Below are positions 1 through 64,000 of a stretch of DNA of 64,000 bases, one piece after another. The stretch comes from Sneathiella glossodoripedis JCM 23214 (GTDB lineage Bacteria > Pseudomonadota > Alphaproteobacteria > Sneathiellales > Sneathiellaceae), in NCBI RefSeq assembly GCF_000616095.1, contig NZ_BAMS01000001.1, forward strand, positions 1,178,001 through 1,242,000, read 5' to 3'. The notes below the pieces were generated by a model, which saw only the letters and a program-made list of their open reading frames with translations, had not been told where the DNA came from and searched no databases. Numbering within the stretch: the first letter of the stretch is position 1; each line of letters begins with the position of its first letter. Position numbers and translations under genes: made by a program.

Positions 1-1205
1 CAGAGAATGCTTTAAAAATTGATGCTGAGAGAAATGGAGTTGTGCTGACAGGCTATGCGGGTGTTCCAACGTTTAACCGTGGAAACGCAAATATGCAGTT
101 TATGTTTGTAAATGGCAGGCCTGTTAAAGATAAAACCTTCACGGGAGCCATCCGCGCTGCATATATGGATTTGCTTGCTCGTAACCGTCATGCGCTCCTC
201 GCTCTTTTTCTGGAGTTGCCTCCTGATCAGGTGGATGTGAACGTGCATCCTGCAAAGGCGGAAGTTCGTTTCCGGGATTCTGCTGGTGTCAGGGGATTGA
301 TAATTGGCGCTTTGCGCAACGCTCTTGCGGCGAACGGACATCGAGCTTCGTCTACGGTAGGACATCAAGCGTTGGGTGCATTTCGCACTGAAAACAATCC
401 TGCGTTTGAGCAGCTTAATCTGCAGAGCAGACCCTCAAGACCTGTCGGTATGGGGAATTGGGCGGAAGTTCGTCCAAATAGCAACACACAGTCCCATTTA
501 GCGGAAGAGACAAGCGCCTATCAGGCACCACTTTCGCCAGCGCAGAACACGGAGCCGATGGCACCATCAGCGCGGGATTATGGTGCCGAGCAATCTGCAC
601 AAGCCAGTGAAGGGGATTTTCAGACTTATCCGCTCGGGGCCGCACGCGGGCAGCTTCATGAAACCTATATTGTCGCTCAAACAAAGAATGGTATGGTGCT
701 CGTCGACCAACACGCTGCTCATGAAAGATTGGTAATGGAGCGGATGAAAAAGGCTTATAGCCAACGATCTGTTGGGCGGCAGATGCTTTTGCTTCCGGAT
801 GTCATCGAAATTGACGAGGCGGCGGCTGAACGCGTGTGTGAGCGGGCGGAAGAGCTTGCGGAAATGGGGCTGGTGATTGAACCCTTCGGTCCGGGCGCGA
901 TCGTGGTCAGGGAAACTCCGGCCTTACTTGGCACATGCAATGTCAAAGGCTTAATACAGGATCTAGCTGACGATTTGGCAGAGTTTGATACCGCCCTTGC
1001 CTTGAAAGATCGACTGGATGATGTGTTTGCGACGATGGCATGCCATGGGTCGGTTCGCGCTGGACGGCGGTTGTCCATTGATGAAATGAATGCATTGCTG
1101 CGAGAGATGGAAGTCACACCGCATTCGGGTCAATGCAATCATGGAAGACCTACCTATGTGGAGTTGCAACTATCTGATATTGAAAAGCTTTTTGGGCGCC
1201 GATAG
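1..1205 (+). CDS. mutL: DNA mismatch repair protein MutL, C-terminal part (5' end outside window)
   Basis: Mismatch-repair protein that links MutS recognition to downstream nicking and unwinding. The reading frame is open from the first bases of the window, so the N-terminal GHKL ATPase half is cut off. What remains begins in the transducer domain, with the NGRPVKDK and DVNVHPAKAEVRF motifs, followed by a Ser/Pro/Gln-rich linker and the C-terminal dimerisation domain. The C-terminal domain carries DQHAAHERLVME near 703-738, which fits the DQHA(X)2E(X)4E endonuclease motif, plus ACHGSVRA and QCNHGRPT, the usual metal-site motifs. This MutL therefore probably nicks DNA itself, as in bacteria lacking MutH. 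Its stop codon is followed immediately by the ATG of the flavoprotein gene, suggesting an operon. Confidence 0.96.
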   Translation, partial: ENALKIDAERNGVVLTGYAGVPTFNRGNANMQFMFVNGRPVKDKTFTGAIRAAYMDLLARNRHALLALFLELPPDQVDVNVHPAKAEVRFRDSAGVRGLIIGALRNALAANGHRASSTVGHQALGAFRTENNPAFEQLNLQSRPSRPVGMGNWAEVRPNSNTQSHLAEETSAYQAPLSPAQNTEPMAPSARDYGAEQSAQASEGDFQTYPLGAARGQLHETYIVAQTKNGMVLVDQHAAHERLVMERMKKAYSQRSVGRQMLLLPDVIEIDEAAAERVCERAEELAEMGLVIEPFGPGAIVVRETPALLGTCNVKGLIQDLADDLAEFDTALALKDRLDDVFATMACHGSVRAGRRLSIDEMNALLREMEVTPHSGQCNHGRPTYVELQLSDIEKLFGRR

Positions 1206-2402
1206 ATGTCTGATTTTACTGATGCGGAGTATGATGTAGTCGTTATTGGTGCCGGAGCTGCAGGGCTGATGTGCGCTATCGAAGCCGCCAAACGAAAACG
1301 CTCGGTCTTGCTGCTGGAGCAAGCAGACAAGGTTGGCAAAAAAATTCTTATTTCCGGCGGTGGGCGCTGTAATTTCACCAATCTTTTCGCTGCTCCTGAC
1401 CGCTATTTGTCTGACAATCGCCATTTTTGTAAATCCGCGTTAAGAGCATACACCCAGTCAGATTTTATTGAATTGGTCAGGCGATATGGCATCGCCTATC
1501 ACGAGAAAAAACTCGGACAGCTTTTCTGCGATGAAAGCTCACAAAATATAATCGATCTCCTCCTCAGTGAAGCTGAGAAGGCTGGGGTCAGACTTCATTG
1601 TGATCGCGCTGTGAAGAGCGTAAAAGCTTCTGAAAAATCGGGGTTTGTCGTGAATGCAGGACCTGAAGCTGTGACCTCAAATGCGGTCGTTGTCGCAACC
1701 GGAGGATTATCAATCCCGAAACTGGGGGCAAATGATTTTGCCTACCGCCTTGCCAGACAATTTGACCTGAAGGTGACGCAAACTCGCCCGGGTCTTGTCC
1801 CGTTTACATTTGACGCACCTGATTTGGAGCGTTTCGCAGGTTTGACTGGTATTTCTGCCGATGTCGTCGCCAAAATTGGGAAAACAAGCTTTCGCGAGAA
1901 TGTGCTTTTCACTCATCGCGGGGTCAGCGGGCCTGCGATTTTACAAATTTCCTCTTTCTGGAAAGAAGGGGATGTGGTGCATCTGGATTTCCTGCCGGAT
2001 GAAGATGTGTTGGGGCTATTACAGGCTGCGCGCAAGGAAAATCCAAAAGGCCGTGTTCGAAAAATTCTTTCCCAATATCTTGCCAATCGACTGGTTGAAA
2101 AGCTTTTGGAGAAAATTGAACCCATTCCGGAGCTTGGAAACTGTTCTGATAAGTTGCTTCGAAAAGTAGATAGCGCGATCAAGCAGGTCATTATCAAGCC
2201 AAATGGCACAGAGGGATATCGCAAAGCTGAAGTAACTGTCGGAGGGGTCTGTACCTCCGAGATCAGTTCAAAAACCATGGAAGCTAAGAAAGTTTCCGGG
2301 CTTTATTTTATTGGTGAAGCTGTTGATGTGACCGGTTTTTTAGGTGGATATAACTTCCAGTGGGCCTGGTCTTCTGGTTTTGTCGCGGGGCAGAATGTCT
2401 AG
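1206..2402 (+). CDS. BaiN/RdsA (HI0933) family NAD(P)/FAD-dependent oxidoreductase
   Basis: A 398-residue flavoprotein. The N-terminus has a dinucleotide-binding fold with GAGAAG near residues 15-20, then the family signature GKKILISGGGRCNFTN near residues 45-60. The C-terminus ends in GFLGGYNFQWAWSSGF, the second FAD-contact block typical of the HI0933/YhiN family. Some members of this family were named aminoacetone oxidase or BaiN, but the physiological substrate here cannot be told from sequence. The ATG starts directly after the mutL stop codon, and the 3' end overlaps the next gene by 8 nt, so all three genes are probably translated from one mRNA. Confidence 0.92.
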   Translation: MSDFTDAEYDVVVIGAGAAGLMCAIEAAKRKRSVLLLEQADKVGKKILISGGGRCNFTNLFAAPDRYLSDNRHFCKSALRAYTQSDFIELVRRYGIAYHEKKLGQLFCDESSQNIIDLLLSEAEKAGVRLHCDRAVKSVKASEKSGFVVNAGPEAVTSNAVVVATGGLSIPKLGANDFAYRLARQFDLKVTQTRPGLVPFTFDAPDLERFAGLTGISADVVAKIGKTSFRENVLFTHRGVSGPAILQISSFWKEGDVVHLDFLPDEDVLGLLQAARKENPKGRVRKILSQYLANRLVEKLLEKIEPIPELGNCSDKLLRKVDSAIKQVIIKPNGTEGYRKAEVTVGGVCTSEISSKTMEAKKVSGLYFIGEAVDVTGFLGGYNFQWAWSSGFVAGQNV

Positions 2403-3195
2403 GACGGCCCCAGAGGATTGGTTAAAAATTTGTCCTCATTTGACAATAGGCACGCCCTTTGGCGATCCGTGTTTGTCTTTTGATGAAAATGAGCTCGAAC
2501 AGATTGCCGCAGGCCTTCATCAGCGGGGCTATTTTTCTGTGCCCGGGCGATTTGAGCGTCAAGAGATCGCCCCAATATTGAATGGCATGCGGTGTTTGAA
2601 AGATCACTCAATCCCACCAGTCTATATTTACCTCTATGATCAACCCTGGTTTTTGTTCGAAAAGCTCAAAACACTGCTGAGTTATATCTTGGGAGAGCAG
2701 TATGCGTTGCTTCCTAATTTCTGGGCGTGGCATCTGACATCTGCAGGAGAACAAGGATGGCCAATCCATCGGGATTGCGATGCGCAGACTGTGTTTGATA
2801 TGGGTGAAGATCGCCTGCTTATGAGTTTATCTCTCTGGATTCCTCTCACTGATGTTGATGAGCAGAATGGCTGTATGCACGTCGTTGAATATCCAAAAGA
2901 GAAAGCTTTGCAAAAAGCCGGCATTGAAGCAGAGGACATGTTGAAAGCAGCGACCGCATTGCCTGCCCCCGCAGGATCGGTGCTTGGGTGGCCGCAGGAT
3001 GTATTGCATTTTGGCGGGACGTATACAGAACAGGCACAAAATGAGCGGGCCAGTCTGTCTTTCGAATTTCAGAATACCGCTTTCGACCCCCTAGCCACAC
3101 CGTTGCTGGATACTTCGTCCCCTCCACCTTTTGAACAGCGGCTTGAGTTATTGTCGCTGCAGATCGAAAAATACAAACATATAAATCAAGGGTGA
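2395..3195 (+). CDS. phytanoyl-CoA dioxygenase (PhyH) family protein
   Basis: A 266-residue protein resembling Fe(II)/2-oxoglutarate-dependent oxygenases of the PhyH family. The visible metal-site pattern is H-x-D in IHRDCD, near residue 123, and a distal His in DVLHFGG, near residue 200, followed by an Arg in NERASLSFEF that could bind 2-oxoglutarate. The double-stranded beta-helix context, LSLWIPLTDVDEQNGCMHV, is also typical. I chose the ATG at 2395, where MSRTAPEDW begins. The frame is open further upstream, but that stretch lies inside the flavoprotein gene. The substrate is unknown. It converges on rsmD with only 1 nt between the stops. Confidence 0.8.
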   Translation: MSRTAPEDWLKICPHLTIGTPFGDPCLSFDENELEQIAAGLHQRGYFSVPGRFERQEIAPILNGMRCLKDHSIPPVYIYLYDQPWFLFEKLKTLLSYILGEQYALLPNFWAWHLTSAGEQGWPIHRDCDAQTVFDMGEDRLLMSLSLWIPLTDVDEQNGCMHVVEYPKEKALQKAGIEAEDMLKAATALPAPAGSVLGWPQDVLHFGGTYTEQAQNERASLSFEFQNTAFDPLATPLLDTSSPPPFEQRLELLSLQIEKYKHINQG

Positions 3196-3196
3196 G

Positions 3197-3768
3197 TTAA
3201 GCGATTGCCTTATGCAGAAAAATCAGTTTAGCAGCTCCGTATTTACGAGGTTGCATCTGATTCAGACCGGCTATTTGAGGAAGGGTTTCCTTGGCTGCTA
3301 ATTCGACGACTACGATGGTGTGATCTGAAATCCAGCCATTTTCGAACAGTGCCTGCAGGTAGGTGCAGCCAAATCCTGTTGGTATGGCGGGTCCATCAAG
3401 ATGAGATCTACTGGTGCGGCTGCCATTCCGGGTGAGATGGCACTTCTGTTCAGAATGCTCGCCTTTTGCTGGGCCCCGATCAAGGCAACATTCGATTTTA
3501 TTAACTTCAGGCTATCCGGGTGATTATCCATGAAAGTTGCATGCGTTGCACCGCGAGAGAGCGCTTCAATCCCCAGAGCACCAGTGCCCGCGAAAACATC
3601 AAGGACCTTCATCCCAATTGGTGCAGGGCCATTGGATGTCCGATAGTCTGAGCTATGAGCCAATATATTGAATAGGGCTTCACGCGTTCGATCCGCTGTA
3701 GGGCGTATCCGCTTGTCATCGGGAAGCTGCAGGCGCTTACCTTTATTCTGCCCTCCAACGATGCGCAT
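3197..3768 (-). pseudogene. rsmD: 16S rRNA (guanine966-N2)-methyltransferase RsmD, frameshifted in this sequence
   Basis: RsmD methylates G966 of 16S rRNA using S-adenosylmethionine. The intact part, 3768 down to about 3377, has the start MRIVGGQNKGK, RPTADRTREALFNIL, the SAM motif VLDVFAGTGALGIEALSRGA and the catalytic LILMDPPY. Right after DPPY the frame changes: the open frame ends early at 3310, while the +1 frame continues as GFGCTYLQALFENGW and ends in KYGAAKLIFL, a normal RsmD C-terminus, stopping at 3197. One G restored in the GG run at about 3375-3376 would give a continuous protein of about 190 residues, the usual family length. Its ATG overlaps the stop of the pseudouridine synthase gene by 1 nt. 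Confidence 0.9.
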
Positions 3769-4724
3769 TAGCGGCGTCCAGCTTTAAAGTTTTTGGTCCG
3801 GCTGTTGTTTTTTTTGCCTGCTGGTGCCCCACCTTTGGTGTTGGATTTGGAAGGGGCGCTTTTCCCGGCAGCTTTTCCTGATGGTTTGATCGAACCTGAG
3901 CGAGCCTGCTTGGGTTGACGAGTGGCTTTATCCTTTCCCTGCAAGCTCGGTTTGCGGCTTTTGGGTGGTGCAGGTTTGGCGGGTTCTTCAAATTTTTCCA
4001 CGCCCATCTGATCCCGGAGGATTTTGGATTTTACTTCGTCAACTGCTCCTTCTTCCAATTCACCAAGCTGCAGTGGACCGTAGGACACGCGAATGAGCCT
4101 GAGGACCGGGTATCCCAGGTGGTCCATAACTTTACGGACCTCGCGGTTCTTGCCTTCACGAATGGAGATTGTAAGCCAAGAGTTTGCGCCTTTTGTGCTA
4201 TCCAGAACAGCTTCGATGGACCCGTAGCGAATTCCTTCGATTGTGACGCCCGCGGCTAATTTCTGTAGTTCATGCTCTTTTGGATGGCCATGAACTCGTA
4301 CACGGTACTTGCGCTTCCAACCCGTTGCAGGCAATTCAAGGCGTCTAGCCAGCTCCCCATCGTTGGTGAGCAGGAGCAAACCTTCAGAATTAAGGTCAAG
4401 GCGTCCTACGGATATTACACGAGGCATATCTTCAGGCAGCTTGTCAAAAACCGTATCGCGACCCTTTTCGTCTCGATGGCTTGTGACAAGACCTGCGGGT
4501 TTGTGATATCGCCAAAGACGAGGGCGCTCTTTTTCCGGAAGCGGGTTCCCATCAACTATAATTTTGTCAGTGTCATCAACCGTTACAGCGGGGGATGTCA
4601 AAATTTTTCCGTTGAGTGATACGCGACCTTCTTCGATCCAGCGTTCTGCGTCGCGGCGCGAACACAAGCCTGCTCGGGCAATTCGTTTCGCAATGCGTTC
4701 TTTTTTGGATGTCTCTTCAGTCAT
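3768..4724 (-). CDS. RsuA/RluB-family pseudouridine synthase
   Basis: Isomerises a uridine to pseudouridine in rRNA. The N-terminus is an S4 RNA-binding domain, KRIARAGLCSRRDAERW, at residues 11-60. The catalytic domain contains GRLDLNSEGLLLLTNDG, whose Asp is the nucleophile of this superfamily, and KNREVRKVMDHLGYPV. Most likely RluB, acting on 23S rRNA, but RluE, RluF or RsuA specificity cannot be excluded. Residues from about 235 to 318 form a Lys/Pro/Ser-rich low-complexity tail, common in alphaproteobacterial members and probably disordered and RNA-contacting. Translationally coupled to rsmD by a TAATG overlap, so two rRNA modification enzymes share a message. Confidence 0.92.
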   Translation of the reverse strand: MTEETSKKERIAKRIARAGLCSRRDAERWIEEGRVSLNGKILTSPAVTVDDTDKIIVDGNPLPEKERPRLWRYHKPAGLVTSHRDEKGRDTVFDKLPEDMPRVISVGRLDLNSEGLLLLTNDGELARRLELPATGWKRKYRVRVHGHPKEHELQKLAAGVTIEGIRYGSIEAVLDSTKGANSWLTISIREGKNREVRKVMDHLGYPVLRLIRVSYGPLQLGELEEGAVDEVKSKILRDQMGVEKFEEPAKPAPPKSRKPSLQGKDKATRQPKQARSGSIKPSGKAAGKSAPSKSNTKGGAPAGKKNNSRTKNFKAGRR

Positions 4725-5438
4725 TTATACAGAAGACTCCTTAATAAAGGCGTCGAAAATTTTGCGATCCCCTTGAGAAATTAAATACTCTGGGTGCCAT
4801 TGTACACCCAAACAGAACCTGTATCTGCTATCTTCGATACCTTCTATTACACCATCAGGCGCAATCGCATTTACGGTAATATTTTCCGAAATGTCTTTCG
4901 CCGCTTGATGATGCGCACTGTTAACTGGAAGTGTATCTTCCTGGACGATCTGATGCAAAAGTGTGCCCGGTGTTACAGCAACTGTATGTCCGGCTTCGGT
5001 TCTTGGATTGGGTTGCTCATGCGGCAAAGCATTTTCAACTTCATCCGGGATGTGTTGAATCAGTGTTCCGCCCAAAATTACATGTAGCAACTGCTGCCCA
5101 CCGCAAATACCTAACACTGGTTTGTTCTTTTCCAGCATTGCGATCGTTACAGATTTTTCGAATTGGGTACGCCGATCTTTCGTTATGACCGTATCATGTC
5201 GCGATGTCGCTCCAAACATAGCCGGGTCAACATCAAATGCCCCACCGGTGACAACCAGTCCATCAATTACATCAGCGTAAGTGCCAGCAAGATCAGGTTC
5301 ATGGGGAAGGGGCATTGGTATGCCGCCACTTTGTGTGATGACATCTGCATAGTTCTGGCGCAGGGCATACCAAGGCATGTTGGAATAACCACCAGGGTTT
5401 TCAGAATCGAGGGTGATGCCAATAATCGGTTTTTTCAT
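4725..5438 (-). CDS. gamma-glutamyl-gamma-aminobutyrate hydrolase family protein (class I amidotransferase fold)
   Basis: A 237-residue peptidase C26 family member, similar to PuuD. It has the nucleophile elbow GICGGQQLLHV with the catalytic Cys, and GVQWHPEYL with the His and Glu of the triad. The N-terminus, PIIGITLDSEN, and TGGAFDVDPAMFG are also typical of the family. PuuD hydrolyses gamma-glutamyl-GABA in putrescine breakdown, but no other puu genes lie nearby, so the substrate is uncertain. Its stop is immediately followed by the ATG of the pseudouridine synthase (4724/4725), which suggests co-transcription. It is divergent from tadA, with about 110 bp between. Confidence 0.88.
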   Translation of the reverse strand: MKKPIIGITLDSENPGGYSNMPWYALRQNYADVITQSGGIPMPLPHEPDLAGTYADVIDGLVVTGGAFDVDPAMFGATSRHDTVITKDRRTQFEKSVTIAMLEKNKPVLGICGGQQLLHVILGGTLIQHIPDEVENALPHEQPNPRTEAGHTVAVTPGTLLHQIVQEDTLPVNSAHHQAAKDISENITVNAIAPDGVIEGIEDSRYRFCLGVQWHPEYLISQGDRKIFDAFIKESSV

Positions 5439-5550
5439 GCTTTCTTTTAAGCCTCCTCCAGTTTCAACTCAATAGAAGAAGCGATTTGTCCAAAATAATT
5501 CTGCCAAGCTTACATCTTGACGTAAGTTCTTTGTCGGGTCACTTTGCGTC

Positions 5551-6009
5551 ATGGATTTTGAACTGACAAATTACATGGAAGAGGCGCTGCATACCGCCGA
5601 ACTGTCCGCCAGACGCGGTGAAGTTCCTGTCGGGGCAGTTGTAGTGGATAACAAAACCGGTCGAATTGTTGCAAAGACAGGCAACCAGATGATTGGCAGA
5701 TTTGATCCAACAGCACATGCAGAGATGCTGGCCATTCGGGCCGCTGCGGGAATGGTGGGTAGTCAGCGTCTGGTTGATTGCGATATGTATGTAACACTGG
5801 AGCCGTGCCCAATGTGTGCTTCGGCAATCTCACTTGCACGTATCCGTCGCCTGTATTTTGGGGCTTTTGATCCCAAAGGAGGCGGTGTGGAGCATGGTCC
5901 CAGAATTTTTGACCAATCAACATGTCATCATAAACCTGAAATTTATGGTGGCATTGGTGAGGCACAAGCAGGTAGACTGCTAAAGGAATTCTTTGCGTCA
6001 CGACGCTAG
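5551..6009 (+). CDS. tadA: tRNA-specific adenosine deaminase TadA
   Basis: Converts adenosine to inosine at the wobble position of tRNA-Arg(ACG). The 152-residue protein has the complete zinc deaminase site: TAHAEM, with the zinc His and the proton-shuttling Glu, and LEPCPMCASAI, with the two zinc cysteines. The length is normal for TadA. The 3' end is 39 bp upstream of the acyl-CoA dehydrogenase on the same strand, with a GGGGAG ribosome binding site between them. Confidence 0.95.
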   Translation: MDFELTNYMEEALHTAELSARRGEVPVGAVVVDNKTGRIVAKTGNQMIGRFDPTAHAEMLAIRAAAGMVGSQRLVDCDMYVTLEPCPMCASAISLARIRRLYFGAFDPKGGGVEHGPRIFDQSTCHHKPEIYGGIGEAQAGRLLKEFFASRR

Positions 6010-6048
6010 AAAAAATCGAAAAAAGAAAAACAATAAAAGGGGAGTCTT

Positions 6049-7251
6049 ATGAATTTCGAATATTCAGACAAAGTGAAAGATTTGCAGGCACGTGTGCAGG
6101 CATTTATGGACGAACATGTTTACCCTGCCGAAGAAATTTTTGAAGAGCAGGTTAATGAAGGTGATCGTTGGCAACCAACAGCAATTGTTGAAGAGTTGAA
6201 AGAGAAGGCTAAAGCCGCGGGTCTTTGGAATCTGTTTTTGCCGGAAAGTGACCGCGGGGCCGGGCTCACAAACCTGGAATATGCACCGCTTTGCGAAATC
6301 ATGGGCCGTGTACATTTTGCGCCTGAAGTTTTCAACTGTTCCGCTCCTGATACAGGTAATATGGAAGTCTTTGAACGCTATGCGAACGAAGAGCTGAAAA
6401 AGAAATGGCTGGAGCCATTGCTGGCCGGTGAAATTCGGTCTGCATTTGCTATGACAGAACCACGGGTCGCCTCATCTGATGCGACGAATATCGAAAGTGA
6501 TATCAAGCGTGACGGCGATGAATATGTCATCAATGGCAGAAAATGGTGGACTTCCGGTGCGATGGATCCGCGTTGTAAAGTTCTCATTTTTATGGGTAAA
6601 ACTGACAAGACAGCCCCTACACACAAACAGCAATCAATGATTGTTGTTCCGATGGAAACACCGGGTATTACAATCCGCCGGTTCCTGCCTGTCTTTGGGT
6701 ATGATCATGCGCCACATGGGCATGCGGAAGTTGATTTCGAAAATGTGCGCGTACCTGCGGATCATATCCTTCTCGGTGAAGGGCGTGGTTTTGAAATTGC
6801 ACAAGGACGGCTTGGCCCGGGACGTATTCACCATTGCATGAGGCTGATCGGTGTAGCAGAGCGTGCGTTGGAAAAAATGTGTAATCGGGTTGAAAATCGG
6901 GTTGCGTTTGGCAAAAAAGTTTCAGAGCAGACCGTAACATTGGAGCGCATTGCAGAATCGCGCGCGATGATCGAACAGGCTCGCCTACTTACTCTTAAGG
7001 CCGCGTACATGATGGATACGGTTGGCAATAAAGAAGCTAAGGCTGAGATTGCAATGATCAAGGTGGTAGCACCGAACATGGCTTGTAAAGTCATCGATTG
7101 GGCTATTCAGGCGCATGGCGGTGGTGGCGTTACCAGCGATTTTGGTCTGGCCGCTGCGTATGCCGGAGCCCGCACACTGCGTCTTGCTGATGGTCCTGAT
7201 GAAGTTCATCGTAACCAGATCGCACGTCTTGAGCTGAAAAAATATCGCTAG
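6049..7251 (+). CDS. ACAD11-like acyl-CoA dehydrogenase
   Basis: A 400-residue FAD acyl-CoA dehydrogenase. Seen in order: [17 protein letters not shown] (FAD/substrate loop), [45 protein letters not shown], and a C-terminal [11 protein letters not shown] where ordinary members have a YEGT-type active-site loop. From memory of the families, these blocks match the dehydrogenase half of animal ACAD11/ACAD10 much better than short- or medium-chain enzymes. ACAD10/11 are fused to an aminoglycoside-phosphotransferase-like kinase; here the kinase is separate, encoded just downstream on the opposite strand in two copies. Likely role (inference): handling of 4-hydroxyacyl-CoA after phosphorylation. 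A strong hairpin terminator follows at 7289. Confidence 0.93.
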
Positions 7252-7288
7252 GCAGCGCATAAAGAAGTCAAAATTGAACTTTAGATTA

Positions 7289-7318
7289 AGCCCCGGCAAT
7301 AAACCGGGGCTTTTTCTT
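7289..7318 (+). terminator. rho-independent terminator after the acyl-CoA dehydrogenase
   Basis: A stem AAGCCCCGG / CCGGGGCTT with a short CAATAAA loop is followed by a run of T. It lies about 40 bp after the dehydrogenase stop codon and separates that gene from the small ORF at 7382. Confidence 0.9.
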
Positions 7319-7346
7319 TGCATCTGCCGGGTGGCTCTTATATACA
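7318..7346 (+). promoter_or_regulatory. possible sigma70-type promoter for the small ORF at 7382
   Basis: TTGCAT at 7318-7323 and TATACA at 7341-7346 are separated by 17 bp, directly after the terminator and about 35 bp before the ATG. This is recognised by eye from consensus similarity only; it overlaps the end of the terminator T-run. Confidence 0.35.
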
Positions 7347-7381
7347 ATCGCTACTTCGGCGTTGTTTAACTAGGTGATAGA

Positions 7382-7612
7382 ATGTTCAAGACAGCAGGTT
7401 GGATCGTGGCAGCATTAGTTCTGGTTGCGATTGGCTTCCAATATAAATATGAAAGTCTTGATCCATGTGAATGGCTTACACAGGAAATGGCGCTATCTAC
7501 CGGTTTACCCAGTATTCAGGGGCTTGGGGCTGCAGCCGATACCGTAATGAGCAAAGGTGAGTGTTTGCAAAACTGGATGGACCTGCGTGTAAAGGACGCA
7601 GAGAGCAAATGA
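7382..7612 (+). CDS. small membrane-anchored or secreted protein, unknown function
   Basis: A 76-residue ORF I do not recognise. The N-terminus is a single hydrophobic segment, WIVAALVLVAIGF, which could be a signal peptide or an anchor. It is followed by a short polar domain with two cysteines, in DPCEWL and GECLQNW, that could form a disulfide in the periplasm. Support for its being real: it is flanked by terminators on both sides, has a possible promoter and a plausible GGTGATAGAATG start context, and its own terminator overlaps its stop codon. It sits between the ACAD11-like gene and the convergent kinases, but nothing ties it to them functionally. Confidence 0.65.
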   Translation: MFKTAGWIVAALVLVAIGFQYKYESLDPCEWLTQEMALSTGLPSIQGLGAAADTVMSKGECLQNWMDLRVKDAESK

Positions 7613-7640
7613 GCCGGATTTCTCCGGCTCTTGTCTTTTA
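7611..7640 (+). terminator. rho-independent terminator of the small ORF
   Basis: GAGCCGGA and TCCGGCTC form an 8-bp stem with a 4-nt loop (7611-7630), followed by TTGTCTTTT. The stem begins within the stop codon of the small ORF. Confidence 0.8.
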
Positions 7641-8694
7641 GATTTTCTTTTCTGCTTTGAGAATATTCTTTGCGCCCAAATCAGCTAGCATTCGGGCGAA
7701 TGCCCCATATGTTTTTGCTTTGTCGGAGCTAGCATTCCCATCTAGACCGCGTTTGTAGACACCTTGAACAATCGCGGCCAAACGGAAAAAAGAAAACGCG
7801 ATGTAAAAATGCCAGTTTTCAATTCCGTCACGTCCAGTGCGCTTGCAATATGCATCAATATACGCCTGCTCTGATGGTATTCCGCTTTCTGCATAGTTTG
7901 TATTTACCAGTCCACCTGAGACGGGATGCATAAAGTGATAGGTCATGCAGTTGTAGGCAAGATCAGCCAAAGGATGTCCAAGTACATAACTCCCAGTCAA
8001 GAACAGCGACAACCTCAGGCTTGGTTGGGTGAATAATCATGTTTTCCAGACGATAGTCACCGTGGCATATGGTATTTTCCAGATGCTTGGGCATATTTTC
8101 CGGGAGCCATTCGATGAGTTTTTCCATCGTTGGCACTTCTTCCGTTTCCGAAGCTCTGTATTGCTTGGTCCAACGTCCGATTTGGCGTTCAAAATAGTTG
8201 CCCTGCTTACCAAAATCAGAGAGTCCGGCGGCTTCAATATTGACGTTATGCATTTTAGCCAATGTGTCATTCATGGCATCGTAAATGGCCGCTCGTTCAT
8301 CAGCTTCCATACCCGGAAGTTCAGGCTTTCGCAAGATGCGCCCTTCCACCTTTTCCATAATGTAGAAAGGTGTTCCGATGATGTCATCGTCTTCACAGAG
8401 TGTATATGTCTTGGCAACCGGTACGTCAGTATCCTGCAAGGCGGACATGATCCGATACTCGCGATCAACCGCGTGGGCGGACGGCAAAAGGACCCCAGGT
8501 GGTTTTTTGCGCATCACATATTCCTGATCCGGAGTATGTAATAAAAATGTGGGGTTGGATTGGCCGCCTTCAAACTGGCTGACGGTGAGCGGACCCTTAA
8601 ATCCGTCTACATTTTCCTGCATATATTGATACAGGTTGCTTTCGTTAAATACATGCGCCGGTCTTACCGGAGTCACTTCCGAATTGTCTGACAT
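7638..8694 (-). pseudogene. ACAD10/11-type kinase (aminoglycoside phosphotransferase fold), copy 1, frameshifted
   Basis: A stand-alone protein matching the N-terminal kinase half of ACAD10/11. The front part (8694 to about 7986) has QFEGGQSNPTFLL, YVMRKKPPGVLLPSAHAVDR, the catalytic loop CHGDYRLENMI and VLDWEL. Then the frame breaks: it runs into a stop at 7963, while another frame picks up LGHPLADLAYNC and continues to 7638. The paralogue just upstream reads through the same point as LDWELSTLGHPLAD. Restoring two bases (for example a second AC in TGTAC(AC)TTGG near 7980-7986) rejoins both parts into about 350 residues. It lies 34 bp downstream of the intact copy on the same strand, so both are probably co-transcribed. 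Confidence 0.85.
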
Positions 8695-8728
8695 AATGCT
8701 ACCCGTTTTTGTTATTTTCGCTATTGGG

Positions 8729-9796
8729 TTATCTGTTTAGGATTAACTCTACCTGCTGCCAACCTTTCTTGGCAAGAGGCTTGGCTTTTTTACCCATATC
8801 AACCGCGTGTTGACTGCTGGCAGTGCCGTCTACAACACGCCCCATAATCCCTTGTAAAATAGCAGCGAGGCGAAACATGTTGTATGCCATATAATAATCC
8901 CAATGGGGAATTTCGCTGCGGCCAGTGCGGCTGCAATATAATTGCACATATTCTTCTTCTGCCGGGATTCCCAAGGACTTGAGGTCAAGCCCATAAAGTC
9001 CGCGAAAGAGTTCTGGCTCAAGTCGCCAAGTCATACAGTGATAAGAGAAATCAGCGAGTGGGTGACCAAGGGTGGAAAGTTCCCAGTCCAGTATCGCAAT
9101 TACTTTTTTGGTGTCGCGGTCTATGATTGTGTTATCCAGTCGATAGTCACCATGGACAATGGATGTCTCATCACCTGCAGGAATGTTTTTAGGGAGCCAT
9201 TCCATGAGTTTGTTCATTTCTGGAATGGTTTCGGTTTCAGAAGCTTTATACTGTTTGGTCCATCGATTTATCTGACGGGCCAGATAATCTGTGGGTTTTC
9301 CAAAGTCTTCCAGACCGGCTGCTTTATAATCTACTTGATGTAACCGCGCGATTGAAGCATTCATGGAGTCAAATGCCGCTGCACGCTGATCGTTTGTAAA
9401 GTGAGGCAAAGCCGGATCCCACTCGATATCCCCATCGACGAAATCCATTACATAAAACATGGTCCCGATGACTGTCTCATCTTCACACAGGCACCATGTT
9501 TTCGGTACCGGTACTCCGCTTCCGCTTAAACCAGAGAGGACTTTATACTCGCGATCCACCGCATGGGCGGAGGGAAGTAATTTTCCAGGCGGTTTCTTTC
9601 GAAGGACATATTTTTTGTGCGGTGTGATCAGGAAGTAGCTAGGGTTGGATTGCCCTCCTTTGAACTGACGTACTTCCAAGGGGCCAGAAAAACCCTCGAT
9701 ATTTTTTTCCAGATAATTTTTGAGTGCAGTTTCATCAAGCTTGTGTGTTTCCTGCACTTCCATCGTTCCGGAAAACTGTGCCGAACTGTCAGTCAT
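8729..9796 (-). CDS. ACAD10/11-type kinase (aminoglycoside phosphotransferase fold), copy 2, intact
   Basis: A 355-residue kinase-fold protein. It has QFKGGQSNPSYFL and YVLRKKPPGKLLPSAHAVDR in the N-lobe (nucleotide-binding and Lys region), the catalytic loop VHGDYRLDNTI and the metal-binding LDWELSTLGHPLADFSYH. In animal ACAD10/11 this domain phosphorylates the 4-hydroxyl of 4-hydroxyacyl-CoA, and in bacteria LvaA does the same for 4-hydroxyvaleryl-CoA. That activity is inferred here. It clearly resembles the neighbouring copy along its whole length, so a tandem duplication is likely. It is 14 bp downstream of purD on the same strand, so it may be read from the purD promoter. Confidence 0.88.
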   Translation of the reverse strand: MTDSSAQFSGTMEVQETHKLDETALKNYLEKNIEGFSGPLEVRQFKGGQSNPSYFLITPHKKYVLRKKPPGKLLPSAHAVDREYKVLSGLSGSGVPVPKTWCLCEDETVIGTMFYVMDFVDGDIEWDPALPHFTNDQRAAAFDSMNASIARLHQVDYKAAGLEDFGKPTDYLARQINRWTKQYKASETETIPEMNKLMEWLPKNIPAGDETSIVHGDYRLDNTIIDRDTKKVIAILDWELSTLGHPLADFSYHCMTWRLEPELFRGLYGLDLKSLGIPAEEEYVQLYCSRTGRSEIPHWDYYMAYNMFRLAAILQGIMGRVVDGTASSQHAVDMGKKAKPLAKKGWQQVELILNR

Positions 9797-9810
9797 AGGT
9801 TCCTCTTTCT

Positions 9811-11091
9811 TTATTTTTGTTTTTCCCGTTCTATGGCTCTCCAGCCGATATCAGAGCGGCAGAAACCATCTGGCCACTCAATGTCTTTTATAGCGGCATA
9901 GGCTTTGCCAGCAGCATCCGTAACAGTAGATCCAAGCGATGTGATGCCCAATACCCGGCCGCCGGTTGCGAGAATTTTTTCACCATCTCGCTTGGTGCCC
10001 GCATGCAGAACGTAAACATCGTCGTGAGTGGCAGCCTTGTCCAGGCCCTTAATTTCGGTATTCTTTTTGTAAGATGAAGGATACCCATTTGCAGCCATCA
10101 CAACCACCATTGCAACGTCATCTGCCCAGTCCAATGTGATATCACTCAACTGGCCGTTTGTTGTTGCCAGCAATGCAGGTAGTAAGTCACTTTTTAAACG
10201 CGCCATCAGAACCTGAGCTTCTGGATCACCAAAACGGACGTTGTATTCTATGAGTTTGGGGCCCTCAGCGGTAATCATCAGGCCGGCATACAAGACACCT
10301 GTGTATGGACACCCTTGCTCCGCCATCGCTTTGACCGTCGGTCTAATAATACGTTCAAGGGTCAGTTCAACCATCTCGTCAGTCATCACTGGAGCGGGTG
10401 AATAGGCCCCCATACCCCCTGTATTGGGGCCTGTGTCACCATCCCCAACCCGCTTGTGATCCTGCGCGGTTGCAAGCGGCAGTATATGCGTGCCATCTGT
10501 CAGTACAAAAAAGCTGGCTTCTTCGCCTTGCATAAATTCTTCAATTACAATTTCCGCACCAGCATTCCCAAACATTCCGCCCAGTATCTCATCGACCGCT
10601 TTCTCAGCATCTGCCATCGATTGGGCAATAATCACGCCTTTGCCCGCTGCAATACCATCAGCCTTGATGACGATAGGAGTGGATTGTGTTTTTAAATATT
10701 CTTTGGCTTTACCGGCGTCAGAAAAACGCTCATATGTGGCGGTCGGAATGTTATAGTCGCGGCACAGGTCCTTCATAAACCCTTTCGATCCTTCCAGCGC
10801 TGCCGCTGATTTGCGGGGGCCGAAGGCCGCAATCCCTGCGGCAGTCAGATCATCGACAAGACCTGCAACGAGGGGTGCTTCGGGTCCGACAACAACGAAG
10901 GAAATATCGTTGCTATTGCAGAATTCGATCACGGTATCAGAATCGTCAGTATTCAGTGAAATACATTGTGCGAATTCAGCGATCCCCCCATTACCGGGTG
11001 CACAGAATAGAGTGCCAATTTGAGAAGACTTGCCAAGCGCCCAGCAAAGGGCATGTTCACGGCCACCAGAGCCAATTACCAGTACATTCAT
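9811..11091 (-). CDS. purD: phosphoribosylamine-glycine ligase PurD
   Basis: Second step of de novo purine synthesis: joins 5-phosphoribosylamine and glycine using ATP. The 426-residue protein has the expected N-terminal VLVIGSGGREHALCWAL, the ATP-grasp region GSKGFMKDLCRDYNIPTA, the DHKRVGDGDTGPNTGGMGAY loop and EYNVRFGDPEAQVL, the magnesium-binding block. Full length. It is divergent from xseA across about 100 bp. The kinase genes follow closely downstream on the same strand. Confidence 0.96.
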   Translation of the reverse strand: MNVLVIGSGGREHALCWALGKSSQIGTLFCAPGNGGIAEFAQCISLNTDDSDTVIEFCNSNDISFVVVGPEAPLVAGLVDDLTAAGIAAFGPRKSAAALEGSKGFMKDLCRDYNIPTATYERFSDAGKAKEYLKTQSTPIVIKADGIAAGKGVIIAQSMADAEKAVDEILGGMFGNAGAEIVIEEFMQGEEASFFVLTDGTHILPLATAQDHKRVGDGDTGPNTGGMGAYSPAPVMTDEMVELTLERIIRPTVKAMAEQGCPYTGVLYAGLMITAEGPKLIEYNVRFGDPEAQVLMARLKSDLLPALLATTNGQLSDITLDWADDVAMVVVMAANGYPSSYKKNTEIKGLDKAATHDDVYVLHAGTKRDGEKILATGGRVLGITSLGSTVTDAAGKAYAAIKDIEWPDGFCRSDIGWRAIEREKQK

Positions 11092-11188
11092 TTTATGACG
11101 CGCTATTTTTCTAAAATCCTAGTCTCGACATGAGCGAATAAGTTTGTAGCATAAGAGTCAGGCGATAAAAACAGGGTATAAGCAGGTC

Positions 11189-12619
11189 GTGTCAGAATTT
11201 ACCAGTACGGGCAGTAATGCTCATGAATTTACTGTTTCGGAACTAAGTGGCGCTTTGAAGCGAACAGTTGAGGATCAGTTTGGGCATGTTCGTGTAAGGG
11301 CGGAAATTTCGGGGTTGAAGCAGGCTGATTCAGGGCATGTATATTTGACCCTGAAAGACGACAAAGCTGTTTTGGATGGCGTTATGTGGCGCGGGTCTGC
11401 TGCGAAACTATCCTTCAGGCCTGAGGATGGTCTTGAGGTTGTTTGCACAGGTAAATTGACGACCTATCCCGGTCGCTCAAAGTATCAGATCGTCATTGAC
11501 AGTATGGCGCCAGCAGGTGTTGGCGCGTTGATGGCGTTGCTGGAGGAGCGTAAAAAGAAACTGGCAGCGGAAGGCCTTTTCGCGCAGGAGAGAAAAAAAC
11601 CGCTCCCCTATATGCCAAAAGTGATTGGTGTTGTGACCTCGCCAACAGGTGCGGTCATTCGTGATATTCTGCACAGGCTTCGGGATCGATTTCCAACTCA
11701 CGTGCTTTTGTGGCCGGTTTTGGTGCAGGGTGAAACCGCGGCCAGTCAGATTGCCGGTGCCATTCGCGGTTTCAATGCGATCGAAGGGGAGGGAGATGTT
11801 CCGCGTCCCGATTTGATCATTGTCGCAAGAGGTGGCGGCAGTCTTGAGGATTTATGGGCGTTCAATGAAGAAGAAGTGGTTCGTGCGGCGGCTGAGAGCA
11901 GCATTCCTTTGATTTCCGCAGTGGGTCACGAGACGGATACCACTTTAATTGACTATGTTTCGGATCAACGGGCGCCAACTCCGACAGCGGCGGCAGAAAT
12001 GGCGGTCCCTGTCCGATCAGAACTATTGGCCTACACTGATGACTTGGACAGGCGTGTTCGCCGCGGTCTGCTTCGGTTAATTGAAGACAAGAGAGACAGG
12101 CTTAGAAATCTGGCAAGGGGGTTAAGAGACCCTCAATCCATGCTGCAGGACAAAATCATGCATCTGGATCATCTGGACAATCGACTGCAAAGCAGCATGA
12201 GAAATCAGCTTACATCTCGTCAGCAAGCTTTCGCTGGCCTGTCAGGCCTTTTACGCCCTGAGTTGCTCAGTCGCGGTATCACGCAAAATCTGGAGCGCAT
12301 AGATAGTTTCAGCGGGCGAATGCTGAGGGCGGTTAGTGTCATAAATTCAAGAGCGAATGATCGCCTTCAATCAAATGCCCGGTTATTGGAAAGCCTTTCT
12401 TTTAAGAAAGTGCTCTCGCGTGGCTACAGTATTATCAAGGATGAAAAGGGCCGAGTGATCAAGAGTGCGAGTGAGGCCAGTGAAGGCTTGTCTGCCATTG
12501 CCGAGTTTTCAGATGGTAACAGGCATTTGCTATTCACAGACAAAACCGTAGCAGCAGAGAAGCCTAAAAGGGCTTCGAAGCCGAAAAGATCCGAGCCTGA
12601 TCAGGGTACTTTATTATGA
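11189..12619 (+). CDS. xseA: exodeoxyribonuclease VII large subunit XseA
   Basis: Catalytic subunit of exonuclease VII, which degrades single-stranded DNA. The 476-residue protein has an N-terminal OB fold (VRVRAEISGLKQADSGHVYLTL), then GVVTSPTGAVIRDIL, IIVARGGGSLEDLWAFNEE and GHETDTTLIDYVSDQRAPTPTAAAE, followed by a long helical C-terminal region and a Lys-rich end. The start is GTG at 11189; no closer in-frame ATG fits the N-terminal domain. No xseB lies next to it. It overlaps the M23 peptidase gene by 4 nt (ATGA). Confidence 0.95.
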   Translation: MSEFTSTGSNAHEFTVSELSGALKRTVEDQFGHVRVRAEISGLKQADSGHVYLTLKDDKAVLDGVMWRGSAAKLSFRPEDGLEVVCTGKLTTYPGRSKYQIVIDSMAPAGVGALMALLEERKKKLAAEGLFAQERKKPLPYMPKVIGVVTSPTGAVIRDILHRLRDRFPTHVLLWPVLVQGETAASQIAGAIRGFNAIEGEGDVPRPDLIIVARGGGSLEDLWAFNEEEVVRAAAESSIPLISAVGHETDTTLIDYVSDQRAPTPTAAAEMAVPVRSELLAYTDDLDRRVRRGLLRLIEDKRDRLRNLARGLRDPQSMLQDKIMHLDHLDNRLQSSMRNQLTSRQQAFAGLSGLLRPELLSRGITQNLERIDSFSGRMLRAVSVINSRANDRLQSNARLLESLSFKKVLSRGYSIIKDEKGRVIKSASEASEGLSAIAEFSDGNRHLLFTDKTVAAEKPKRASKPKRSEPDQGTLL

Positions 12620-13431
12620 GGAAGTTATTATACCTGATCACGTTGTTGTCCTTTTGGGCTGTCGCAAGTCCGCTTGCACGTGAGCTTACTTTGAATGGTG
12701 ATTTTGTTCAGGGTGGCCTTGTCGTTGGAAAAACTTTGCCGGGCACTCAAATATGGTTGGATGATAGACCAGTCCGTGTGGGTGAAGAGGGTCAGTTTGT
12801 TTTTGGTTTTGGCCGCGATTTTAATTCCAAAGCAGTTCTGAAGGTCAGGTTTCGGGACGGGCGTGAAATTCTCAAACCGTTGAAAATTGAAAAGCGACAG
12901 TATCAGGTAGAGCGAATAGACGGGCTCCCTCCGTCCAAGGTCACACCCAGTGACAAGTTTTTAGCCCGAATTCGTGCGGAGAATGCGGAAATTGCCAAAA
13001 TTAGAAGCATTGATACAAACGAAAACTGGTTTGCCTCAGGTTGGGTGCTGCCGGTTGAGGGGCGAATAAGTGGTGTGTTTGGAAGCCAGCGGGTATTAAA
13101 CGGAATCCCAAAGCGACCTCACTATGGGCTTGATATTGCGGCACCCACAGGCACGAAAGTTATCGCTTCAACTGACGGTCTCATCCGAATGGCGGAAGCA
13201 GATTTATACTACACAGGCGGCACCATAATGATTGATCATGGATTTGGATTGGTGTCGGTATATTCTCATCTGTCCAAATTGTATGTGAAAGCAGGGCAAT
13301 TTGTGAAACAGGGTGAGGCCATTGGCGAGGTTGGCTCTACAGGGCGCTCAAGTGGGCCCCATCTGGATTGGCGATTAAACTGGTTTAAGGAAAGGCTTGA
13401 TCCGGAGCTACTGCTAAAACAGTCAAACTAG
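12616..13431 (+). CDS. M23 family zinc metallopeptidase, secreted
   Basis: A 271-residue peptidase with an N-terminal signal peptide (LLYLITLLSFWAVASPLA, cleavage near residue 22), a beta-rich N-terminal domain and a C-terminal M23 (LytM-like) domain. The metal site is visible: H in PHYGLDIAAP with its Asp, and the His residues of SVYSHL and GPHLDW. The second HxH motif reads HLD, as in many alphaproteobacterial proteins annotated as peptidoglycan DD-metallopeptidases. All residues needed for zinc seem present, so it is likely active on cell-wall cross-links in the periplasm. Translationally coupled to xseA. Confidence 0.9.
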   Translation: MRKLLYLITLLSFWAVASPLARELTLNGDFVQGGLVVGKTLPGTQIWLDDRPVRVGEEGQFVFGFGRDFNSKAVLKVRFRDGREILKPLKIEKRQYQVERIDGLPPSKVTPSDKFLARIRAENAEIAKIRSIDTNENWFASGWVLPVEGRISGVFGSQRVLNGIPKRPHYGLDIAAPTGTKVIASTDGLIRMAEADLYYTGGTIMIDHGFGLVSVYSHLSKLYVKAGQFVKQGEAIGEVGSTGRSSGPHLDWRLNWFKERLDPELLLKQSN

Positions 13432-13437
13432 GGCAGG

Positions 13438-14244
13438 TTATTTGCGTTTGTGAACCGGGATAAAGTCAGCGAGCAATGTCATCAAAGGCGGATGTAATGA
13501 AGCGCCGCAGGAGATTACCGTATCATGGAGCGGTCGTTCCTGATTATATATCAGCTTTTCCCCCTTTGTCGTAGTTGTGATGCCGCCAGCTTCAGATAAA
13601 ATGAGATCTGCGGCGGCTATATCCCAGTCACTTTTGGCCGAAAGTGAAAGAGACGCATCAAAAGCCTTATTGGCAACCACGGCTATGCGATAGGCAATTG
13701 AGTTCAAATGGTCAAATTCAGCGCCCGGGACTTCGTTTAACCATTTGTGCCATTCAAAAGCCTTACGACTTGCAAGCAACTTAATACGGGTCAGATCGGT
13801 TTTGGTTCCGCATTCAAGTTTACGGCCATTTAGGCGGGAGCCTTGTCCTTCTACCGCCTCGAAAAATTCGTCAGTGACGGGGTTGAAGAGGGCGGCAACA
13901 ACGGGTTTACCCTCTTCGACAAGAGCTGCGGATATCGTAAATTCAGGCTTTCCCGCGATGAATGATCGGGTTCCATCGATTGGATCAACTATCCACACGC
14001 GGCTTTTCGTCAGCCGATCTTTATCGTCGGCGGTTTCCTCGGATAGCCAACCATAATCCGGGTGGGCGGTCAATAAATGCTCTTTAAGGAAAGCATCAAT
14101 TTCAAGATCAGCTTCACTAACCGGATCGCCGGGATTTTTATCCCAGCTTTTTACCTCGCCATGAAAATATTTCAGGGCTATTTTCCCGGCTGCGCGCACT
14201 GAAAATTTCAGCTCCTGCAGTTCGGTCGCAAATCGGTGTGTCAC
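13438..14244 (-). CDS. cysQ: 3'(2'),5'-bisphosphate nucleotidase CysQ
   Basis: Magnesium phosphatase of the inositol monophosphatase family that removes PAP, the by-product of sulfate activation. The 268-residue protein has the metal-site motifs LSEETADD, WIVDPIDGTRSF and WDIAAADLILSEAGG. Family specificity (CysQ versus a general inositol phosphatase) is a best call from overall pattern, in particular the DPVSEADLEIDAFL block. It overlaps the pmbA stop region by 4 nt, and it converges on the M23 gene with 6 bp between the stops. Confidence 0.87.
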   Translation of the reverse strand: MTHRFATELQELKFSVRAAGKIALKYFHGEVKSWDKNPGDPVSEADLEIDAFLKEHLLTAHPDYGWLSEETADDKDRLTKSRVWIVDPIDGTRSFIAGKPEFTISAALVEEGKPVVAALFNPVTDEFFEAVEGQGSRLNGRKLECGTKTDLTRIKLLASRKAFEWHKWLNEVPGAEFDHLNSIAYRIAVVANKAFDASLSLSAKSDWDIAAADLILSEAGGITTTTKGEKLIYNQERPLHDTVISCGASLHPPLMTLLADFIPVHKRK

Positions 14245-15596
14245 GTACCTGCCACCATCATACCTTCAACGCGCAAGCTTGGGGCGTTTGTTCCGAACTT
14301 AAACTCCAGATCGTCCGCTGGTGTCATGTTCAAGTACATGTCCTTCAGATTTCCTGCCACGGTTAGTTCCGATACTGGAAAAGCGATTTCTCCGTTTTCA
14401 ATCCAGAAGCCGGATGCCCCGCGGCTGTAATCGCCGGTCACACCGTTGACACCGAAGCCGATGAGGCTGGTAATGTAAAGGCCTGACTTGATATCAGCGA
14501 TCAAGTCCTTAAGGGGTAAATCTCCTGCCTGCATATACAGATTGGTTGTGCTTGACCCTGGAGGGGAAGATGTCCCTCTTGTGGCACGGCCATTACTCTT
14601 AAGGCCAAGTTGTTTTGCCGACGCGGTATTTAATATCCAGCTTGTCAGGTGGCCATCTTGAATGAGATCAATTCGGTCGTTTCTTACGCCTTCGCCGTCA
14701 AACGCCTTGGATGCAATGCCACGTATGCGGTGAGGATCATCAGTAATATTAATGCCTTTTGCAAATACAGGCTTATCCATATGGTCTTTCAGAAAGCTGG
14801 TTCCGCGAGCCACGGCCGCACCGGAAATTGCCCCTGCGAAATGCCCAAGAAGACTTCCTGAAACACGAGTGCTGTAGACCACAGGAACATGTGCAGAAGG
14901 CATTTTACGTGAGTTCAGGTTGGCAACCGCTCGTTCACCAGCACTTCTGCCAACTTCTTCAGGGGATTTTAAATCACTGAAATGTCTCTTGCTGTCATAG
15001 TCATAGTCACGTTCCATCGACGTGCCCTCACCGGCGATGACAGAGACACCAACTGAGTAGCTGGAACCTGAATATGTTCCTCTAAACCCATTGGAGGAGG
15101 CGAGAGCTACTGATGTATGTCCGAAAGAAGCAGAAGCTCCTTCCGAGTTTGTAATGCCATCTACCGAGCGTGCAGCCTCTTCCGCTGCGGCTGCGCTTTT
15201 CGCAAGCTCTTCGGTTGACCGCAGAGTGCCGTCATAGAGGTCAAGTTCTGGAATGTCGGTTGCGAGAAGTTCTGGATCCGCTAATGAGCAATACGGATCT
15301 TCAGGCATATTTTTAGCCATTGCAATTGCCCGCTCTACAAGCTCATCGAGAAGTTCCTCTTTGCTATCATTTGAGGAGACAAATGCTTGCTGTTTGCCAA
15401 TGAGAACACGTAGGCCAAGATCATGCGCCTGCGAGCTTTCCACTTCTTCGATTTCGCCCAGCCTATAGGAAATACTGGTAGAAGATCCTTGAATACGAAC
15501 AGCATCCACGCCATCGGCACCGCTTGCCAAAGCTTTGGCGACGAGATCTTCCAGAATATTCAGTGAGTTTTGTTCGTTGGCTTTATGATCAGACAT
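14241..15596 (-). CDS. pmbA: TldD/PmbA family metalloprotease-associated protein, PmbA type
   Basis: Partner of TldD in the heterodimeric protease that degrades unfolded peptides and matures some peptide antibiotics. The 451-residue protein is PmbA-like: it lacks the HExxxH zinc motif of TldD and has the substrate-region blocks NSEGASASFGHTSVALASS and RATRGTSSPPGSSTTNLYM near the C-terminus. TldD itself is in this window at 22047-23480, but in a separate transcription unit. pmbA overlaps cysQ by 4 nt. Confidence 0.93.
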   Translation of the reverse strand: MSDHKANEQNSLNILEDLVAKALASGADGVDAVRIQGSSTSISYRLGEIEEVESSQAHDLGLRVLIGKQQAFVSSNDSKEELLDELVERAIAMAKNMPEDPYCSLADPELLATDIPELDLYDGTLRSTEELAKSAAAAEEAARSVDGITNSEGASASFGHTSVALASSNGFRGTYSGSSYSVGVSVIAGEGTSMERDYDYDSKRHFSDLKSPEEVGRSAGERAVANLNSRKMPSAHVPVVYSTRVSGSLLGHFAGAISGAAVARGTSFLKDHMDKPVFAKGINITDDPHRIRGIASKAFDGEGVRNDRIDLIQDGHLTSWILNTASAKQLGLKSNGRATRGTSSPPGSSTTNLYMQAGDLPLKDLIADIKSGLYITSLIGFGVNGVTGDYSRGASGFWIENGEIAFPVSELTVAGNLKDMYLNMTPADDLEFKFGTNAPSLRVEGMMVAGT

Positions 15597-15661
15597 TTTT
15601 TTCCAGATTCGAAAGATTTTAGACTTACATATAAGGTAAGGACTGACATGTTTAAATGAAA

Positions 15662-16438
15662 TCAGAAAATTTGTAAAAATCCGTTACGGCCATCCCAAAG
15701 TAATTTAAGGCCTGTGGCAAATAACAGAACATAAGCAATGCGGTAAAAAAGCTCTTTGGGTACCAGGTGATGAAGTTTGACCCCAAGCCAAATTCCAATT
15801 GGTGCAAGAGGTGCGAGCACAAGAGATGTCGAAAGATTTTCCAAGGAAAATTGACCTAGATAGGTGTAGGGAATCAATTTTACGTAATTGACGACAAAGA
15901 AAAACCAGACCGATGTACCAACGAACAAAGTTTTGTTGATCTTTTGCGGCAGCATATAAAATTGAAGGGGCGGACCTCCGGCATGTGCAACGAAACTTGT
16001 AAAGCCGGAAAGACTACCCCAAAAAGTTCCTCTGCTGACACTTGGGCCTTGATCTGTTTTTGCCGGCCTGAGCTTTAACCAATGGTTTAATGTAAAGAGG
16101 ACAGCAATTAGGCCAATCAGCAGGCGAATATAGTCGTCGTTTAGATATGAAAAACTGAACGCACCGATAATGATGCCAATTACGGCACCGGGTAATATAC
16201 ATAACAGGTTTCGCCAGTGGGCCGTTTTGCGATAGGCGATCAGTCCCATTATGTCCATTGTACATAGAATGGGCAGTACAATTGCAGCTGCCTGAGTTGG
16301 CGAAATGACTAGGGTCATCAGTGGAACACCAATCATACCAAGGGAGCCTGCGAACCCGCCTTTGGAGATACCGACAATCAACATTGCAGGTATTGCAGCA
16401 ACATAAAAAAACGGGTCGCCTATAAAATTCATTTCCAT
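15662..16438 (-). CDS. sulfite exporter TauE/SafE family membrane protein
   Basis: A 258-residue polytopic inner-membrane protein with about 7-8 hydrophobic segments. The first, [23 protein letters not shown], is characteristic of TauE/SafE permeases, and the repeat-like middle region [28 protein letters not shown] matches the second half-repeat. Members export sulfite or organosulfur anions, but substrate cannot be assigned. Its ATG lies 10 nt inside the 3' end of ubiD, indicating coupling. Confidence 0.9.
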
Positions 16439-17935
16439 ATGGGTTTACCGCTGCCGGGTAACCCCAGTTTTTCCCAGCTTTCAGTAATTTTGTTGACGAC
16501 TTCTTCGCTCATTTGGATTTTTTCACCCCATTCCCGGTGGGTTTCAGGGGGCATTTTATTTGTTGCATCCAATGCGAGCTTCCCGCCTAATCCGGATTCT
16601 GGGGATGCAAAATCCAGATAATCTATCGGCGTATTTTCAATTTTTGTGATGTCGCGAACAGGATCCATCCGTGTCGATACCGCCCACATGACATCTTTCC
16701 AGTCTCTAGCATCTATGTCGTCATCCACGATAATCAGAAACTTCGTATACATGAACTGGCGCAAAAATGACCATGCTCCCATCATTACGCGTTTAGCATG
16801 CCCCGGGTACGCCTTTTTCATCGATATGACAGCAATCCTGTAGCTGCACCCTTCGGGAGGGAGCCAAAAATCAACGATTTCCGGGAACTGTTGCTGAAGT
16901 AGAGGAATAAACACCTCGTTTAAAGCTTCGCCGAGGACACTGCTCATCGGGCGGCCGACCGGTGAATGTTGACAGATAGACCGGGTTTTTACGCATTGTT
17001 ATTGCGGTAACTGTAAAAACCGGAAAGGGTTCAACCGAGTTATAGTAACCCGTGTGATCGCCATACGGTCCTTCATCTTCGTAATCGTCAAGCGAGACAT
17101 ATCCTTCAAGAATAATCTCGGCAGTGGCGGGAACTTTCAGAGGAACCGTTTTACAATCAACCAGTTCCACCTTTTCCCCCCGTAAAAGGCCAGCGAACTG
17201 GTATTCAGACAATGTATCGGGAACTGGTGTCACCGCTGCCAAAATTGTTCCGGGATCTGCGCCAATAACAGCGGCGACAGGCAGTGGTTCGGTTTTTTCT
17301 TTTTTCCATCGTTGAAAATGCTGGGCTCCACCGCGATGTTTGAGCCATCGCATGATTGTTCTGTTCTTACCCAGTTTCTGCATTCGGTAGATGCCAAGAT
17401 TAAAATTATCGGCTTTTTCATTGCCCGGCCCTTTTGTCACGACCAAAGGCCAGGTGATCAATGGGGCCGGCTCCCCGGGCCAGCAAGTTTGAATGGGTAA
17501 ATTATTCAAGTCGATTTGATCACCAGTTAGTACCACCTCCTGACAAGGGGCGCCGCGAACGGTTTTGGGTCGCATTGACATCGCATTTTTAAGCACTGGT
17601 AGCATACCAAGTGCTTCTCGAATACTGGCAGGTGGCTCAGGTTGCCTCAGAAATGCAAGCGTTTCTCCTACTTCCCGTAGTTCTTCAGGTTTGCGTTGCA
17701 TACCCATAGCGACACGATCAACTGTCCCAAACAAATTGACAAGAACCGGCATTTTTGCGGGTTCGCCATGCTCGTTAATCGGATTTTCAAAAAGAACTGC
17801 CGGTCCTTGTTCCGCGAGTAATCTTGTCTGAATTTCTGTCATTTCAAGGTCGGTTGAAACTGGTTCGCTCACACGCACCAATTTGCCTTCCTTTTCCAGC
17901 AGGGCCATGAAATCTCTTAACGATGCATAAGGCAT
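16429..17935 (-). pseudogene. ubiD: UbiD 4-hydroxy-3-polyprenylbenzoate decarboxylase, frameshifted in this sequence
   Basis: Prenylated-FMN decarboxylase of ubiquinone synthesis. The first part (17935 to about 16945) has the start YASLRDFMALLEKEG, the prFMN region NFNLGIYRMQ, and EDEGPYGDHTGYYN, up to FTGRPPDEQ. The second part resumes in another frame as [21 protein letters not shown], then [20 protein letters not shown] and GLDATNK-like LALDATNK. The join falls inside a block that is contiguous in E. coli UbiD (TGRPPDE..VLG). Near 16940-16944 two bases are missing or one is extra. Restored, the protein is about 500 residues, normal length. It is directly downstream of ubiA, the preceding pathway step. 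Confidence 0.9.
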
Positions 17936-17944
17936 TTCGTATCC

Positions 17945-18889
17945 TTAGAAAGAGGGGTTGAACTTACCGGCTACAATAGCGAATAGGACGATAGCGCCAA
18001 ATATCTTGTTGGATTTGAAGAGCAAGAGACAGCGGTCTCCATCATCAATATCCAGTGTTCTTATTTGCCAGATTAAATGCGCCGCTGCAGCCGCCATAAG
18101 TGTGTAAAAGAGGATGCTGAGTTTAAGTAGAACTCCACATAGAATAATGGCGGCAATCGTGAGTGTGTAGAATGCGGTCAACCAAGAAGCAGTTTTCTGA
18201 CCAAACTTTAACGCAGTAGATTTGACACCAATCAGAGCGTCATCTTCCTTATCCTGATGCGCATAAATTGTGTCATAACCCAATGTCCAGAATATGCCAC
18301 CGATATAGAGAATGACTGAAATAAGTCCGACCTCCCCTTTGACGGCAGCCCAACCAAGCCAAGCACCATAGTTAAAGGCAAGGCCAAGAAAGAACTGAGG
18401 CCAGTATGTGAAGCGCTTTGCAAAAGGATAAATGACGACAAAAACGAGGCTGAATAAACCGACAAAAACTGCGAAGCTATTGAATTGTAAAAGAATTATA
18501 AGGCCTAGAAAGCATTGAAATGCTAGCCATATGAAGGCTTGCTTGACCGTAACCTGTCCACTTGGTATCGGGCGCTTGCGTGTGCGTTCAACTTTCCCAT
18601 CAATATCCCGATCGGCCAAATCGTTGATCGTGCACCCTGCACCGCGCATAACAAGCGCGCCAAGTGCAAAAAGAATAAATAGGATAGGGTCGGGATATTG
18701 TCCGGGCGCTGTCGCCAGTGCAAGAGCCCACCAGCAGGGATAGAGGAGCAACCATGTTCCTATTGGGCGATCCAGTCTGGATAGCTTGAAATAGGGTTGG
18801 ACGTTTTCAGGAGCGTATTTGTCTACCCAGTTCTGTCGGCTGGCGTCTGCAATAATTCGATCTTTATCCTGCTCATTGGAATTTTGCAT
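17945..18889 (-). CDS. ubiA: 4-hydroxybenzoate polyprenyltransferase UbiA
   Basis: Attaches the polyprenyl tail to 4-hydroxybenzoate in ubiquinone synthesis, in the inner membrane. The 314-residue protein has about eight hydrophobic segments and both aspartate-rich motifs: NDLADRDIDGKVERTRKRP, near residue 110, and DTIYAHQDKEDD, near residue 230. Its N-terminal 35 residues are hydrophilic. ubiD follows 10 bp downstream on the same strand, giving a ubiA-ubiD unit. It is divergent from rsmE. Confidence 0.95.
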   Translation of the reverse strand: MQNSNEQDKDRIIADASRQNWVDKYAPENVQPYFKLSRLDRPIGTWLLLYPCWWALALATAPGQYPDPILFILFALGALVMRGAGCTINDLADRDIDGKVERTRKRPIPSGQVTVKQAFIWLAFQCFLGLIILLQFNSFAVFVGLFSLVFVVIYPFAKRFTYWPQFFLGLAFNYGAWLGWAAVKGEVGLISVILYIGGIFWTLGYDTIYAHQDKEDDALIGVKSTALKFGQKTASWLTAFYTLTIAAIILCGVLLKLSILFYTLMAAAAAHLIWQIRTLDIDDGDRCLLLFKSNKIFGAIVLFAIVAGKFNPSF

Positions 18890-18980
18890 ATTCAGTTTAT
18901 TACCCTTATGTCTGTGCCTAGGGTTTACCCGAATGCCGACATGACATCAATTGGGATTGAGCATAAAAGGAATTATGAAG

Positions 18981-19736
18981 ATGGCGCAAAAGGAATATTC
19001 CGTTCGATTATACGTGGATGCAGGGTTGTCTCAGGATCAGGGCGTTGTTCTCGAGAAAGCTCAGTCCCATTATATTGGCACGGTAATGCGTCGAAAGCCG
19101 GGTGATAAAGTTCTGCTTTTTAACGGCCGTGACGGTGAGTGGCTCGGTGAAATTCAGGAAATTAAGAAAAACCATTCCCTGATCAGGCCAGTGGAGAGAA
19201 CGCGAATACAGAAAAATGGTGCTGACATTGAATTGTGGTTTGCGCCCGTCAAGAAAACACAGACGGCACTGATAATTCAAAAAGCGACTGAGTTGGGTGT
19301 GTCTTGTCTGGTCCCGGTTCAGACGATGCGAACGCAGGCTGATCGATTGCGTGAGGATAAAATGTACCTGCAGGCCGTCGAAGCGGCGGAGCAATGCGAG
19401 AGATTAAGTGTTCCGAAAATTAAAGAGCTCACCAAACTCGATAAGGTATTGGCGTCACGAGAAGCAGATCGGGAGTTGATTTTCTGTCATGAAAGACGCG
19501 ATTTGTCGGACCCTGTGGAAGTTTTGGAAGGAGTGGCGCCAAGCAATAAGGTTGCTATTCTCGTGGGTCCAGAAGGAGGCTTTACCGAAGAGGAACGAGA
19601 AAAAATTGCAAGCTGTGATGGGACGCACATTTTAGGTATGGGCCCCCGAATCTTGCGAGCAGAAACGGCGGTAGTGTCAGCTTTGACACTGTTTCAGGCA
19701 CTTTGTGGTGATTGGCGCAGGGAATTAAGCGAATAG
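18981..19736 (+). CDS. rsmE: 16S rRNA (uracil1498-N3)-methyltransferase RsmE
   Basis: SPOUT-class methyltransferase acting on U1498 of 16S rRNA. Visible blocks: the N-terminal PUA-like domain (SHYIGTVMRRKPGDKVLLFNG), LIIQKATELGVSCLVPV, and the knotted SAM site LVGPEGGFTEEE with ILRAETAVVSAL at the end. I chose the ATG at 18981 because AAGGA at 18967-18971 is 9 nt upstream; the ATG at 18975 would be only 3 nt away. This gives 251 residues. Confidence 0.94.
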   Translation: MAQKEYSVRLYVDAGLSQDQGVVLEKAQSHYIGTVMRRKPGDKVLLFNGRDGEWLGEIQEIKKNHSLIRPVERTRIQKNGADIELWFAPVKKTQTALIIQKATELGVSCLVPVQTMRTQADRLREDKMYLQAVEAAEQCERLSVPKIKELTKLDKVLASREADRELIFCHERRDLSDPVEVLEGVAPSNKVAILVGPEGGFTEEEREKIASCDGTHILGMGPRILRAETAVVSALTLFQALCGDWRRELSE

Positions 19737-19874
19737 GTTACCGACGCGAAACAGATTTACTTGCATAATGAAAAGCGGATTAAGACTTGATGCTTCAGGT
19801 CCGATCTATTAATTGAAAGAAAAAGTCGGCGGGTGGGCGCTCAACCGACACTGAGCATAAAGAGGAAACCAAAT

Positions 19875-21242
19875 ATGTCCGGACCTGCCACTGGCAAAGC
19901 GACTCCCATTACCAGTAAAAGTCAACTGATTGAATTCGCACAAAGTGGGTGCAAGCCAAAGAAGGACTGGCGAATTGGAACCGAACATGAAAAATTTGGG
20001 TTCGATCTGAAAACGCTGCAGCCTCTTCCCTATGAGGGGCCAAACGGAATCAAGGCCATGCTCGAAGGTCTTCAAAGATTCGGCTGGGAGCCTCAGTATG
20101 AGGCAGGTAATGTTATCGCGCTTTCCATGAATGGTTACTCAGTTAGCCTGGAGCCGGGCGGGCAACTAGAGCTGTCTGGTGCGGCTCTTGAAAATCTGCA
20201 TCAGACTTGCAGTGAAGTGCATACTCATCTGGCGCAGGTGCGTGAAGTTGGCGATGAAATCGGTGTCGGGTTTCTAGGACTTGGTTTCAGTCCGAAATGG
20301 ACGCGCGAAGAAACACCTATGATGCCCAAAGGTCGCTATAATATTATGAAGGCCTATATGCCCCAAAAAGGTTCCCATGGGCTGGACATGATGTTTCGCT
20401 CCTGCACAGTTCAGGTGAATTTGGATTACGCCAGCGAAGCTGACATGATAAAAAAGTTCCGAACCAGCTTGGCTTTGCAACCACTTGCGACCGCATTATT
20501 TGCAAATTCACCATTTACGGAAGGCAAGCCGAACGGTCATTTGAGCCATCGGAGTTTCATTTGGACAGATACGGATCCTGATCGAACAGGGATGCTACCC
20601 TGGGTGTTCGAGGAAGGCTTTTCTTTCGAAAGATATGTTGATTATGCGCTAGATGTGCCGATGTATTTTGTCTATCGGGACGGAAAATACATTGATGTTT
20701 CCGGTAAATCATTCAGGGATTTCATGGATGGAAAACTACCGGGATTGGAGGGGGAAATCCCTAATCTTGTGGATTGGGATAATCATTTAACGACGTTATT
20801 TCCAGAAGTCCGTATGAAACGCTTTTTGGAAATGCGGGGCGCTGATGGCGGGCCGTGGCGGCGACTTTGTGCTCTTCCTGCATTTTGGGTTGGGCTTCTT
20901 TATGATGAAACTGCGCTGGATGCGGCTTGGGATCTCGTAAAAAACTGGAGCAATGAAGAGCGTCAGCAAATGCGTGAAGATGTCGTCGTTCATGCGCTTG
21001 CCACAAGGGTACCCGGTGGCCGCGATATGCGGGATTTGGCTCGTGAGGTTCTGAAAATTGCAAGCGCTGGGTTAAACGCTAGAAAAAGGCTGGATAGTTT
21101 TGGTGAGGATGAAGAGCATTTTCTAAATGCCCTCAAGAATATTGTCGAAAACGGCGTAACACCTGCCGAAGAGCTTCTGGCCAAATTCAACGGGGAATGG
21201 GCCGGAAATATTGATCAGGTATTTCGTGAATACGCTTACTGA
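19875..21242 (+). CDS. gshA: glutamate-cysteine ligase, class II (plant/proteobacterial type)
   Basis: First step of glutathione synthesis: ATP-dependent joining of glutamate and cysteine. The 455-residue protein has [11 protein letters not shown], the substrate block [13 protein letters not shown], and [14 protein letters not shown], which place it in the plant-like GCS2 family common in alphaproteobacteria rather than in the E. coli type. Start chosen at the ATG at 19875, preceded by AGAGGAAA; the frame is open to 19833 but lacks a better site. It converges on the cytochrome gene, with 7 nt of 3' overlap. Confidence 0.94.
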
Positions 21243-22063
21243 TCAACTGCGGCTTGAAGAAGCTGATTGAGCAGTTTCGGAGCTTCATCAGGTGTTTGCG
21301 CGATTGTTTTCAGCTGCTTAGCAATTTTCGAGTAGCTTTCATTGTTTGTTGCGTGGCCTCTGCGTCGACCCAGCTCTTCACGTAAAAGACCTGAAATCCG
21401 CTGGATTGCATTTGAATCCTTTACCTTGATCGGGTCAATCAGTAACTCTAAATACTTGTTGAGCGGAGGGGAGGGGGAAAGCCTACCAGTGCTTTCATCT
21501 CCTATGCGCTTCATGTAGCTGACGAGGGCATTTAGCTCAAATTCCGTTGGCTTAGGACCGCCGAATTCTGCTGTTATTACGTGTTCTGTAAATTCTGTTA
21601 TTGTGTTTTTGGGGGCGATTGTCCCAAAAGGCCCAAGTTTTCGCAGATTTTGGAGGCTCGGGATTGTAACGGGGTTAAATTTTCCATCTTCAGCGCCTTC
21701 AAACCAGAACCTGTTCGTCAAATCAACCTGCCCGGCTTCTTTGGACAGTTCAGGGATGAAAAATTGCGGATTGCGGTTTCCAGCCGGATGGCAGCTATTG
21801 CATGAGAGGCCCATGCGAATTGACTTCTCCCCAAGTAAGGAAGGGGAGTTAAACAGTAGTTTCCCCAGTAATTCTGTTGGGGATAAAGGCTTGCTACCGA
21901 TTAAAAACTCTGGCGTTTCTCGTTCCGGGTTTATTCGACTGCCCGGTGAAAGCCAGCTGGCCGGATCGGATTGAGCTGTTGATATGAACAGAAATGGGAA
22001 AAGGCTTGCAGCAATTGTGATGCGTATTCCTTTTCCATGATAACGCTTAGCTGGCCGTACCAC
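21236..22063 (-). CDS. mono-heme c-type cytochrome related to MauG/cytochrome c peroxidases
   Basis: The mature part contains one heme-binding CNSCH after [20 protein letters not shown], then [18 protein letters not shown] and [11 protein letters not shown], an arrangement recalling di-heme peroxidase/MauG proteins. No second CXXCH is present, so it is not a complete peroxidase of that class. In the frame as read, the best start is GTG at 22063, slightly inside tldD. However, an ATG at 22038 in the adjacent frame starts a much better signal peptide ([18 protein letters not shown]) if one A is restored in the run at 22031-22034. I think 22038 is the true start. Periplasmic location expected; function unknown. 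Confidence 0.7.
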
Positions 22064-23480
22064 CAACAGTGAGCCCGCCCAGCAGCATGGTTGGCTGGCC
22101 AACACCAACTGGCACGCTTTGTCCGCCTTTGCCGCAAGTGCCAATACCACTATCCAGCGCCATATCATTGCCGACAGCTTTTACTTTTTTCAAAGCTTCG
22201 CTTCCGGTTCCGATCAGTGTTGCGCCTTTGACCGGTGAAGTCAGCTTTCCATTTTCCACCAAATAGGCCTCAGTGCAGGAGAACACGAATTTCCCGGAGG
22301 TTATATCTACTTGCCCGCCTCCAAAATTGATCGCATACAACCCCTTCTTAACGGATGAGAGAATTTCTTCCGGGTCTTCTGTGCCGTTTGTCATATATGT
22401 GTTGGTCATCCTAGGCATGGGCTGGTGAGCAAAGCTTTCGCGGCGCCCATTACCGGTTGGCTCCACGCCCATGAGGCGGGCATTTTGCCGATCCTGCATA
22501 TATCCTACAAGAATTCCATCTTCGATAAGTGTTGTACAGGAACTCGCGGTTCCTTCATCATCCACGCTCAGTGATCCTCGACGATCCGGAATTGTGCCAT
22601 CATCCACGACAGTGACACCGGGAGCTGCCACACGCTCCCCGATGAGGCCAGAGAATACAGACGTTTTTTTGCGATTGAAGTCACCTTCAAGGCCATGCCC
22701 CACCGCTTCATGGAGGATAATGCCGGGCCAGCCTGGTCCAACAATGACATCCATTTCACCCGCAGGCGCATCTACGCTATCAAGATTGACAACAGCCTGT
22801 CTGAGGGCTTCATCGACAGCGGATTTCCAAGTCTCTTCTTTTAAATAGAAATCATAACCAGTGCGCCCCCCTGTTCCGTGGCTTCCGTTTTCACGACGCC
22901 CGTTTTGCTCGACCACAACGGATACATTCAATCTCACAAGTGGGCGAATGTCACCGGCACGCGCACCGCCCGCGCGAATAACCTCAATCGCCTGCCAGGA
23001 GCCACTAAGTGACGCAGAAACCTGAACCACGCGACTGTCCTTGCTTCGGGCGTATGCATCAATTGCTTCAAGCGTTCTAACTTTGGCGTCAAATGGGATT
23101 TCAGCTAAGGGGTTATCATCTCTGTAAAGGGCCCGGTTCGCGCCAGCCGGTGGCAATGCAATTGTACCGCTTTTCCCCGCGGTTACAGCTTTCACTGTGT
23201 TGGCGGCTTGCTGAATTGCTCTTTCACTAAGTTCAGATGCATGAGCGAAACCAGTGGCTTCACCTGATACGCTTCGAAGGCCAAATCCCTGTGTTGTGTC
23301 AAAACTCGCGCTCTTCAATCTTCCGTCATCAAAACTGAAACCTTCCGATTGGCGGTATTCCAAAAAGAGTTCACCGTCATCGGCACCAGATAAAGCATCA
23401 TTCACAAGTCTTTCAGCACTACTCCTGTCCATTTCTGTATTTTCAAAGAACAGTTTGTTTGCGGTATTAATATCAGTCAC
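22047..23480 (-). CDS. tldD: metalloprotease TldD
   Basis: Zinc-bearing subunit of the TldD/PmbA(TldE) protease. The 477-residue protein contains HEAVGHGLEGD, the HExxxH zinc motif, within GWPGIILHEAVGHG, and the C-terminal GTCGKGGQSVPVGVGQPT block typical of TldD. Its partner PmbA is encoded at 14241-15596. The cytochrome gene follows closely downstream. Confidence 0.95.
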   Translation of the reverse strand: MTDINTANKLFFENTEMDRSSAERLVNDALSGADDGELFLEYRQSEGFSFDDGRLKSASFDTTQGFGLRSVSGEATGFAHASELSERAIQQAANTVKAVTAGKSGTIALPPAGANRALYRDDNPLAEIPFDAKVRTLEAIDAYARSKDSRVVQVSASLSGSWQAIEVIRAGGARAGDIRPLVRLNVSVVVEQNGRRENGSHGTGGRTGYDFYLKEETWKSAVDEALRQAVVNLDSVDAPAGEMDVIVGPGWPGIILHEAVGHGLEGDFNRKKTSVFSGLIGERVAAPGVTVVDDGTIPDRRGSLSVDDEGTASSCTTLIEDGILVGYMQDRQNARLMGVEPTGNGRRESFAHQPMPRMTNTYMTNGTEDPEEILSSVKKGLYAINFGGGQVDITSGKFVFSCTEAYLVENGKLTSPVKGATLIGTGSEALKKVKAVGNDMALDSGIGTCGKGGQSVPVGVGQPTMLLGGLTVGGTAS

Positions 23481-23958
23481 TTAACGCTCCGGTTAGATGG
23501 ATTGAACTCTGCGATTTGTTTTCTTCGATCTTCAGAAATATGTGACTTCGACGGACAAATGTCGAGAGTGAGGTTGCAAATTATCCATGATTCAATCGAA
23601 TGATTTGGTCTCTGTGATGCGACAAAATGACACATCTTGACAGTTTGGGCCCGAAACAATTCATTCCATTTTCTTCTAATGTTACTTGCACATTTAGCTT
23701 AAGTTATTGTTTTTTAACGGTTTTAATTAGATTTCAGAAGGGCGTCGCTGCAACCATTTCTGACAGATTGTTTTTATTTCAACGCAGGCTCTTGTTCTTT
23801 TAGTATTCCATAGTGTAATTTCCGCACCAAATTGATCTGAATCATTTTTGATTTGCACGATCCATCTGGTCTTGAGCGCAATTTAATGCGAAAATTTAGA
23901 CGGATTATTTTTGTGTGAATTGTCAAATAGACAAAAAAGCTATTAGAGACGGGAACTA
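23481..23958. other. 478-bp intergenic region between tldD and coxB
   Basis: No gene is supported here. It is visibly AT-rich and separates the divergent tldD and cox transcription units, so it should hold both promoters. Near the cox start there is a small inverted repeat, TTGTC-AAATA-GACAA, at 23920-23934. A TTGACA hexamer lies at 23637-23642, but the -10 at the right spacing (TTCATT) is poor. I cannot assign either with confidence. Confidence 0.6.
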
Positions 23959-26434
<2,476 letters not shown>

Positions 26435-26449
26435 GTAACGGAGTAACTT

Positions 26450-27367
26450 GTGTCTGACACAAGCATTATACAGGATAACGCAGCCCGGACTGTCTATCAG
26501 ACAGCCCGGGCCAGCGACTATTTTGCGCTTCTGAAGCCGCGGGTGATGTCACTCGTGGTTTTTACGGGGCTTGTCGGTCTCGTCGTGGCGCCAGGTGATT
26601 TACATCCTGTTTTGGCATTTACCGCTTTATTGTGTATTGCCGTTGGCGCTGGAGCGTCCGGGGCAATCAATATGTGGTATGACGCCGATATTGATCAGAT
26701 TATGGAACGTACCCAAAATCGGCCTATTCCAGCAGGTAAGGTTACGGCTGGTGAGGCTCTGGGTATTGGTGTGGCTCTGTCTGTTGCCTCTGTTGTGTTG
26801 ATGGGGTTGGCAGTGAACCTGGTTGCTGCAGCGCTGCTGGCGCTGACTATCGGGTTTTACATCTTTATTTATACAATGTGGCTGAAACGCCGGACGCCGC
26901 AGAATATTGTGATCGGTGGTGCAGCAGGTGCCTTTCCTCCGATGATTGGCTGGGCGGCTGTAACAGGCTCTGTCAGTATTGAAAGTCTGGTGCTTTTTGC
27001 GGTCATTTTCTTTTGGACACCTCCCCATTTTTGGGCTTTGTCTTTGTGGCGTGATATTGATTATGCGAACGCAGGGGTTCCAATGTTGCCGGTTGTTTCC
27101 GGGCGGGAAGCAACACGCCGGCAAATCGTGTTTTACAGCATACTGTTATTGCCGATAGGTGTGTCCCCATATCTTCTGGGGTTTGCGGGACCTGTTTATG
27201 GAGTAGGCTCTGCTCTTCTGGGCGCGATTTTCCTCTTCGGTGCTTTTAAAGTCTGGTTCAAGAAAGACGAGAAAAGTGCTAAGCAGCTTTTTGCTTTCTC
27301 ATTGCTGTATCTATTCCTGATTTTTGCCCTTCTCCTGGGAGAAGCAATAGTGATGGGAATTGTATGA
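26450..27367 (+). CDS. ctaB: protoheme IX farnesyltransferase (heme O synthase)
   Basis: Makes heme O from protoheme, the precursor of heme A for the oxidase. The 305-residue UbiA-superfamily membrane protein has [19 protein letters not shown], the first Asp-rich motif, and about eight to nine hydrophobic segments. The second conserved loop is [19 protein letters not shown] start at 26450. It overlaps the next small gene by 4 nt. Confidence 0.96.
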
Positions 27368-27492
27368 TGGACAAAGACGAAGAAAAGAAACGTATGCGGA
27401 CCAGAAACCTTGTCGTTGGCGGGATACTGGCTGCAATTGTCATTCTGTTTTACCTGATTACACTCGCGAAACTGAATGTAGGTGTTGTATGA
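27364..27492 (+). CDS. small cox-cluster membrane protein, CoxF-like
   Basis: A 42-residue ORF between ctaB and ctaG. The N-terminus is strongly charged ([15 protein letters not shown]), followed by one transmembrane segment ([20 protein letters not shown]) and a short tail. Alphaproteobacterial cox clusters commonly carry such a small gene at this spot, often called coxF. Support comes from position and coupling: it overlaps ctaB by 4 nt and ctaG by 4 nt (ATGA at both ends), which is unlikely for a spurious frame. Function probably in oxidase assembly or as an accessory subunit (inference). Confidence 0.82.
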
Positions 27493-28085
27493 GCACTTCA
27501 GATCGTAAATCAAAGAGGCTTGCTTGGACGCTTTGCGGCGTTGCGGTTGCTATGGTCGGCTTGGCCTATGCATCGGTCCCTTTATATGATCTGTTTTGCC
27601 GCGTAACCGGTTACGGGGGAACAACGCAAGTCGCTAGCGAGGAATCGGATGTGATTCTGGATCGCAAGATGACGATAGATTTCGACGCCAATACGGCGCG
27701 CGATATGGCTTGGGAGTTCAAGCCTGTAAAACGTAAAATGGAGTTGCAGGTGGGGCAGACGGCGATTGCTTTTTATGAAGCATATAACCCGACAGATAAA
27801 CCCATTACTGGAACTGCTACCTTTAATGTCTCACCACAAAAGGTGGGTCAGTATTTTAACAAGATCGAGTGTTTTTGTTTCACAGAACAGACATTAATGC
27901 CTGGTCAAAAAATTGACATGCCGGTGACATTTTATGTTGATCCTGCGATCGACGAAGATGTAAATGCCGAGGAAGTCACAACTATTACGCTGTCATACAC
28001 TTTTTTCGTCGCTGACAAAGAAGAGGAAAGTGATGCTGTGGATGAAACGGCCGCTGTGGGTATAACTACTTCAACGGTTAATTAA
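27489..28085 (+). CDS. ctaG: cytochrome c oxidase assembly protein CtaG/Cox11
   Basis: Copper chaperone that delivers CuB to subunit I. The 198-residue protein has one N-terminal transmembrane helix (LAWTLCGVAVAMVGLAYASV), then the family motif PLYDLFCRVTGYGGTT, and the copper-binding IECFCFTEQTL with a CFCF pair. The C-terminal domain faces the periplasm. Start at ATG 27489, which overlaps the stop of the small CoxF-like gene; the longer open frame upstream is unsupported. Confidence 0.95.
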   Translation: MSTSDRKSKRLAWTLCGVAVAMVGLAYASVPLYDLFCRVTGYGGTTQVASEESDVILDRKMTIDFDANTARDMAWEFKPVKRKMELQVGQTAIAFYEAYNPTDKPITGTATFNVSPQKVGQYFNKIECFCFTEQTLMPGQKIDMPVTFYVDPAIDEDVNAEEVTTITLSYTFFVADKEEESDAVDETAAVGITTSTVN

Positions 28086-28146
28086 ACAAGTATAGTCAAT
28101 ATTTTAAACGAACCGGGAAAAACCGGTAAGATTGCAGGAGTTAAAA

Positions 28147-28944
28147 ATGGCAGATGCTCACGCTAAACAGCATGATTATCACCTTGTAGATCCCAGCCCG
28201 TGGCCAGCACTTGCGTCCGTTTCGGCGTTTGTTGCAGCCATTGGTGCAGTATTGTTGATGCATCAGGGGAACTATGCTGTTTTCACCATTGGGATGGTTC
28301 TATTGTGCTACACAGCATATGTCTGGTGGCGTGATGTTGTAAAAGAAGGTGAACATCAAGGGCATCACACCCCGATCGTTCAGTTGGGCTTGCGATATGG
28401 TATGATCATGTTTATCGCGTCCGAAGTTATGTTCTTTGTTGCCTGGTTCTGGGCGTATTTTAACGCAGCGCTATTTCCAACAGAAGCTGTTGGTGCCGTC
28501 TGGCCACCAGAAGGCATCGAGGTGTTTGATCCATGGCACCTGCCATTTGTGAATACACTTATCCTCTTGACTTCCGGTACGACTGTTACCTGGGCTCATC
28601 ACGCACTGCAACACGGTGATCGTAAGGGACTTGTGCAGGGTCTTGTTCTCACAGTGCTTCTGGGACTGGTCTTTTCAGTGGTACAGGGATATGAATATTC
28701 CCATGCTGCTTTCGCATTTGATGATGGCATCTATGCTTCCACATTCTACATGGCAACCGGTTTTCATGGTGCCCATGTTATCATTGGAACTATTTTCCTG
28801 ATTGTCTGCCTGCTTCGTGCAATGAAAGGCCACTTTACGCAAACACACCATTTCGGTTTTGAAGCGGCTGCATGGTACTGGCATTTTGTTGACGTCGTTT
28901 GGTTGTTCCTGTTCGTTGCCATCTACTGGTGGGGCGCAGCATAA
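28147..28944 (+). CDS. coxC: cytochrome c oxidase subunit III
   Basis: Core subunit III, 265 residues with about seven transmembrane helices. Recognised by [20 protein letters not shown] at the N-terminus, [53 protein letters not shown] and the end block [21 protein letters not shown]. The ATG at 28147 has CAGGAG 6 nt upstream. Confidence 0.97.
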
Positions 28945-28962
28945 GGATAACGGTGGTATCGA

Positions 28963-29343
28963 TTGACCTTTGTAGCCAATCGTAAATATTCCCCTTTCCT
29001 TTTGGGCATCTCCTGCAAGTGCCCGGCCTGTGGAAAGGGGAAACTGTTTTCAGGTCAGTTTGACGTTTTGCCTGTCTGTGCAGAATGTTCATATGATCTA
29101 AAATCGTTAGACAGTGGAGATGTCTCCGCTGTCTTTATCGTTTTTATAACGTCCATAACTTTAATAGCTGCGTGTTTTTGGGTTCAGTTTGTGTTTTGGC
29201 CACCTGTATGGCTGCAGTTGATTATCTGGATCCCGATGTTGATTGCGTTGCCTGTTCTGCTCCTGAAACCCTTAAAGGGAGTTTTGCTGGCAATAGAATA
29301 CAGCCGTAAACATACCGCAGAGGAAAAGACTTCAAAGTCATGA
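28963..29343 (+). CDS. DUF983 family membrane protein of the cox cluster
   Basis: A 126-residue protein with two CXXC-type pairs near the N-terminus (CKCPACGKGKLFSG and CAECSYDL), followed by two transmembrane helices. DUF983 proteins are regularly found between coxC and surf1 in alphaproteobacteria; the cysteines suggest metal or thiol chemistry during oxidase assembly, which is inference. The only start codon after the upstream in-frame stop is TTG at 28963. It overlaps surf1 by 4 nt. Confidence 0.88.
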   Translation: MTFVANRKYSPFLLGISCKCPACGKGKLFSGQFDVLPVCAECSYDLKSLDSGDVSAVFIVFITSITLIAACFWVQFVFWPPVWLQLIIWIPMLIALPVLLLKPLKGVLLAIEYSRKHTAEEKTSKS

Positions 29344-30056
29344 AAAACTTCAAGCCCGGGATAACTCCGACACTGATTACACTTCCATTGATCATCGTTT
29401 TGCTGGGGTTGAGTTTTTGGCAACTCAATAGATATCAGTGGAAAGTCGGATTGCTGGATAATATTCAGCAGCAACTTTCTGAAGACGCGACGGCGTTACC
29501 GTCGGTTAATATCGATCCTGAAAATTGGCAATATCGCCGCGTGTTTCTGACAGGGCGTTTTTTGCATGACAAGGAAATCCACCTGTTTGCCCATGCGGAA
29601 AAAGGGCAAAAGGGATTTCATATAATCACCCCTTTTGAACGAGCAGATGGAGCGGGGATCGTTCTTGTGAACCGTGGCTGGGTTCCGGAGCGTTTAAAAG
29701 ACGCGGCAACTCGTCCCCAAGGAAATATTGAAGGGGATACGGAAATTTCAGGCATTGTCCGTAAAGCGTGGACGAAGAGTTATTCTTTTCTGCCCGATAG
29801 CGATCCTGAAAAAAATGTTTGGCTTTTTGGCGAGCTTGACCAAATGGCTGCACATTTAAATCTGGAGGTGGCTCCTGTTTTTGTTGAACTGGACGATTTG
29901 CCGGTGCCTGGTGGTTTTCCAAAAGGCGGACAAACCCGGGTTACTGTCCCGAACAACCACATAGAATATGCGATTACCTGGTTTGGATTATCAGGAGCAT
30001 TGCTGGTAATATATTATCTTTATGGTCGCCGCAGGGCGATGAAAGATGTTCAGTGA
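29340..30056 (+). CDS. SURF1 family cytochrome oxidase assembly protein
   Basis: Heme a chaperone for oxidase assembly. The 238-residue protein has two transmembrane helices at its ends (TLITLPLIIVLLGLSFWQL and YAITWFGLSGALLVIYYLYG) flanking a periplasmic domain with QLNRYQWK, RRVFLTGRF, VLVNRGWVPE and the late block NNHIEYAITWFGLS. The topology and length are those of SURF1/Shy1. It overlaps the M32 peptidase start by 1 nt, or 4 nt if a GTG start is used there. Confidence 0.94.
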   Translation: MKNFKPGITPTLITLPLIIVLLGLSFWQLNRYQWKVGLLDNIQQQLSEDATALPSVNIDPENWQYRRVFLTGRFLHDKEIHLFAHAEKGQKGFHIITPFERADGAGIVLVNRGWVPERLKDAATRPQGNIEGDTEISGIVRKAWTKSYSFLPDSDPEKNVWLFGELDQMAAHLNLEVAPVFVELDDLPVPGGFPKGGQTRVTVPNNHIEYAITWFGLSGALLVIYYLYGRRRAMKDVQ

Positions 30057-31560
30057 TGGCGGAAATTTTATCGGCATATAAACAGCTGGAAGAAAAGTTC
30101 CATAAAATTTCAACTCTTTCCGGAGCTGCCGCTATTTTAGGGTGGGACAACGCGGTCATGATGCCAGCTGGCGGCGCGGATGCGCGTGCGGAGCAGTTGG
30201 CAACTCTTGGCGTAATTAGTCATGAGATGTTGTGTGATTTGCAGGTGTCCGACCTTTTGGATGAAGCCGAAGATCAGCCGCAGAATTTATCCGCTTGGCA
30301 GTTGGCTAATTTGCGTGAAATGCGCCGGGATTGGAAACATGCTACCGCCGTGAGTTCCGATTTGGTGGAAGCGTTATCCAAAGCGACGTCAAAATGCGAG
30401 ATGATCTGGCGGCAGGCAAGAGAAGATAATGATTTTGAAAGCCTTCGAAATAGCCTTGAAGAGGTTGTTCGCCTTACGAAAATACAGGCTGACGTGAAAT
30501 CTGAGGCCTTTCAATTATCACCTTACGATGCGTTGCTTGACCAGTACGAGCCCGGCTGTTCTGAAGCGCAAATAGACATTCTGTTCGATGATCTGGAAGA
30601 GTTTCTGCCACCAATATTGCAACAGGTACTGGACCGTCAGGAGGGCGCTACAGCAGCAGTAGCCCCAAAGGGTCCATTTGATATAGAAAAGCAGAGGAAG
30701 CTGGGCTTGCATTTTATGGAAAAGCTTGGCTTTGATTTCAATCGTGGGCGTCTGGATATCAGTCATCATCCCTTAACGGAGGAATCCCCGATGATGTCAG
30801 ATTGACCACCCGATATGACGAGGCTGATTTTACACAAAGTCTTATGGGCACTCTGCACGAAACCGGACATGCACTTTACGAGCAGAATTTACCTCTCAAG
30901 TGGCGGGGGCAGCCGGTTGGGTTGGCTCGCGGGATGGCGTTGCATGAGAGCCAGTCTCTATTGGTCGAAATGCAATTGTCCCGCAGTGAAGCCTTTCTTG
31001 AATACGCATATCCTTTGTTAGAGGATGTTTTTGGTGACAAATCTGAAGCGTGGTCATTTGAAAATATCAAAAAACTATATCATCGTGTTGAACGAGGATT
31101 GATCCGGGTCGATGCCGATGAAGTTACCTATCCACTTCATGTTATCCTGCGCTATCGACTTGAAAAACAGCTTTTAAGTGGTGATTTACCGGTAGCCCAA
31201 TTACCGCAAGCCTGGAATGACGGGATGCAGCAGCTTTTGGGAGTTCGTCCCCAGACAGATAGTATGGGATGTCTGCAGGATATTCATTGGCCCAGTGGAG
31301 CAATCGGTTATTTTCCAACCTATACGTTGGGAGCATTATCCGCCGCGCAGTTTTTCACTGCTGCCAATGAGAAACTTCCCGAATTGACGCAGGATGTTAA
31401 AACTGGACGATTTGAGAAATTGACAAACTGGATGGCAGATAACATTCATCAAAGTGCCAGTTTCGAGACAACCGACGAAGTCTTGAAACGGGTAACAGGT
31501 CGCCCGCTGTCAACAGAAGCTTTTAAAAAGCATCTCATACAACGCTATTTGAAAGACTAG
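30056..31560 (+). pseudogene. M32 family carboxypeptidase (Taq type), frameshifted in this sequence
   Basis: Metal-dependent carboxypeptidase, normally about 500 residues. The first part (30056 to about 30780) carries ILGWDNAVMMPAGG and runs to DISHHPLT, then misreads into a stop at 30803-30805. The second frame gives GIPDDVRLTTRYDEADF, followed by the catalytic zinc motif LHETGHALYEQ, and runs to 31560. HP..GG.P.DVR.TTRYDE is contiguous in the family, so one base is missing in GGAGG near 30778-30782. All catalytic parts are otherwise present. Located directly after surf1 on the same strand. Confidence 0.9.
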
Positions 31561-31665
31561 GGCTTATTAAATCAACAAAATAGGGTATAGAAGCAGTACG
31601 AAATATGATCGGGCGGTTAGAAAGCTTGAGCAAATTTGAAATCTGTTTCGCAAAGGAGAAATTAA

Positions 31666-33054
31666 GTGCGATACATCAGCACGCGTGGTGAAGCACCGGC
31701 ATTGAATTTCGATGAAGTGGTTTTAACCGGACTTGCTCGCGATGGAGGGCTATATGTGCCCGAAACGTGGCCGCAATTTTCTGCATCGGAAATCAGATCA
31801 CTGGCGGGTAAAAGCTACGCCGAAGTTGCTGCGCAGGTGTTGTATCCTTTTGTCGAAGGGTCCATTCCGCTGGAAACTTTTCAGGGTATGACTGAAAAGG
31901 CATATGGAACTTTCGCTCACAAAGCTGTCGTTCCCATATCGCAACTTGATGAAAATGCGTTCCTGATGGAATTGTACCATGGGCCAACATTGGCGTTTAA
32001 AGATGTGGCCTTGCAACTACTTGGATTGCTTTATGATTATCTGCTTGGGAAGCAGGGTAAACGGGTGACAATTGTCGGCGCGACATCAGGTGATACTGGT
32101 TCTGCGGCCATTGAAGCCTGCCGCGGCCGTGATGCTGTAGATATTTTTATTTTACATCCCAAGGGCCGTGTATCTGAAGTCCAGAGACGCCAAATGACAA
32201 CCGTGCTGGACGATAATGTGCATAATCTGGCGATTGATGGAGATTTTGACGACTGCCAGGCTCTGGTAAAAGCCATGTTCAACGATCATGAATTTAGAGA
32301 TACGTTGGGCGTATCTGCTGTAAATTCCATCAACTGGGCACGGGTGATGGCCCAGATTGTATATTACTTTACGACTGCAGTGTCTTTGGGCGGGCCAGAC
32401 CGGGCGATTTCTTTTTCTGTGCCAAGTGGCAATTTCGGCGACGTTTATGCGGGGTATTGCGCTCACAAAATGGGGCTTCCCATTGAGCAGCTGATAGTCG
32501 CAACCAATCGCAATGATATTTTGTCGCGTTTCTTTAACGAGGGGCGCTATCGTAAAGAAGGTGTGAACCCCACGATTAGTCCCAGCATGGATATACAGGT
32601 ATCCAGCAATTTCGAGCGCTTTTTGTTTGATCTATGTGCAAGAGATGCAGGTCAAATCCGTAACTTTATGGCACAGCTGGATGACGACGGTGGATTTGAT
32701 GTGGACCCGCAGCAATTAAACTCTTCTATCTTCTCAGCAGGCTCGTGCAGTGAAGAGGAAACACTTGAAACAATTCGCCATACGCTTGCCACTAGTGCCA
32801 AGCTTGTTGATCCACATACTGCGGTGGGCTTGAAAGTTGCAGGCCAAAGACGCACATCAGTTACAGTACCTATGGTAACACTTTCAACAGCGCATCCAGC
32901 AAAATTTCCTGCTGCTGTTGAGAAAGCATGCGGACATTATCCACAGTTGCCAGAGCATATGAAGGATTTATTCGACGTGAAGAGCGGTTGGATGAACTTC
33001 CCAATGAACTGGTCACCATACAAAATTACATCCGGCAAAAATCCCGGATACTGA
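31666..33054 (+). CDS. thrC: threonine synthase
   Basis: PLP enzyme that makes threonine from O-phosphohomoserine. The 462-residue protein begins MRYISTRGEAP and has the PLP lysine in GPTLAFKDVALQ, the phosphate-binding VGATSGDTGSAAIEA and SVPSGNFGDVYAG. This is the long (class 2) threonine synthase. The start is GTG at 31666, 10 nt after an AAGGAG site. Homoserine kinase (thrB), the preceding step, is at 38513-39484. An M16 peptidase follows 24 bp downstream. Confidence 0.96.
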   Translation: MRYISTRGEAPALNFDEVVLTGLARDGGLYVPETWPQFSASEIRSLAGKSYAEVAAQVLYPFVEGSIPLETFQGMTEKAYGTFAHKAVVPISQLDENAFLMELYHGPTLAFKDVALQLLGLLYDYLLGKQGKRVTIVGATSGDTGSAAIEACRGRDAVDIFILHPKGRVSEVQRRQMTTVLDDNVHNLAIDGDFDDCQALVKAMFNDHEFRDTLGVSAVNSINWARVMAQIVYYFTTAVSLGGPDRAISFSVPSGNFGDVYAGYCAHKMGLPIEQLIVATNRNDILSRFFNEGRYRKEGVNPTISPSMDIQVSSNFERFLFDLCARDAGQIRNFMAQLDDDGGFDVDPQQLNSSIFSAGSCSEEETLETIRHTLATSAKLVDPHTAVGLKVAGQRRTSVTVPMVTLSTAHPAKFPAAVEKACGHYPQLPEHMKDLFDVKSGWMNFPMNWSPYKITSGKNPGY

Positions 33055-33078
33055 ATTGATAGAGTAGAAAGTAAAATC

Positions 33079-34341
33079 TTGATGACACAGCAGATTACCA
33101 CGCTGAGCAATGGTTTAAGGGTTGTCACTGACCCAATGCCACATCTTGAGACAGCCGCGGTAGGAGTTTGGGTTGATACAGGTGCCCGCCACGAAAGCAA
33201 GGATGTAAACGGGATTTCACATGTGCTCGAGCATATGGCCTTCAAAGGCACGAAAACGCGATCTGCGCTGGAAATCGCTGAAACAATTGAAGCAGTTGGC
33301 GGTCATTTAAATGCTTATACCAGCAGGGACCAAACTGCGTATTTCGCCCGTGTGTTGGAAAAAGATTTGGCGCTGGGTGTGGATATACTTGCAGATATTT
33401 TGCAAAACTCCACATTCGATGAGCAGGAATTGACTCGCGAAAAAGAGGTTATAGTTCAGGAAATTGGGCAGACTAATGATACGCCTGATGACATTATATT
33501 TGATCATCTGCAGGAAACTGCATTTCCCGAACAGGCGCTTGGCAGATCGATATTGGGGCCAGCGGAGAATGTAAGGTCTTTTAGCCGTGAGTTGATCTCC
33601 AACTATATGACGGAGCGCTACAAAGCTTCCAAAATGGTGTTGAGTGCTTCTGGCGCTGTCTCTCACGATGAATTGGTCGCTCTGGCGGAGGAAAAGTTTA
33701 GTAATCTGTCCAACGGAACAGAGCGGGAGTTTGAGCCTGGAAAATTCGTTGGCGGTGACTATCGTGAGCAACGGGAATTGGAGCAAGTGCATTTCACAAT
33801 GAGTGTTCCTGGTGTTTCTTACGAGGATGAAGATTTTTACGCGAGCCAAATCCTGTCCGGGCTATTGGGCGGCGGTATGTCATCAAGGCTGTTTCAGGAG
33901 GTGAGGGAACGCCGGGGGCTGTGTTATTCCATTTTCTCCTTCGCGTCTTCTTTTTCCGATTGTGGTCTGTTCACTGTTTATGCAGGAACCGGAGAGGGAC
34001 AGATATCCGAGTTAAGCACAGTCGTTGCCGATGAATTATTAAAGGTGAGCAAAACGGTTACCGAGGCGGAGCTTGAACGCGCAAAAGCCCAGCACAAAGC
34101 CGGTCTTTTGATGGGAATGGAAAGCCCAGCGTCACGGTGCGAAGCCCATGCACGTCAGATGTTGATATACGGGCGGGTTATTTCTCCTACGGAAATTGCT
34201 GGGCTGATCGACGAAATTTCGATTGAACGATTGCAGCGGTTGGCTGAACGATTGTTTGTCGGAGCCAAGCCTGCAGTTGCTTCTCTCGGACCGATTAAAA
34301 ATCTTGAAACTTATGAGCGGTTTGCGGCAAGATTTAGCTGA
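33079..34341 (+). CDS. M16 family zinc peptidase, mitochondrial-processing-peptidase-like
   Basis: A 420-residue peptidase with the inverted zinc motif HVLEHMAFKGT (HxxEH), the distal Glu region around LNAYTSRDQTAY, and the C-terminal block GLLGGGMSSRLFQEVRERRGLCYSI with the conserved R/Y pair. It resembles bacterial homologues of the mitochondrial processing peptidase beta subunit. The gene order thrC-M16-GNAT is frequent in alphaproteobacteria. It starts with adjacent ATG codons at 33079-33084 region (ATGACACAG). Substrate in bacteria is unknown. Confidence 0.92.
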   Translation: MMTQQITTLSNGLRVVTDPMPHLETAAVGVWVDTGARHESKDVNGISHVLEHMAFKGTKTRSALEIAETIEAVGGHLNAYTSRDQTAYFARVLEKDLALGVDILADILQNSTFDEQELTREKEVIVQEIGQTNDTPDDIIFDHLQETAFPEQALGRSILGPAENVRSFSRELISNYMTERYKASKMVLSASGAVSHDELVALAEEKFSNLSNGTEREFEPGKFVGGDYREQRELEQVHFTMSVPGVSYEDEDFYASQILSGLLGGGMSSRLFQEVRERRGLCYSIFSFASSFSDCGLFTVYAGTGEGQISELSTVVADELLKVSKTVTEAELERAKAQHKAGLLMGMESPASRCEAHARQMLIYGRVISPTEIAGLIDEISIERLQRLAERLFVGAKPAVASLGPIKNLETYERFAARFS

Positions 34342-34388
34342 GGGTTTGACTGAACTGACCCTTGTTGACGCAGGAATGAACAGGGATC

Positions 34389-35000
34389 ATGCTACTCGAG
34401 AGTATTTGGAACAGAGACCGGAAGGATCAAATCGCCAGCGAGCGAATTTATCTGCGATCTCCTGTTTTGGAAGACTGGGAACAATGGTCAAGCTTAAGAA
34501 GTATCAGTCGTCAGCATTTAATTCCATGGGAGCCAAAATGGACTGCGGACAGTTTGACCAAGCGCAGTTTTAAAAACCGTTTGAGGCGTTATGCTGCGGA
34601 TGCACGTGCAGATTCCGGTTATGCTTTTTTCATTTTCCGCAATCAGGACCACCAGCTGATCGGTAGCATTACTCTTAGCAATATCCGCCGCGGAGTAGCG
34701 CAGACAGGCACGATAGGATACTGGACTGGCCTTCCCTTCGCCCGAAAAGGGTATATGCATGAAGGGCTGACTGCGCTGATACCCGTCTTATTTGACCATT
34801 ATTCCTTGCGCCGGCTGGAGGCTGCTTGTCTTCCGGAGAACATTCCAAGCGCTACTTTGCTTGAAAAGGTTGGGTTCACAAAGGAAGGATATGCAAGGGA
34901 GTATCTTTGCATAAACGGAAAATGGCACGACCATTTGCTTTTTGCGATGATTAAAGGTGATGCGGTTTTGAAGCGGATACAACCGAGTAATAACAGCTGA
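34389..35000 (+). CDS. GNAT family N-acetyltransferase, RimJ/RimL-like
   Basis: A 203-residue acetyltransferase. Visible GNAT features include RIYLRSPVLEDWEQW at the start of the domain, HQLIGSITLSNIRRG, TIGYWTGLPFARKGYMHEG (acetyl-CoA site with the RKGY/G loop) and LEKVGFTKEGYAREYL. This resembles RimJ, which acetylates the N-terminus of ribosomal protein S5, but the substrate is inferred. It follows the M16 peptidase by 47 bp, and converges on yqgE. Confidence 0.88.
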   Translation: MLLESIWNRDRKDQIASERIYLRSPVLEDWEQWSSLRSISRQHLIPWEPKWTADSLTKRSFKNRLRRYAADARADSGYAFFIFRNQDHQLIGSITLSNIRRGVAQTGTIGYWTGLPFARKGYMHEGLTALIPVLFDHYSLRRLEAACLPENIPSATLLEKVGFTKEGYAREYLCINGKWHDHLLFAMIKGDAVLKRIQPSNNS

Positions 35001-35005
35001 TTGCT

Positions 35006-35599
35006 TCAGGCGTGACCGATATCCCCTGACAATGCCCCTGGGTCAACTCCAAGCTTTCTGATGGCTGTTTGCCACTTGATACTGCTGCGATTACCAAAAA
35101 CCAGATCACTGTCAGCATCGACAACCAGCCAGCCATTTTCCTGAATTTCTTTTTCCAACTGCCCGGGCCCCCAACCAGCGTAGCCAAGTGCTAGCAACGT
35201 GTTTTCAGGGCCGCTACCGCTAGCCAATGATTTGAGCATGTCGACAGTTGCGGTCAGGGCAATTTCCTTATCGATCAGGATTGACGTTTCATGAATGATG
35301 TCGGTTGAGTGTAATAAAAAACCTCTTTCTGACTCAACAGGCCCACCAAAATGTATTTTTTTATCAGTAAAGTCGGCGGTTAAAGGTATCTCAAGCTGTG
35401 CAAACAGGTCTTCAAAGGATATAGCGTCCAGATCCTTGTTCAGCACAATTCCCATGGCACCATCCTCACCATGGGCACAGAGCAAAATTATAGCTTTTTG
35501 AAAGCGAGGATCTGGCATGGTTGGCATGGCAATAAGGATTTGTCCTTCCAGATACCCGTTATTCACATCGTTATTATTGTTCCCCATGATATAACTCAT
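35006..35599 (-). CDS. yqgE: YqgE/AlgH (UPF0301, DUF179) family protein
   Basis: A 197-residue cytoplasmic protein with the family blocks GQILIAMPTMPDPRFQKAII, GAMGIVLNKDL, FGGPVESERGFLLHS and LGYAGWGPGQLEKEI. The biochemical role of this family is not established. The listed ATG at 35599 and a second one at 35587 are both possible starts. Divergent from the DsbD-like gene. Confidence 0.92.
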   Translation of the reverse strand: MSYIMGNNNNDVNNGYLEGQILIAMPTMPDPRFQKAIILLCAHGEDGAMGIVLNKDLDAISFEDLFAQLEIPLTADFTDKKIHFGGPVESERGFLLHSTDIIHETSILIDKEIALTATVDMLKSLASGSGPENTLLALGYAGWGPGQLEKEIQENGWLVVDADSDLVFGNRSSIKWQTAIRKLGVDPGALSGDIGHA

Positions 35600-35712
35600 C
35601 GCTTAACAGATTAACTCGACTTAACTCAATTGTGATCAAAGTTCCTCATAGAAGAGGTTATACTTCCACAAAGCGGAGCTCATTGACATTATCTGGTGAG
35701 AATTATTCAAAA

Positions 35713-36561
35713 ATGAAGTCAAAGATCTTATTTTTTTCGATCGCAAAGGTAATTTGCTCAGTCTTTCTGACCGTTTGGGGGCATATTGCCCTCGCCAACA
35801 CCGGAAGTGGCTGGGTTGAAACAGATGTCAGCAGATCGCGCCTCGTCTTTGCTGGACCTGAAAAAGCCGGCAGTGAAAAATTACTGATTGGTTTGCAGGT
35901 GCAGTTGAAAGAGGGGTGGAAGACCTATTGGAGAAACCCCGGCGATTCTGGTATACCGCCCAAATTCAATTGGCAGGGGTCCGAAAATATTGCACGGGTG
36001 AAGGTAAACTGGCCCATACCGGAAAACTTTGAGAGTTTTGGATTTCGGACATGGGGATACGATAGGGAAGTAATATTTCCTGTAATTATTACACCCAAAA
36101 AACCGTCAGAAGCTGTCAATGTCCAACTTCAGTTTGCTTTTGGCGTTTGTGCCGATGTTTGCATTCCCTTTGAACAGACGTTTTCATTGGCAATACCTCA
36201 TCAGGCAAAAGCAAACAATGATGACAGAGACCAAGTGTTAAACTACCTGAAAATCAGTCCAACTCCTTTGAAAAACTCAAACAAAGTTGATGCGATTACG
36301 GCACGTGCAATCGATAGCGAACAGTTCGAGCTAAAGCTTCAGAGCAGCACAACATTGTCTGATCCGATCGTCATACTGGAGGGGGAGGATGGTGATGTTT
36401 TCACCGTGAGGGAGGTGAGCATAGGAGCCAGTCATCAGCAGGCACGCTTTATCATTGCTGCGGATACTGATCGAAAGTCACCTAGCCTTTCCGGCAGAGT
36501 ATTGTTCGCAACTGTTTTTGATAAAGACTGGGCAGTTGAGACAGTTGTCAGCATTGATTAA
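35713..36561 (+). CDS. exported DsbD-alpha-like / ScsB N-terminal-like protein
   Basis: A 282-residue protein with a signal peptide (ILFFSIAKVICSVFLTVWG, cleavage after ALA) and an immunoglobulin-like domain containing WKTYWRNPGDSGIPPKF and FAFGVCADVCIPFEQTF. The CxxxC in the latter is in the position of the redox cysteines of the DsbD alpha / ScsB N-terminal domain. No membrane or thioredoxin domain follows, so it is only the alpha part. Likely a periplasmic electron-transfer or thiol-exchange protein; its partner is unknown. I chose the ATG at 35713, which begins the signal peptide; the upstream open stretch looks non-coding. A peroxiredoxin gene lies 90 bp downstream. Confidence 0.78.
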   Translation: MKSKILFFSIAKVICSVFLTVWGHIALANTGSGWVETDVSRSRLVFAGPEKAGSEKLLIGLQVQLKEGWKTYWRNPGDSGIPPKFNWQGSENIARVKVNWPIPENFESFGFRTWGYDREVIFPVIITPKKPSEAVNVQLQFAFGVCADVCIPFEQTFSLAIPHQAKANNDDRDQVLNYLKISPTPLKNSNKVDAITARAIDSEQFELKLQSSTTLSDPIVILEGEDGDVFTVREVSIGASHQQARFIIAADTDRKSPSLSGRVLFATVFDKDWAVETVVSID

Positions 36562-36651
36562 ACTTATATGTATCGTAACTTGATTTTACCGTTTGCATGA
36601 TCAAGTATGGATTATTCAAACTCCTCCAAATACTGAAACAGGGAATATAAA

Positions 36652-37131
36652 ATGACTATCTCAATCGGCGACCAAATTCCAGCAGTGGACTTGATGGAAA
36701 TGACAGAGAGCGGCCCTGCAAAGGTGTCAACGTCCGACATTTTTTCCGGAAAGAAAGTTGCCATGTTTGCTGTGCCAGGAGCTTATACACCAACATGTTC
36801 AGCCAAGCATTTGCCTGGCTTCGTTGAAAATCTGGATGCTTTGAAGGCAAAAGGTGTCGATGAAGTCATCTGCCTATCTGTCAACGATCCGTTCGTTATG
36901 GCTGCTTGGGGTAAAGCACAGGATGCATCTGGTGTTCGTATGATGGCTGATCCGGATGCTGCACTGACTAAAGCGATGAACGTTGAATTTGACGCGTCAG
37001 GCGCTGGTTTGGGCGTTCGCTCTCGCCGTTACTCCATGCTTGTTGAAGATGGTAAAGTTACTCAACTTAATCTTGAAGAAACTGGTGGTTTTGAAGTTTC
37101 GGATGCGCAGACCTTGCTGGGTCAACTTTAA
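36652..37131 (+). CDS. peroxiredoxin, PrxV-type
   Basis: A 159-residue thiol peroxidase of the AhpC/TSA superfamily. The peroxidatic cysteine is in VPGAYTPTCSAKHLPGF (P-x3-T-x2-C), typical of the Prx5 class, with the supporting Arg in GLGVRSRRYSM. Cysteine in VDEVICLSVND may be the partner, but no clear resolving Cys is visible. No signal peptide, so probably cytoplasmic. RBS GGGAAT lies upstream of the ATG. Confidence 0.93.
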   Translation: MTISIGDQIPAVDLMEMTESGPAKVSTSDIFSGKKVAMFAVPGAYTPTCSAKHLPGFVENLDALKAKGVDEVICLSVNDPFVMAAWGKAQDASGVRMMADPDAALTKAMNVEFDASGAGLGVRSRRYSMLVEDGKVTQLNLEETGGFEVSDAQTLLGQL

Positions 37132-37141
37132 AAAAACTGAT

Positions 37142-37168
37142 GAAGGAGGGGGATATCCTCCTCCTTCA
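37142..37168 (+). terminator. possible hairpin terminator between peroxiredoxin and rnhA
   Basis: GAAGGAGG and CCTCCTTC form an 8-bp stem around a loop that holds the palindrome GGATATCC, located between the convergent genes. Only a weak T-rich stretch follows (TTGTATTTTT), and the rnhA stop region overlaps the end of the hairpin. It may serve the peroxiredoxin transcript. Confidence 0.5.
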
Positions 37169-37606
37169 CTTGTATTTTTCCATACCCTGATTGGCAAGTT
37201 CATCTGCCTTTTCATTACCGGGATTGCCGGCGTGACCTTTCACCCAATGCCAGCGAACATCGTGACGTCGGATTGCTGCGTCCAGCTCCATCCATAAATC
37301 CTGATTTTTAACCGGTTTTTTGGCAGCAGTTTTCCAGCCGTTTTTTTTCCAATTTACCATCCATTTGGTAATGCCATCGCGTACATAAGTACTGTCTGTA
37401 TGTAAATCGACGCTACTTTTGCGTTGAAGGGCGTTTAAAGCATTTATCGCGGCACTTAATTCCATTCGATTATTTGTAGTTTCGGCGGCTCCGCCATAAA
37501 TCTCTTTTTGCTTGCCTTTATACTCCAGAAGGGCACCCCAACCGCCCGGCCCCGGATTCCCTGAACATGCGCCGTCTGTATAAATTGTTACCGCTGTATC
37601 GGTCAA
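37166..37606 (-). CDS. rnhA: ribonuclease HI
   Basis: Degrades the RNA strand of RNA-DNA hybrids. The 146-residue protein has all four catalytic acids: Asp in [16 protein letters not shown], Glu in [10 protein letters not shown], Asp in LHTDSTYV, and the last Asp in NEKADELA, plus the WVKGHAG loop. RNase HII is also encoded in this window (58305). Confidence 0.96.
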
Positions 37607-37769
37607 AATCTCACCTGAATCGTGTGCTTACATTCAATGTTGAAACGCAGCATAGCTATCCTTGCAAAACAGTCAGTAAAATATTTGCATTTTAACTGAA
37701 TTTTAGGTGCTTGCAGGCAGGATGAGAAATCTGTGATGTATTAAGGATACCAGGAGCGCGCGTTTTATC

Positions 37770-38516
37770 ATGTCAAAAAAGATGTTTTCTGCTGAGATCA
37801 AGCAACTCAAAAACGGGATTTCTGGTAATTCGGATGGTGAAAATCAGGGCGGGGGTATAAGTCAGGAGCAATATGAAGAATTGCTGGAGGCCATTAACTC
37901 TGTAAAAGCCGATATCGCGGAAAATGCTTCGAAGGTTGAAGAAACACCTCAGTCCATGAGCGAAAAAATGCTCGAGGACTTCAAAAAAGAATTTGCAGAC
38001 TCACTAGAGCTTAAGTCGGAACTTGAAGAATTGTCTCGAGTTATCATGGATACGCGCCGGGAGATAACTTCAATCAATTCTAATGATAAAGGCGCGAAAA
38101 TTCACGCGATGACAGATCAGCTTGATGCTGTTGTTGCCGATACAGAGACAGCAACTAATGAGATTCTTGCCGCTGTAGAGACGATTGAGGATAAGAATGA
38201 AAGTCTTGAGTTGAATGCAACGGACCCCGATGAGCTGGAAATTACAGAGACGATCAGCAAGGCCGTGATGAAAATATATGAAGCTTGTAACTTTCAGGAC
38301 ATTACAGGACAGAGAATTTCCAAAGTTGTAGGAACGCTTAAATTTGTCGAAGATCGTATTCAGGCCATGATTGAAATTCTTGGCGGCGAAGATCAGCTCA
38401 GTGCACTTGAAGGTATCGAGCAGGAAATTCAGAAAGATGGCGACATTGAACTGAGCGGTCCGCGTGCGGAAGGTCAGGAAATTTCACAGGATGAAATTGA
38501 CGCATTGTTTGACTAA
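37770..38516 (+). CDS. cheZ: CheZ-like chemotaxis protein phosphatase
   Basis: A 248-residue, mostly helical acidic protein. The core block ACNFQDITGQRISKVVGTL contains the DxxxQ catalytic pattern of CheZ phosphatases, in which Asp and Gln dephosphorylate CheY-P. The last residues, ISQDEIDALFD, form the amphipathic tail that binds CheY in CheZ; a similar motif occurs at the N-terminus of FliM. The middle is a long coiled helix. No che operon is adjacent, so it is an orphan locus. Its 3' end overlaps thrB by 4 nt. Confidence 0.85.
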   Translation: MSKKMFSAEIKQLKNGISGNSDGENQGGGISQEQYEELLEAINSVKADIAENASKVEETPQSMSEKMLEDFKKEFADSLELKSELEELSRVIMDTRREITSINSNDKGAKIHAMTDQLDAVVADTETATNEILAAVETIEDKNESLELNATDPDELEITETISKAVMKIYEACNFQDITGQRISKVVGTLKFVEDRIQAMIEILGGEDQLSALEGIEQEIQKDGDIELSGPRAEGQEISQDEIDALFD

Positions 38517-39484
38517 GATGTTAAACCGTAAGCGCTAACAGATGTTACGTCCTGATGGAATCTGATTTTTTTAAGATATTCTGACGGATCTTTCGGTTTA
38601 ACCAAGGCGCCATCAACCTGATTCAGCCAATCAAATAATCTGGTGAGGTAAAATCTCATGGCAGCCCCTCTGCAAAGGAGTGGCAAGGCACCTAATTCCT
38701 GAACAGAGATTTCCCTTCTTTTTTGGTAAGCGTTTAATAACTTGCGCGCTTTTGTAATATTGAAGCTGCTATCTGTTTCGAAACACCAGGCATTCATACA
38801 GATCGCCAAGTCATATGCCAGAAAATCGGTGCAGGCGAAATAGTAGTCAATTACACCGCTTACTGCGTTATTGAGGAAAAAGATGTTGTCCGGAAATAGA
38901 TCAGCATGAATAACTCCGGTGGGCAAATCCTGAGGCCAGTGCAATTCCAAAAACTCCAGCTCAGATTCAATTTCTTTTAGTTCAGCTGTTGAAAACTGGC
39001 CCTCGGCATTTGACGCTTTGCATCTATTGAACAGATTGCGCCAACTTGTGACATCAAGAGCATTATTACGTGTCAGCTTGAAATCTTGTGCCGCAAGGTG
39101 AAGGTCTGCAAGTGTATCGCCCAAAAGCGCACAATGGTCAGGCGTGATCCGGCGAATGGAACGCCCTTCCAGAAATTGAATAATGGCAGCAGGACGCCCT
39201 GCCACTCTCGTAAGTGACTGTCCTGATTTGGTCGCAATTGGTGTGGGGGAGACAAAGTTTTTTGCCGCCAGATGTTCCATCAAGCCCAGAAAAAACGGTA
39301 AATCATTTTCTTCCACACGTTTTTCGTAAAGCGTTAAAATGTAGAAACCAGCTTCCATGTGAAGTAAAAAATTTGAGTTTTCTACACCTTCGGCAATGCC
39401 CTTGCAGGACAGAACTTCGCCCAGATCATACTGAAGCAATAAGTCGTCGAGCTCTTCGTCCGAAATATCGGTATATACCGCCAT
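38513..39484 (-). CDS. thrB: homoserine kinase, ThrB type II (APH fold)
   Basis: Phosphorylates homoserine in threonine synthesis. The 323-residue protein has the aminoglycoside-phosphotransferase fold: GIAEGVENSNFLL in the N-lobe, the catalytic loop GVIHADLFPDNIFF and the metal loop GVIDYYFACTDFLAYDLAI. This is the alphaproteobacterial/pseudomonad ThrB, unrelated to the GHMP-type enzyme of E. coli. ispH lies 22 bp upstream on the same strand, the usual ispH-thrB order. The product feeds ThrC, encoded at 31666. Confidence 0.93.
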   Translation of the reverse strand: MAVYTDISDEELDDLLLQYDLGEVLSCKGIAEGVENSNFLLHMEAGFYILTLYEKRVEENDLPFFLGLMEHLAAKNFVSPTPIATKSGQSLTRVAGRPAAIIQFLEGRSIRRITPDHCALLGDTLADLHLAAQDFKLTRNNALDVTSWRNLFNRCKASNAEGQFSTAELKEIESELEFLELHWPQDLPTGVIHADLFPDNIFFLNNAVSGVIDYYFACTDFLAYDLAICMNAWCFETDSSFNITKARKLLNAYQKRREISVQELGALPLLCRGAAMRFYLTRLFDWLNQVDGALVKPKDPSEYLKKIRFHQDVTSVSAYGLTS

Positions 39485-39506
39485 GTTGCTGCCTGCTGGT
39501 GTTTAA

Positions 39507-40454
39507 TTAGTTTTCTAGGACGCGAGGGAGCTTGAACGTGACATGTTCTTCGCTGGTGACGACTTCCTCGACCGAAACAGTGTAATGCGCTGAAAAGGCA
39601 TCCACAACTTCTTCAACAAGAGTTTCCGGAGCAGAAGCGCCGGCTGTAATGCCGATGTTCTTACAGTTTTGCAACTTCTCCCAAGGTATGTCTGATGCGC
39701 GCTGAACAAGGCTTACATTTTGGCATCCACTCTTTTTCGCCACTTCAACCAAACGCATGGAGTTGGAAGAATTGGGGGCGCCTATAACAAGCATACCGTC
39801 ACAGTGGCTTGCAAGCTGTTTCACAGCAGCCTGCCGATTTGTCGTAGCGTAGCAGATATCTTCTTTTTTGGGGGAGGCAATATCAGGGAAACGGGATCGC
39901 AATGTTTCCACGATATCGCGCGTTTCATCGACGGATAAAGTTGTCTGCGTAAGGTAAGCGAGTTTGGCCGTGGGGTTTTGGGGCTGAAATTCTTTTGCGT
40001 CTTCCACCGTCTCGACCAAAGAAATCCGTCCATCTTCAAGCTGCCCCATTGTCCCAATGACTTCAGGATGCCCGCGGTGCCCAATCAAGACAATTTCCAT
40101 GCCATCCTTTTCATGCCTTTCGGCTTCGCGGTGGACCTTGCTGACAAGAGGGCAGGTTGCATCAATGTAAAACATATTCCGCCGTTCAGCTTCTTGCGGA
40201 ACGGCTTTTGCAACGCCGTGGGCAGAAAATATCACGGGGACGTCTTTGGGAACATCGGAGAGTTCGTCGACGAAAACGGCTCCCTTTTTCTCAAGATTTT
40301 CAACTACGTAGCGGTTATGAACGATTTCATGGCGCACATAGACAGGAGCACCATATTTTTCCAGCGTTCTTTCAACTATTTGAATCGCTCGGTCGACGCC
40401 GGCACAAAACCCGCGAGGGGCTGCCAGTAACAGTTTTAAGTCCGGTGCGCTCAT
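39507..40454 (-). CDS. ispH: 4-hydroxy-3-methylbut-2-enyl diphosphate reductase IspH
   Basis: Last enzyme of the MEP isoprenoid pathway, with a 4Fe-4S cluster. The 315-residue protein has the three cluster cysteines in [24 protein letters not shown] and the later [17 protein letters not shown] region, and the substrate motif [21 protein letters not shown] is also conserved. thrB follows on the same strand. Confidence 0.96.
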
Positions 40455-40647
40455 TACATGAAACCTATTTTCAATTTTGCCTAAATATCGCAGTTGCTTG
40501 CTAAATTTGTTAAAGCAAAAGCCTTGGGTTGCTAAAAAAAACTGGGCATCCTAAATTCGGCGGATTAGTACATCAAAATTCTACTGATTACCAGTGCAGA
40601 CGCAATAGATGCTTGGATCCTGCATTGAAAAGAAATGGAAAATCGTA

Positions 40648-41196
40648 ATGAAGTCGGTCTTAAAATTGATTGCTGCACTTTCGATACCGCTGCTTGCTGG
40701 CGCCTGCAGTACGGATTTTGGTACAGATATTTTCAGCATGGAAGAGCGGGTGCTGCCCTGTCCGACAGTTTCAATTTTACCTGGAGCCGAGACTATAACG
40801 GTTTTCAGGGAAGGGCCAGGCCGTGATCTTGTCGATGTGACCTTTGAAGGTTCAATTGAACCACTGAAAGGCGAATGCCTTTATGAAGATGATGATAGCC
40901 TGATTGTGGCTGAGCTATTTCTGCAGCTCAATGTGGTGAAAGGACCTGCGTCCAATTCCAACAGCGTAAAATTGCCCTTTTTTATTTCAATTGTTGATCG
41001 CGATAAGAAGATTCTTAGCAAGCGAGTCTTTGATAGTCCGATTGAAATTCCAGAAGGTAAACGTCGCGGTGCTGCACTTGAGGAAATGATTCATAGAATT
41101 CCTGTGTTAAGCGGACGTGACGGGCGTGACTATACGATTGTTCTGGGTTTCCAGCTAACTGCGGAGCAGCTTGAATATAATCGCCAGAACAACTAG
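40648..41196 (+). CDS. putative lipoprotein of unknown function
   Basis: A 182-residue exported protein I do not recognise by function. The N-terminus (MKSVLKLIAALSIPLLAGACST) is a lipoprotein-like signal peptide with Cys at residue 20; the -3 residue is Ala rather than Leu, a tolerated variant. The mature domain is beta-rich, with VDVTFEGSIEPLKGECLYEDD, and ends in a TIVLGFQLTAEQLEYNR block common in small alphaproteobacterial hypothetical proteins. I chose the ATG at 40648 because it opens the signal peptide; the frame extends upstream to 40609 without a signal. A hairpin terminator follows. Confidence 0.72.
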   Translation: MKSVLKLIAALSIPLLAGACSTDFGTDIFSMEERVLPCPTVSILPGAETITVFREGPGRDLVDVTFEGSIEPLKGECLYEDDDSLIVAELFLQLNVVKGPASNSNSVKLPFFISIVDRDKKILSKRVFDSPIEIPEGKRRGAALEEMIHRIPVLSGRDGRDYTIVLGFQLTAEQLEYNRQNN

Positions 41197-41197
41197 A

Positions 41198-41230
41198 GAA
41201 AGCCTGCTGTGAAGCGGGCTTTCTCCAATT
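41198..41230 (+). terminator. hairpin terminator after the lipoprotein gene
   Basis: GAAAGCCTGC and GCGGGCTTTC pair around a TGTGAA loop (41198-41223), with a T-rich segment after it. Located directly after the stop codon and between convergent genes. Confidence 0.65.
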
Positions 41231-41238
41231 AGAGACTT

Positions 41239-42651
41239 TTATACGACTTTTCTGACTTCCTCGAGGAAATGCCCAACATTGGTCTCCAGTGCGCTGGATT
41301 TTTCCTGAAGCTGGTTTGCCTGTTCAAGTAAGTCGTTGCTGGTTCCGGATGTACTGGCAGAAGTGGTTTCCACAGATGAGATATTTTCAGACACTGTCTG
41401 GGTGTTTTGCGACGCGCTTTGAACACTTTGTGAAATTTTATGCGTAGCTGAACCTTGTTCTTCGACAGCGCTTGCGATCATTGCAACGGCATTGCTGATG
41501 TCTTCGATAGAACTGTTAATAGTGTCCATTGAATTTACGGCATCACCGGTCGCCTGCTGAATATCGATAATCTGCTTGCTGATATCCTCTGTGGCTTTTG
41601 CTGTTTGGTTCGCCAGATTTTTAACTTCATTGGCAACAACTGCAAAACCTTTACCTGCATCACCAGCTCGTGCAGCCTCAATGGTCGCATTGAGCGCCAG
41701 AAGATTGGTCTGCCCTGCAATATCTTCGATCAGCTTTACGACTTCACCAATTGATTGTGCTGCTTCTGCCAAGCCTTTAATCCGTTCGTTTCCGCTATTG
41801 GCCGTTTCTTTAGCGGTAGCGGTATTGGAAAGAGAGCTTTTGATCTGGCGACTGATTTCCTGAATGGACACTGACATTTCTTCAGCAGCGCTAGCGACGG
41901 TTTGAACACTTTGTGATGCATTCTGCGCTGCGGTGCTGACGGTTTTTGCCTGGGTGGCAGTGCCAGCAGCGCTGGTAGATAATGTATTGGCTGAATTCTG
42001 CAGGCTTTGAGATGCGCTTGCAATGCCACTTGAGACGTCACCGATCTGTGCTTCGAACTCCTTAATGATGTCGCTGAACATTTGAGTTCGGGTTTCAAAA
42101 GCTTGGGTGCAGGCGTTTATTGACTGAGCCGTTTGCTGGAATGAACCTGACATATCCGTATCGATAATTCTGCGATGATATTTCTGGTCCGCGACATGTT
42201 GCATGGAAGCTGCGGCTTCGCGAAGGAACGCATCCACTCGATCAGCAAGCTCGTTTATAGATAACTGCAGTGGTGCGAGTGGGCTTGCATCATCAATGTG
42301 AAGCACACGTTTATCAAAATCCCCTTCAGAGAGTTTTTTGCATATAAATGCAGTTCCCTGAATTTCTTCCATGAGTTCAGAGGACAGGCTGCTTCCTTCA
42401 GCACCTGCGAATTCTGCAGCACGTGATTCCAGCATTAACCGAATATTGTCTCGCTCCTGACTGGCTTTTTTGCCTTTTGTGTAAAGGGCTACAACTAATA
42501 TTGCAGCAAACCCAATACCTGTCGCGAATAGCGCCAGAGAATACGTCAAGTCGTCATTGGTGTAACTGAAACCCATGTATATGGCTGCCGTTATCACAAC
42601 AGCGACAATAGTGGGAAGTAGGTTTTTAAAGAGAGAAAATCCAGCGCCCAT
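41239..42651 (-). CDS. methyl-accepting chemotaxis protein
   Basis: A 470-residue receptor. The N-terminus has two closely spaced transmembrane helices ([16 protein letters not shown] and [19 protein letters not shown]) with almost no periplasmic loop, then a HAMP-like helix, and a long cytoplasmic coiled coil with the signalling tip around [18 protein letters not shown] and [15 protein letters not shown]. Lack of a periplasmic domain means it senses from the cytoplasm or membrane. It overlaps the upstream PAS gene by 26 nt, so the PAS protein is probably its sensory partner, forming a two-chain Aer-like receptor (inference). Confidence 0.93.
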
Positions 42652-43150
42652 AGTCGCCTCCTTCGTCTGTTATGAATTTTGTAAGCATATCCATACTCGC
42701 GTTAAGTCCGTCTTTGGGCGAGCTGGCAGCTTTTTCCGCATTGCGGAGTTTTTGGTAAAGTGGGGTGATGACATCCTGAATGATTTGCTTGTTTGGAGCG
42801 CGGCGGTTGGAGTGATAGCCGCTTATGCTTCCAGTGCTGTCAAAGGATGGTGTCACATGGGCCAGTACCCAATAATGATCTCCGTTTTTACAGAAATTAA
42901 TAACATAAGCGAAAATTTCGTTCCCGGACCCGATCTGGTCCCACATGAATTGAAAAACAGCTCGTGGCATGTCGGGGTGACGAATCACGTTATGCTGTTT
43001 GCCTAAAACTTCTGCTTCTTCGTAATCAGATATATCAAGAAATTTTCTGTTCGTGTAAGTGAGCTTTCCGCTGAGGTCGGTTTTACTGACAATAATTTCT
43101 TTTTCATTGAGAAAGCGCTCAACGCCTGTTGGGGGGGATGCGTTTTTCAT
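42626..43150 (-). CDS. Aer-like PAS domain sensor protein
   Basis: A 174-residue soluble protein with one PAS domain. It has the Aer-type block [19 protein letters not shown], where the FAD-binding Asn/Arg/His/Trp residues of Aer lie, then [27 protein letters not shown]. In E. coli Aer this domain is fused to the HAMP and signalling domains; here the signalling part is the next gene. Redox or oxygen sensing is inferred. Start taken at ATG 43150 ([14 protein letters not shown]), which matches the family N-terminus; an ATG at 43189 is also open. Confidence 0.83.
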
Positions 43151-43310
43151 TAACTTGTTACCATTATATGTGAAATGCGGAATGCGCATACGATGCTTCC
43201 ATTCATTTTGTTATGGCCCTGAATGGTTAACACAGGGTAACCAAATCCATTTTATTGATCGGAAATTCGTTAATTTCCCACCATAAACTTCAATTAGCGG
43301 GCCTTGGTGT

Positions 43311-43338
43311 TTGACAGAACAAAATGCTTGGCTATGAT
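43311..43338 (+). promoter_or_regulatory. sigma70-type promoter of the gcv operon
   Basis: TTGACA at 43311-43316 and TATGAT at 43333-43338 are separated by 16 bp, a near-consensus promoter. It ends about 20 bp before the start of the glycine riboswitch fold, which is exactly where the leader transcript should begin. Confidence 0.8.
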
Positions 43339-43357
43339 CGGCCCCTCATACAGAAGA

Positions 43358-43550
43358 TCCCTGCGGGAGAGTCAGTTCATTCTGACGCCGAAGGAGCAAC
43401 CACCCCGGAAACTCTCAGGCACCCGGACCGCAGGAGGATGAAGCTCTGGAAAGAAAATCGAGTAATCGATTTCACCGAAGGGGTAAGCAAAGACAGCTTA
43501 TATCTGTTTTTGTCAAATCTCTCAGGTCCATAAGACAGAGGGGGTGTCTC
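43358..43550 (+). ncRNA. tandem glycine riboswitch
   Basis: Two glycine aptamers in series lie in the leader of gcvT. The first (about 43361-43433) has GGGAGAG paired with ACTCTC, with GACGCCGAAGGAGCAA and CAGGCACC in its core. The second (about 43440-43541) has CTCTGGAAAG, CACCGAAGGGGTAAGCAA and AAATCTCTCAGGTC. These are the classic conserved segments of the family. Known members usually switch on glycine cleavage genes when glycine is high, by controlling termination or ribosome access. Here the distance from the second aptamer to the gcvT ATG is about 50 nt. Confidence 0.95.
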
Positions 43551-43596
43551 CTGAAACAGTTCGGGAGGCTGAACCGTATTGTGGATTGAGAGACAT

Positions 43597-44706
43597 ATGA
43601 ACGAATCCTCACAGACAAAGCGCACGGCGCTTTACGATTTGCATTTGGAATTGGGCGGGAAAATTGTGCCCTTTGCGGGCTATGATATGCCGGTTCAATA
43701 TCCGGACGGTATCATGAAAGAGCATTTACATACTCGCGAAAATGCGGGTTTGTTTGATGTATCCCACATGGGGCAGGTGGTTATTAGTGGCGCCAACCCA
43801 GCAACCTCTATCGAAAAGCTCGTTCCGGGTGACATTCAGTCCTTAAAAGCTGGCGAAATGCGCTACAGTTTCCTCACAAACGAAGCTGGCGGGATCCTTG
43901 ACGATTTAATTATCACGCAACGAGGCAATGATCTGTTTGTTGTGGTTAATGCAGGTTGTAAAGATCAGGATATTGCACTGTTTAAGGAAAAGCTGGCTGG
44001 AGAAGCGGAAGTCATCGTTCTCGATGACAGAGCGCTAGTGGCTATTCAAGGACCAAAGGCGGCGTCGGTTCTGGCAAGATATAATCCAGATGTGGCGACG
44101 ATGCCATTTATGACTTACAGAGAGCTGGAAATAGCAGGTGTGCCCTGCTTTGTAACACGTTCAGGCTATACTGGAGAGGATGGGTATGAAATATCGATCC
44201 CCAATGATCAGGCAGTGTCGCTGTGCAAGCAGTTGTTGGCTGGGAGTGAGGTTGCTCCGATTGGCCTGGGTGCGAGAGACTCTCTTCGCCTGGAGGCTGG
44301 CTTATGTTTGTACGGATATGACTTGAACGAGAACACAACTCCTGTATCCGCTGGCCTCCTGTGGGCAATTAGTAAGCGTCGCAGGGAGGAGGGGGGATTT
44401 CCGGGGGAGAAAGTCATTCTCGAGGAGATTGCCAACAAACCAAAAATGAAGCGCGTCGGTATTTTGCCCGAAGGGCGTGCGCCAGCTCGCGAACATACAG
44501 AAATTGCGGATATGGATGGTAATATTGTCGGTGAAGTGACCTCTGGTGGTTTCGCGCCAACATTGCAGGCCCCTGTCGCAATGGGTTATGTGCCGCTTGA
44601 GCTGTCAAAACCAGATACACCACTTCAGCTGATGGTTCGCGGAAAAGCGCGTGCCGCCAAAGTGGTGAAAATGCCATTTGTTGAACAACGCTATTACCGG
44701 GGCTGA
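43597..44706 (+). CDS. gcvT: aminomethyltransferase GcvT (glycine cleavage T protein)
   Basis: Transfers the methylene group of glycine from lipoyl-H protein to tetrahydrofolate. The 369-residue protein has [44 protein letters not shown]-like [27 protein letters not shown] and the C-terminal [18 protein letters not shown]. Start set at ATG 43597 ([12 protein letters not shown]) because the upstream in-frame start at 43579 is not conserved. First gene of the operon below the riboswitch. Confidence 0.96.
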
Positions 44707-44735
44707 AAGCCCCTTTTATGATTGGGAAAATTGTT

Positions 44736-45110
44736 ATGAGCATCAAATATACGAAAGATCATGAATGGGTCACTGTTGAAGATGACATTGCGACTGTCGG
44801 CGTTAGCGTTTATGCGCAGGAGCAATTGGGAGATGTGGTTTTTGTCGAAGTTCCGGAAGTGGGCCGCACATTGGACAAAGGCGATGAGCTGGCTGTTGTC
44901 GAAAGTGTGAAAGCCGCTTCAGAAGTATATGCGCCGATTGGCGGCGAAGTGTTGGAAGTCAATAATGATCTGGAAGACAATCCATCACAGGTCAATGAAG
45001 ATGCACAAGGTTCTGGCTGGTTCGCAAAAGTTAAAATATCCGATGCGTCCGAACTTGACGATTTGATGGATGAAGCTGCTTATAAAGAATATACAGAAGG
45101 TCTTGCCTAA
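44736..45110 (+). CDS. gcvH: glycine cleavage system H protein GcvH
   Basis: Lipoyl carrier that shuttles the aminomethyl group between P and T proteins. The 124-residue protein has KYTKDHEWV at the start and the lipoylation lysine in [13 protein letters not shown], flanked by [12 protein letters not shown] and [11 protein letters not shown]. The ATG at 44736 ([11 protein letters not shown]) fits the family; 44718 is an alternative TTG/ATG upstream. It overlaps gcvPA by 1 nt. Confidence 0.97.
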
Positions 45111-46459
45111 TGAGATACATGCCGCATACCGCCGAAGAGCGTGCGGAAATGCTGAAAAAAATAGGGGTTTCTTCTGTAGACGAGCTGTTTGTTGACATCC
45201 CTGAAGAAGCCCGTCTGAACGACCTGTTGGATCTGCCGACACATGCGCCAGAAATGGTTGTTGAGAAAAAAATGCAGGCTTATGGGCTTAAGAACCTGTC
45301 GCCTGCCGAGGTTCCCTCATTCTTGGGAGCAGGGGCTTACCGTCACCATGTCCCAACAGTCGTGGATCATCTGGTTCAGCGTTCCGAATTTTTGACAGCT
45401 TATACACCCTATCAGCCTGAAATCAGTCAGGGAACCTTGCAGGCCCTGTTTGAATTCCAAACACAGGTTGCCATGATTACCGGGATGGATGTGGCAAATG
45501 CGTCCATGTATGACGGTGCAACAGCCTGCGCTGAAGCGGTATTGATGTCGTGCCGGGCTACCCGACGTAAAAAGGCCATTTTATCAGGAAACCTGCATCC
45601 GCATTACCGCGAAGTCACAGAAACGACTGTGCAGTACACCGAGTTCAAGGTGAACTCCAAGTCTCCTGTTGTTGAGGGTCCTGAAGATTTTAGTGAAGAG
45701 CTGGATCAGGAAATAGCCTGTGTCGTTGTCCAAAATCCAGACTTTTTTGGCCGATTGCAGGATCTGGCTGAGCTGGCAGAAAAATGCCATGAAGTAGGTG
45801 CATTGCTTGTCGTTGTCGTGACTGAAGTTGTCTCACTTGGGGCAATTAAATCACCTGGCGAAATGGGCGCCGATATCGTCGTCGGTGAGGGGCAATCAAT
45901 TGGTGTGCCTCTGTCATATGGCGGACCGTATGTTGGTCTGTTCGCGACAAAGCAGAAATATGTTCGGCAAATGCCCGGCCGGCTTTGCGGTGAAACAGTA
46001 GATCAGGAAGGCAAACGTGGGTATGTCCTCACCTTGTCAACTCGGGAACAGCATATTCGCCGGGAAAAAGCCACGAGCAACATCTGCACAAATGCCGGTT
46101 TATGTTCTCTTGCCTTTAGTATTCACATGAGCCTCTTGGGGGAGACCGGCTTTAAAAAGCTGGCCATGCTCAATCATGGGGAAGCTGTGGCGGCTTCTGA
46201 GAAAATTGACGCGATTGAAGGTGTTCGGGTTGTGAACGAGACCTTCTTCAATGAGTTCACCGTGGAGTTGCCGGTTAAGGCCGAACAGGCTGTTGAAAGA
46301 CTGGCGGAGCGGAATATTTTGGGCGGCATCCCGGTTTCAAGGTTGCTTCCTGAGCATGCAGAATTTGATAATTTACTTCTTGTGACCGTGACGGAAACAA
46401 ATACGGAAGAAGAAGTAGATCAGCTCGTTGACGCCTTAAAGGAGATTGCCAATGCTTAA
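45110..46459 (+). CDS. gcvPA: glycine dehydrogenase (decarboxylating) subunit 1
   Basis: N-terminal half of the two-chain P protein, 449 residues. Recognised by [51 protein letters not shown] and SLLGETGFKKLA near the C-terminus. It lacks the PLP lysine, which is in subunit 2, and together they form the decarboxylase. Coupled to gcvH by TAATG and to gcvPB by an 8-nt overlap. Confidence 0.96.
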   Translation: MRYMPHTAEERAEMLKKIGVSSVDELFVDIPEEARLNDLLDLPTHAPEMVVEKKMQAYGLKNLSPAEVPSFLGAGAYRHHVPTVVDHLVQRSEFLTAYTPYQPEISQGTLQALFEFQTQVAMITGMDVANASMYDGATACAEAVLMSCRATRRKKAILSGNLHPHYREVTETTVQYTEFKVNSKSPVVEGPEDFSEELDQEIACVVVQNPDFFGRLQDLAELAEKCHEVGALLVVVVTEVVSLGAIKSPGEMGADIVVGEGQSIGVPLSYGGPYVGLFATKQKYVRQMPGRLCGETVDQEGKRGYVLTLSTREQHIRREKATSNICTNAGLCSLAFSIHMSLLGETGFKKLAMLNHGEAVAASEKIDAIEGVRVVNETFFNEFTVELPVKAEQAVERLAERNILGGIPVSRLLPEHAEFDNLLLVTVTETNTEEEVDQLVDALKEIANA

Positions 46460-48008
46460 TAATGTTGGACGTCCTACCCGACCAGATGCGGCAAATCATG
46501 ATGACCTGTTGATGGAAGAAACATTTACGGGGAATAAGGCTCTCAATCTTGAAACACCGCTGATTTTTGAACAGGGTGTTAAAGGGCGAATTGGCGTTGA
46601 TATGGCTGAGCCGCGGGCAATTAAAAACCGCCTGGGTGGCTTGGAGAAAAGTGAAGATATAGGCTTGCCTGACTTATCCGAACCACAAGTGCTACGCCAC
46701 TATGTGCGTTTGAGCCGCCAGAATTACTCAATTGATGCAGGTTTTTATCCTCTTGGTTCCTGTACCATGAAGCACAATCCGCGCATTAATGAGAAATCGG
46801 CACGGATGAAAGGTCTTGGTGATATTCACCCTTTGCAACCCGTTAGTACGGTTCAGGGTGCGCTGGAACTTATTGATGATCTGGCCCATTGGCTAAAAAC
46901 CATAACCGGAATGCCCGCCGTGGCTATGTCACCGGCTGCAGGTGCGCATGGTGAGCTTTGCGGCGTAATGGCTATTAAAGCCGCTCATGATGCCAAGGGA
47001 GAGAATAGAAGCATTATTCTGGTGCCTGAATCAGCTCATGGTACCAACCCCGCCACTGCGGCTCTTTGTGGGTATAAGGTTCAATCCGTTCCTGCACGAA
47101 AAGATGGACGCATGGATATTGAGGCGTTTGAAGCTGCACTAAGCCCTGAAGTGGCTGGCGTTATGCTGACAAATCCGAATACCTGCGGTCTTTTTGAAAA
47201 TGAAATTAAAAAAATCGCAGAGCTCATTCATAGGGTTGGTGGATACTTCTATTGTGATGGTGCAAATCTGAACGCAATTCTGGGTCGTACCCGTCCGGGT
47301 GATCTGGGTGTGGATGCGATGCATATCAATCTGCACAAGACATTTTCCACGCCGCATGGGGGAGGTGGCCCCGGATCAGGGCCGGTCGTGCTCTCCGAAG
47401 CTTTAGCGCCATTTGCGCCTGTTCCATACGTTGTGAAAAGCGATGAGGGATATAGCTTGCAGGAAAATGTTACCGGATCTGCAGGCAAAAGCTTTGGCCG
47501 TATGAAAACCTTCCATGGTCAGATGGGAATGTTCATCCGGGCAATGGCTTACATGTTAAGCCACGGCTCTGACGGGCTTCGCCAAATTGCCGAAGATGCG
47601 GTCCTTAATGCAAATTATGTAAGGGTCGGGTTGAACGATTTGCTTCACTCTCCATTTGATGGAATTTGTATGCATGAAGCTCTGTTTGACGATAGCACAT
47701 TGAAGAATACCGGTGTGACCACGCTGGATATTGCTAAAGCAATGATCGACGAGGGTTATCATCCAATGACCATGTATTTCCCGCTCGTGGTTCACGGAGC
47801 CATGTTGATTGAGCCGACAGAGAGTGAGACAAAGGAAACACTGGATCTGTTTATTGGCAGTATGCGTCACCTGATTGAGAAGGCGCAAAAAGGTAATGAT
47901 CCAGACTTCTTCACTCAGGCTCCTAAATATTCCCCTAGACGTCGTCTGGATGAAACTGCAGCGGCACGCAAGCCGGTGCTGCGTTGGAGTAAAGAAAATG
48001 CGGCCTGA
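46452..48008 (+). CDS. gcvPB: glycine dehydrogenase (decarboxylating) subunit 2
   Basis: PLP-bearing half of the P protein, 518 residues. The PLP lysine lies in NLHKTFSTPHGGGGPGSGP, and FYPLGSCTMKHNPRINE and SAHGTNPATAALCGYKV are typical. The ATG at 46452 overlaps the gcvPA stop; a TTG at 46446 is also open. A terminator follows about 30 bp after the stop. Confidence 0.97.
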   Translation: MLNNVGRPTRPDAANHDDLLMEETFTGNKALNLETPLIFEQGVKGRIGVDMAEPRAIKNRLGGLEKSEDIGLPDLSEPQVLRHYVRLSRQNYSIDAGFYPLGSCTMKHNPRINEKSARMKGLGDIHPLQPVSTVQGALELIDDLAHWLKTITGMPAVAMSPAAGAHGELCGVMAIKAAHDAKGENRSIILVPESAHGTNPATAALCGYKVQSVPARKDGRMDIEAFEAALSPEVAGVMLTNPNTCGLFENEIKKIAELIHRVGGYFYCDGANLNAILGRTRPGDLGVDAMHINLHKTFSTPHGGGGPGSGPVVLSEALAPFAPVPYVVKSDEGYSLQENVTGSAGKSFGRMKTFHGQMGMFIRAMAYMLSHGSDGLRQIAEDAVLNANYVRVGLNDLLHSPFDGICMHEALFDDSTLKNTGVTTLDIAKAMIDEGYHPMTMYFPLVVHGAMLIEPTESETKETLDLFIGSMRHLIEKAQKGNDPDFFTQAPKYSPRRRLDETAAARKPVLRWSKENAA

Positions 48009-48038
48009 TTAACTCACCGCCTGAAAACACCTGAAATG

Positions 48039-48068
48039 AGCCCCGCATATGTGCGGGGCTTTTTTTAT
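48039..48068 (+). terminator. rho-independent terminator of the gcv operon
   Basis: AGCCCCGCA and TGCGGGGCT form a strong stem with a tiny loop, followed by seven T residues. Confidence 0.95.
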
Positions 48069-48106
48069 GAGGAGCGGAATAGTTTTCACGAGTGACATGA
48101 CAAGGC

Positions 48107-48145
48107 ATAAAAAAACCCCGCTAGGTTTCATACCTCAGCGGGGTT
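48107..48145 (-). terminator. rho-independent terminator of the ATP synthase F0 operon
   Basis: On the minus strand, AACCCCGCT (48145-48137) and AGCGGGGTT (48122-48114) form a 9-bp stem around a 14-nt loop, followed by a T run. It lies just after the atpF stop at 48170. Confidence 0.92.
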
Positions 48146-48169
48146 GATTTTTTGACGGGAACACCGAAT

Positions 48170-48655
48170 TTAGTTCAATTGGGAACCCAGATCCTTGATA
48201 GATTGGTCAATGAGCGCACCAGCTTCTTTTGCCTTGAGGTTATCTTTCATCAGCTTTTCAGCAGCTGCGATTGAAACCTCTACGGCGATGCTCTGAACTT
48301 CTGCCAGAGCTTTCTCTTCAGCTTGGCGGATTTTAGCTTCGGCCAGTTCCTGACGGCGTTTCAGGGTAGCCTGAAGCTCCGCTTCACTTTCCTTGCGGAT
48401 GATCTCAGCATCTTCCTTTGCCTTGGCGACGATTTCTTCGGCGGTTGCCAAAGCATCTCGTTGACGGCGCTGGTAATCAGCAAACATAGCCTGCGCATCT
48501 TCGCGCAGTTTTTGTGCTTCATCCAGTTCGCTCTTGATGCGATCTGCCCGTTCATCCAGCATTTTCGCCAGCATGGCCGGTACTTTGAAGTAAAGGACAA
48601 CAGCGATGAAAGCGATGAATGCGACTGCTACCCAAAATGTTGCGTCAAATTGCAT
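48170..48655 (-). CDS. atpF: ATP synthase F0 subunit b
   Basis: Peripheral-stalk subunit of the F-type ATP synthase. The 161-residue protein has one N-terminal transmembrane helix (FWVAVAFIAFIAVVLYFKVP) followed by a long charged alpha-helix that pairs with b'. The start used is the ATG at 48655; a GTG directly upstream is also in frame. The stop of the b' frame (restored) overlaps this ATG (TGATG), showing translational coupling. Confidence 0.95.
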   Translation of the reverse strand: MQFDATFWVAVAFIAFIAVVLYFKVPAMLAKMLDERADRIKSELDEAQKLREDAQAMFADYQRRQRDALATAEEIVAKAKEDAEIIRKESEAELQATLKRRQELAEAKIRQAEEKALAEVQSIAVEVSIAAAEKLMKDNLKAKEAGALIDQSIKDLGSQLN

Positions 48656-49145
48656 CACGCCCGTCCTTTCGCTGCGGCTTCAACAGCGGCTTCAACCTCT
48701 TTATCCGCCACATCGGCAGAAATCAGTTTGGCTACTGTTGCTTGGCAGCATCGCCAGCAATAGAGCGTACATTTGCCAGTGCTGCTTCTTTAGCTGAGGC
48801 AATACTGGCTTCTGCTGCTTTTGCTTTTTCGGCAAGTTTGGCTTCAAGATCGGCCTGGCTGGCAGCCTGCTCTTTGGCGAGTTCTGATTTAAGTTCAGTC
48901 ACCATACCATGAGCTTTTGAGCGAGCTTCTTCCAGTGCAGCTTCATATTCCGCTTTTGCCTTGTCGGATTCTTCACTCAAGCGTTTGGCTTCATCCAAAT
49001 CCCGGGCAATTCGGTCTTGTCGGCTTTCCAGAACCTCAGAGATGCGTGGCACAGCAACCTTAGCCATCATGATATAAAGTATCACGAAGCTGATCGCGAG
49101 CCACACAAGCTGTGGCGGAAAGTCTGCAATATTTAATTGCGGCAT
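48655..49145 (-). pseudogene. atpF': ATP synthase F0 subunit b', frameshifted near its C-terminus in this sequence
   Basis: Second stalk subunit, found in photosynthetic bacteria and alphaproteobacteria. It has an N-terminal MPQLNIADFPPQLVWLAISF helix and a long Glu/Lys/Ala-rich helix. The open frame ends early after NVRSIAGDAAKQQ at 48732. In the +1 frame it continues TVAKLISADVADKEVEAAVE and ends KGRA, with the stop overlapping the atpF ATG. Restoring one G in AAG(G)CAACAG near 48741 gives a normal protein of about 163 residues. An essential gene is unlikely to be truly broken, so sequencing error is probable. Confidence 0.92.
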
Positions 49146-49201
49146 AACCGTTCCTAAATCCTAGTGTTCAAGTCGTCTTTAACTTTAAGGAGTTAAAGAG
49201 A

Positions 49202-49426
49202 TTAAACGAAGAGGATGATCAGAGCGATAACCAGTGCGAACAGAGCCACAGCTTCAGTCAGAGCAAAGCCAAGCAGAACGTTACCAAATACTTTTGGTGC
49301 TGCAGCTGGATTGCGAAGTGAGCCTGAGATGTAAGAACCGAAAATGTTACCAAGACCAAGGCCAACACCAGCAAGGGCGATAGTTGCAAGGCCGGCACCA
49401 ATCATTCTAGCGGCTTCTAATTCCAT
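49202..49426 (-). CDS. atpE: ATP synthase F0 subunit c
   Basis: Proton-carrying ring subunit, 74 residues forming two transmembrane helices joined by a polar loop ([15 protein letters not shown]). The ion-binding Glu is in [11 protein letters not shown] of the second helix. The first helix has the glycine-rich [18 protein letters not shown] pattern needed for ring packing. Confidence 0.97.
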
Positions 49427-49472
49427 GATATTCTTCCTTCTTTAAACAAGAACAACGTAATCGTTTGAAAAA

Positions 49473-50189
49473 TTAGTGATGCAGATGAATTGCATCGTTC
49501 AGGTAAAGGCAAGACAGGATTGCGAATACATAGGCCTGCAGGAATGCAACCAGGAATTCGAGGCCTGTCAGGCCTACGATAAAGGTGAGTGGCAACCAGC
49601 CGCCCAACCAACCAAGTCCAACCACGAACGCGCCAAACACTTTCAGTAGCGCATGGCCGGCAAGCATATTTGCAAACAGACGAACTGAAAGGCTGATGGG
49701 GCGGACAAAGTAGGAAATCACTTCAATTGGAACCAGTATCGGCATCAGAAATACCGGTACTCCGCTGGGTGCGAACAATGTAAGGAACTTAACACCGTGG
49801 CGCAGGATACCAACAATTGTGACGAGAATGAATACAGTTAGCGCCAACGCAAAAGTAACCACGATATGGCTGGTGACTGTAAAGCTGTAGGGAATCATCC
49901 CGATCAGGTTCGCAAACAGAACGAACATGAAAACGGAAAAAATGAAAGGGAAGAACTTGCGTCCCTCAGACCCGACATTTTCCTTAAGCATGTTGGCAAT
50001 AAATTCGTAGGAAAGTTCAGCAATCGACTGCATGCGACCCGGTACCATGGCACGGCCACGCATACTGAATGTCAAAAAGAGTGTAATTGCTGCGATTACG
50101 ATGAGCATAAACAGCGAGGAGTTGGTGAAGGAAACATCGACTCCGCCAATATTCATTTCAACCAAACGCTTGATTTGGAATTGCCCCAT
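49473..50189 (-). CDS. atpB: ATP synthase F0 subunit a
   Basis: Stator half-channel subunit, 238 residues as read, with five to six transmembrane helices. The essential arginine is in the RPISLSVRLFANMLAGH helix, and the end block FLVAFLQAYVFAILSCLYLNDAIH is typical. As read the protein starts MGQFQIKR, shorter than relatives. If one C is restored near 50191-50192, the frame extends to a GTG at 50221, giving MAEGQGLVIDPMGQFQIKR, a typical alphaproteobacterial N-terminus. I therefore think the true gene is 49473-50221. Confidence 0.93.
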   Translation of the reverse strand: MGQFQIKRLVEMNIGGVDVSFTNSSLFMLIVIAAITLFLTFSMRGRAMVPGRMQSIAELSYEFIANMLKENVGSEGRKFFPFIFSVFMFVLFANLIGMIPYSFTVTSHIVVTFALALTVFILVTIVGILRHGVKFLTLFAPSGVPVFLMPILVPIEVISYFVRPISLSVRLFANMLAGHALLKVFGAFVVGLGWLGGWLPLTFIVGLTGLEFLVAFLQAYVFAILSCLYLNDAIHLHH

Positions 50190-50275
50190 CGGTCGATTAC
50201 GAGTCCCTGACCTTCTGCCACGATACTTAATCCCGCTTGACTAGTTTCACACAAAAGGAAGCGTATACGCTTCCT

Positions 50276-50590
50276 TCAATCTTCAAAATCTTCTGGGTTC
50301 ATTGCCCTGGCCACTTTATAAACGTTGTATACGCCAACGATCATGCCCAAAACAGCAAACACCAACAAAAATATCGGTTTTGTGTCCAAAAAACCATCCA
50401 GCCACCAACCGAAACCACCACATACCAGAAAAGCTGCTATTATCTCAACAGACAATCGCCAGGCTCTTCCTGCTGCGCCAGCTTTCTCGACCTTAAGGCG
50501 TCCATCCCATGAAGAATCGTCATGTTTCTGGCGTGCCTTTTCAAGCCGAGCTTTAAATTCTTTCTTTGAGTCCGGGTCGGAATTAGTCAT
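50276..50590 (-). CDS. atpI: ATP synthase-associated protein AtpI
   Basis: Small membrane protein at the head of the F0 operon, thought to help assemble the c-ring or import magnesium. The 104-residue protein has a charged N-terminal third (KKEFKARLEKARQKHDD) and two transmembrane helices (LSVEIIAAFLVCGGFGWWLDG and IFLLVFAVLGMIVGVYNVY), with the PEDF end. ATG 50590 (MTNSDPD) is preferred over 50605. Confidence 0.9.
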   Translation of the reverse strand: MTNSDPDSKKEFKARLEKARQKHDDSSWDGRLKVEKAGAAGRAWRLSVEIIAAFLVCGGFGWWLDGFLDTKPIFLLVFAVLGMIVGVYNVYKVARAMNPEDFED

Positions 50591-50648
50591 TTTCGTTCCG
50601 TTCACGGAAAATTAAGAACATCCAATTCCCCCTACTCAAAGCGCGGGA

Positions 50649-50677
50649 AACATACGGTCTGCCTACAGCAGTGTCAA
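50649..50677 (-). promoter_or_regulatory. sigma70-type promoter of the ATP synthase F0 operon
   Basis: On the minus strand, TTGACA (50677-50672) and TATGTT (50654-50649) are separated by 17 bp. The site is about 60 bp ahead of the atpI ATG, inside the intergenic gap after smc. Confidence 0.75.
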
Positions 50678-50750
50678 GTTACAAACGACAGCTTTTGCTG
50701 CTCATTTCCAGAATAGCTGAATCAGTGTCAAAATCTTACTTCTGAGGTCA

Positions 50751-53700
50751 TTAAACCGTCTCGTCAGTCATGAGCTGCGCACGTGTTAAATCAACGGATA
50801 CAAGCTGCGAGATTCCGCGCTCCGCCATTGTGACGCCAAACAGACGATCCATACGTGCCATTGTTATCGGGTGATGGGTAACAACCAGAAAACGGGTGTC
50901 AGAATCTTTTGAAAGCCGGTCAAGAAGATTACATAGACGTTCAACATTTACGTCATCTAGCGGTGCATCAACCTCATCCAGCACACAAATCGGAGCTGGA
51001 TTCGTTAAAAACACAGCAAACAGAAGGGCAACTGCCGTGAGAGCCTGTTCTCCACCTGATAAAAGTGACATGAGCTGTAAACGTTTGCCCGGTGGGCTCG
51101 CCATAATTTCAAGTCCGGCGGCTAACGGATCTTCTGACTCCGTAAGCTTGAGATGTGCGTACCCGCCACCAAATACTTGTTTGAACAATTCCTGGAAATG
51201 ACTGTCCACTTTTTTAAACGCCTCGAGCAAGCGCTCTCGCCCTTCTTTGTTCAGGCTCGCAATGCCTTGTCTTAAGCGTGCAATGGCGGCTTCCAGATCG
51301 GCTCTTTCTTCCAAAAGTGTGCTGAGTTGTTCATCAACTTCCTGCGCTTCTATTTCAGCGCGTAAATTAACAGGGCCCATGCCGTCCCGTTCTTTTTTTA
51401 ATCTTTCAACTTTTCTTTCACTGACATCAATGGGCGGAATTTCCTCTGTCTCTTCAATTCCGCCAGCCACTTTGATGTTTTCCGGCTGACATTCAAGTTT
51501 TTCGAATATCTGGCCGGCGAGTGATTTTAGAACATCAGCGGTATGTTCTACATCTGCTTGATGGCGGACGCGTTCTTCACGGCATGTTGCCAGGGCTTCT
51601 TGCGCTTGCCGTAATGCTGCATCACATTGCGCAAGAACTGATTCTGCTTCGCTGACCTGATCACGAATGGATTTTCTGGCGGATTCCGCTCGGGCGATTT
51701 CGTCCATCAGCTCCCCGCGCAGGCGTTGCAGTTCGCTGGGCTTGTTTTCAAGTTCTTTCAGCTCTTCTTCGGTTGTAGAGAATCGGATTTCCAATTGAGC
51801 GAAGTGATCTGCCATTCCGCTACTGCGTCTGATCCAGTTTTCTCTCTCTTGTGTTGCCGATTTAATTCGATCGTTCCGAATTGCCGAAGTCCGTATGATT
51901 TGATCATGCTCTGCGCGCTTCGCTGCCAAATCTTCACGCCGATGACGCAATTCACTTCGCAATTTTTCGATATCCGCCTGTTCCGAGCCAAGATCGCTCA
52001 GGCTTGTTCGCTTTTGCTTCAATTCTTCGAGCTTTGCGCAAGTGCTGTTAATGTCATCTTTAAGAGATGCAGCTTGTTCTTCGAGAACCTGAAGGCGGGA
52101 TGTTTTAGCGGCGTTTTCTCTTTGCTGCTCTGCTTGTTTTGCACGGAGTCTGGTTAATTCTGTCTCTTGTGCACGTCGTTTAAGGCGCAAGTCCTTTTCT
52201 TCATTTCGAAGTTTTTGAATTAATTTTTCGCACTCTGCCAAAGCCAGCTTGCGCACATTCGCGGCAATTTCAAGTTCGCTTAATTTTGTTTCGAGCTCGG
52301 ACAGTTTGTTTTTTTGCTCCAGCCTTACGGTCGCAGCAGATTTTATGTCTGCTTTTTGACAGTATCCATCCCATCGAAACAGCGCTCCCTCTTTGGTTAC
52401 GGCTCTTTGGCCCTGCTTTAGCTGTTTTATGATGTTTTCAGCATCTGAGGCGTCGATAATAGCGACTTGTGAAAGACGGAGTTCCAGTGCTTTCACACCT
52501 GAAACAAACTGGTTTAATGTTTCGGTTGTGCCTTCAAATGCGGACGCACCCTGTTCGGTTGTTATATTACTCCAATATGTGGGGGCATCAGGATCGCAGG
52601 GAGCGTTTAATTCATCACCAAGTGCAGCTCCTAACGCGGCTTCATATCCCTTTTGAACCTTCAGTTCCTCGATCACATTGGTCCATTCTCCAACCTCATC
52701 ATTTTGTAGAATGGCTCTAATCGCGCGAATCTCGGCGTTAAGAGTCGTTACCTCTTTCTCGACGGACTGCAATTGAACTCTGGCGTCTCGTTCAGCTAAT
52801 TCAGCATTATTTTTCTGTTGTTCAACACGCTCAAGTTCATCCGTCACTGCCTGATGCTCGGCTAACGCTGTTTGTAACTCATTGGCTACCGAATCCTGTT
52901 TCGTCAACTGATCCAGACTGTTCTGAACGACCAGTAATTCTTTGCGGTTCCCTTCTTCCTTGCTACGTAGCCTTTGTAAATCCTGCTCTGTGGAGGCCAA
53001 TTGCTGCGCAAGGCTGCCATGTTCTGCACGGCTGGCCGCCAGCTCTTCTGTTTTTGTGTCAAGCTGACCTTGTAACTCGCGAATGGCTGTTTGCTTTTCC
53101 TCAATATCCTTGGAAAGGATGGCCAGTTTTGGGGCGTCATCCTCTGCGCTGATTGTTAATTTCTCTATTTCCGCGCCTAATTGTTCGATGGCCTCAGCAG
53201 CTTCCTGCTCGAGGCTTTTTTCACGTTTCATATCACTGGAAATCTGATTTTTTCGATCTTCCAGCTGTTTCTGTGCCCTAGCAAGTCGATCCTCTTCAGC
53301 GCTGAGCTGTTCTTTTTGCAAGACAAGTTTGTTCAGTTTGGCTGCAGCAGCGGCATCTGCATCGCGAAGAGGCGTTAAAGCTTCTGAAGCCTTGAGGCTG
53401 GCGTTTTGCGCAAGTGCGACCTGGCGCGTGAGTTCCGCAACAGCATCCGATGCTTCTTTTAGTTTGTCTTTGGCAGCCTGTTCATTGGCTGCCGCGACTT
53501 CATATTTGCGGTATAAAAGCATCGCTTCAGCTTTTCGAATATGGCTGGATATATTTCGGTACCGTGTTGCCTGCCGTGCTTGGCGTTTAAGACTGGCGAG
53601 TTGTACTTCAAGCTGGCCAGATACATCATCTACTCTTTCCAGATTGGTTTCAGCAGCTTTAAGGCGGAGTTCCGCTTCATGGCGCCTAGAGTGCAAGCCA

Positions 53701-54212
53701 GATATACCAGCTGCCTCTTCTAGTAAATGCCGACGATCTTTTGGTTTTGCATTGATAAGTGAGCCAACGCGCCCTTGACTGACAATTGCTGTTGAATGAG
53801 CGCCGGTTGCCATATCGGCAAAAAGTAATTGGACATCGCGGGCCCGCATGACCTTACCATTGATGCGGTAGTCCGAGCCGGCTTCACGTCGTATGCGACG
53901 GGTAATATCCAGCTCGGTGCTATCATTATAGGCAGGTGGAGCAGCTCGGTCACTATTGTCCAGTCCGAGGGTGACTTCCGCCATATTTCGCGGTGGTCGG
54001 CTTGTGGTGCCCGCGAAGATGACGTCATCCATTGCACCGCCGCGCATGTTTTTAGCCGATGTTTCACCCATAACCCAACGGAGTGCTTCCACCAGATTGG
54101 ATTTACCACACCCGTTGGGGCCAACGATGCCTGTGAGGCCGTCTTTAATCAATAATTCTGTCGGCTCAACAAATGATTTGAAACCAGACAGGCGTAATTG
54201 AGAAAATTTCAC
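50751..54212 (-). CDS. smc: chromosome segregation protein SMC
   Basis: Structural maintenance of chromosomes ATPase, 1153 residues. The N-terminus holds the Walker A motif IVGPNGCGKSN. Two coiled-coil arms surround a hinge (about residues 490-640, around GYEAALGAALGDELNA). The C-terminus has the signature LLSGGEQALTAVALLFA and Walker B CVLDEVDAPLDDVNV. Full length for the family. The DsbA-like gene ends 16 bp before its start on the same strand. Confidence 0.97.
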   Translation of the reverse strand: MKFSQLRLSGFKSFVEPTELLIKDGLTGIVGPNGCGKSNLVEALRWVMGETSAKNMRGGAMDDVIFAGTTSRPPRNMAEVTLGLDNSDRAAPPAYNDSTELDITRRIRREAGSDYRINGKVMRARDVQLLFADMATGAHSTAIVSQGRVGSLINAKPKDRRHLLEEAAGISGLHSRRHEAELRLKAAETNLERVDDVSGQLEVQLASLKRQARQATRYRNISSHIRKAEAMLLYRKYEVAAANEQAAKDKLKEASDAVAELTRQVALAQNASLKASEALTPLRDADAAAAAKLNKLVLQKEQLSAEEDRLARAQKQLEDRKNQISSDMKREKSLEQEAAEAIEQLGAEIEKLTISAEDDAPKLAILSKDIEEKQTAIRELQGQLDTKTEELAASRAEHGSLAQQLASTEQDLQRLRSKEEGNRKELLVVQNSLDQLTKQDSVANELQTALAEHQAVTDELERVEQQKNNAELAERDARVQLQSVEKEVTTLNAEIRAIRAILQNDEVGEWTNVIEELKVQKGYEAALGAALGDELNAPCDPDAPTYWSNITTEQGASAFEGTTETLNQFVSGVKALELRLSQVAIIDASDAENIIKQLKQGQRAVTKEGALFRWDGYCQKADIKSAATVRLEQKNKLSELETKLSELEIAANVRKLALAECEKLIQKLRNEEKDLRLKRRAQETELTRLRAKQAEQQRENAAKTSRLQVLEEQAASLKDDINSTCAKLEELKQKRTSLSDLGSEQADIEKLRSELRHRREDLAAKRAEHDQIIRTSAIRNDRIKSATQERENWIRRSSGMADHFAQLEIRFSTTEEELKELENKPSELQRLRGELMDEIARAESARKSIRDQVSEAESVLAQCDAALRQAQEALATCREERVRHQADVEHTADVLKSLAGQIFEKLECQPENIKVAGGIEETEEIPPIDVSERKVERLKKERDGMGPVNLRAEIEAQEVDEQLSTLLEERADLEAAIARLRQGIASLNKEGRERLLEAFKKVDSHFQELFKQVFGGGYAHLKLTESEDPLAAGLEIMASPPGKRLQLMSLLSGGEQALTAVALLFAVFLTNPAPICVLDEVDAPLDDVNVERLCNLLDRLSKDSDTRFLVVTHHPITMARMDRLFGVTMAERGISQLVSVDLTRAQLMTDETV

Positions 54213-54228
54213 GGCCCCTCCATCGTCA

Positions 54229-54870
54229 TTACATCAGGCCTTTGAGATATTCGTCGAACGCTTCATAGGACGCGCTGTCACCGTCGAAGCGTTCTCCATT
54301 TATGAAGATTGTCGGTGTTGCTGTGACGTCATATTCGTTGGCCGCAACCATACGGTCCATCAATATCCGCTCCCCAAGTTTCTCATCCTGAAGTGCAGCT
54401 TCAAACTTCGCAGCAGGAACACCAACAAGTTTGGCGATGTCTTTAAGCGCCGCAATCACATCCGGAGCAGAGGCCCATTGATTGAGGCGTGAATACAGAA
54501 TTTTTAGCGTTGGGAAAAATCGTTTTTCGCCAGCAGTATGGGCCAAAACAGCCGCATGATAGGCGTTCTGATCCCACGGAAAATCACGATAGACAAGGTA
54601 TGCTTTGCCAGTATCGATATAGTTTTCCTGTAACTGAGGCATCACTTCATTATGAAAATTAGCGCAATGCGGACAGGTCAATGAAGCGTATTCGATGATT
54701 GCAATAGGAGCGTTTCTATCGCCAAGAACATTGTCATCTTCGCGGATAGCCATGACATCAGCGCGCGCAGATTTGGCTGCAAACAATGAGGATGTCGCGA
54801 AGGCAAGTGGTGAGAGACCTGCTGCAGATACAAAATGTCGACGAGATATGTTCAATTTTCTGTCTTTCAT
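54229..54870 (-). CDS. Tat-exported DsbA-family thiol oxidoreductase
   Basis: A 213-residue thioredoxin-fold protein. Its N-terminus has a twin-arginine signal (SRRHFVSAAGLSPLAFATS) with cleavage near residue 36 (SARA-DV). The active site is SLTCPHCANFH, a CPHC motif as in DsbA/DsbG-like BdbD proteins, and the cis-Pro loop is TATPTIFING. Periplasmic disulfide formation is the likely role. I take ATG 54870 (MKDRKLNISRRHF) as the start because it begins the Tat signal; 54900 is open upstream. It sits between smc and the DUF721 gene, a conserved alphaproteobacterial order. Confidence 0.9.
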   Translation of the reverse strand: MKDRKLNISRRHFVSAAGLSPLAFATSSLFAAKSARADVMAIREDDNVLGDRNAPIAIIEYASLTCPHCANFHNEVMPQLQENYIDTGKAYLVYRDFPWDQNAYHAAVLAHTAGEKRFFPTLKILYSRLNQWASAPDVIAALKDIAKLVGVPAAKFEAALQDEKLGERILMDRMVAANEYDVTATPTIFINGERFDGDSASYEAFDEYLKGLM

Positions 54871-54959
54871 ACTAGATGTTGTGTGATTATATAATTTCAT
54901 TTGTGATTCCTCAAATATTTCTGATCAATCAAATTGTGTTGACCTAATATATTGATTTT

Positions 54960-55463
54960 TCATGATTTTAAGCGCTGGCTATGGCTTGCACGAGTAATGA
55001 TTTTACTGCCCAGAGCAAATAATTTTTCCTTCAGCTCTTCGTCGGTTACGTCATTCAAAGTCTCTTTCAGCCATGCTTCCTGCTCTGAACTTAGAGGCAG
55101 ATTTAAAGGTTTTCTGCTGTTTTCTGCGGTTTTGACAGGTGCCTGTATCAATTGCAGACGGGCGACCGCTCGATATCCGAAGAAACTATTGATTCGCTCA
55201 ATAATCAAAGGTTCAAATTGTTGGAACTCGGGCGCAAACCCAGGGGATACGCGCACTTTTAAAGTTGCTTCGTGGTTTTTGCTACGCCCGTAGTTAAGTC
55301 TCTCAGGGCTGGAAACATTTGCAAGAGTTGGGCCTACAATATTTTTCCACTTTGACAATATATCAGCTTGGGCAAAACCACGCTTTATAAGCGCTGCCTT
55401 AGTGGATTTGGCGACAAACTTGCCAATTGCCTGCGGTCCGGTTTTTTTTGCAAATTTCCTCAA
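54960..55463 (-). CDS. DUF721/DciA-like protein
   Basis: A 167-residue protein with the DUF721 domain near residues 25-110 (ADILSKWKNIVGPTLAN, LKVRVSPGFAPEFQQFEPLIIERIN and YRAVARLQLIQAP). DUF721 proteins include DciA, a helper of replicative helicase loading in bacteria lacking DnaC; this role is inferred. The start listed is TTG at 55463; no ATG is available in frame before the domain. Divergent from mutY. Confidence 0.82.
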   Translation of the reverse strand: MRKFAKKTGPQAIGKFVAKSTKAALIKRGFAQADILSKWKNIVGPTLANVSSPERLNYGRSKNHEATLKVRVSPGFAPEFQQFEPLIIERINSFFGYRAVARLQLIQAPVKTAENSRKPLNLPLSSEQEAWLKETLNDVTDEELKEKLFALGSKIITRASHSQRLKS

Positions 55464-55548
55464 GGTTCAAGATTTCTCTTTAATAGATTGATTGATCCAT
55501 GTGATATAAAAACAGCAATCTTCAAAAGCATGTTCTATTTACGGTTAG

Positions 55549-56655
55549 ATGACCAGTCACAATTTCGAGTATTCACGTTTTCCTGAACAGATTCTTCAGT
55601 GGTATGATCAGAACGGTCGAGAGCTCCCGTGGCGCCAAAAAGGCGGGCAATATGCCGATCCTTACCATGTTTGGCTAAGCGAAATCATGCTCCAACAGAC
55701 AACTGTTGCAACTGTGACATCCTACTTTGAAAAGTTCCTCCATAATTGGCCAACCGTGAGAGATCTTGCGTTGGCCCCGTTAGATGATGTTCTGACAGCT
55801 TGGGCTGGGTTGGGGTATTATGCCCGTGCCCGCAATCTTCATAAATGTGCTGGGGTAGTTTGGCATAAATATGGCGGCGAATTTCCAAATACAGAAGAAG
55901 CATTGCTTGATTTGCCAGGAATAGGCCCCTACACCGCTGCCGCGATCGCCGCGATCGCTTTTGATAAACCTTGCGTTGTGATTGATGGAAATATCGAACG
56001 GATTATTTGCAGGGTTTTTCAGTTGGAAGAGACGCTGCCCGCTGGTCGACCTGCTATCAAAAACCATGCGGCCAAAGTTACCCCCATAGAGCGATCCGGA
56101 GATTATGCGCAGGCCCTGATGGATATCGGATCTTCGATCTGCCGACCAAAGCGTCCTGATTGCGCGAGTTGCCCGGTCGGAGATCTTTGTTCCGTAAAAG
56201 ACAGCGGATTGGCGGAACATTACCCAAAGAAAGCCCCCAAAAAAGCCAAGCCAACAAAGGGCGCTGTTGTTGTCTGGATAGAAGATGCTGATGGTCGCGT
56301 CCTTATGCGTAGAAGGGAGGAAAAAGGATTGTTGGGAGGCATGATGGAGTTCCCTTCAACCGAATGGACTGAAAAAGCACATGCAAGCCCCGCCGAATTA
56401 GGTGATTTGCTAAATTCCCTGGGGGGCGAGGATCAATTGAATGATTGCGGTTCAGCCCCGGAAGTCAAACACACATTCACGCATTTTCATCTAAAGCTAT
56501 TGCCTCGTATTTATCGTTTATACGAGCGAGATAGCATTCAATCTAACCATCTAAGCTGGATTGAGAAAGACAAGCTTGATCAATTTGCTCTTCCAACATT
56601 AATGAAAAAAGTTGCCCGCTCAGTGCTAAGCGGGCAAAACGAATTGAAGTTGTAG
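55549..56655 (+). CDS. mutY: A/G-specific adenine glycosylase MutY
   Basis: Removes adenine mispaired with 8-oxoguanine. The 368-residue protein has LPWRQ near residue 25, the helix-hairpin-helix block LPGIGPYTAAAIAAIAF, the catalytic Asp in the VVIDGNIERI region, and the 4Fe-4S cysteines in CRPKRPDCASCPVGDLC. The C-terminal MutT-like domain begins near residue 230 (GAVVVWIEDADGRVLMRRRE). Confidence 0.96.
   Translation: MTSHNFEYSRFPEQILQWYDQNGRELPWRQKGGQYADPYHVWLSEIMLQQTTVATVTSYFEKFLHNWPTVRDLALAPLDDVLTAWAGLGYYARARNLHKCAGVVWHKYGGEFPNTEEALLDLPGIGPYTAAAIAAIAFDKPCVVIDGNIERIICRVFQLEETLPAGRPAIKNHAAKVTPIERSGDYAQALMDIGSSICRPKRPDCASCPVGDLCSVKDSGLAEHYPKKAPKKAKPTKGAVVVWIEDADGRVLMRRREEKGLLGGMMEFPSTEWTEKAHASPAELGDLLNSLGGEDQLNDCGSAPEVKHTFTHFHLKLLPRIYRLYERDSIQSNHLSWIEKDKLDQFALPTLMKKVARSVLSGQNELKL
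56605..56637 (-). terminator. rho-independent terminator of the EF-hand gene, inside the mutY 3' end
   Basis: On the minus strand, TTGCCCGCT (56637-56629) pairs with AGCGGGCAA (56620-56612), followed by C and six T residues (56610-56605). It lies 23 bp after the EF-hand stop, within the last codons of convergent mutY. Confidence 0.8.
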
Positions 56656-56659
56656 GTCC

Positions 56660-57070
56660 TTAGAGGCCAGGGGCGACAAATTCCTTTTGGGATACAAATC
56701 CATCCTTGTTCACGTCCAGTTGGTTAAAACGTTTCTCACCAACTGTGAAGAACTCTTCAGGCGTTAATTTTGTATCCCCATTTTTGTCTGCTTCAGCATA
56801 TTCATCTGTTACTTTGACTTTCGCACCGGGATTTGCCACTGCGCTGCGAAGGTTTTTTGCCTGAACATACTCTTCAAATTCCACCAGGCCATCGCTGTTG
56901 CCATCGAGCGAATAGAAATAGCGCTGGCGATAATCATGAGCTTCTTCACGGGACACCATATTGTCGGCGTTGCGATCGATGCCGATAAATTGCGAGGGCA
57001 TAAAACCCCAAGCAGCGCTGGTAGCACTCACCGACAAAATCGTCGCAACAGCAATAGAATATATTTTCAT
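56660..57070 (-). CDS. secreted EF-hand calcium-binding protein
   Basis: A 136-residue protein with a signal peptide (IYSIAVATILSVSATSAAWG, cleavage after about residue 22) and four EF-hand loops: DRNADNMVSREE, DGNSDGLVEFEE, DKNGDTKLTPEE and DVNKDGFVSQKE. Each has Asp at position 1 and Glu at 12, so calcium binding is likely. Probably periplasmic. It follows ccrM on the same strand by 41 bp, with a strong inverted repeat between them that includes its own ribosome binding site. Confidence 0.88.
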   Translation of the reverse strand: MKIYSIAVATILSVSATSAAWGFMPSQFIGIDRNADNMVSREEAHDYRQRYFYSLDGNSDGLVEFEEYVQAKNLRSAVANPGAKVKVTDEYAEADKNGDTKLTPEEFFTVGEKRFNQLDVNKDGFVSQKEFVAPGL

Positions 57071-57071
57071 T

Positions 57072-57105
57072 GGAACCCCCTTTGATCTTGTGGAAAGGGG
57101 TGTTC
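57072..57105. repeat. inverted repeat between ccrM and the EF-hand gene
   Basis: GGAACCCCCTTT and AAAGGGGTGTTCC pair over 12 positions with one bulged base and a 10-nt loop. On the minus strand the repeat covers the AAAGGGGG ribosome binding site of the EF-hand gene. There is no T run, so it is not a standard terminator. Confidence 0.75.
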
Positions 57106-57111
57106 CCTTTC

Positions 57112-58304
<1,193 letters not shown>

Positions 58305-58306
<2 letters not shown>

Positions 58307-58910
58307 ATGAACTTTCCAGCATTTTACGAATGGGCGCGAAGCTTCGCCTATGTAGTGGTGTGACACCGTGTTCTAACAAGCCCTTGCGATGTTCGGCAGT
58401 GCCGTAACCGGAATTTCGCTCCCAACCGTAGTGCGGATAGCGTTCTGCATAGACTGACATTTTCCGATCGCGTGTCACTTTTGCAACAATGGATGCTGCT
58501 GAAATCGAGAAAGACTTTGAGTCTCCCTTAACTATAAGTTGTGTTGAGGAGTGAATTTGGGGATCTCTGTTGCCATCTATGAGTAAATGATCTGGTTTTT
58601 TGGGCAAGTTTTCGACAGCTCTTTGCATAGCCAGAAAAGTTGCCTGCAGGATGTTAAGTTCATCAATTTCAGCGGGGCTTGCCTCTCCAAGCCCCACCTG
58701 AGCTGTGTTCCTGATCTGGTCAAATAGGCTTTCCCGCTTCTTTTTTGACAGCGTTTTACTGTCAGCAAGGCCTTCTGGAATGTTATCCCGGTCAAGTATA
58801 ACTGCAGCTGCGATGACGGGGCCCGCAAATGGTCCCCGTCCAACTTCATCTACGCCAGCAACTGTTCCTATCAGATTTTCTTCATAGGTAAAGTCGGGCG
58901 TCATTTTCAT
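58305..58910 (-). CDS. rnhB: ribonuclease HII
   Basis: Cuts RNA at RNA-DNA junctions, including single ribonucleotides. The 201-residue protein has the catalytic GVDEVGRGPFAGPVIAAAVIL (DExGRG), the later acids in LLIDGN and the helix SIVAKVTRDRKM. ATG overlaps the AhpD-like gene stop by 4 nt. ccrM follows on the same strand after about 115 bp, and in Caulobacter-type genomes rnhB and ccrM are also adjacent. Confidence 0.96.
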
Positions 58911-59506
58911 CGAGGGGCTCGTCCCATGCTGAAGAATTCATCGTTGGGGCGCATGGAGGTGAGGTTTGCCATTCTGTTGCTAAGACCAAAAAAAGCAGTA
59001 ATTGCGCCGATATCCCAAATGTCTTCGTCGTTAAAGCCATGGGCATACATCATTTCAAAGTCGTCTTCATTAATGGTATGAGCTGCATTTGAGACGAGTA
59101 GTGCGAAGTCAAGCATGGCTTTCTGTCGATCAGTTATATCTGCCTTATGATAATTACCTGCAATCTGATCCGCGATTAATGGCTCTTTCGCATAAATACG
59201 CAGCAATGCTCCATGCGCGACAACGCAGTACAGGCAATTATTATCAGCGGAAGTTGCGACAATAATCATCTCCTTCTCAGCCTTTGTCAGGTTTGAGCCG
59301 TCACGCATCATAATTGCATCATGATAATTGAAGAACGCTCTCAGCTCTTCGGGGCGATGAGCCAAGGTGAGAAACACATTGGGAATGAAGCCTGCTTTTT
59401 CTTGAACACCCAAGATCATTTCTTTGAGGTCTTCTGGGAGGTCAAGAACGTCTGGAATTGGATAGCGGCTTATTTTTTTATCTGTCATCTGTTTTTCCTC
59501 AGGCAT
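58907..59506 (-). CDS. AhpD-like peroxidase-related / carboxymuconolactone decarboxylase family protein
   Basis: A 199-residue helical protein of the CMD/AhpD superfamily. The active-site-like motif is [16 protein letters not shown] (CxxC then His), typical of peroxidase-related enzymes. The N-terminal part [21 protein letters not shown] is common to this subgroup. It overlaps acuI by 8 nt and rnhB by 4 nt, so the three genes are translationally coupled. A detoxifying role beside acuI is inferred. Confidence 0.85.
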
Positions 59507-60479
59507 TTACGTTTACGATAACGCGCCCTTTAACGGACCCGTCCAATAAGGATTTGGCTGTTGCGATTGCGTCGCCTAAGGGGATTTCAGAGGCCATCAT
59601 TTCAAGATGCGAAATGTCCAAATCCTTGGCCAGTCTATTCCAGGCTTCGATACGTTTTTCACGTGGGCACATTACGCTATCGACACCGTTCAATATGACG
59701 CCACGTAAAATAAACGGCATAACTGTGGCTGGAAGATCAAATCCTTGCGCCAAACCGCAAGCTGCAACCGTACCACCGTATTTGGTGCTTGCGCATACAT
59801 TGGCGAGGGTGTGGCTTCCGACTGTATCAATTGCGCCTGCCCAACGTTCTTTTCCTAAGGGGCGTCCTTTTTCAGAAAGTTCTGAGCGGTCGATGATTTC
59901 TTTCGCGCCAAGTGATTTGAGATACTCGGCCTCTTCGCGGCGGCCTGTGGACGCAATTACTGAGTATCCCAGCTTTGCCAGCAATGAAACGGCAACGCTA
60001 CCTACACCACCGACCGCACCGGTTACCAGTATGTCGCCATCATTGGGGGTAACTCCTTGGTTTTCTAATGCCATCACGCAAAGCATTGAAGTATAGCCGG
60101 CTGTTCCGATTGCCATTGCTTGGCGACTGTCAAAACGATCTGGCAAGGGGACAAGCCAATCACCTTTAAGCCGCGCCTTTTGGGCAAGCCCACCCCAATG
60201 GACTTCGCCCACACCCCAGCCATTGAGGACGACTTTGTCTCCCGGTTTGTAATCTGGATGAGCACTTTGCTCTACGGTGCCTGCAAAATCGACACCTGGC
60301 ACCATTGGGAATTTACGAACAACCGGTGATTTGCCAGTTATGGCTAAACCATCCTTGTAGTTTAATGTGGAATAATCGATGGATACTGTTACGTCACCTT
60401 CAGGCAATTGGTCTTCTGCGACTTCTGTCAACTGGGCATTATAGGTATCGTTATCATTGGTGATCAGTATTGCTTTCAT
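59499..60479 (-). CDS. acuI: acrylyl-CoA reductase AcuI-like (YhdH family)
   Basis: NADPH-dependent medium-chain reductase family enzyme that reduces acryloyl-CoA to propionyl-CoA. The 326-residue protein has [49 protein letters not shown] and the cofactor motif [21 protein letters not shown], which place it in the YhdH/AcuI family. An AcuR-type regulator lies directly upstream, supporting acrylate/3-hydroxypropionate metabolism as the role. No DMSP lyase gene lies in the window. Confidence 0.93.
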
Positions 60480-60494
60480 TTGACCTTTCCTTTG

Positions 60495-61142
60495 TCAGTG
60501 ATTTTTATTTTGAGTTATTTGCGAGAAAAAGACTTCTCTGAAAAGAAGTAGTGGGGCACGTGATTTAACAAGTTTTGATCTTAGGATCGCGCCTTCCCAG
60601 CCAATCCAGAAAAAGGCAGCCATTTGCTCTGATTGTATGTCTGGAGATAATTGATTCTGCTCTTTTGCTTGTTCCAGACAAGTTGCTATTCGCGCCTGCC
60701 AGGACTGAAAAATATTTTCCAGTCTCTCGCAAAAATCCTTATTCAGGCCAGATGCCTCCTGACCCAAATTTCCAACAAGACAACCACGGGTAAATCGGTG
60801 CTTTTCGATCCAATCAGTTGCCCCTTTTATAAAATTGTCAATTCTGGCGAGGGGCAACTCTGCCTCGTCAGTTAAATATTTATCCAGCAGATTTTCGAAA
60901 TATTGGCCATATCTTTTAAGAACCTCATGGCCGAATTCTTCCTTGCTCTCAAAATAATGATAGAAAGAGCCTTTTGGGATACCCGTATCTGAAAGTAACT
61001 CGGTCAAACCAGTGCTAATAAACCCTTTTTCTGTCAAAAGGGACATACCCGATCTTATCAGCCGTTCACGTGTCTCCAGCCTGTTTTCGGCGAGCTTTGG
61101 TGGGCGGCCTCTTTTCCGCTTAATGGTTTGATTTGTTGTCAT
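60495..61142 (-). CDS. acuR: TetR family regulator, AcuR-like
   Basis: A 215-residue TetR repressor. The helix-turn-helix is in LTEKGFISTGLTELLSDTGIPKGSFYHYFESKEEFG, with an N-terminal basic arm KRKRGRPPKL. In Rhodobacter and relatives AcuR represses acuI and dddL until acrylate is present. Placement 15 bp upstream of acuI and a palindrome over its own promoter support autorepression. Confidence 0.88.
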   Translation of the reverse strand: MTTNQTIKRKRGRPPKLAENRLETRERLIRSGMSLLTEKGFISTGLTELLSDTGIPKGSFYHYFESKEEFGHEVLKRYGQYFENLLDKYLTDEAELPLARIDNFIKGATDWIEKHRFTRGCLVGNLGQEASGLNKDFCERLENIFQSWQARIATCLEQAKEQNQLSPDIQSEQMAAFFWIGWEGAILRSKLVKSRAPLLLFREVFFSQITQNKNH

Positions 61143-61153
61143 GACTGTATTTA

Positions 61154-61168
61154 TAGACCGATCGTCTA
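61154..61168. promoter_or_regulatory. probable AcuR operator
   Basis: TAGACCGATCGTCTA lies about 12-26 bp ahead of the acuR ATG. It is an imperfect palindrome (TAGAC...GTCTA). One added G would give a perfect 16-bp TAGACC/GGTCTA palindrome of the type recognised by TetR-family repressors such as NemR. On the minus strand a TATAAA -10-like hexamer abuts it. Confidence 0.6.
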
Positions 61169-61235
61169 AAAAATAACAAGTGACAATTGCTTTATGTTTG
61201 TAACTTCAACTTACTGCAACGAGACGGAACTATTT

Positions 61236-62347
61236 TTATGAAGGGTGATTGCCAAACAGAGCCAATTGATTTGCATCACCTTCAGGTGGGACAAACAGGT
61301 CAGTTGCCAGTTCATATTTACGGCCTTTAAATCCTAAATTTTTAGATGTTTTGTTAAATCTGGCTCGGGCGATTTCTGCGTATGGGCCTTTCGCACTCAT
61401 TCGACTATGAAAGTTTGGATCATTTGCTTTGCCATCTCTCATTTCGCGAACAAACTTCATGATCTTGTTTGCTCGGTCAGGAAAGTGCACACCGACCCAT
61501 TCTTCAAATAATCCAGCAACTTCATATGGCAGGCGAAGGGGAAGCATTGTCGCCTGACTGGCTCCGTGCTCTTTCGCTGCATGCAACAGATCTTCAATTT
61601 CCTGATCATTGATTGCGGGAATGATGGGGGCCAGTTGGACAATGACCCTTACCCCCGCGTTTGATAGTTTTTTGATAGCATTCAGGCGTTTATGGGGAGC
61701 GCTTGCTCTAGGTTCCATAATTCGGGACAGGCGGTTGTCTAAACTTGTCAGAGATATGCTTACACAATTTAGATTTCTGCCAGCCAAGGGTTGCAGAATG
61801 TCCAGATCTCTTAACACCAGATCTGATTTGGTTGTAATTGTAAAGGGATGATTGCAATCTGCCAACAGCTCAATAACCTGCCGTGTAATCTTATGGTGTC
61901 TTTCAATTGGTTGATAAGGGTCGGTGTTGGTTCCCAGCGCTATGGGTCTGCAAACATAATTTCTCTGTCTGAGTTCCTTGCGAAGTAGGTTGGCAGCATT
62001 TGGTTTGGCAAATAGCTGACTTTCAAAATCGACGCCTGCTGAAAGATCCATATAGGCGTGTGTCGGCCTCGCAAAACAGTAAATGCAACCGTGTTCACAG
62101 CCGCGATAGGGTTGATGGATCGGTCAAAGGGAAGATCAGGTGAGTGATTGCGAGTAATTATCGATTTTGGGTGTTCGATTGTGACGTGAGTTTTAAGTTT
62201 ACTCTCTTCTGAAATTTCAGTCTGCCACCCATCGTAAAATACTTCACGTTCCTCTTGTAAAAAACGCGCCGAAGGATTTTGCGTAGTACCGCGACCTTTT
62301 ACACGCCGGGTGTTAGCTTTATCTGCCAGAAAAAACGCCATATCCAT
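61236..62347 (-). pseudogene. PA0069 family radical SAM protein, frameshifted in this sequence
   Basis: Radical SAM enzyme of unassigned function. The start (62347) reads AFFLADKANTRRVKGRGTTQNP, then ITRNHSPDLPFDRSINP. At about 62109-62111 one C is missing from a CCCC run; in the restored frame the sequence continues YRGCEHGCIYCFARPTHAYMDL, with the CxxxCxxC cluster motif, then SQLFAKPNAANLLRKEL and IALGTNTDPYQPIER, and runs to 61236. A restored protein is about 370 residues, the usual family length. Downstream on the same strand is acuR. Confidence 0.88.
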
Positions 62348-62383
62348 ATTATAGCGTAAAAAAAGAACAAATGAAGAACAAAT

Positions 62384-62785
62384 TTAGGCGTTGCTGGATA
62401 AAATAGACAGACGATGAATGCTGGCTGCTTCAAGGAAACTAAACGCCGCTTCATCCAGTTCTTTGAAAGAAAAGGCAACCTGATTTTTGCCAAGAATTAT
62501 CCGTGTTACCGTAGCTTTGCAGTTAACTGCTTGTCGGTGGCTAGGGTCATAGGATAGCTCTGTTACTTTTAGGACTTCTCCAACAGGGGGGCGACCAGTA
62601 AAGTCGCGAACTCTAAATCCTCCCAGGCTCCAGTCGTAGGTCTGAAAGGACTTGCCAGCCATCACAAGCGATAACCTTGGAAGTTCAAATCTACGGTCTT
62701 TACGATTATGTGACCGGTATTTACCCACAGTGAAAAATTTGACCATTGCCGTGCGAAAGTGTCCCCCAATAGATGATAGGGGCAT
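62384..62785 (-). CDS. PilZ-domain-like protein
   Basis: A 133-residue protein with the pattern of a single PilZ domain: NRKDRRFELP (the R-x3-R arm region) followed by YDWSLGGFRVRDF (D-x-S-x-x-G), and a beta-barrel with VAFSFKELDE. PilZ domains bind cyclic di-GMP; the second signature here reads DWSLGG. An alternative start at 62749 would shorten the N-terminus by 12 residues. Function unknown; possibly motility or surface control. Confidence 0.72.
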   Translation of the reverse strand: MPLSSIGGHFRTAMVKFFTVGKYRSHNRKDRRFELPRLSLVMAGKSFQTYDWSLGGFRVRDFTGRPPVGEVLKVTELSYDPSHRQAVNCKATVTRIILGKNQVAFSFKELDEAAFSFLEAASIHRLSILSSNA

Positions 62786-62881
62786 TTTAGCCGTATATTT
62801 ATTAACATTCCGTGATCAGCTTGATGAAAATTATCTAAACTTTCTCATACGGAAAATACGCTGACGGGCTTTGACTTTCAG

Positions 62882-63430
62882 TTAGCTTTTGCTTCTTTTT
62901 TGATGTTCGTTGAGGCGATCAAACAATTCAACGAAATTGCAGGGCAGGAAACGGTAGTCAAGTTGATGGACAAGGATATCATCCCAAGCATCTTTCACTG
63001 CTCCGGTGGAGCCGGGAAGCGCAAATAGATATGTACCATCCGTAACACCGGCCGTTGCGCGGGATTGAATTGTTGAAGTGCCGATTTTTTGGTAGCTCAG
63101 CATTCGAAATAATTCGCCAAATCCTGGGATATGTTTTTCATAAAGGGCTTCAAAGGCCTCAGGTGTAACATCCCTGCCAGTAACACCCGTGCCGCCTGTG
63201 GAAATAACAACATCAACAGCGTCGGATGCAATCCAGTCCTTTAGGCAGGATTGGATTTCCAAAATCTCATCCTTGATGATCTTTCGATCTGCAAGAAGGT
63301 GTCCTGCCTTTTCAATCCTGTCAACCAAGGTTTGACCTGAGCGATCTTCTTGTAAACCGCGAGTGTCGGACACAGTTAATACGGCAATTTTTACAGGAAT
63401 AAAGGGACGGCTTTCATCAATTCCCGGCAT
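62882..63430 (-). CDS. moaB: molybdenum cofactor biosynthesis protein MoaB/MogA family
   Basis: A 182-residue molybdopterin adenylyltransferase-fold protein. It has IAVLTVSDTRGLQEDRSGQTL, the DVVISTGGTGVTGRDVTPEAF substrate loop and FALPGSTGAVKDAWDDIL. MoaB-type proteins may substitute for MogA. It overlaps the lytic transglycosylase by 14 nt on the same strand. No other moa genes are close. Confidence 0.92.
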   Translation of the reverse strand: MPGIDESRPFIPVKIAVLTVSDTRGLQEDRSGQTLVDRIEKAGHLLADRKIIKDEILEIQSCLKDWIASDAVDVVISTGGTGVTGRDVTPEAFEALYEKHIPGFGELFRMLSYQKIGTSTIQSRATAGVTDGTYLFALPGSTGAVKDAWDDILVHQLDYRFLPCNFVELFDRLNEHQKRSKS

Positions 63431-64000
63431 TGTCAGCTACCTTTTCATCTAAAATGTCCAGTGGATGATATTCAGGCCAGTGCCCTTGTGCAATATCATC
63501 AAGAGCTGGAAGTTCTTGTCCAAGGCGATGCCTGTAAATCCAGAAGTTGGTCAGGACACGTTTGATAAACCCACGTGTTTCACGGCTTTGCATGGCTTCG
63601 ATAAAGAATAATGGATCTTCGCTACCTTTTGCGCGCTTCTTCCATTTTATCAAATTTCCAGGTCCACCGTTATATGCAATAGCGAGGTAAAAAGATTATT
63701 TTCTACCGTATTGTCGCGCATCAAATACAAAAGATATTGCTGCCCGAGCTCTAGATTGTAGGAAGGATCAAATAATCGATTGTTTTTTCTGTTTCGCAAA
63801 GACTTGTCGCCCGCGATATAGCTGGCTGTTCTTGGCATGAGTTGCATCAGGCCTTTGGCGCCAGCAGGGCTTTGTGCTCTGCTGTAGAAACCAGATTCTT
63901 GCCGCATGAAAGCATAGAGAAGCGCACGATCAACTTTAAACCTATTTTTTGGTGCCCATTGTGGCAGTGGGTAAATTGCTGCATCCCATGGCTGATCTTT
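63417..64000 (-). pseudogene. lytic transglycosylase (SLT family), C-terminal part, frameshifted; 5' end outside window
   Basis: Periplasmic enzyme that cleaves peptidoglycan. The frame is open to the right edge of the window. The catalytic Glu lies in YAFMRQESGFYSRAQSPAGAKGLMQLMP. After DNTVENNLFTSL the frame breaks near 63678-63682; the adjacent frame continues as AYNGGPGNLIKWKKRAK, then SRETRGFIKRVLTNFWIYRHR, the normal soluble lytic transglycosylase ending, to 63417. One missing base in CTA(A)TTGCA explains it. About 195 residues of the C-terminal catalytic domain are visible. Confidence 0.88.

Follow-up and report, generated by a model that had tools for sequence, protein, structure and literature searches.

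A probable split ACAD10/11-type kinase and dehydrogenase system with two kinase genes in Sneathiella glossodoripedis

In the genome of Sneathiella glossodoripedis JCM 23214 two kinase genes, K1 and K2, converge on the gene of an acyl-CoA dehydrogenase, which raises the question whether these genes are a stand-alone counterpart of the animal proteins ACAD10 and ACAD11 and whether both kinases are made. We analysed a window of 64,000 nucleotides (contig NZ_BAMS01000001.1, positions 1,178,001 to 1,242,000), the relevant features of which are collected in Table 1. We suggest, with a probability of roughly 0.8, that the locus encodes a split bacterial ACAD10/11-type 4-hydroxyacyl-CoA kinase and phospho-eliminating dehydrogenase for burning 4-hydroxy fatty acids, and that K2 most likely owes its frame break to a sequence error. 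The proposal draws on homology, residue conservation, co-occurrence and gene neighbourhood, and from these we infer all catalysis, the identity of the substrates and the reading of the gene runs as operons.

Table 1. Features of the kinase/dehydrogenase locus (positions in the window)
Feature	Position	Strand	Remarks
Presumed tadA-like deaminase gene	5551..6009	+	39 nt upstream of dehydrogenase gene, same strand
ACAD10/11-type dehydrogenase (ACAD1)	6049..7251	+	400 aa; from ORF list, similarity search and tree
Terminator-like hairpin with T-rich tail	7288..7312	+	3' of dehydrogenase gene
Inverted repeat, terminator-like on both strands	7611..7630	.	just past end of kinase run
Second kinase (K2), ACAD10/11 kinase type	7638..8694	-	as assembled two ORFs, 7963-8694 and 7638-8012
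Frame break in K2	7974..7982	-	directly past DWE(L) motif; probable sequence error
First kinase (K1)	8729..9796	-	intact, 355 aa; catalytic D217, N222; R174
Presumed purD-like gene	9811..11091	-	14 nt upstream of K1, same strand

An earlier note on this DNA had assigned the dehydrogenase to the ACAD half of ACAD10/11, and this assignment agrees with the open reading frame, with the motifs quoted there, which lie at residues 243 ([20 protein letters not shown]) and 377 ([11 protein letters not shown]), with the similarity scores and with the tree. Matches to the ACAD11 chains reach 486–491 bits (E values against mouse ACAD11 of 2e-146 and 1e-145), whereas the best ordinary acyl-CoA dehydrogenase, a short-chain enzyme, scores 147 bits. 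The identity is 57% to mouse ACAD11 over 390 amino acids and 33% to the human short-chain enzyme (SCAD), and in a tree built from hand-picked loci ACAD1 is placed with ACAD11 and away from SCAD; the grouping with ordinary short-chain dehydrogenases that would speak against such a link is absent. According to an excerpt of PMC12440821, Arg626, His634 and Arg637 of mouse ACAD11 belong to the phosphate site and Asp753 is the catalytic residue, and changes in the phosphate-site region of ACAD10/11 ablate the dehydrogenase step so that the phospho-intermediate accumulates. The mouse residues R626, R631, H634 and R637 correspond to R254, R259, H262 and R265 of ACAD1 and D753 corresponds to D381; both proteins have the same segment [13 protein letters not shown] and the same catalytic Asp. 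A strict pattern of both motifs fits 36 of the 42 tree rows including ACAD1 and fails for SCAD. Thus, by sequence closeness as well as by its phosphate-site residues ACAD1 is a dehydrogenase of the ACAD10/11 (LvaC) type. Terminator-like hairpins, two of which are given in Table 1, are not more frequent in this region than in shuffled sequences (7 found, 7.1 expected).

K1 carries the motifs YVLRKKPPG and VHGDYRLDN in an intact reading frame and matches the kinase half of ACAD11 with 276–280 bits (E values of 3e-82 and 4e-81; 41% identity), in line with what had been claimed for this gene. Among the solved kinases, it matches PDB 3dxp (451 bits) and 9o56 (190 bits); the remaining kinases listed score at most 45 bits, macrolide kinases about 23 bits, and no choline kinase passes the threshold of 0.001. 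K2 had been described as a second kinase of this type, and this holds, but the gene is not one open frame, and the motifs of K1 had wrongly been attributed to it as well: K2 has YVMRKKPPG and CHGDYRLEN. The K2 protein of the congener G005 matches ACAD11 with 306–310 bits (among the matches listed at an E cut-off of 1e-20), and the identity between congener K2 and the kinase half of ACAD11 is 44%. The N-terminal piece of the S. glossodoripedis K2 scores 172.6 with the Pfam family APH and 22.9 with the ecdysteroid-kinase-like family (EcKL; cut-off 22), and Choline_kinase stays below its cut-off. Given their near-full-length similarity, beyond that of other APH-fold kinases, K1 and the congener K2 belong to the ACAD11 kinase type, and the fold is settled since solved relatives exist at 41–57% identity. 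By motif match, 38 K1-type and 14 K2-type sequences (52 chosen from 69 kinase rows, aligned with ACAD11) all keep the counterparts of the catalytic residues D220 and N225 and of the substrate residue R176, and R174 of K1 is the equivalent of mouse R176. The kinases also retain an Arg beside a conserved Glu, a candidate for the published R86 with the numbering unmatched. A third APH-fold gene of the window, at 38513–39484, encodes the homoserine kinase ThrB and is unrelated.

Could an ordinary acyl-CoA dehydrogenase simply adjoin unrelated kinases of the antibiotic or choline type by chance? Only the general Pfam labels (APH and Acyl-CoA_dh) score high: K1 and K2 fall into the broad APH fold family and below the cut-offs of Pfam Choline_kinase and the specific NCBIfam aminoglycoside and macrolide models, and none of the three proteins reaches any NCBIfam cut-off. 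However, the lead of the ACAD11 chains over ordinary dehydrogenases exceeds 330 bits, the phospho-site residues are retained in ACAD1, and no grouping with choline or antibiotic kinases is seen, as the ACAD11 half scores 276–310 bits with the kinases compared with about 23 bits for macrolide kinases (K1). In addition, 45 of 142 alphaproteobacterial genomes, that of the window included, have both genes, 3 the kinase only, 2 the dehydrogenase only and 92 neither, so that both occur in 45 of the 50 genomes carrying either (raw genome counts, relatedness ignored). A chance neighbourhood is therefore hardly credible and largely refuted. A dedicated levulinate pathway with the same chemistry, like that of lvaABCDE, also has to be considered. 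LvaA and LvaC of Pseudomonas putida, which we liken by description, are likewise a split 4-hydroxyacyl-CoA kinase and dehydrogenase (excerpts of PMC12440821 and PMC11342911), and the Sneathiella genes follow this logic. Some relatives do have SDR genes near such genes. On the contrary, LvaA and LvaC sit in a levulinate operon, and such neighbours are not seen at the Sneathiella locus: the Sneathiella loci that were read have no SDR-cluster gene next to the pair, inspection of the window by eye shows neither an acyl-CoA synthetase nor an SDR gene adjoining it, and going by putative neighbour labels assigned mostly from the translations, LvaB, the SDR LvaD and the synthetase LvaE have no counterparts here. 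Moreover, an excerpt of PMC11342911 gives 29% identity between the published LvaA and the animal kinase halves, compared with 41–44% between K1/K2 and the half of ACAD11. We regard the levulinate pathway as distinctly improbable. A plasmid match in Cupriavidus H16 was ruled out as an lva operon; the incomplete gene table of the H16 megaplasmid lists no phosphotransferase within 6 kb of the dehydrogenase gene. The locus neighbours are, mostly judging from their translations, presumably purD-, xseA-, tadA-, rluB- and rsmD-like genes, and this housekeeping neighbourhood suggests a general hydroxy-acid clean-up.

The kind of enzyme pair that we favour here, an ACAD10/11-type kinase and dehydrogenase, is already known biochemically from LvaA/LvaC, from Burkholderia orthologues and from ACAD10/11. 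With ACAD11, the one of these two animal proteins that was compared, both halves are homologous over nearly the full length and share the catalytic and phosphate-binding residues. ACAD10 and ACAD11 are single chains, whereas in Sneathiella the kinase and dehydrogenase genes are separate and lie on opposite strands, there are two kinases, and the HAD domain of ACAD10 has no counterpart. The earlier note had correctly recognized both the split architecture and the opposite orientation of the dehydrogenase gene; no fused polypeptide is encoded at this locus. A fused bacterial gene hinted at by open-frame lengths in the genome G035 was rejected, as by coordinates the two stretches lie about 50 nt apart in different frames. 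The Burkholderia kinase Q63VL0 and dehydrogenase Q63VL1 are, as far as their description in an excerpt of PMC11342911 goes, stand-alone enzymes like those of Sneathiella, and this pair substituted for the ACAD10 halves in vitro. In contrast to the Burkholderia pair, Sneathiella has two kinases and convergent genes; in Burkholderia guangdongensis the dehydrogenase gene lies directly behind a K1-type kinase gene, and betaproteobacterial loci with both genes are co-directional and mostly adjacent. In the alphaproteobacterial genomes with both genes, they lie at most 10 kb apart in 24 of 45, 18 of these 24 being convergent, and were not found within 10 kb in 21. PDB 3dxp is a single kinase, 56% identical to K1, placed in the K1 line of a 69-row tree and 99% identical to a Cupriavidus protein, although it is labelled 'putative acyl-CoA dehydrogenase'. 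To our knowledge 3dxp has no tested function.

As assembled, K2 consists of two pieces of 243 and 124 amino acids in different frames, a break near 7980 which the earlier note had overlooked. K2 might be a genuine, very recent pseudogene of this strain, leaving the dehydrogenase to work with K1 only: the break costs about 110 C-terminal residues, its site has no long homopolymer, and a second dehydrogenase paralogue, ACAD2, is likewise broken in the same genome. Nevertheless, six of the 65 window genes compared change frame relative to G005, namely K2 and five others that include rsmD and a gene of the ubiD family (the count takes ORFs with successive pieces in two frames and leaves aside those with internal stops or short ends). 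The pieces of both broken paralogues retain 83–93% protein identity to G005, and the N-terminal piece of K2 shows no acceleration, with an end branch of 0.087 compared with 0.14 for G005 in the first kinase tree and of 0.095 compared with 0.099 in the 69-row tree. The pN/pS of K2, 0.12, is close to the 0.14 of K1 and resembles the values for pairs of intact K2 and K1 genes; these ratios are rough because synonymous sites are near saturation (pS of 0.72–0.88). In addition, K2 is found in 21 of 23 congeners, the matched stretch having one stop in G017 and G021. Since five other genes are shifted as well and K2 lacks signs of relaxed selection, the break most likely stems from a sequence error and a pseudogene is unlikely; thus, both K1 and K2 are probably made. 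It is also conceivable that K2 pairs with ACAD2 and K1 with ACAD1, as ACAD2 (63–66% identity) accompanies ACAD1 in 19 of 23 congeners. We think this quite unlikely, as ACAD2 is located apart from the kinases beside a LysR gene, and the genome of G017, which is listed with 100% completeness, has both kinases and yields no ACAD2 in the 31 of its 35 candidates that were scored. A linked loss of K2 and ACAD2 was rejected too: both look like sequence errors, and K2 of G017 occurs without a detected ACAD2.

The earlier note had taken the kinase as duplicated in tandem. The tandem is real, with 34 nt between the K1 stop and the K2 start and adjacency in 21 of 23 Sneathiella congeners, but K1 and K2 are old separate lines. 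They are 52% identical; the K1-type sequences form a clade (SH-aLRT 99 with 20 rows in a 36-row tree, 96 with 43 rows including one from Rokubacteria in the 69-row tree), and in the 69-row tree Sneathiella K2 joins the second kinases found in other families (SH-aLRT 88). The K2-type rows form a clade in the first kinase tree and none in the 69-row and 36-row trees. In these trees the window K2 was entered as its N-terminal piece only; the first tree leaves out duplicate large-locus rows, the 69-row tree leaves out most congeners and one distant row, and the 36-row tree is a subset. Tandem kinase pairs also occur in the genomes G033, G116, G090 and G144 (with a 1.5 kb gap in the latter) and in the sister genus G024, whose second kinase branches away from Sneathiella K2 in the 69-row tree. 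As the two lines split before the sampled alphaproteobacterial families, a recent tandem duplication was rejected.

Why both kinases are kept adjacent is a matter of speculation. A tentative idea, which we consider somewhat unlikely as a whole, is that each phosphorylates different 4-hydroxyacyl-CoAs (by length or R/S configuration) for the shared dehydrogenase, that the lines predate the sampled alphaproteobacterial families, and that the same split may underlie the animal kinase halves, with the ACAD11 kinase derived from the K2 line. A chain-length difference between K1 and K2, which had also been proposed before, is a conjecture. In cells ACAD10 acts on short and ACAD11 on long chains. For the activities in vitro, an excerpt of PMC11342911 describes C6 and C10 as comparable, and its authors attribute importance to location. 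Of 12 positions separating the lines, ACAD11 agrees with K2 at 7, with K1 at 1 and with neither line at 4, so the residues are suggestive of a K2 origin of its kinase; in the 36-row tree the placements of the ACAD11 kinase with K1 and with K2 have AU p values of 0.53 and 0.58, which favour neither placement.

Returning to the main proposal, the purD-K1-K2 gene run would encode two old paralogous kinases, which would transfer phosphate from ATP to the 4-hydroxyl group of 4-hydroxyacyl-CoAs. The dehydrogenase, an FAD enzyme whose gene follows tadA and converges on the kinase genes, would accept the 4-phosphoacyl-CoA, with Arg254, His262 and Arg265 gripping the phosphate and Asp381 acting as base, and elimination of phosphate would yield a 2-enoyl-CoA for beta-oxidation.

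In many relatives (the GC-rich ones read by tblastn) the purD-like gene neighbours K1 and the tadA-like gene neighbours the dehydrogenase gene; both labels are presumed from the translations. These two neighbours are uninformative on 4-hydroxy acids.

The frame shifts in six window genes relative to the congener call for caution. The analysis places an ACAD10/11-type kinase/dehydrogenase pair in a recurring spot between purD- and tadA-like genes, seen in several lineages of the Alphaproteobacteria (a Pelagibacteraceae contig among them), which suggests that clean-up of 4-hydroxy fatty acids may be an old, core trait there. With its two kinases, the Sneathiella version would lend itself as a simple genetic system for asking if the substrate range is set by the kinases alone.

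The dehydrogenase and the upstream kinase gene, K1, are intact open reading frames which contain the motifs quoted for them in the earlier note. The second kinase gene (K2) had been described as one gene at 7638, but this open reading frame is just the 3′ part of a coding region that as assembled is distributed over two frames (7963–8694 and 7638–8012), with the switch just after the DWEL motif. On the minus strand 14 nt separate purD from K1 and 34 nt K1 from K2, and on the plus strand tadA precedes the dehydrogenase by 39 nt (we take the neighbours from their translations to be purD, tadA, xseA, and rluB). The dehydrogenase and K2 converge with their ends 386 nt apart; two terminator-like hairpins lie between them, and the hairpin count of the region equals the shuffled count. 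Matches to the phosphotransferase (APH) family, to which both kinases belong, number seven across the genome; the third of them in the window is the homoserine kinase ThrB.

Coordinates of the genes and frame changes (positions in the window unless a contig, C, or a locus from a relative, L, is named)
Feature	Position	Strand	Remark
Dehydrogenase	6049-7251	+	intact ORF
K1 kinase	8729-9796	-	intact ORF
K2 kinase, whole coding region	7638-8694	-	two ORFs in two frames
ThrB, third APH-fold kinase	38513-39484	-	homoserine kinase
Frame-change sites vs G005	3340-3409, 7974-7982, 16943-16956, 30664-30790, about 62110, about 63690
ACAD2, second ACAD10/11-type dehydrogenase	G000:C5:58986-59864, L035		outside window
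dddP genes	L067:10596-11924, L051:10122-11513, L052:10370-11698, L053:8079-9413, L091 near 5628
SDR genes	L061:5648-6412, L082:5360-6127		family checked
SDR genes	L087:9553-10389, L085:8812-9900, L050:11899-12666		by clustering

When the window was compared with the syntenic 76 kb of the congener G005, 6 of the 65 matched G005 open reading frames covered successive window pieces in two frames. The affected genes are rsmD, K2, a ubiD-family gene, a gene of a PA0069-family radical SAM protein, a lytic transglycosylase gene, and a gene which we take from its motif to encode an M32-like carboxypeptidase and for which NCBIfam yielded no name. That six genes change frame relative to G005 points to indel errors in the window assembly, which is the simplest reading of the breaks; the lack of a long homopolymer at the K2 break site counts against it. 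The pN/pS values versus G005 are 0.12 for K2 (both pieces pooled), 0.14 for K1, and 0.06 for the dehydrogenase, all of them rough because synonymous sites are near saturation. The end branch of the N-terminal piece of K2 measures 0.087 versus 0.14 for G005 in the 87-row tree and 0.095 versus 0.099 in the reduced tree with a K1 clade of 43 rows. The second dehydrogenase, ACAD2 (about 63–65% identical to the first), is frame-broken in this genome as well and shares ~90% protein identity with G005. In congeners ACAD2 is divergent from a LysR gene and lies near CBS-domain and patatin-like genes.

Among solved structures, K1 scores 451 bits against 3dxp, 276–280 bits against the kinase half of ACAD11, and 190 bits against 9o56, and at most 45 bits against the other solved kinases listed. 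The open-frame G005 copy of K2 gives 431, 306–310, and 218 bits, respectively. The likeness to the ACAD11 kinase half proposed in the earlier note is supported; the macrolide kinases reach ~23 bits with K1. The chosen set of 38 K1-type and 14 K2-type sequences shows no variation at the catalytic Asp and Asn, at the Asp and Glu of the DWE motif, or at the substrate Arg. The PDB names 3dxp, a stand-alone K1-type kinase, “putative acyl-CoA dehydrogenase”; 9o56 (“Aminoglycoside phosphotransferase”) is a more distant relative.

Among solved structures, the dehydrogenase is closest to mouse ACAD11, human ACAD11, and 4hr3 (480–491 bits), followed by short-chain (SCAD) and other acyl-CoA dehydrogenases with at most 147 bits; it is 57% identical to mouse ACAD11 versus 33% to SCAD. 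Its residues R254, H262, R265, and D381 correspond to R626, H634, R637, and D753 of mouse ACAD11, of which, according to PMC12440821, D753 serves as the catalytic base and the other three bind the 4-phosphate. A 42-row tree agrees with the assignment in the earlier note: mouse ACAD11 is placed among the bacterial rows, apart from SCAD.

In the 87-row kinase tree the K2-side set (38 rows, 100/97) stands apart from K1; the fork of the K1 side itself has weak support (94/74). K1 forms one clade in the reduced trees, with SH-aLRT values of 96 (43 rows) and 99 (20 rows), and in both of them the K2-type rows are not a single clade. On either topology the K1/K2 split is older than the sampled families. 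Neighbouring genes of both lines stand in tandem in the genus and in genomes G024, G033, G116, G090, and G144. Of the 12 positions that tell the lines apart, ACAD11 agrees with K2 at 7 and with K1 at 1, and differs from both at the remaining 4; AU tests reject neither ACAD11 with K1 (0.53) nor ACAD11 with K2 (0.58).

Of 23 congeners, 21 have K1 adjoining K2, and the remaining ones, G008 and G016, are fragmented assemblies. In 19 of these 21 the dehydrogenase is convergent and at most 3.4 kb from K2; in G023 it is on another contig than the kinases (kinase contig 4.8 kb), and G014 likewise has it on a separate contig, a long one. In 5 of the 10 congener loci read, window and split G014 left out, a gene for the DMSP lyase DddP follows K1–K2 on the same strand before the convergent dehydrogenase. 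The L067 copy, alone scored, reached 691 bits with model NF043017 (cut-off 600), and among the literature matches listed for Sneathiella and DddP none deals with a link between DMSP lysis and 4-hydroxyacyl-CoA use.

At the match cut-offs used, 45 of 142 alphaproteobacterial genomes (own included) have both kinase and dehydrogenase, 3 the kinase alone, 2 the dehydrogenase alone, and 92 neither (Fisher p 7.5e-31, genomes counted as independent despite their relatedness). Both genes lie within 10 kb in 24 of the 45 (18 convergent, 5 co-directional, 1 divergent). Among the named loci, the best 80 of at least 587 relatives from the genome scan, the dehydrogenase is within the available stretch in 43 (27 of the 46 with full flanks), purD in 29, an SDR gene in 6, and a second kinase in 6. 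Where betaproteobacterial loci have both genes, these run in the same direction and are mostly side by side. In alphaproteobacteria K1 is often preceded by purD, and some loci, including a Pelagibacteraceae contig, have the order purD–K1, then convergent ACAD–tadA. SDR genes are found next to or near kinase or dehydrogenase genes of the same type in other alphaproteobacteria. Plasmid records gave kinase matches in 282 and dehydrogenase matches in 123 at the limits used. In the four plasmid regions examined, a phosphotransferase adjoins the dehydrogenase in Sphingobium and Haematobacter and is ~1 kb off in Deinococcus; in the Cupriavidus H16 region none is listed beside it.

By homology, K1 and K2 would convert the substrate to a 4-phosphoacyl-CoA, from which the dehydrogenase would eliminate phosphate to yield the 2-enoyl-CoA, using FAD without net oxidation. 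This chemistry is published for LvaA/LvaC and ACAD10/11 (PMC12440821; PMC11342911), and the split pair is likewise already in print. A Burkholderia pair substituted for the ACAD10 halves in vitro (PMC11342911). Different chain-length preferences of K1 and K2 are conjectural. The cellular substrates are short chains for ACAD10 and long ones for ACAD11, but PMC11342911 describes the in vitro output from C6 and C10 as comparable and implicates location. No description of the two-kinase arrangement or its synteny was found in the literature listings and paper passages searched. The arrangement in Sneathiella represents a modest refinement of the already published split pair.
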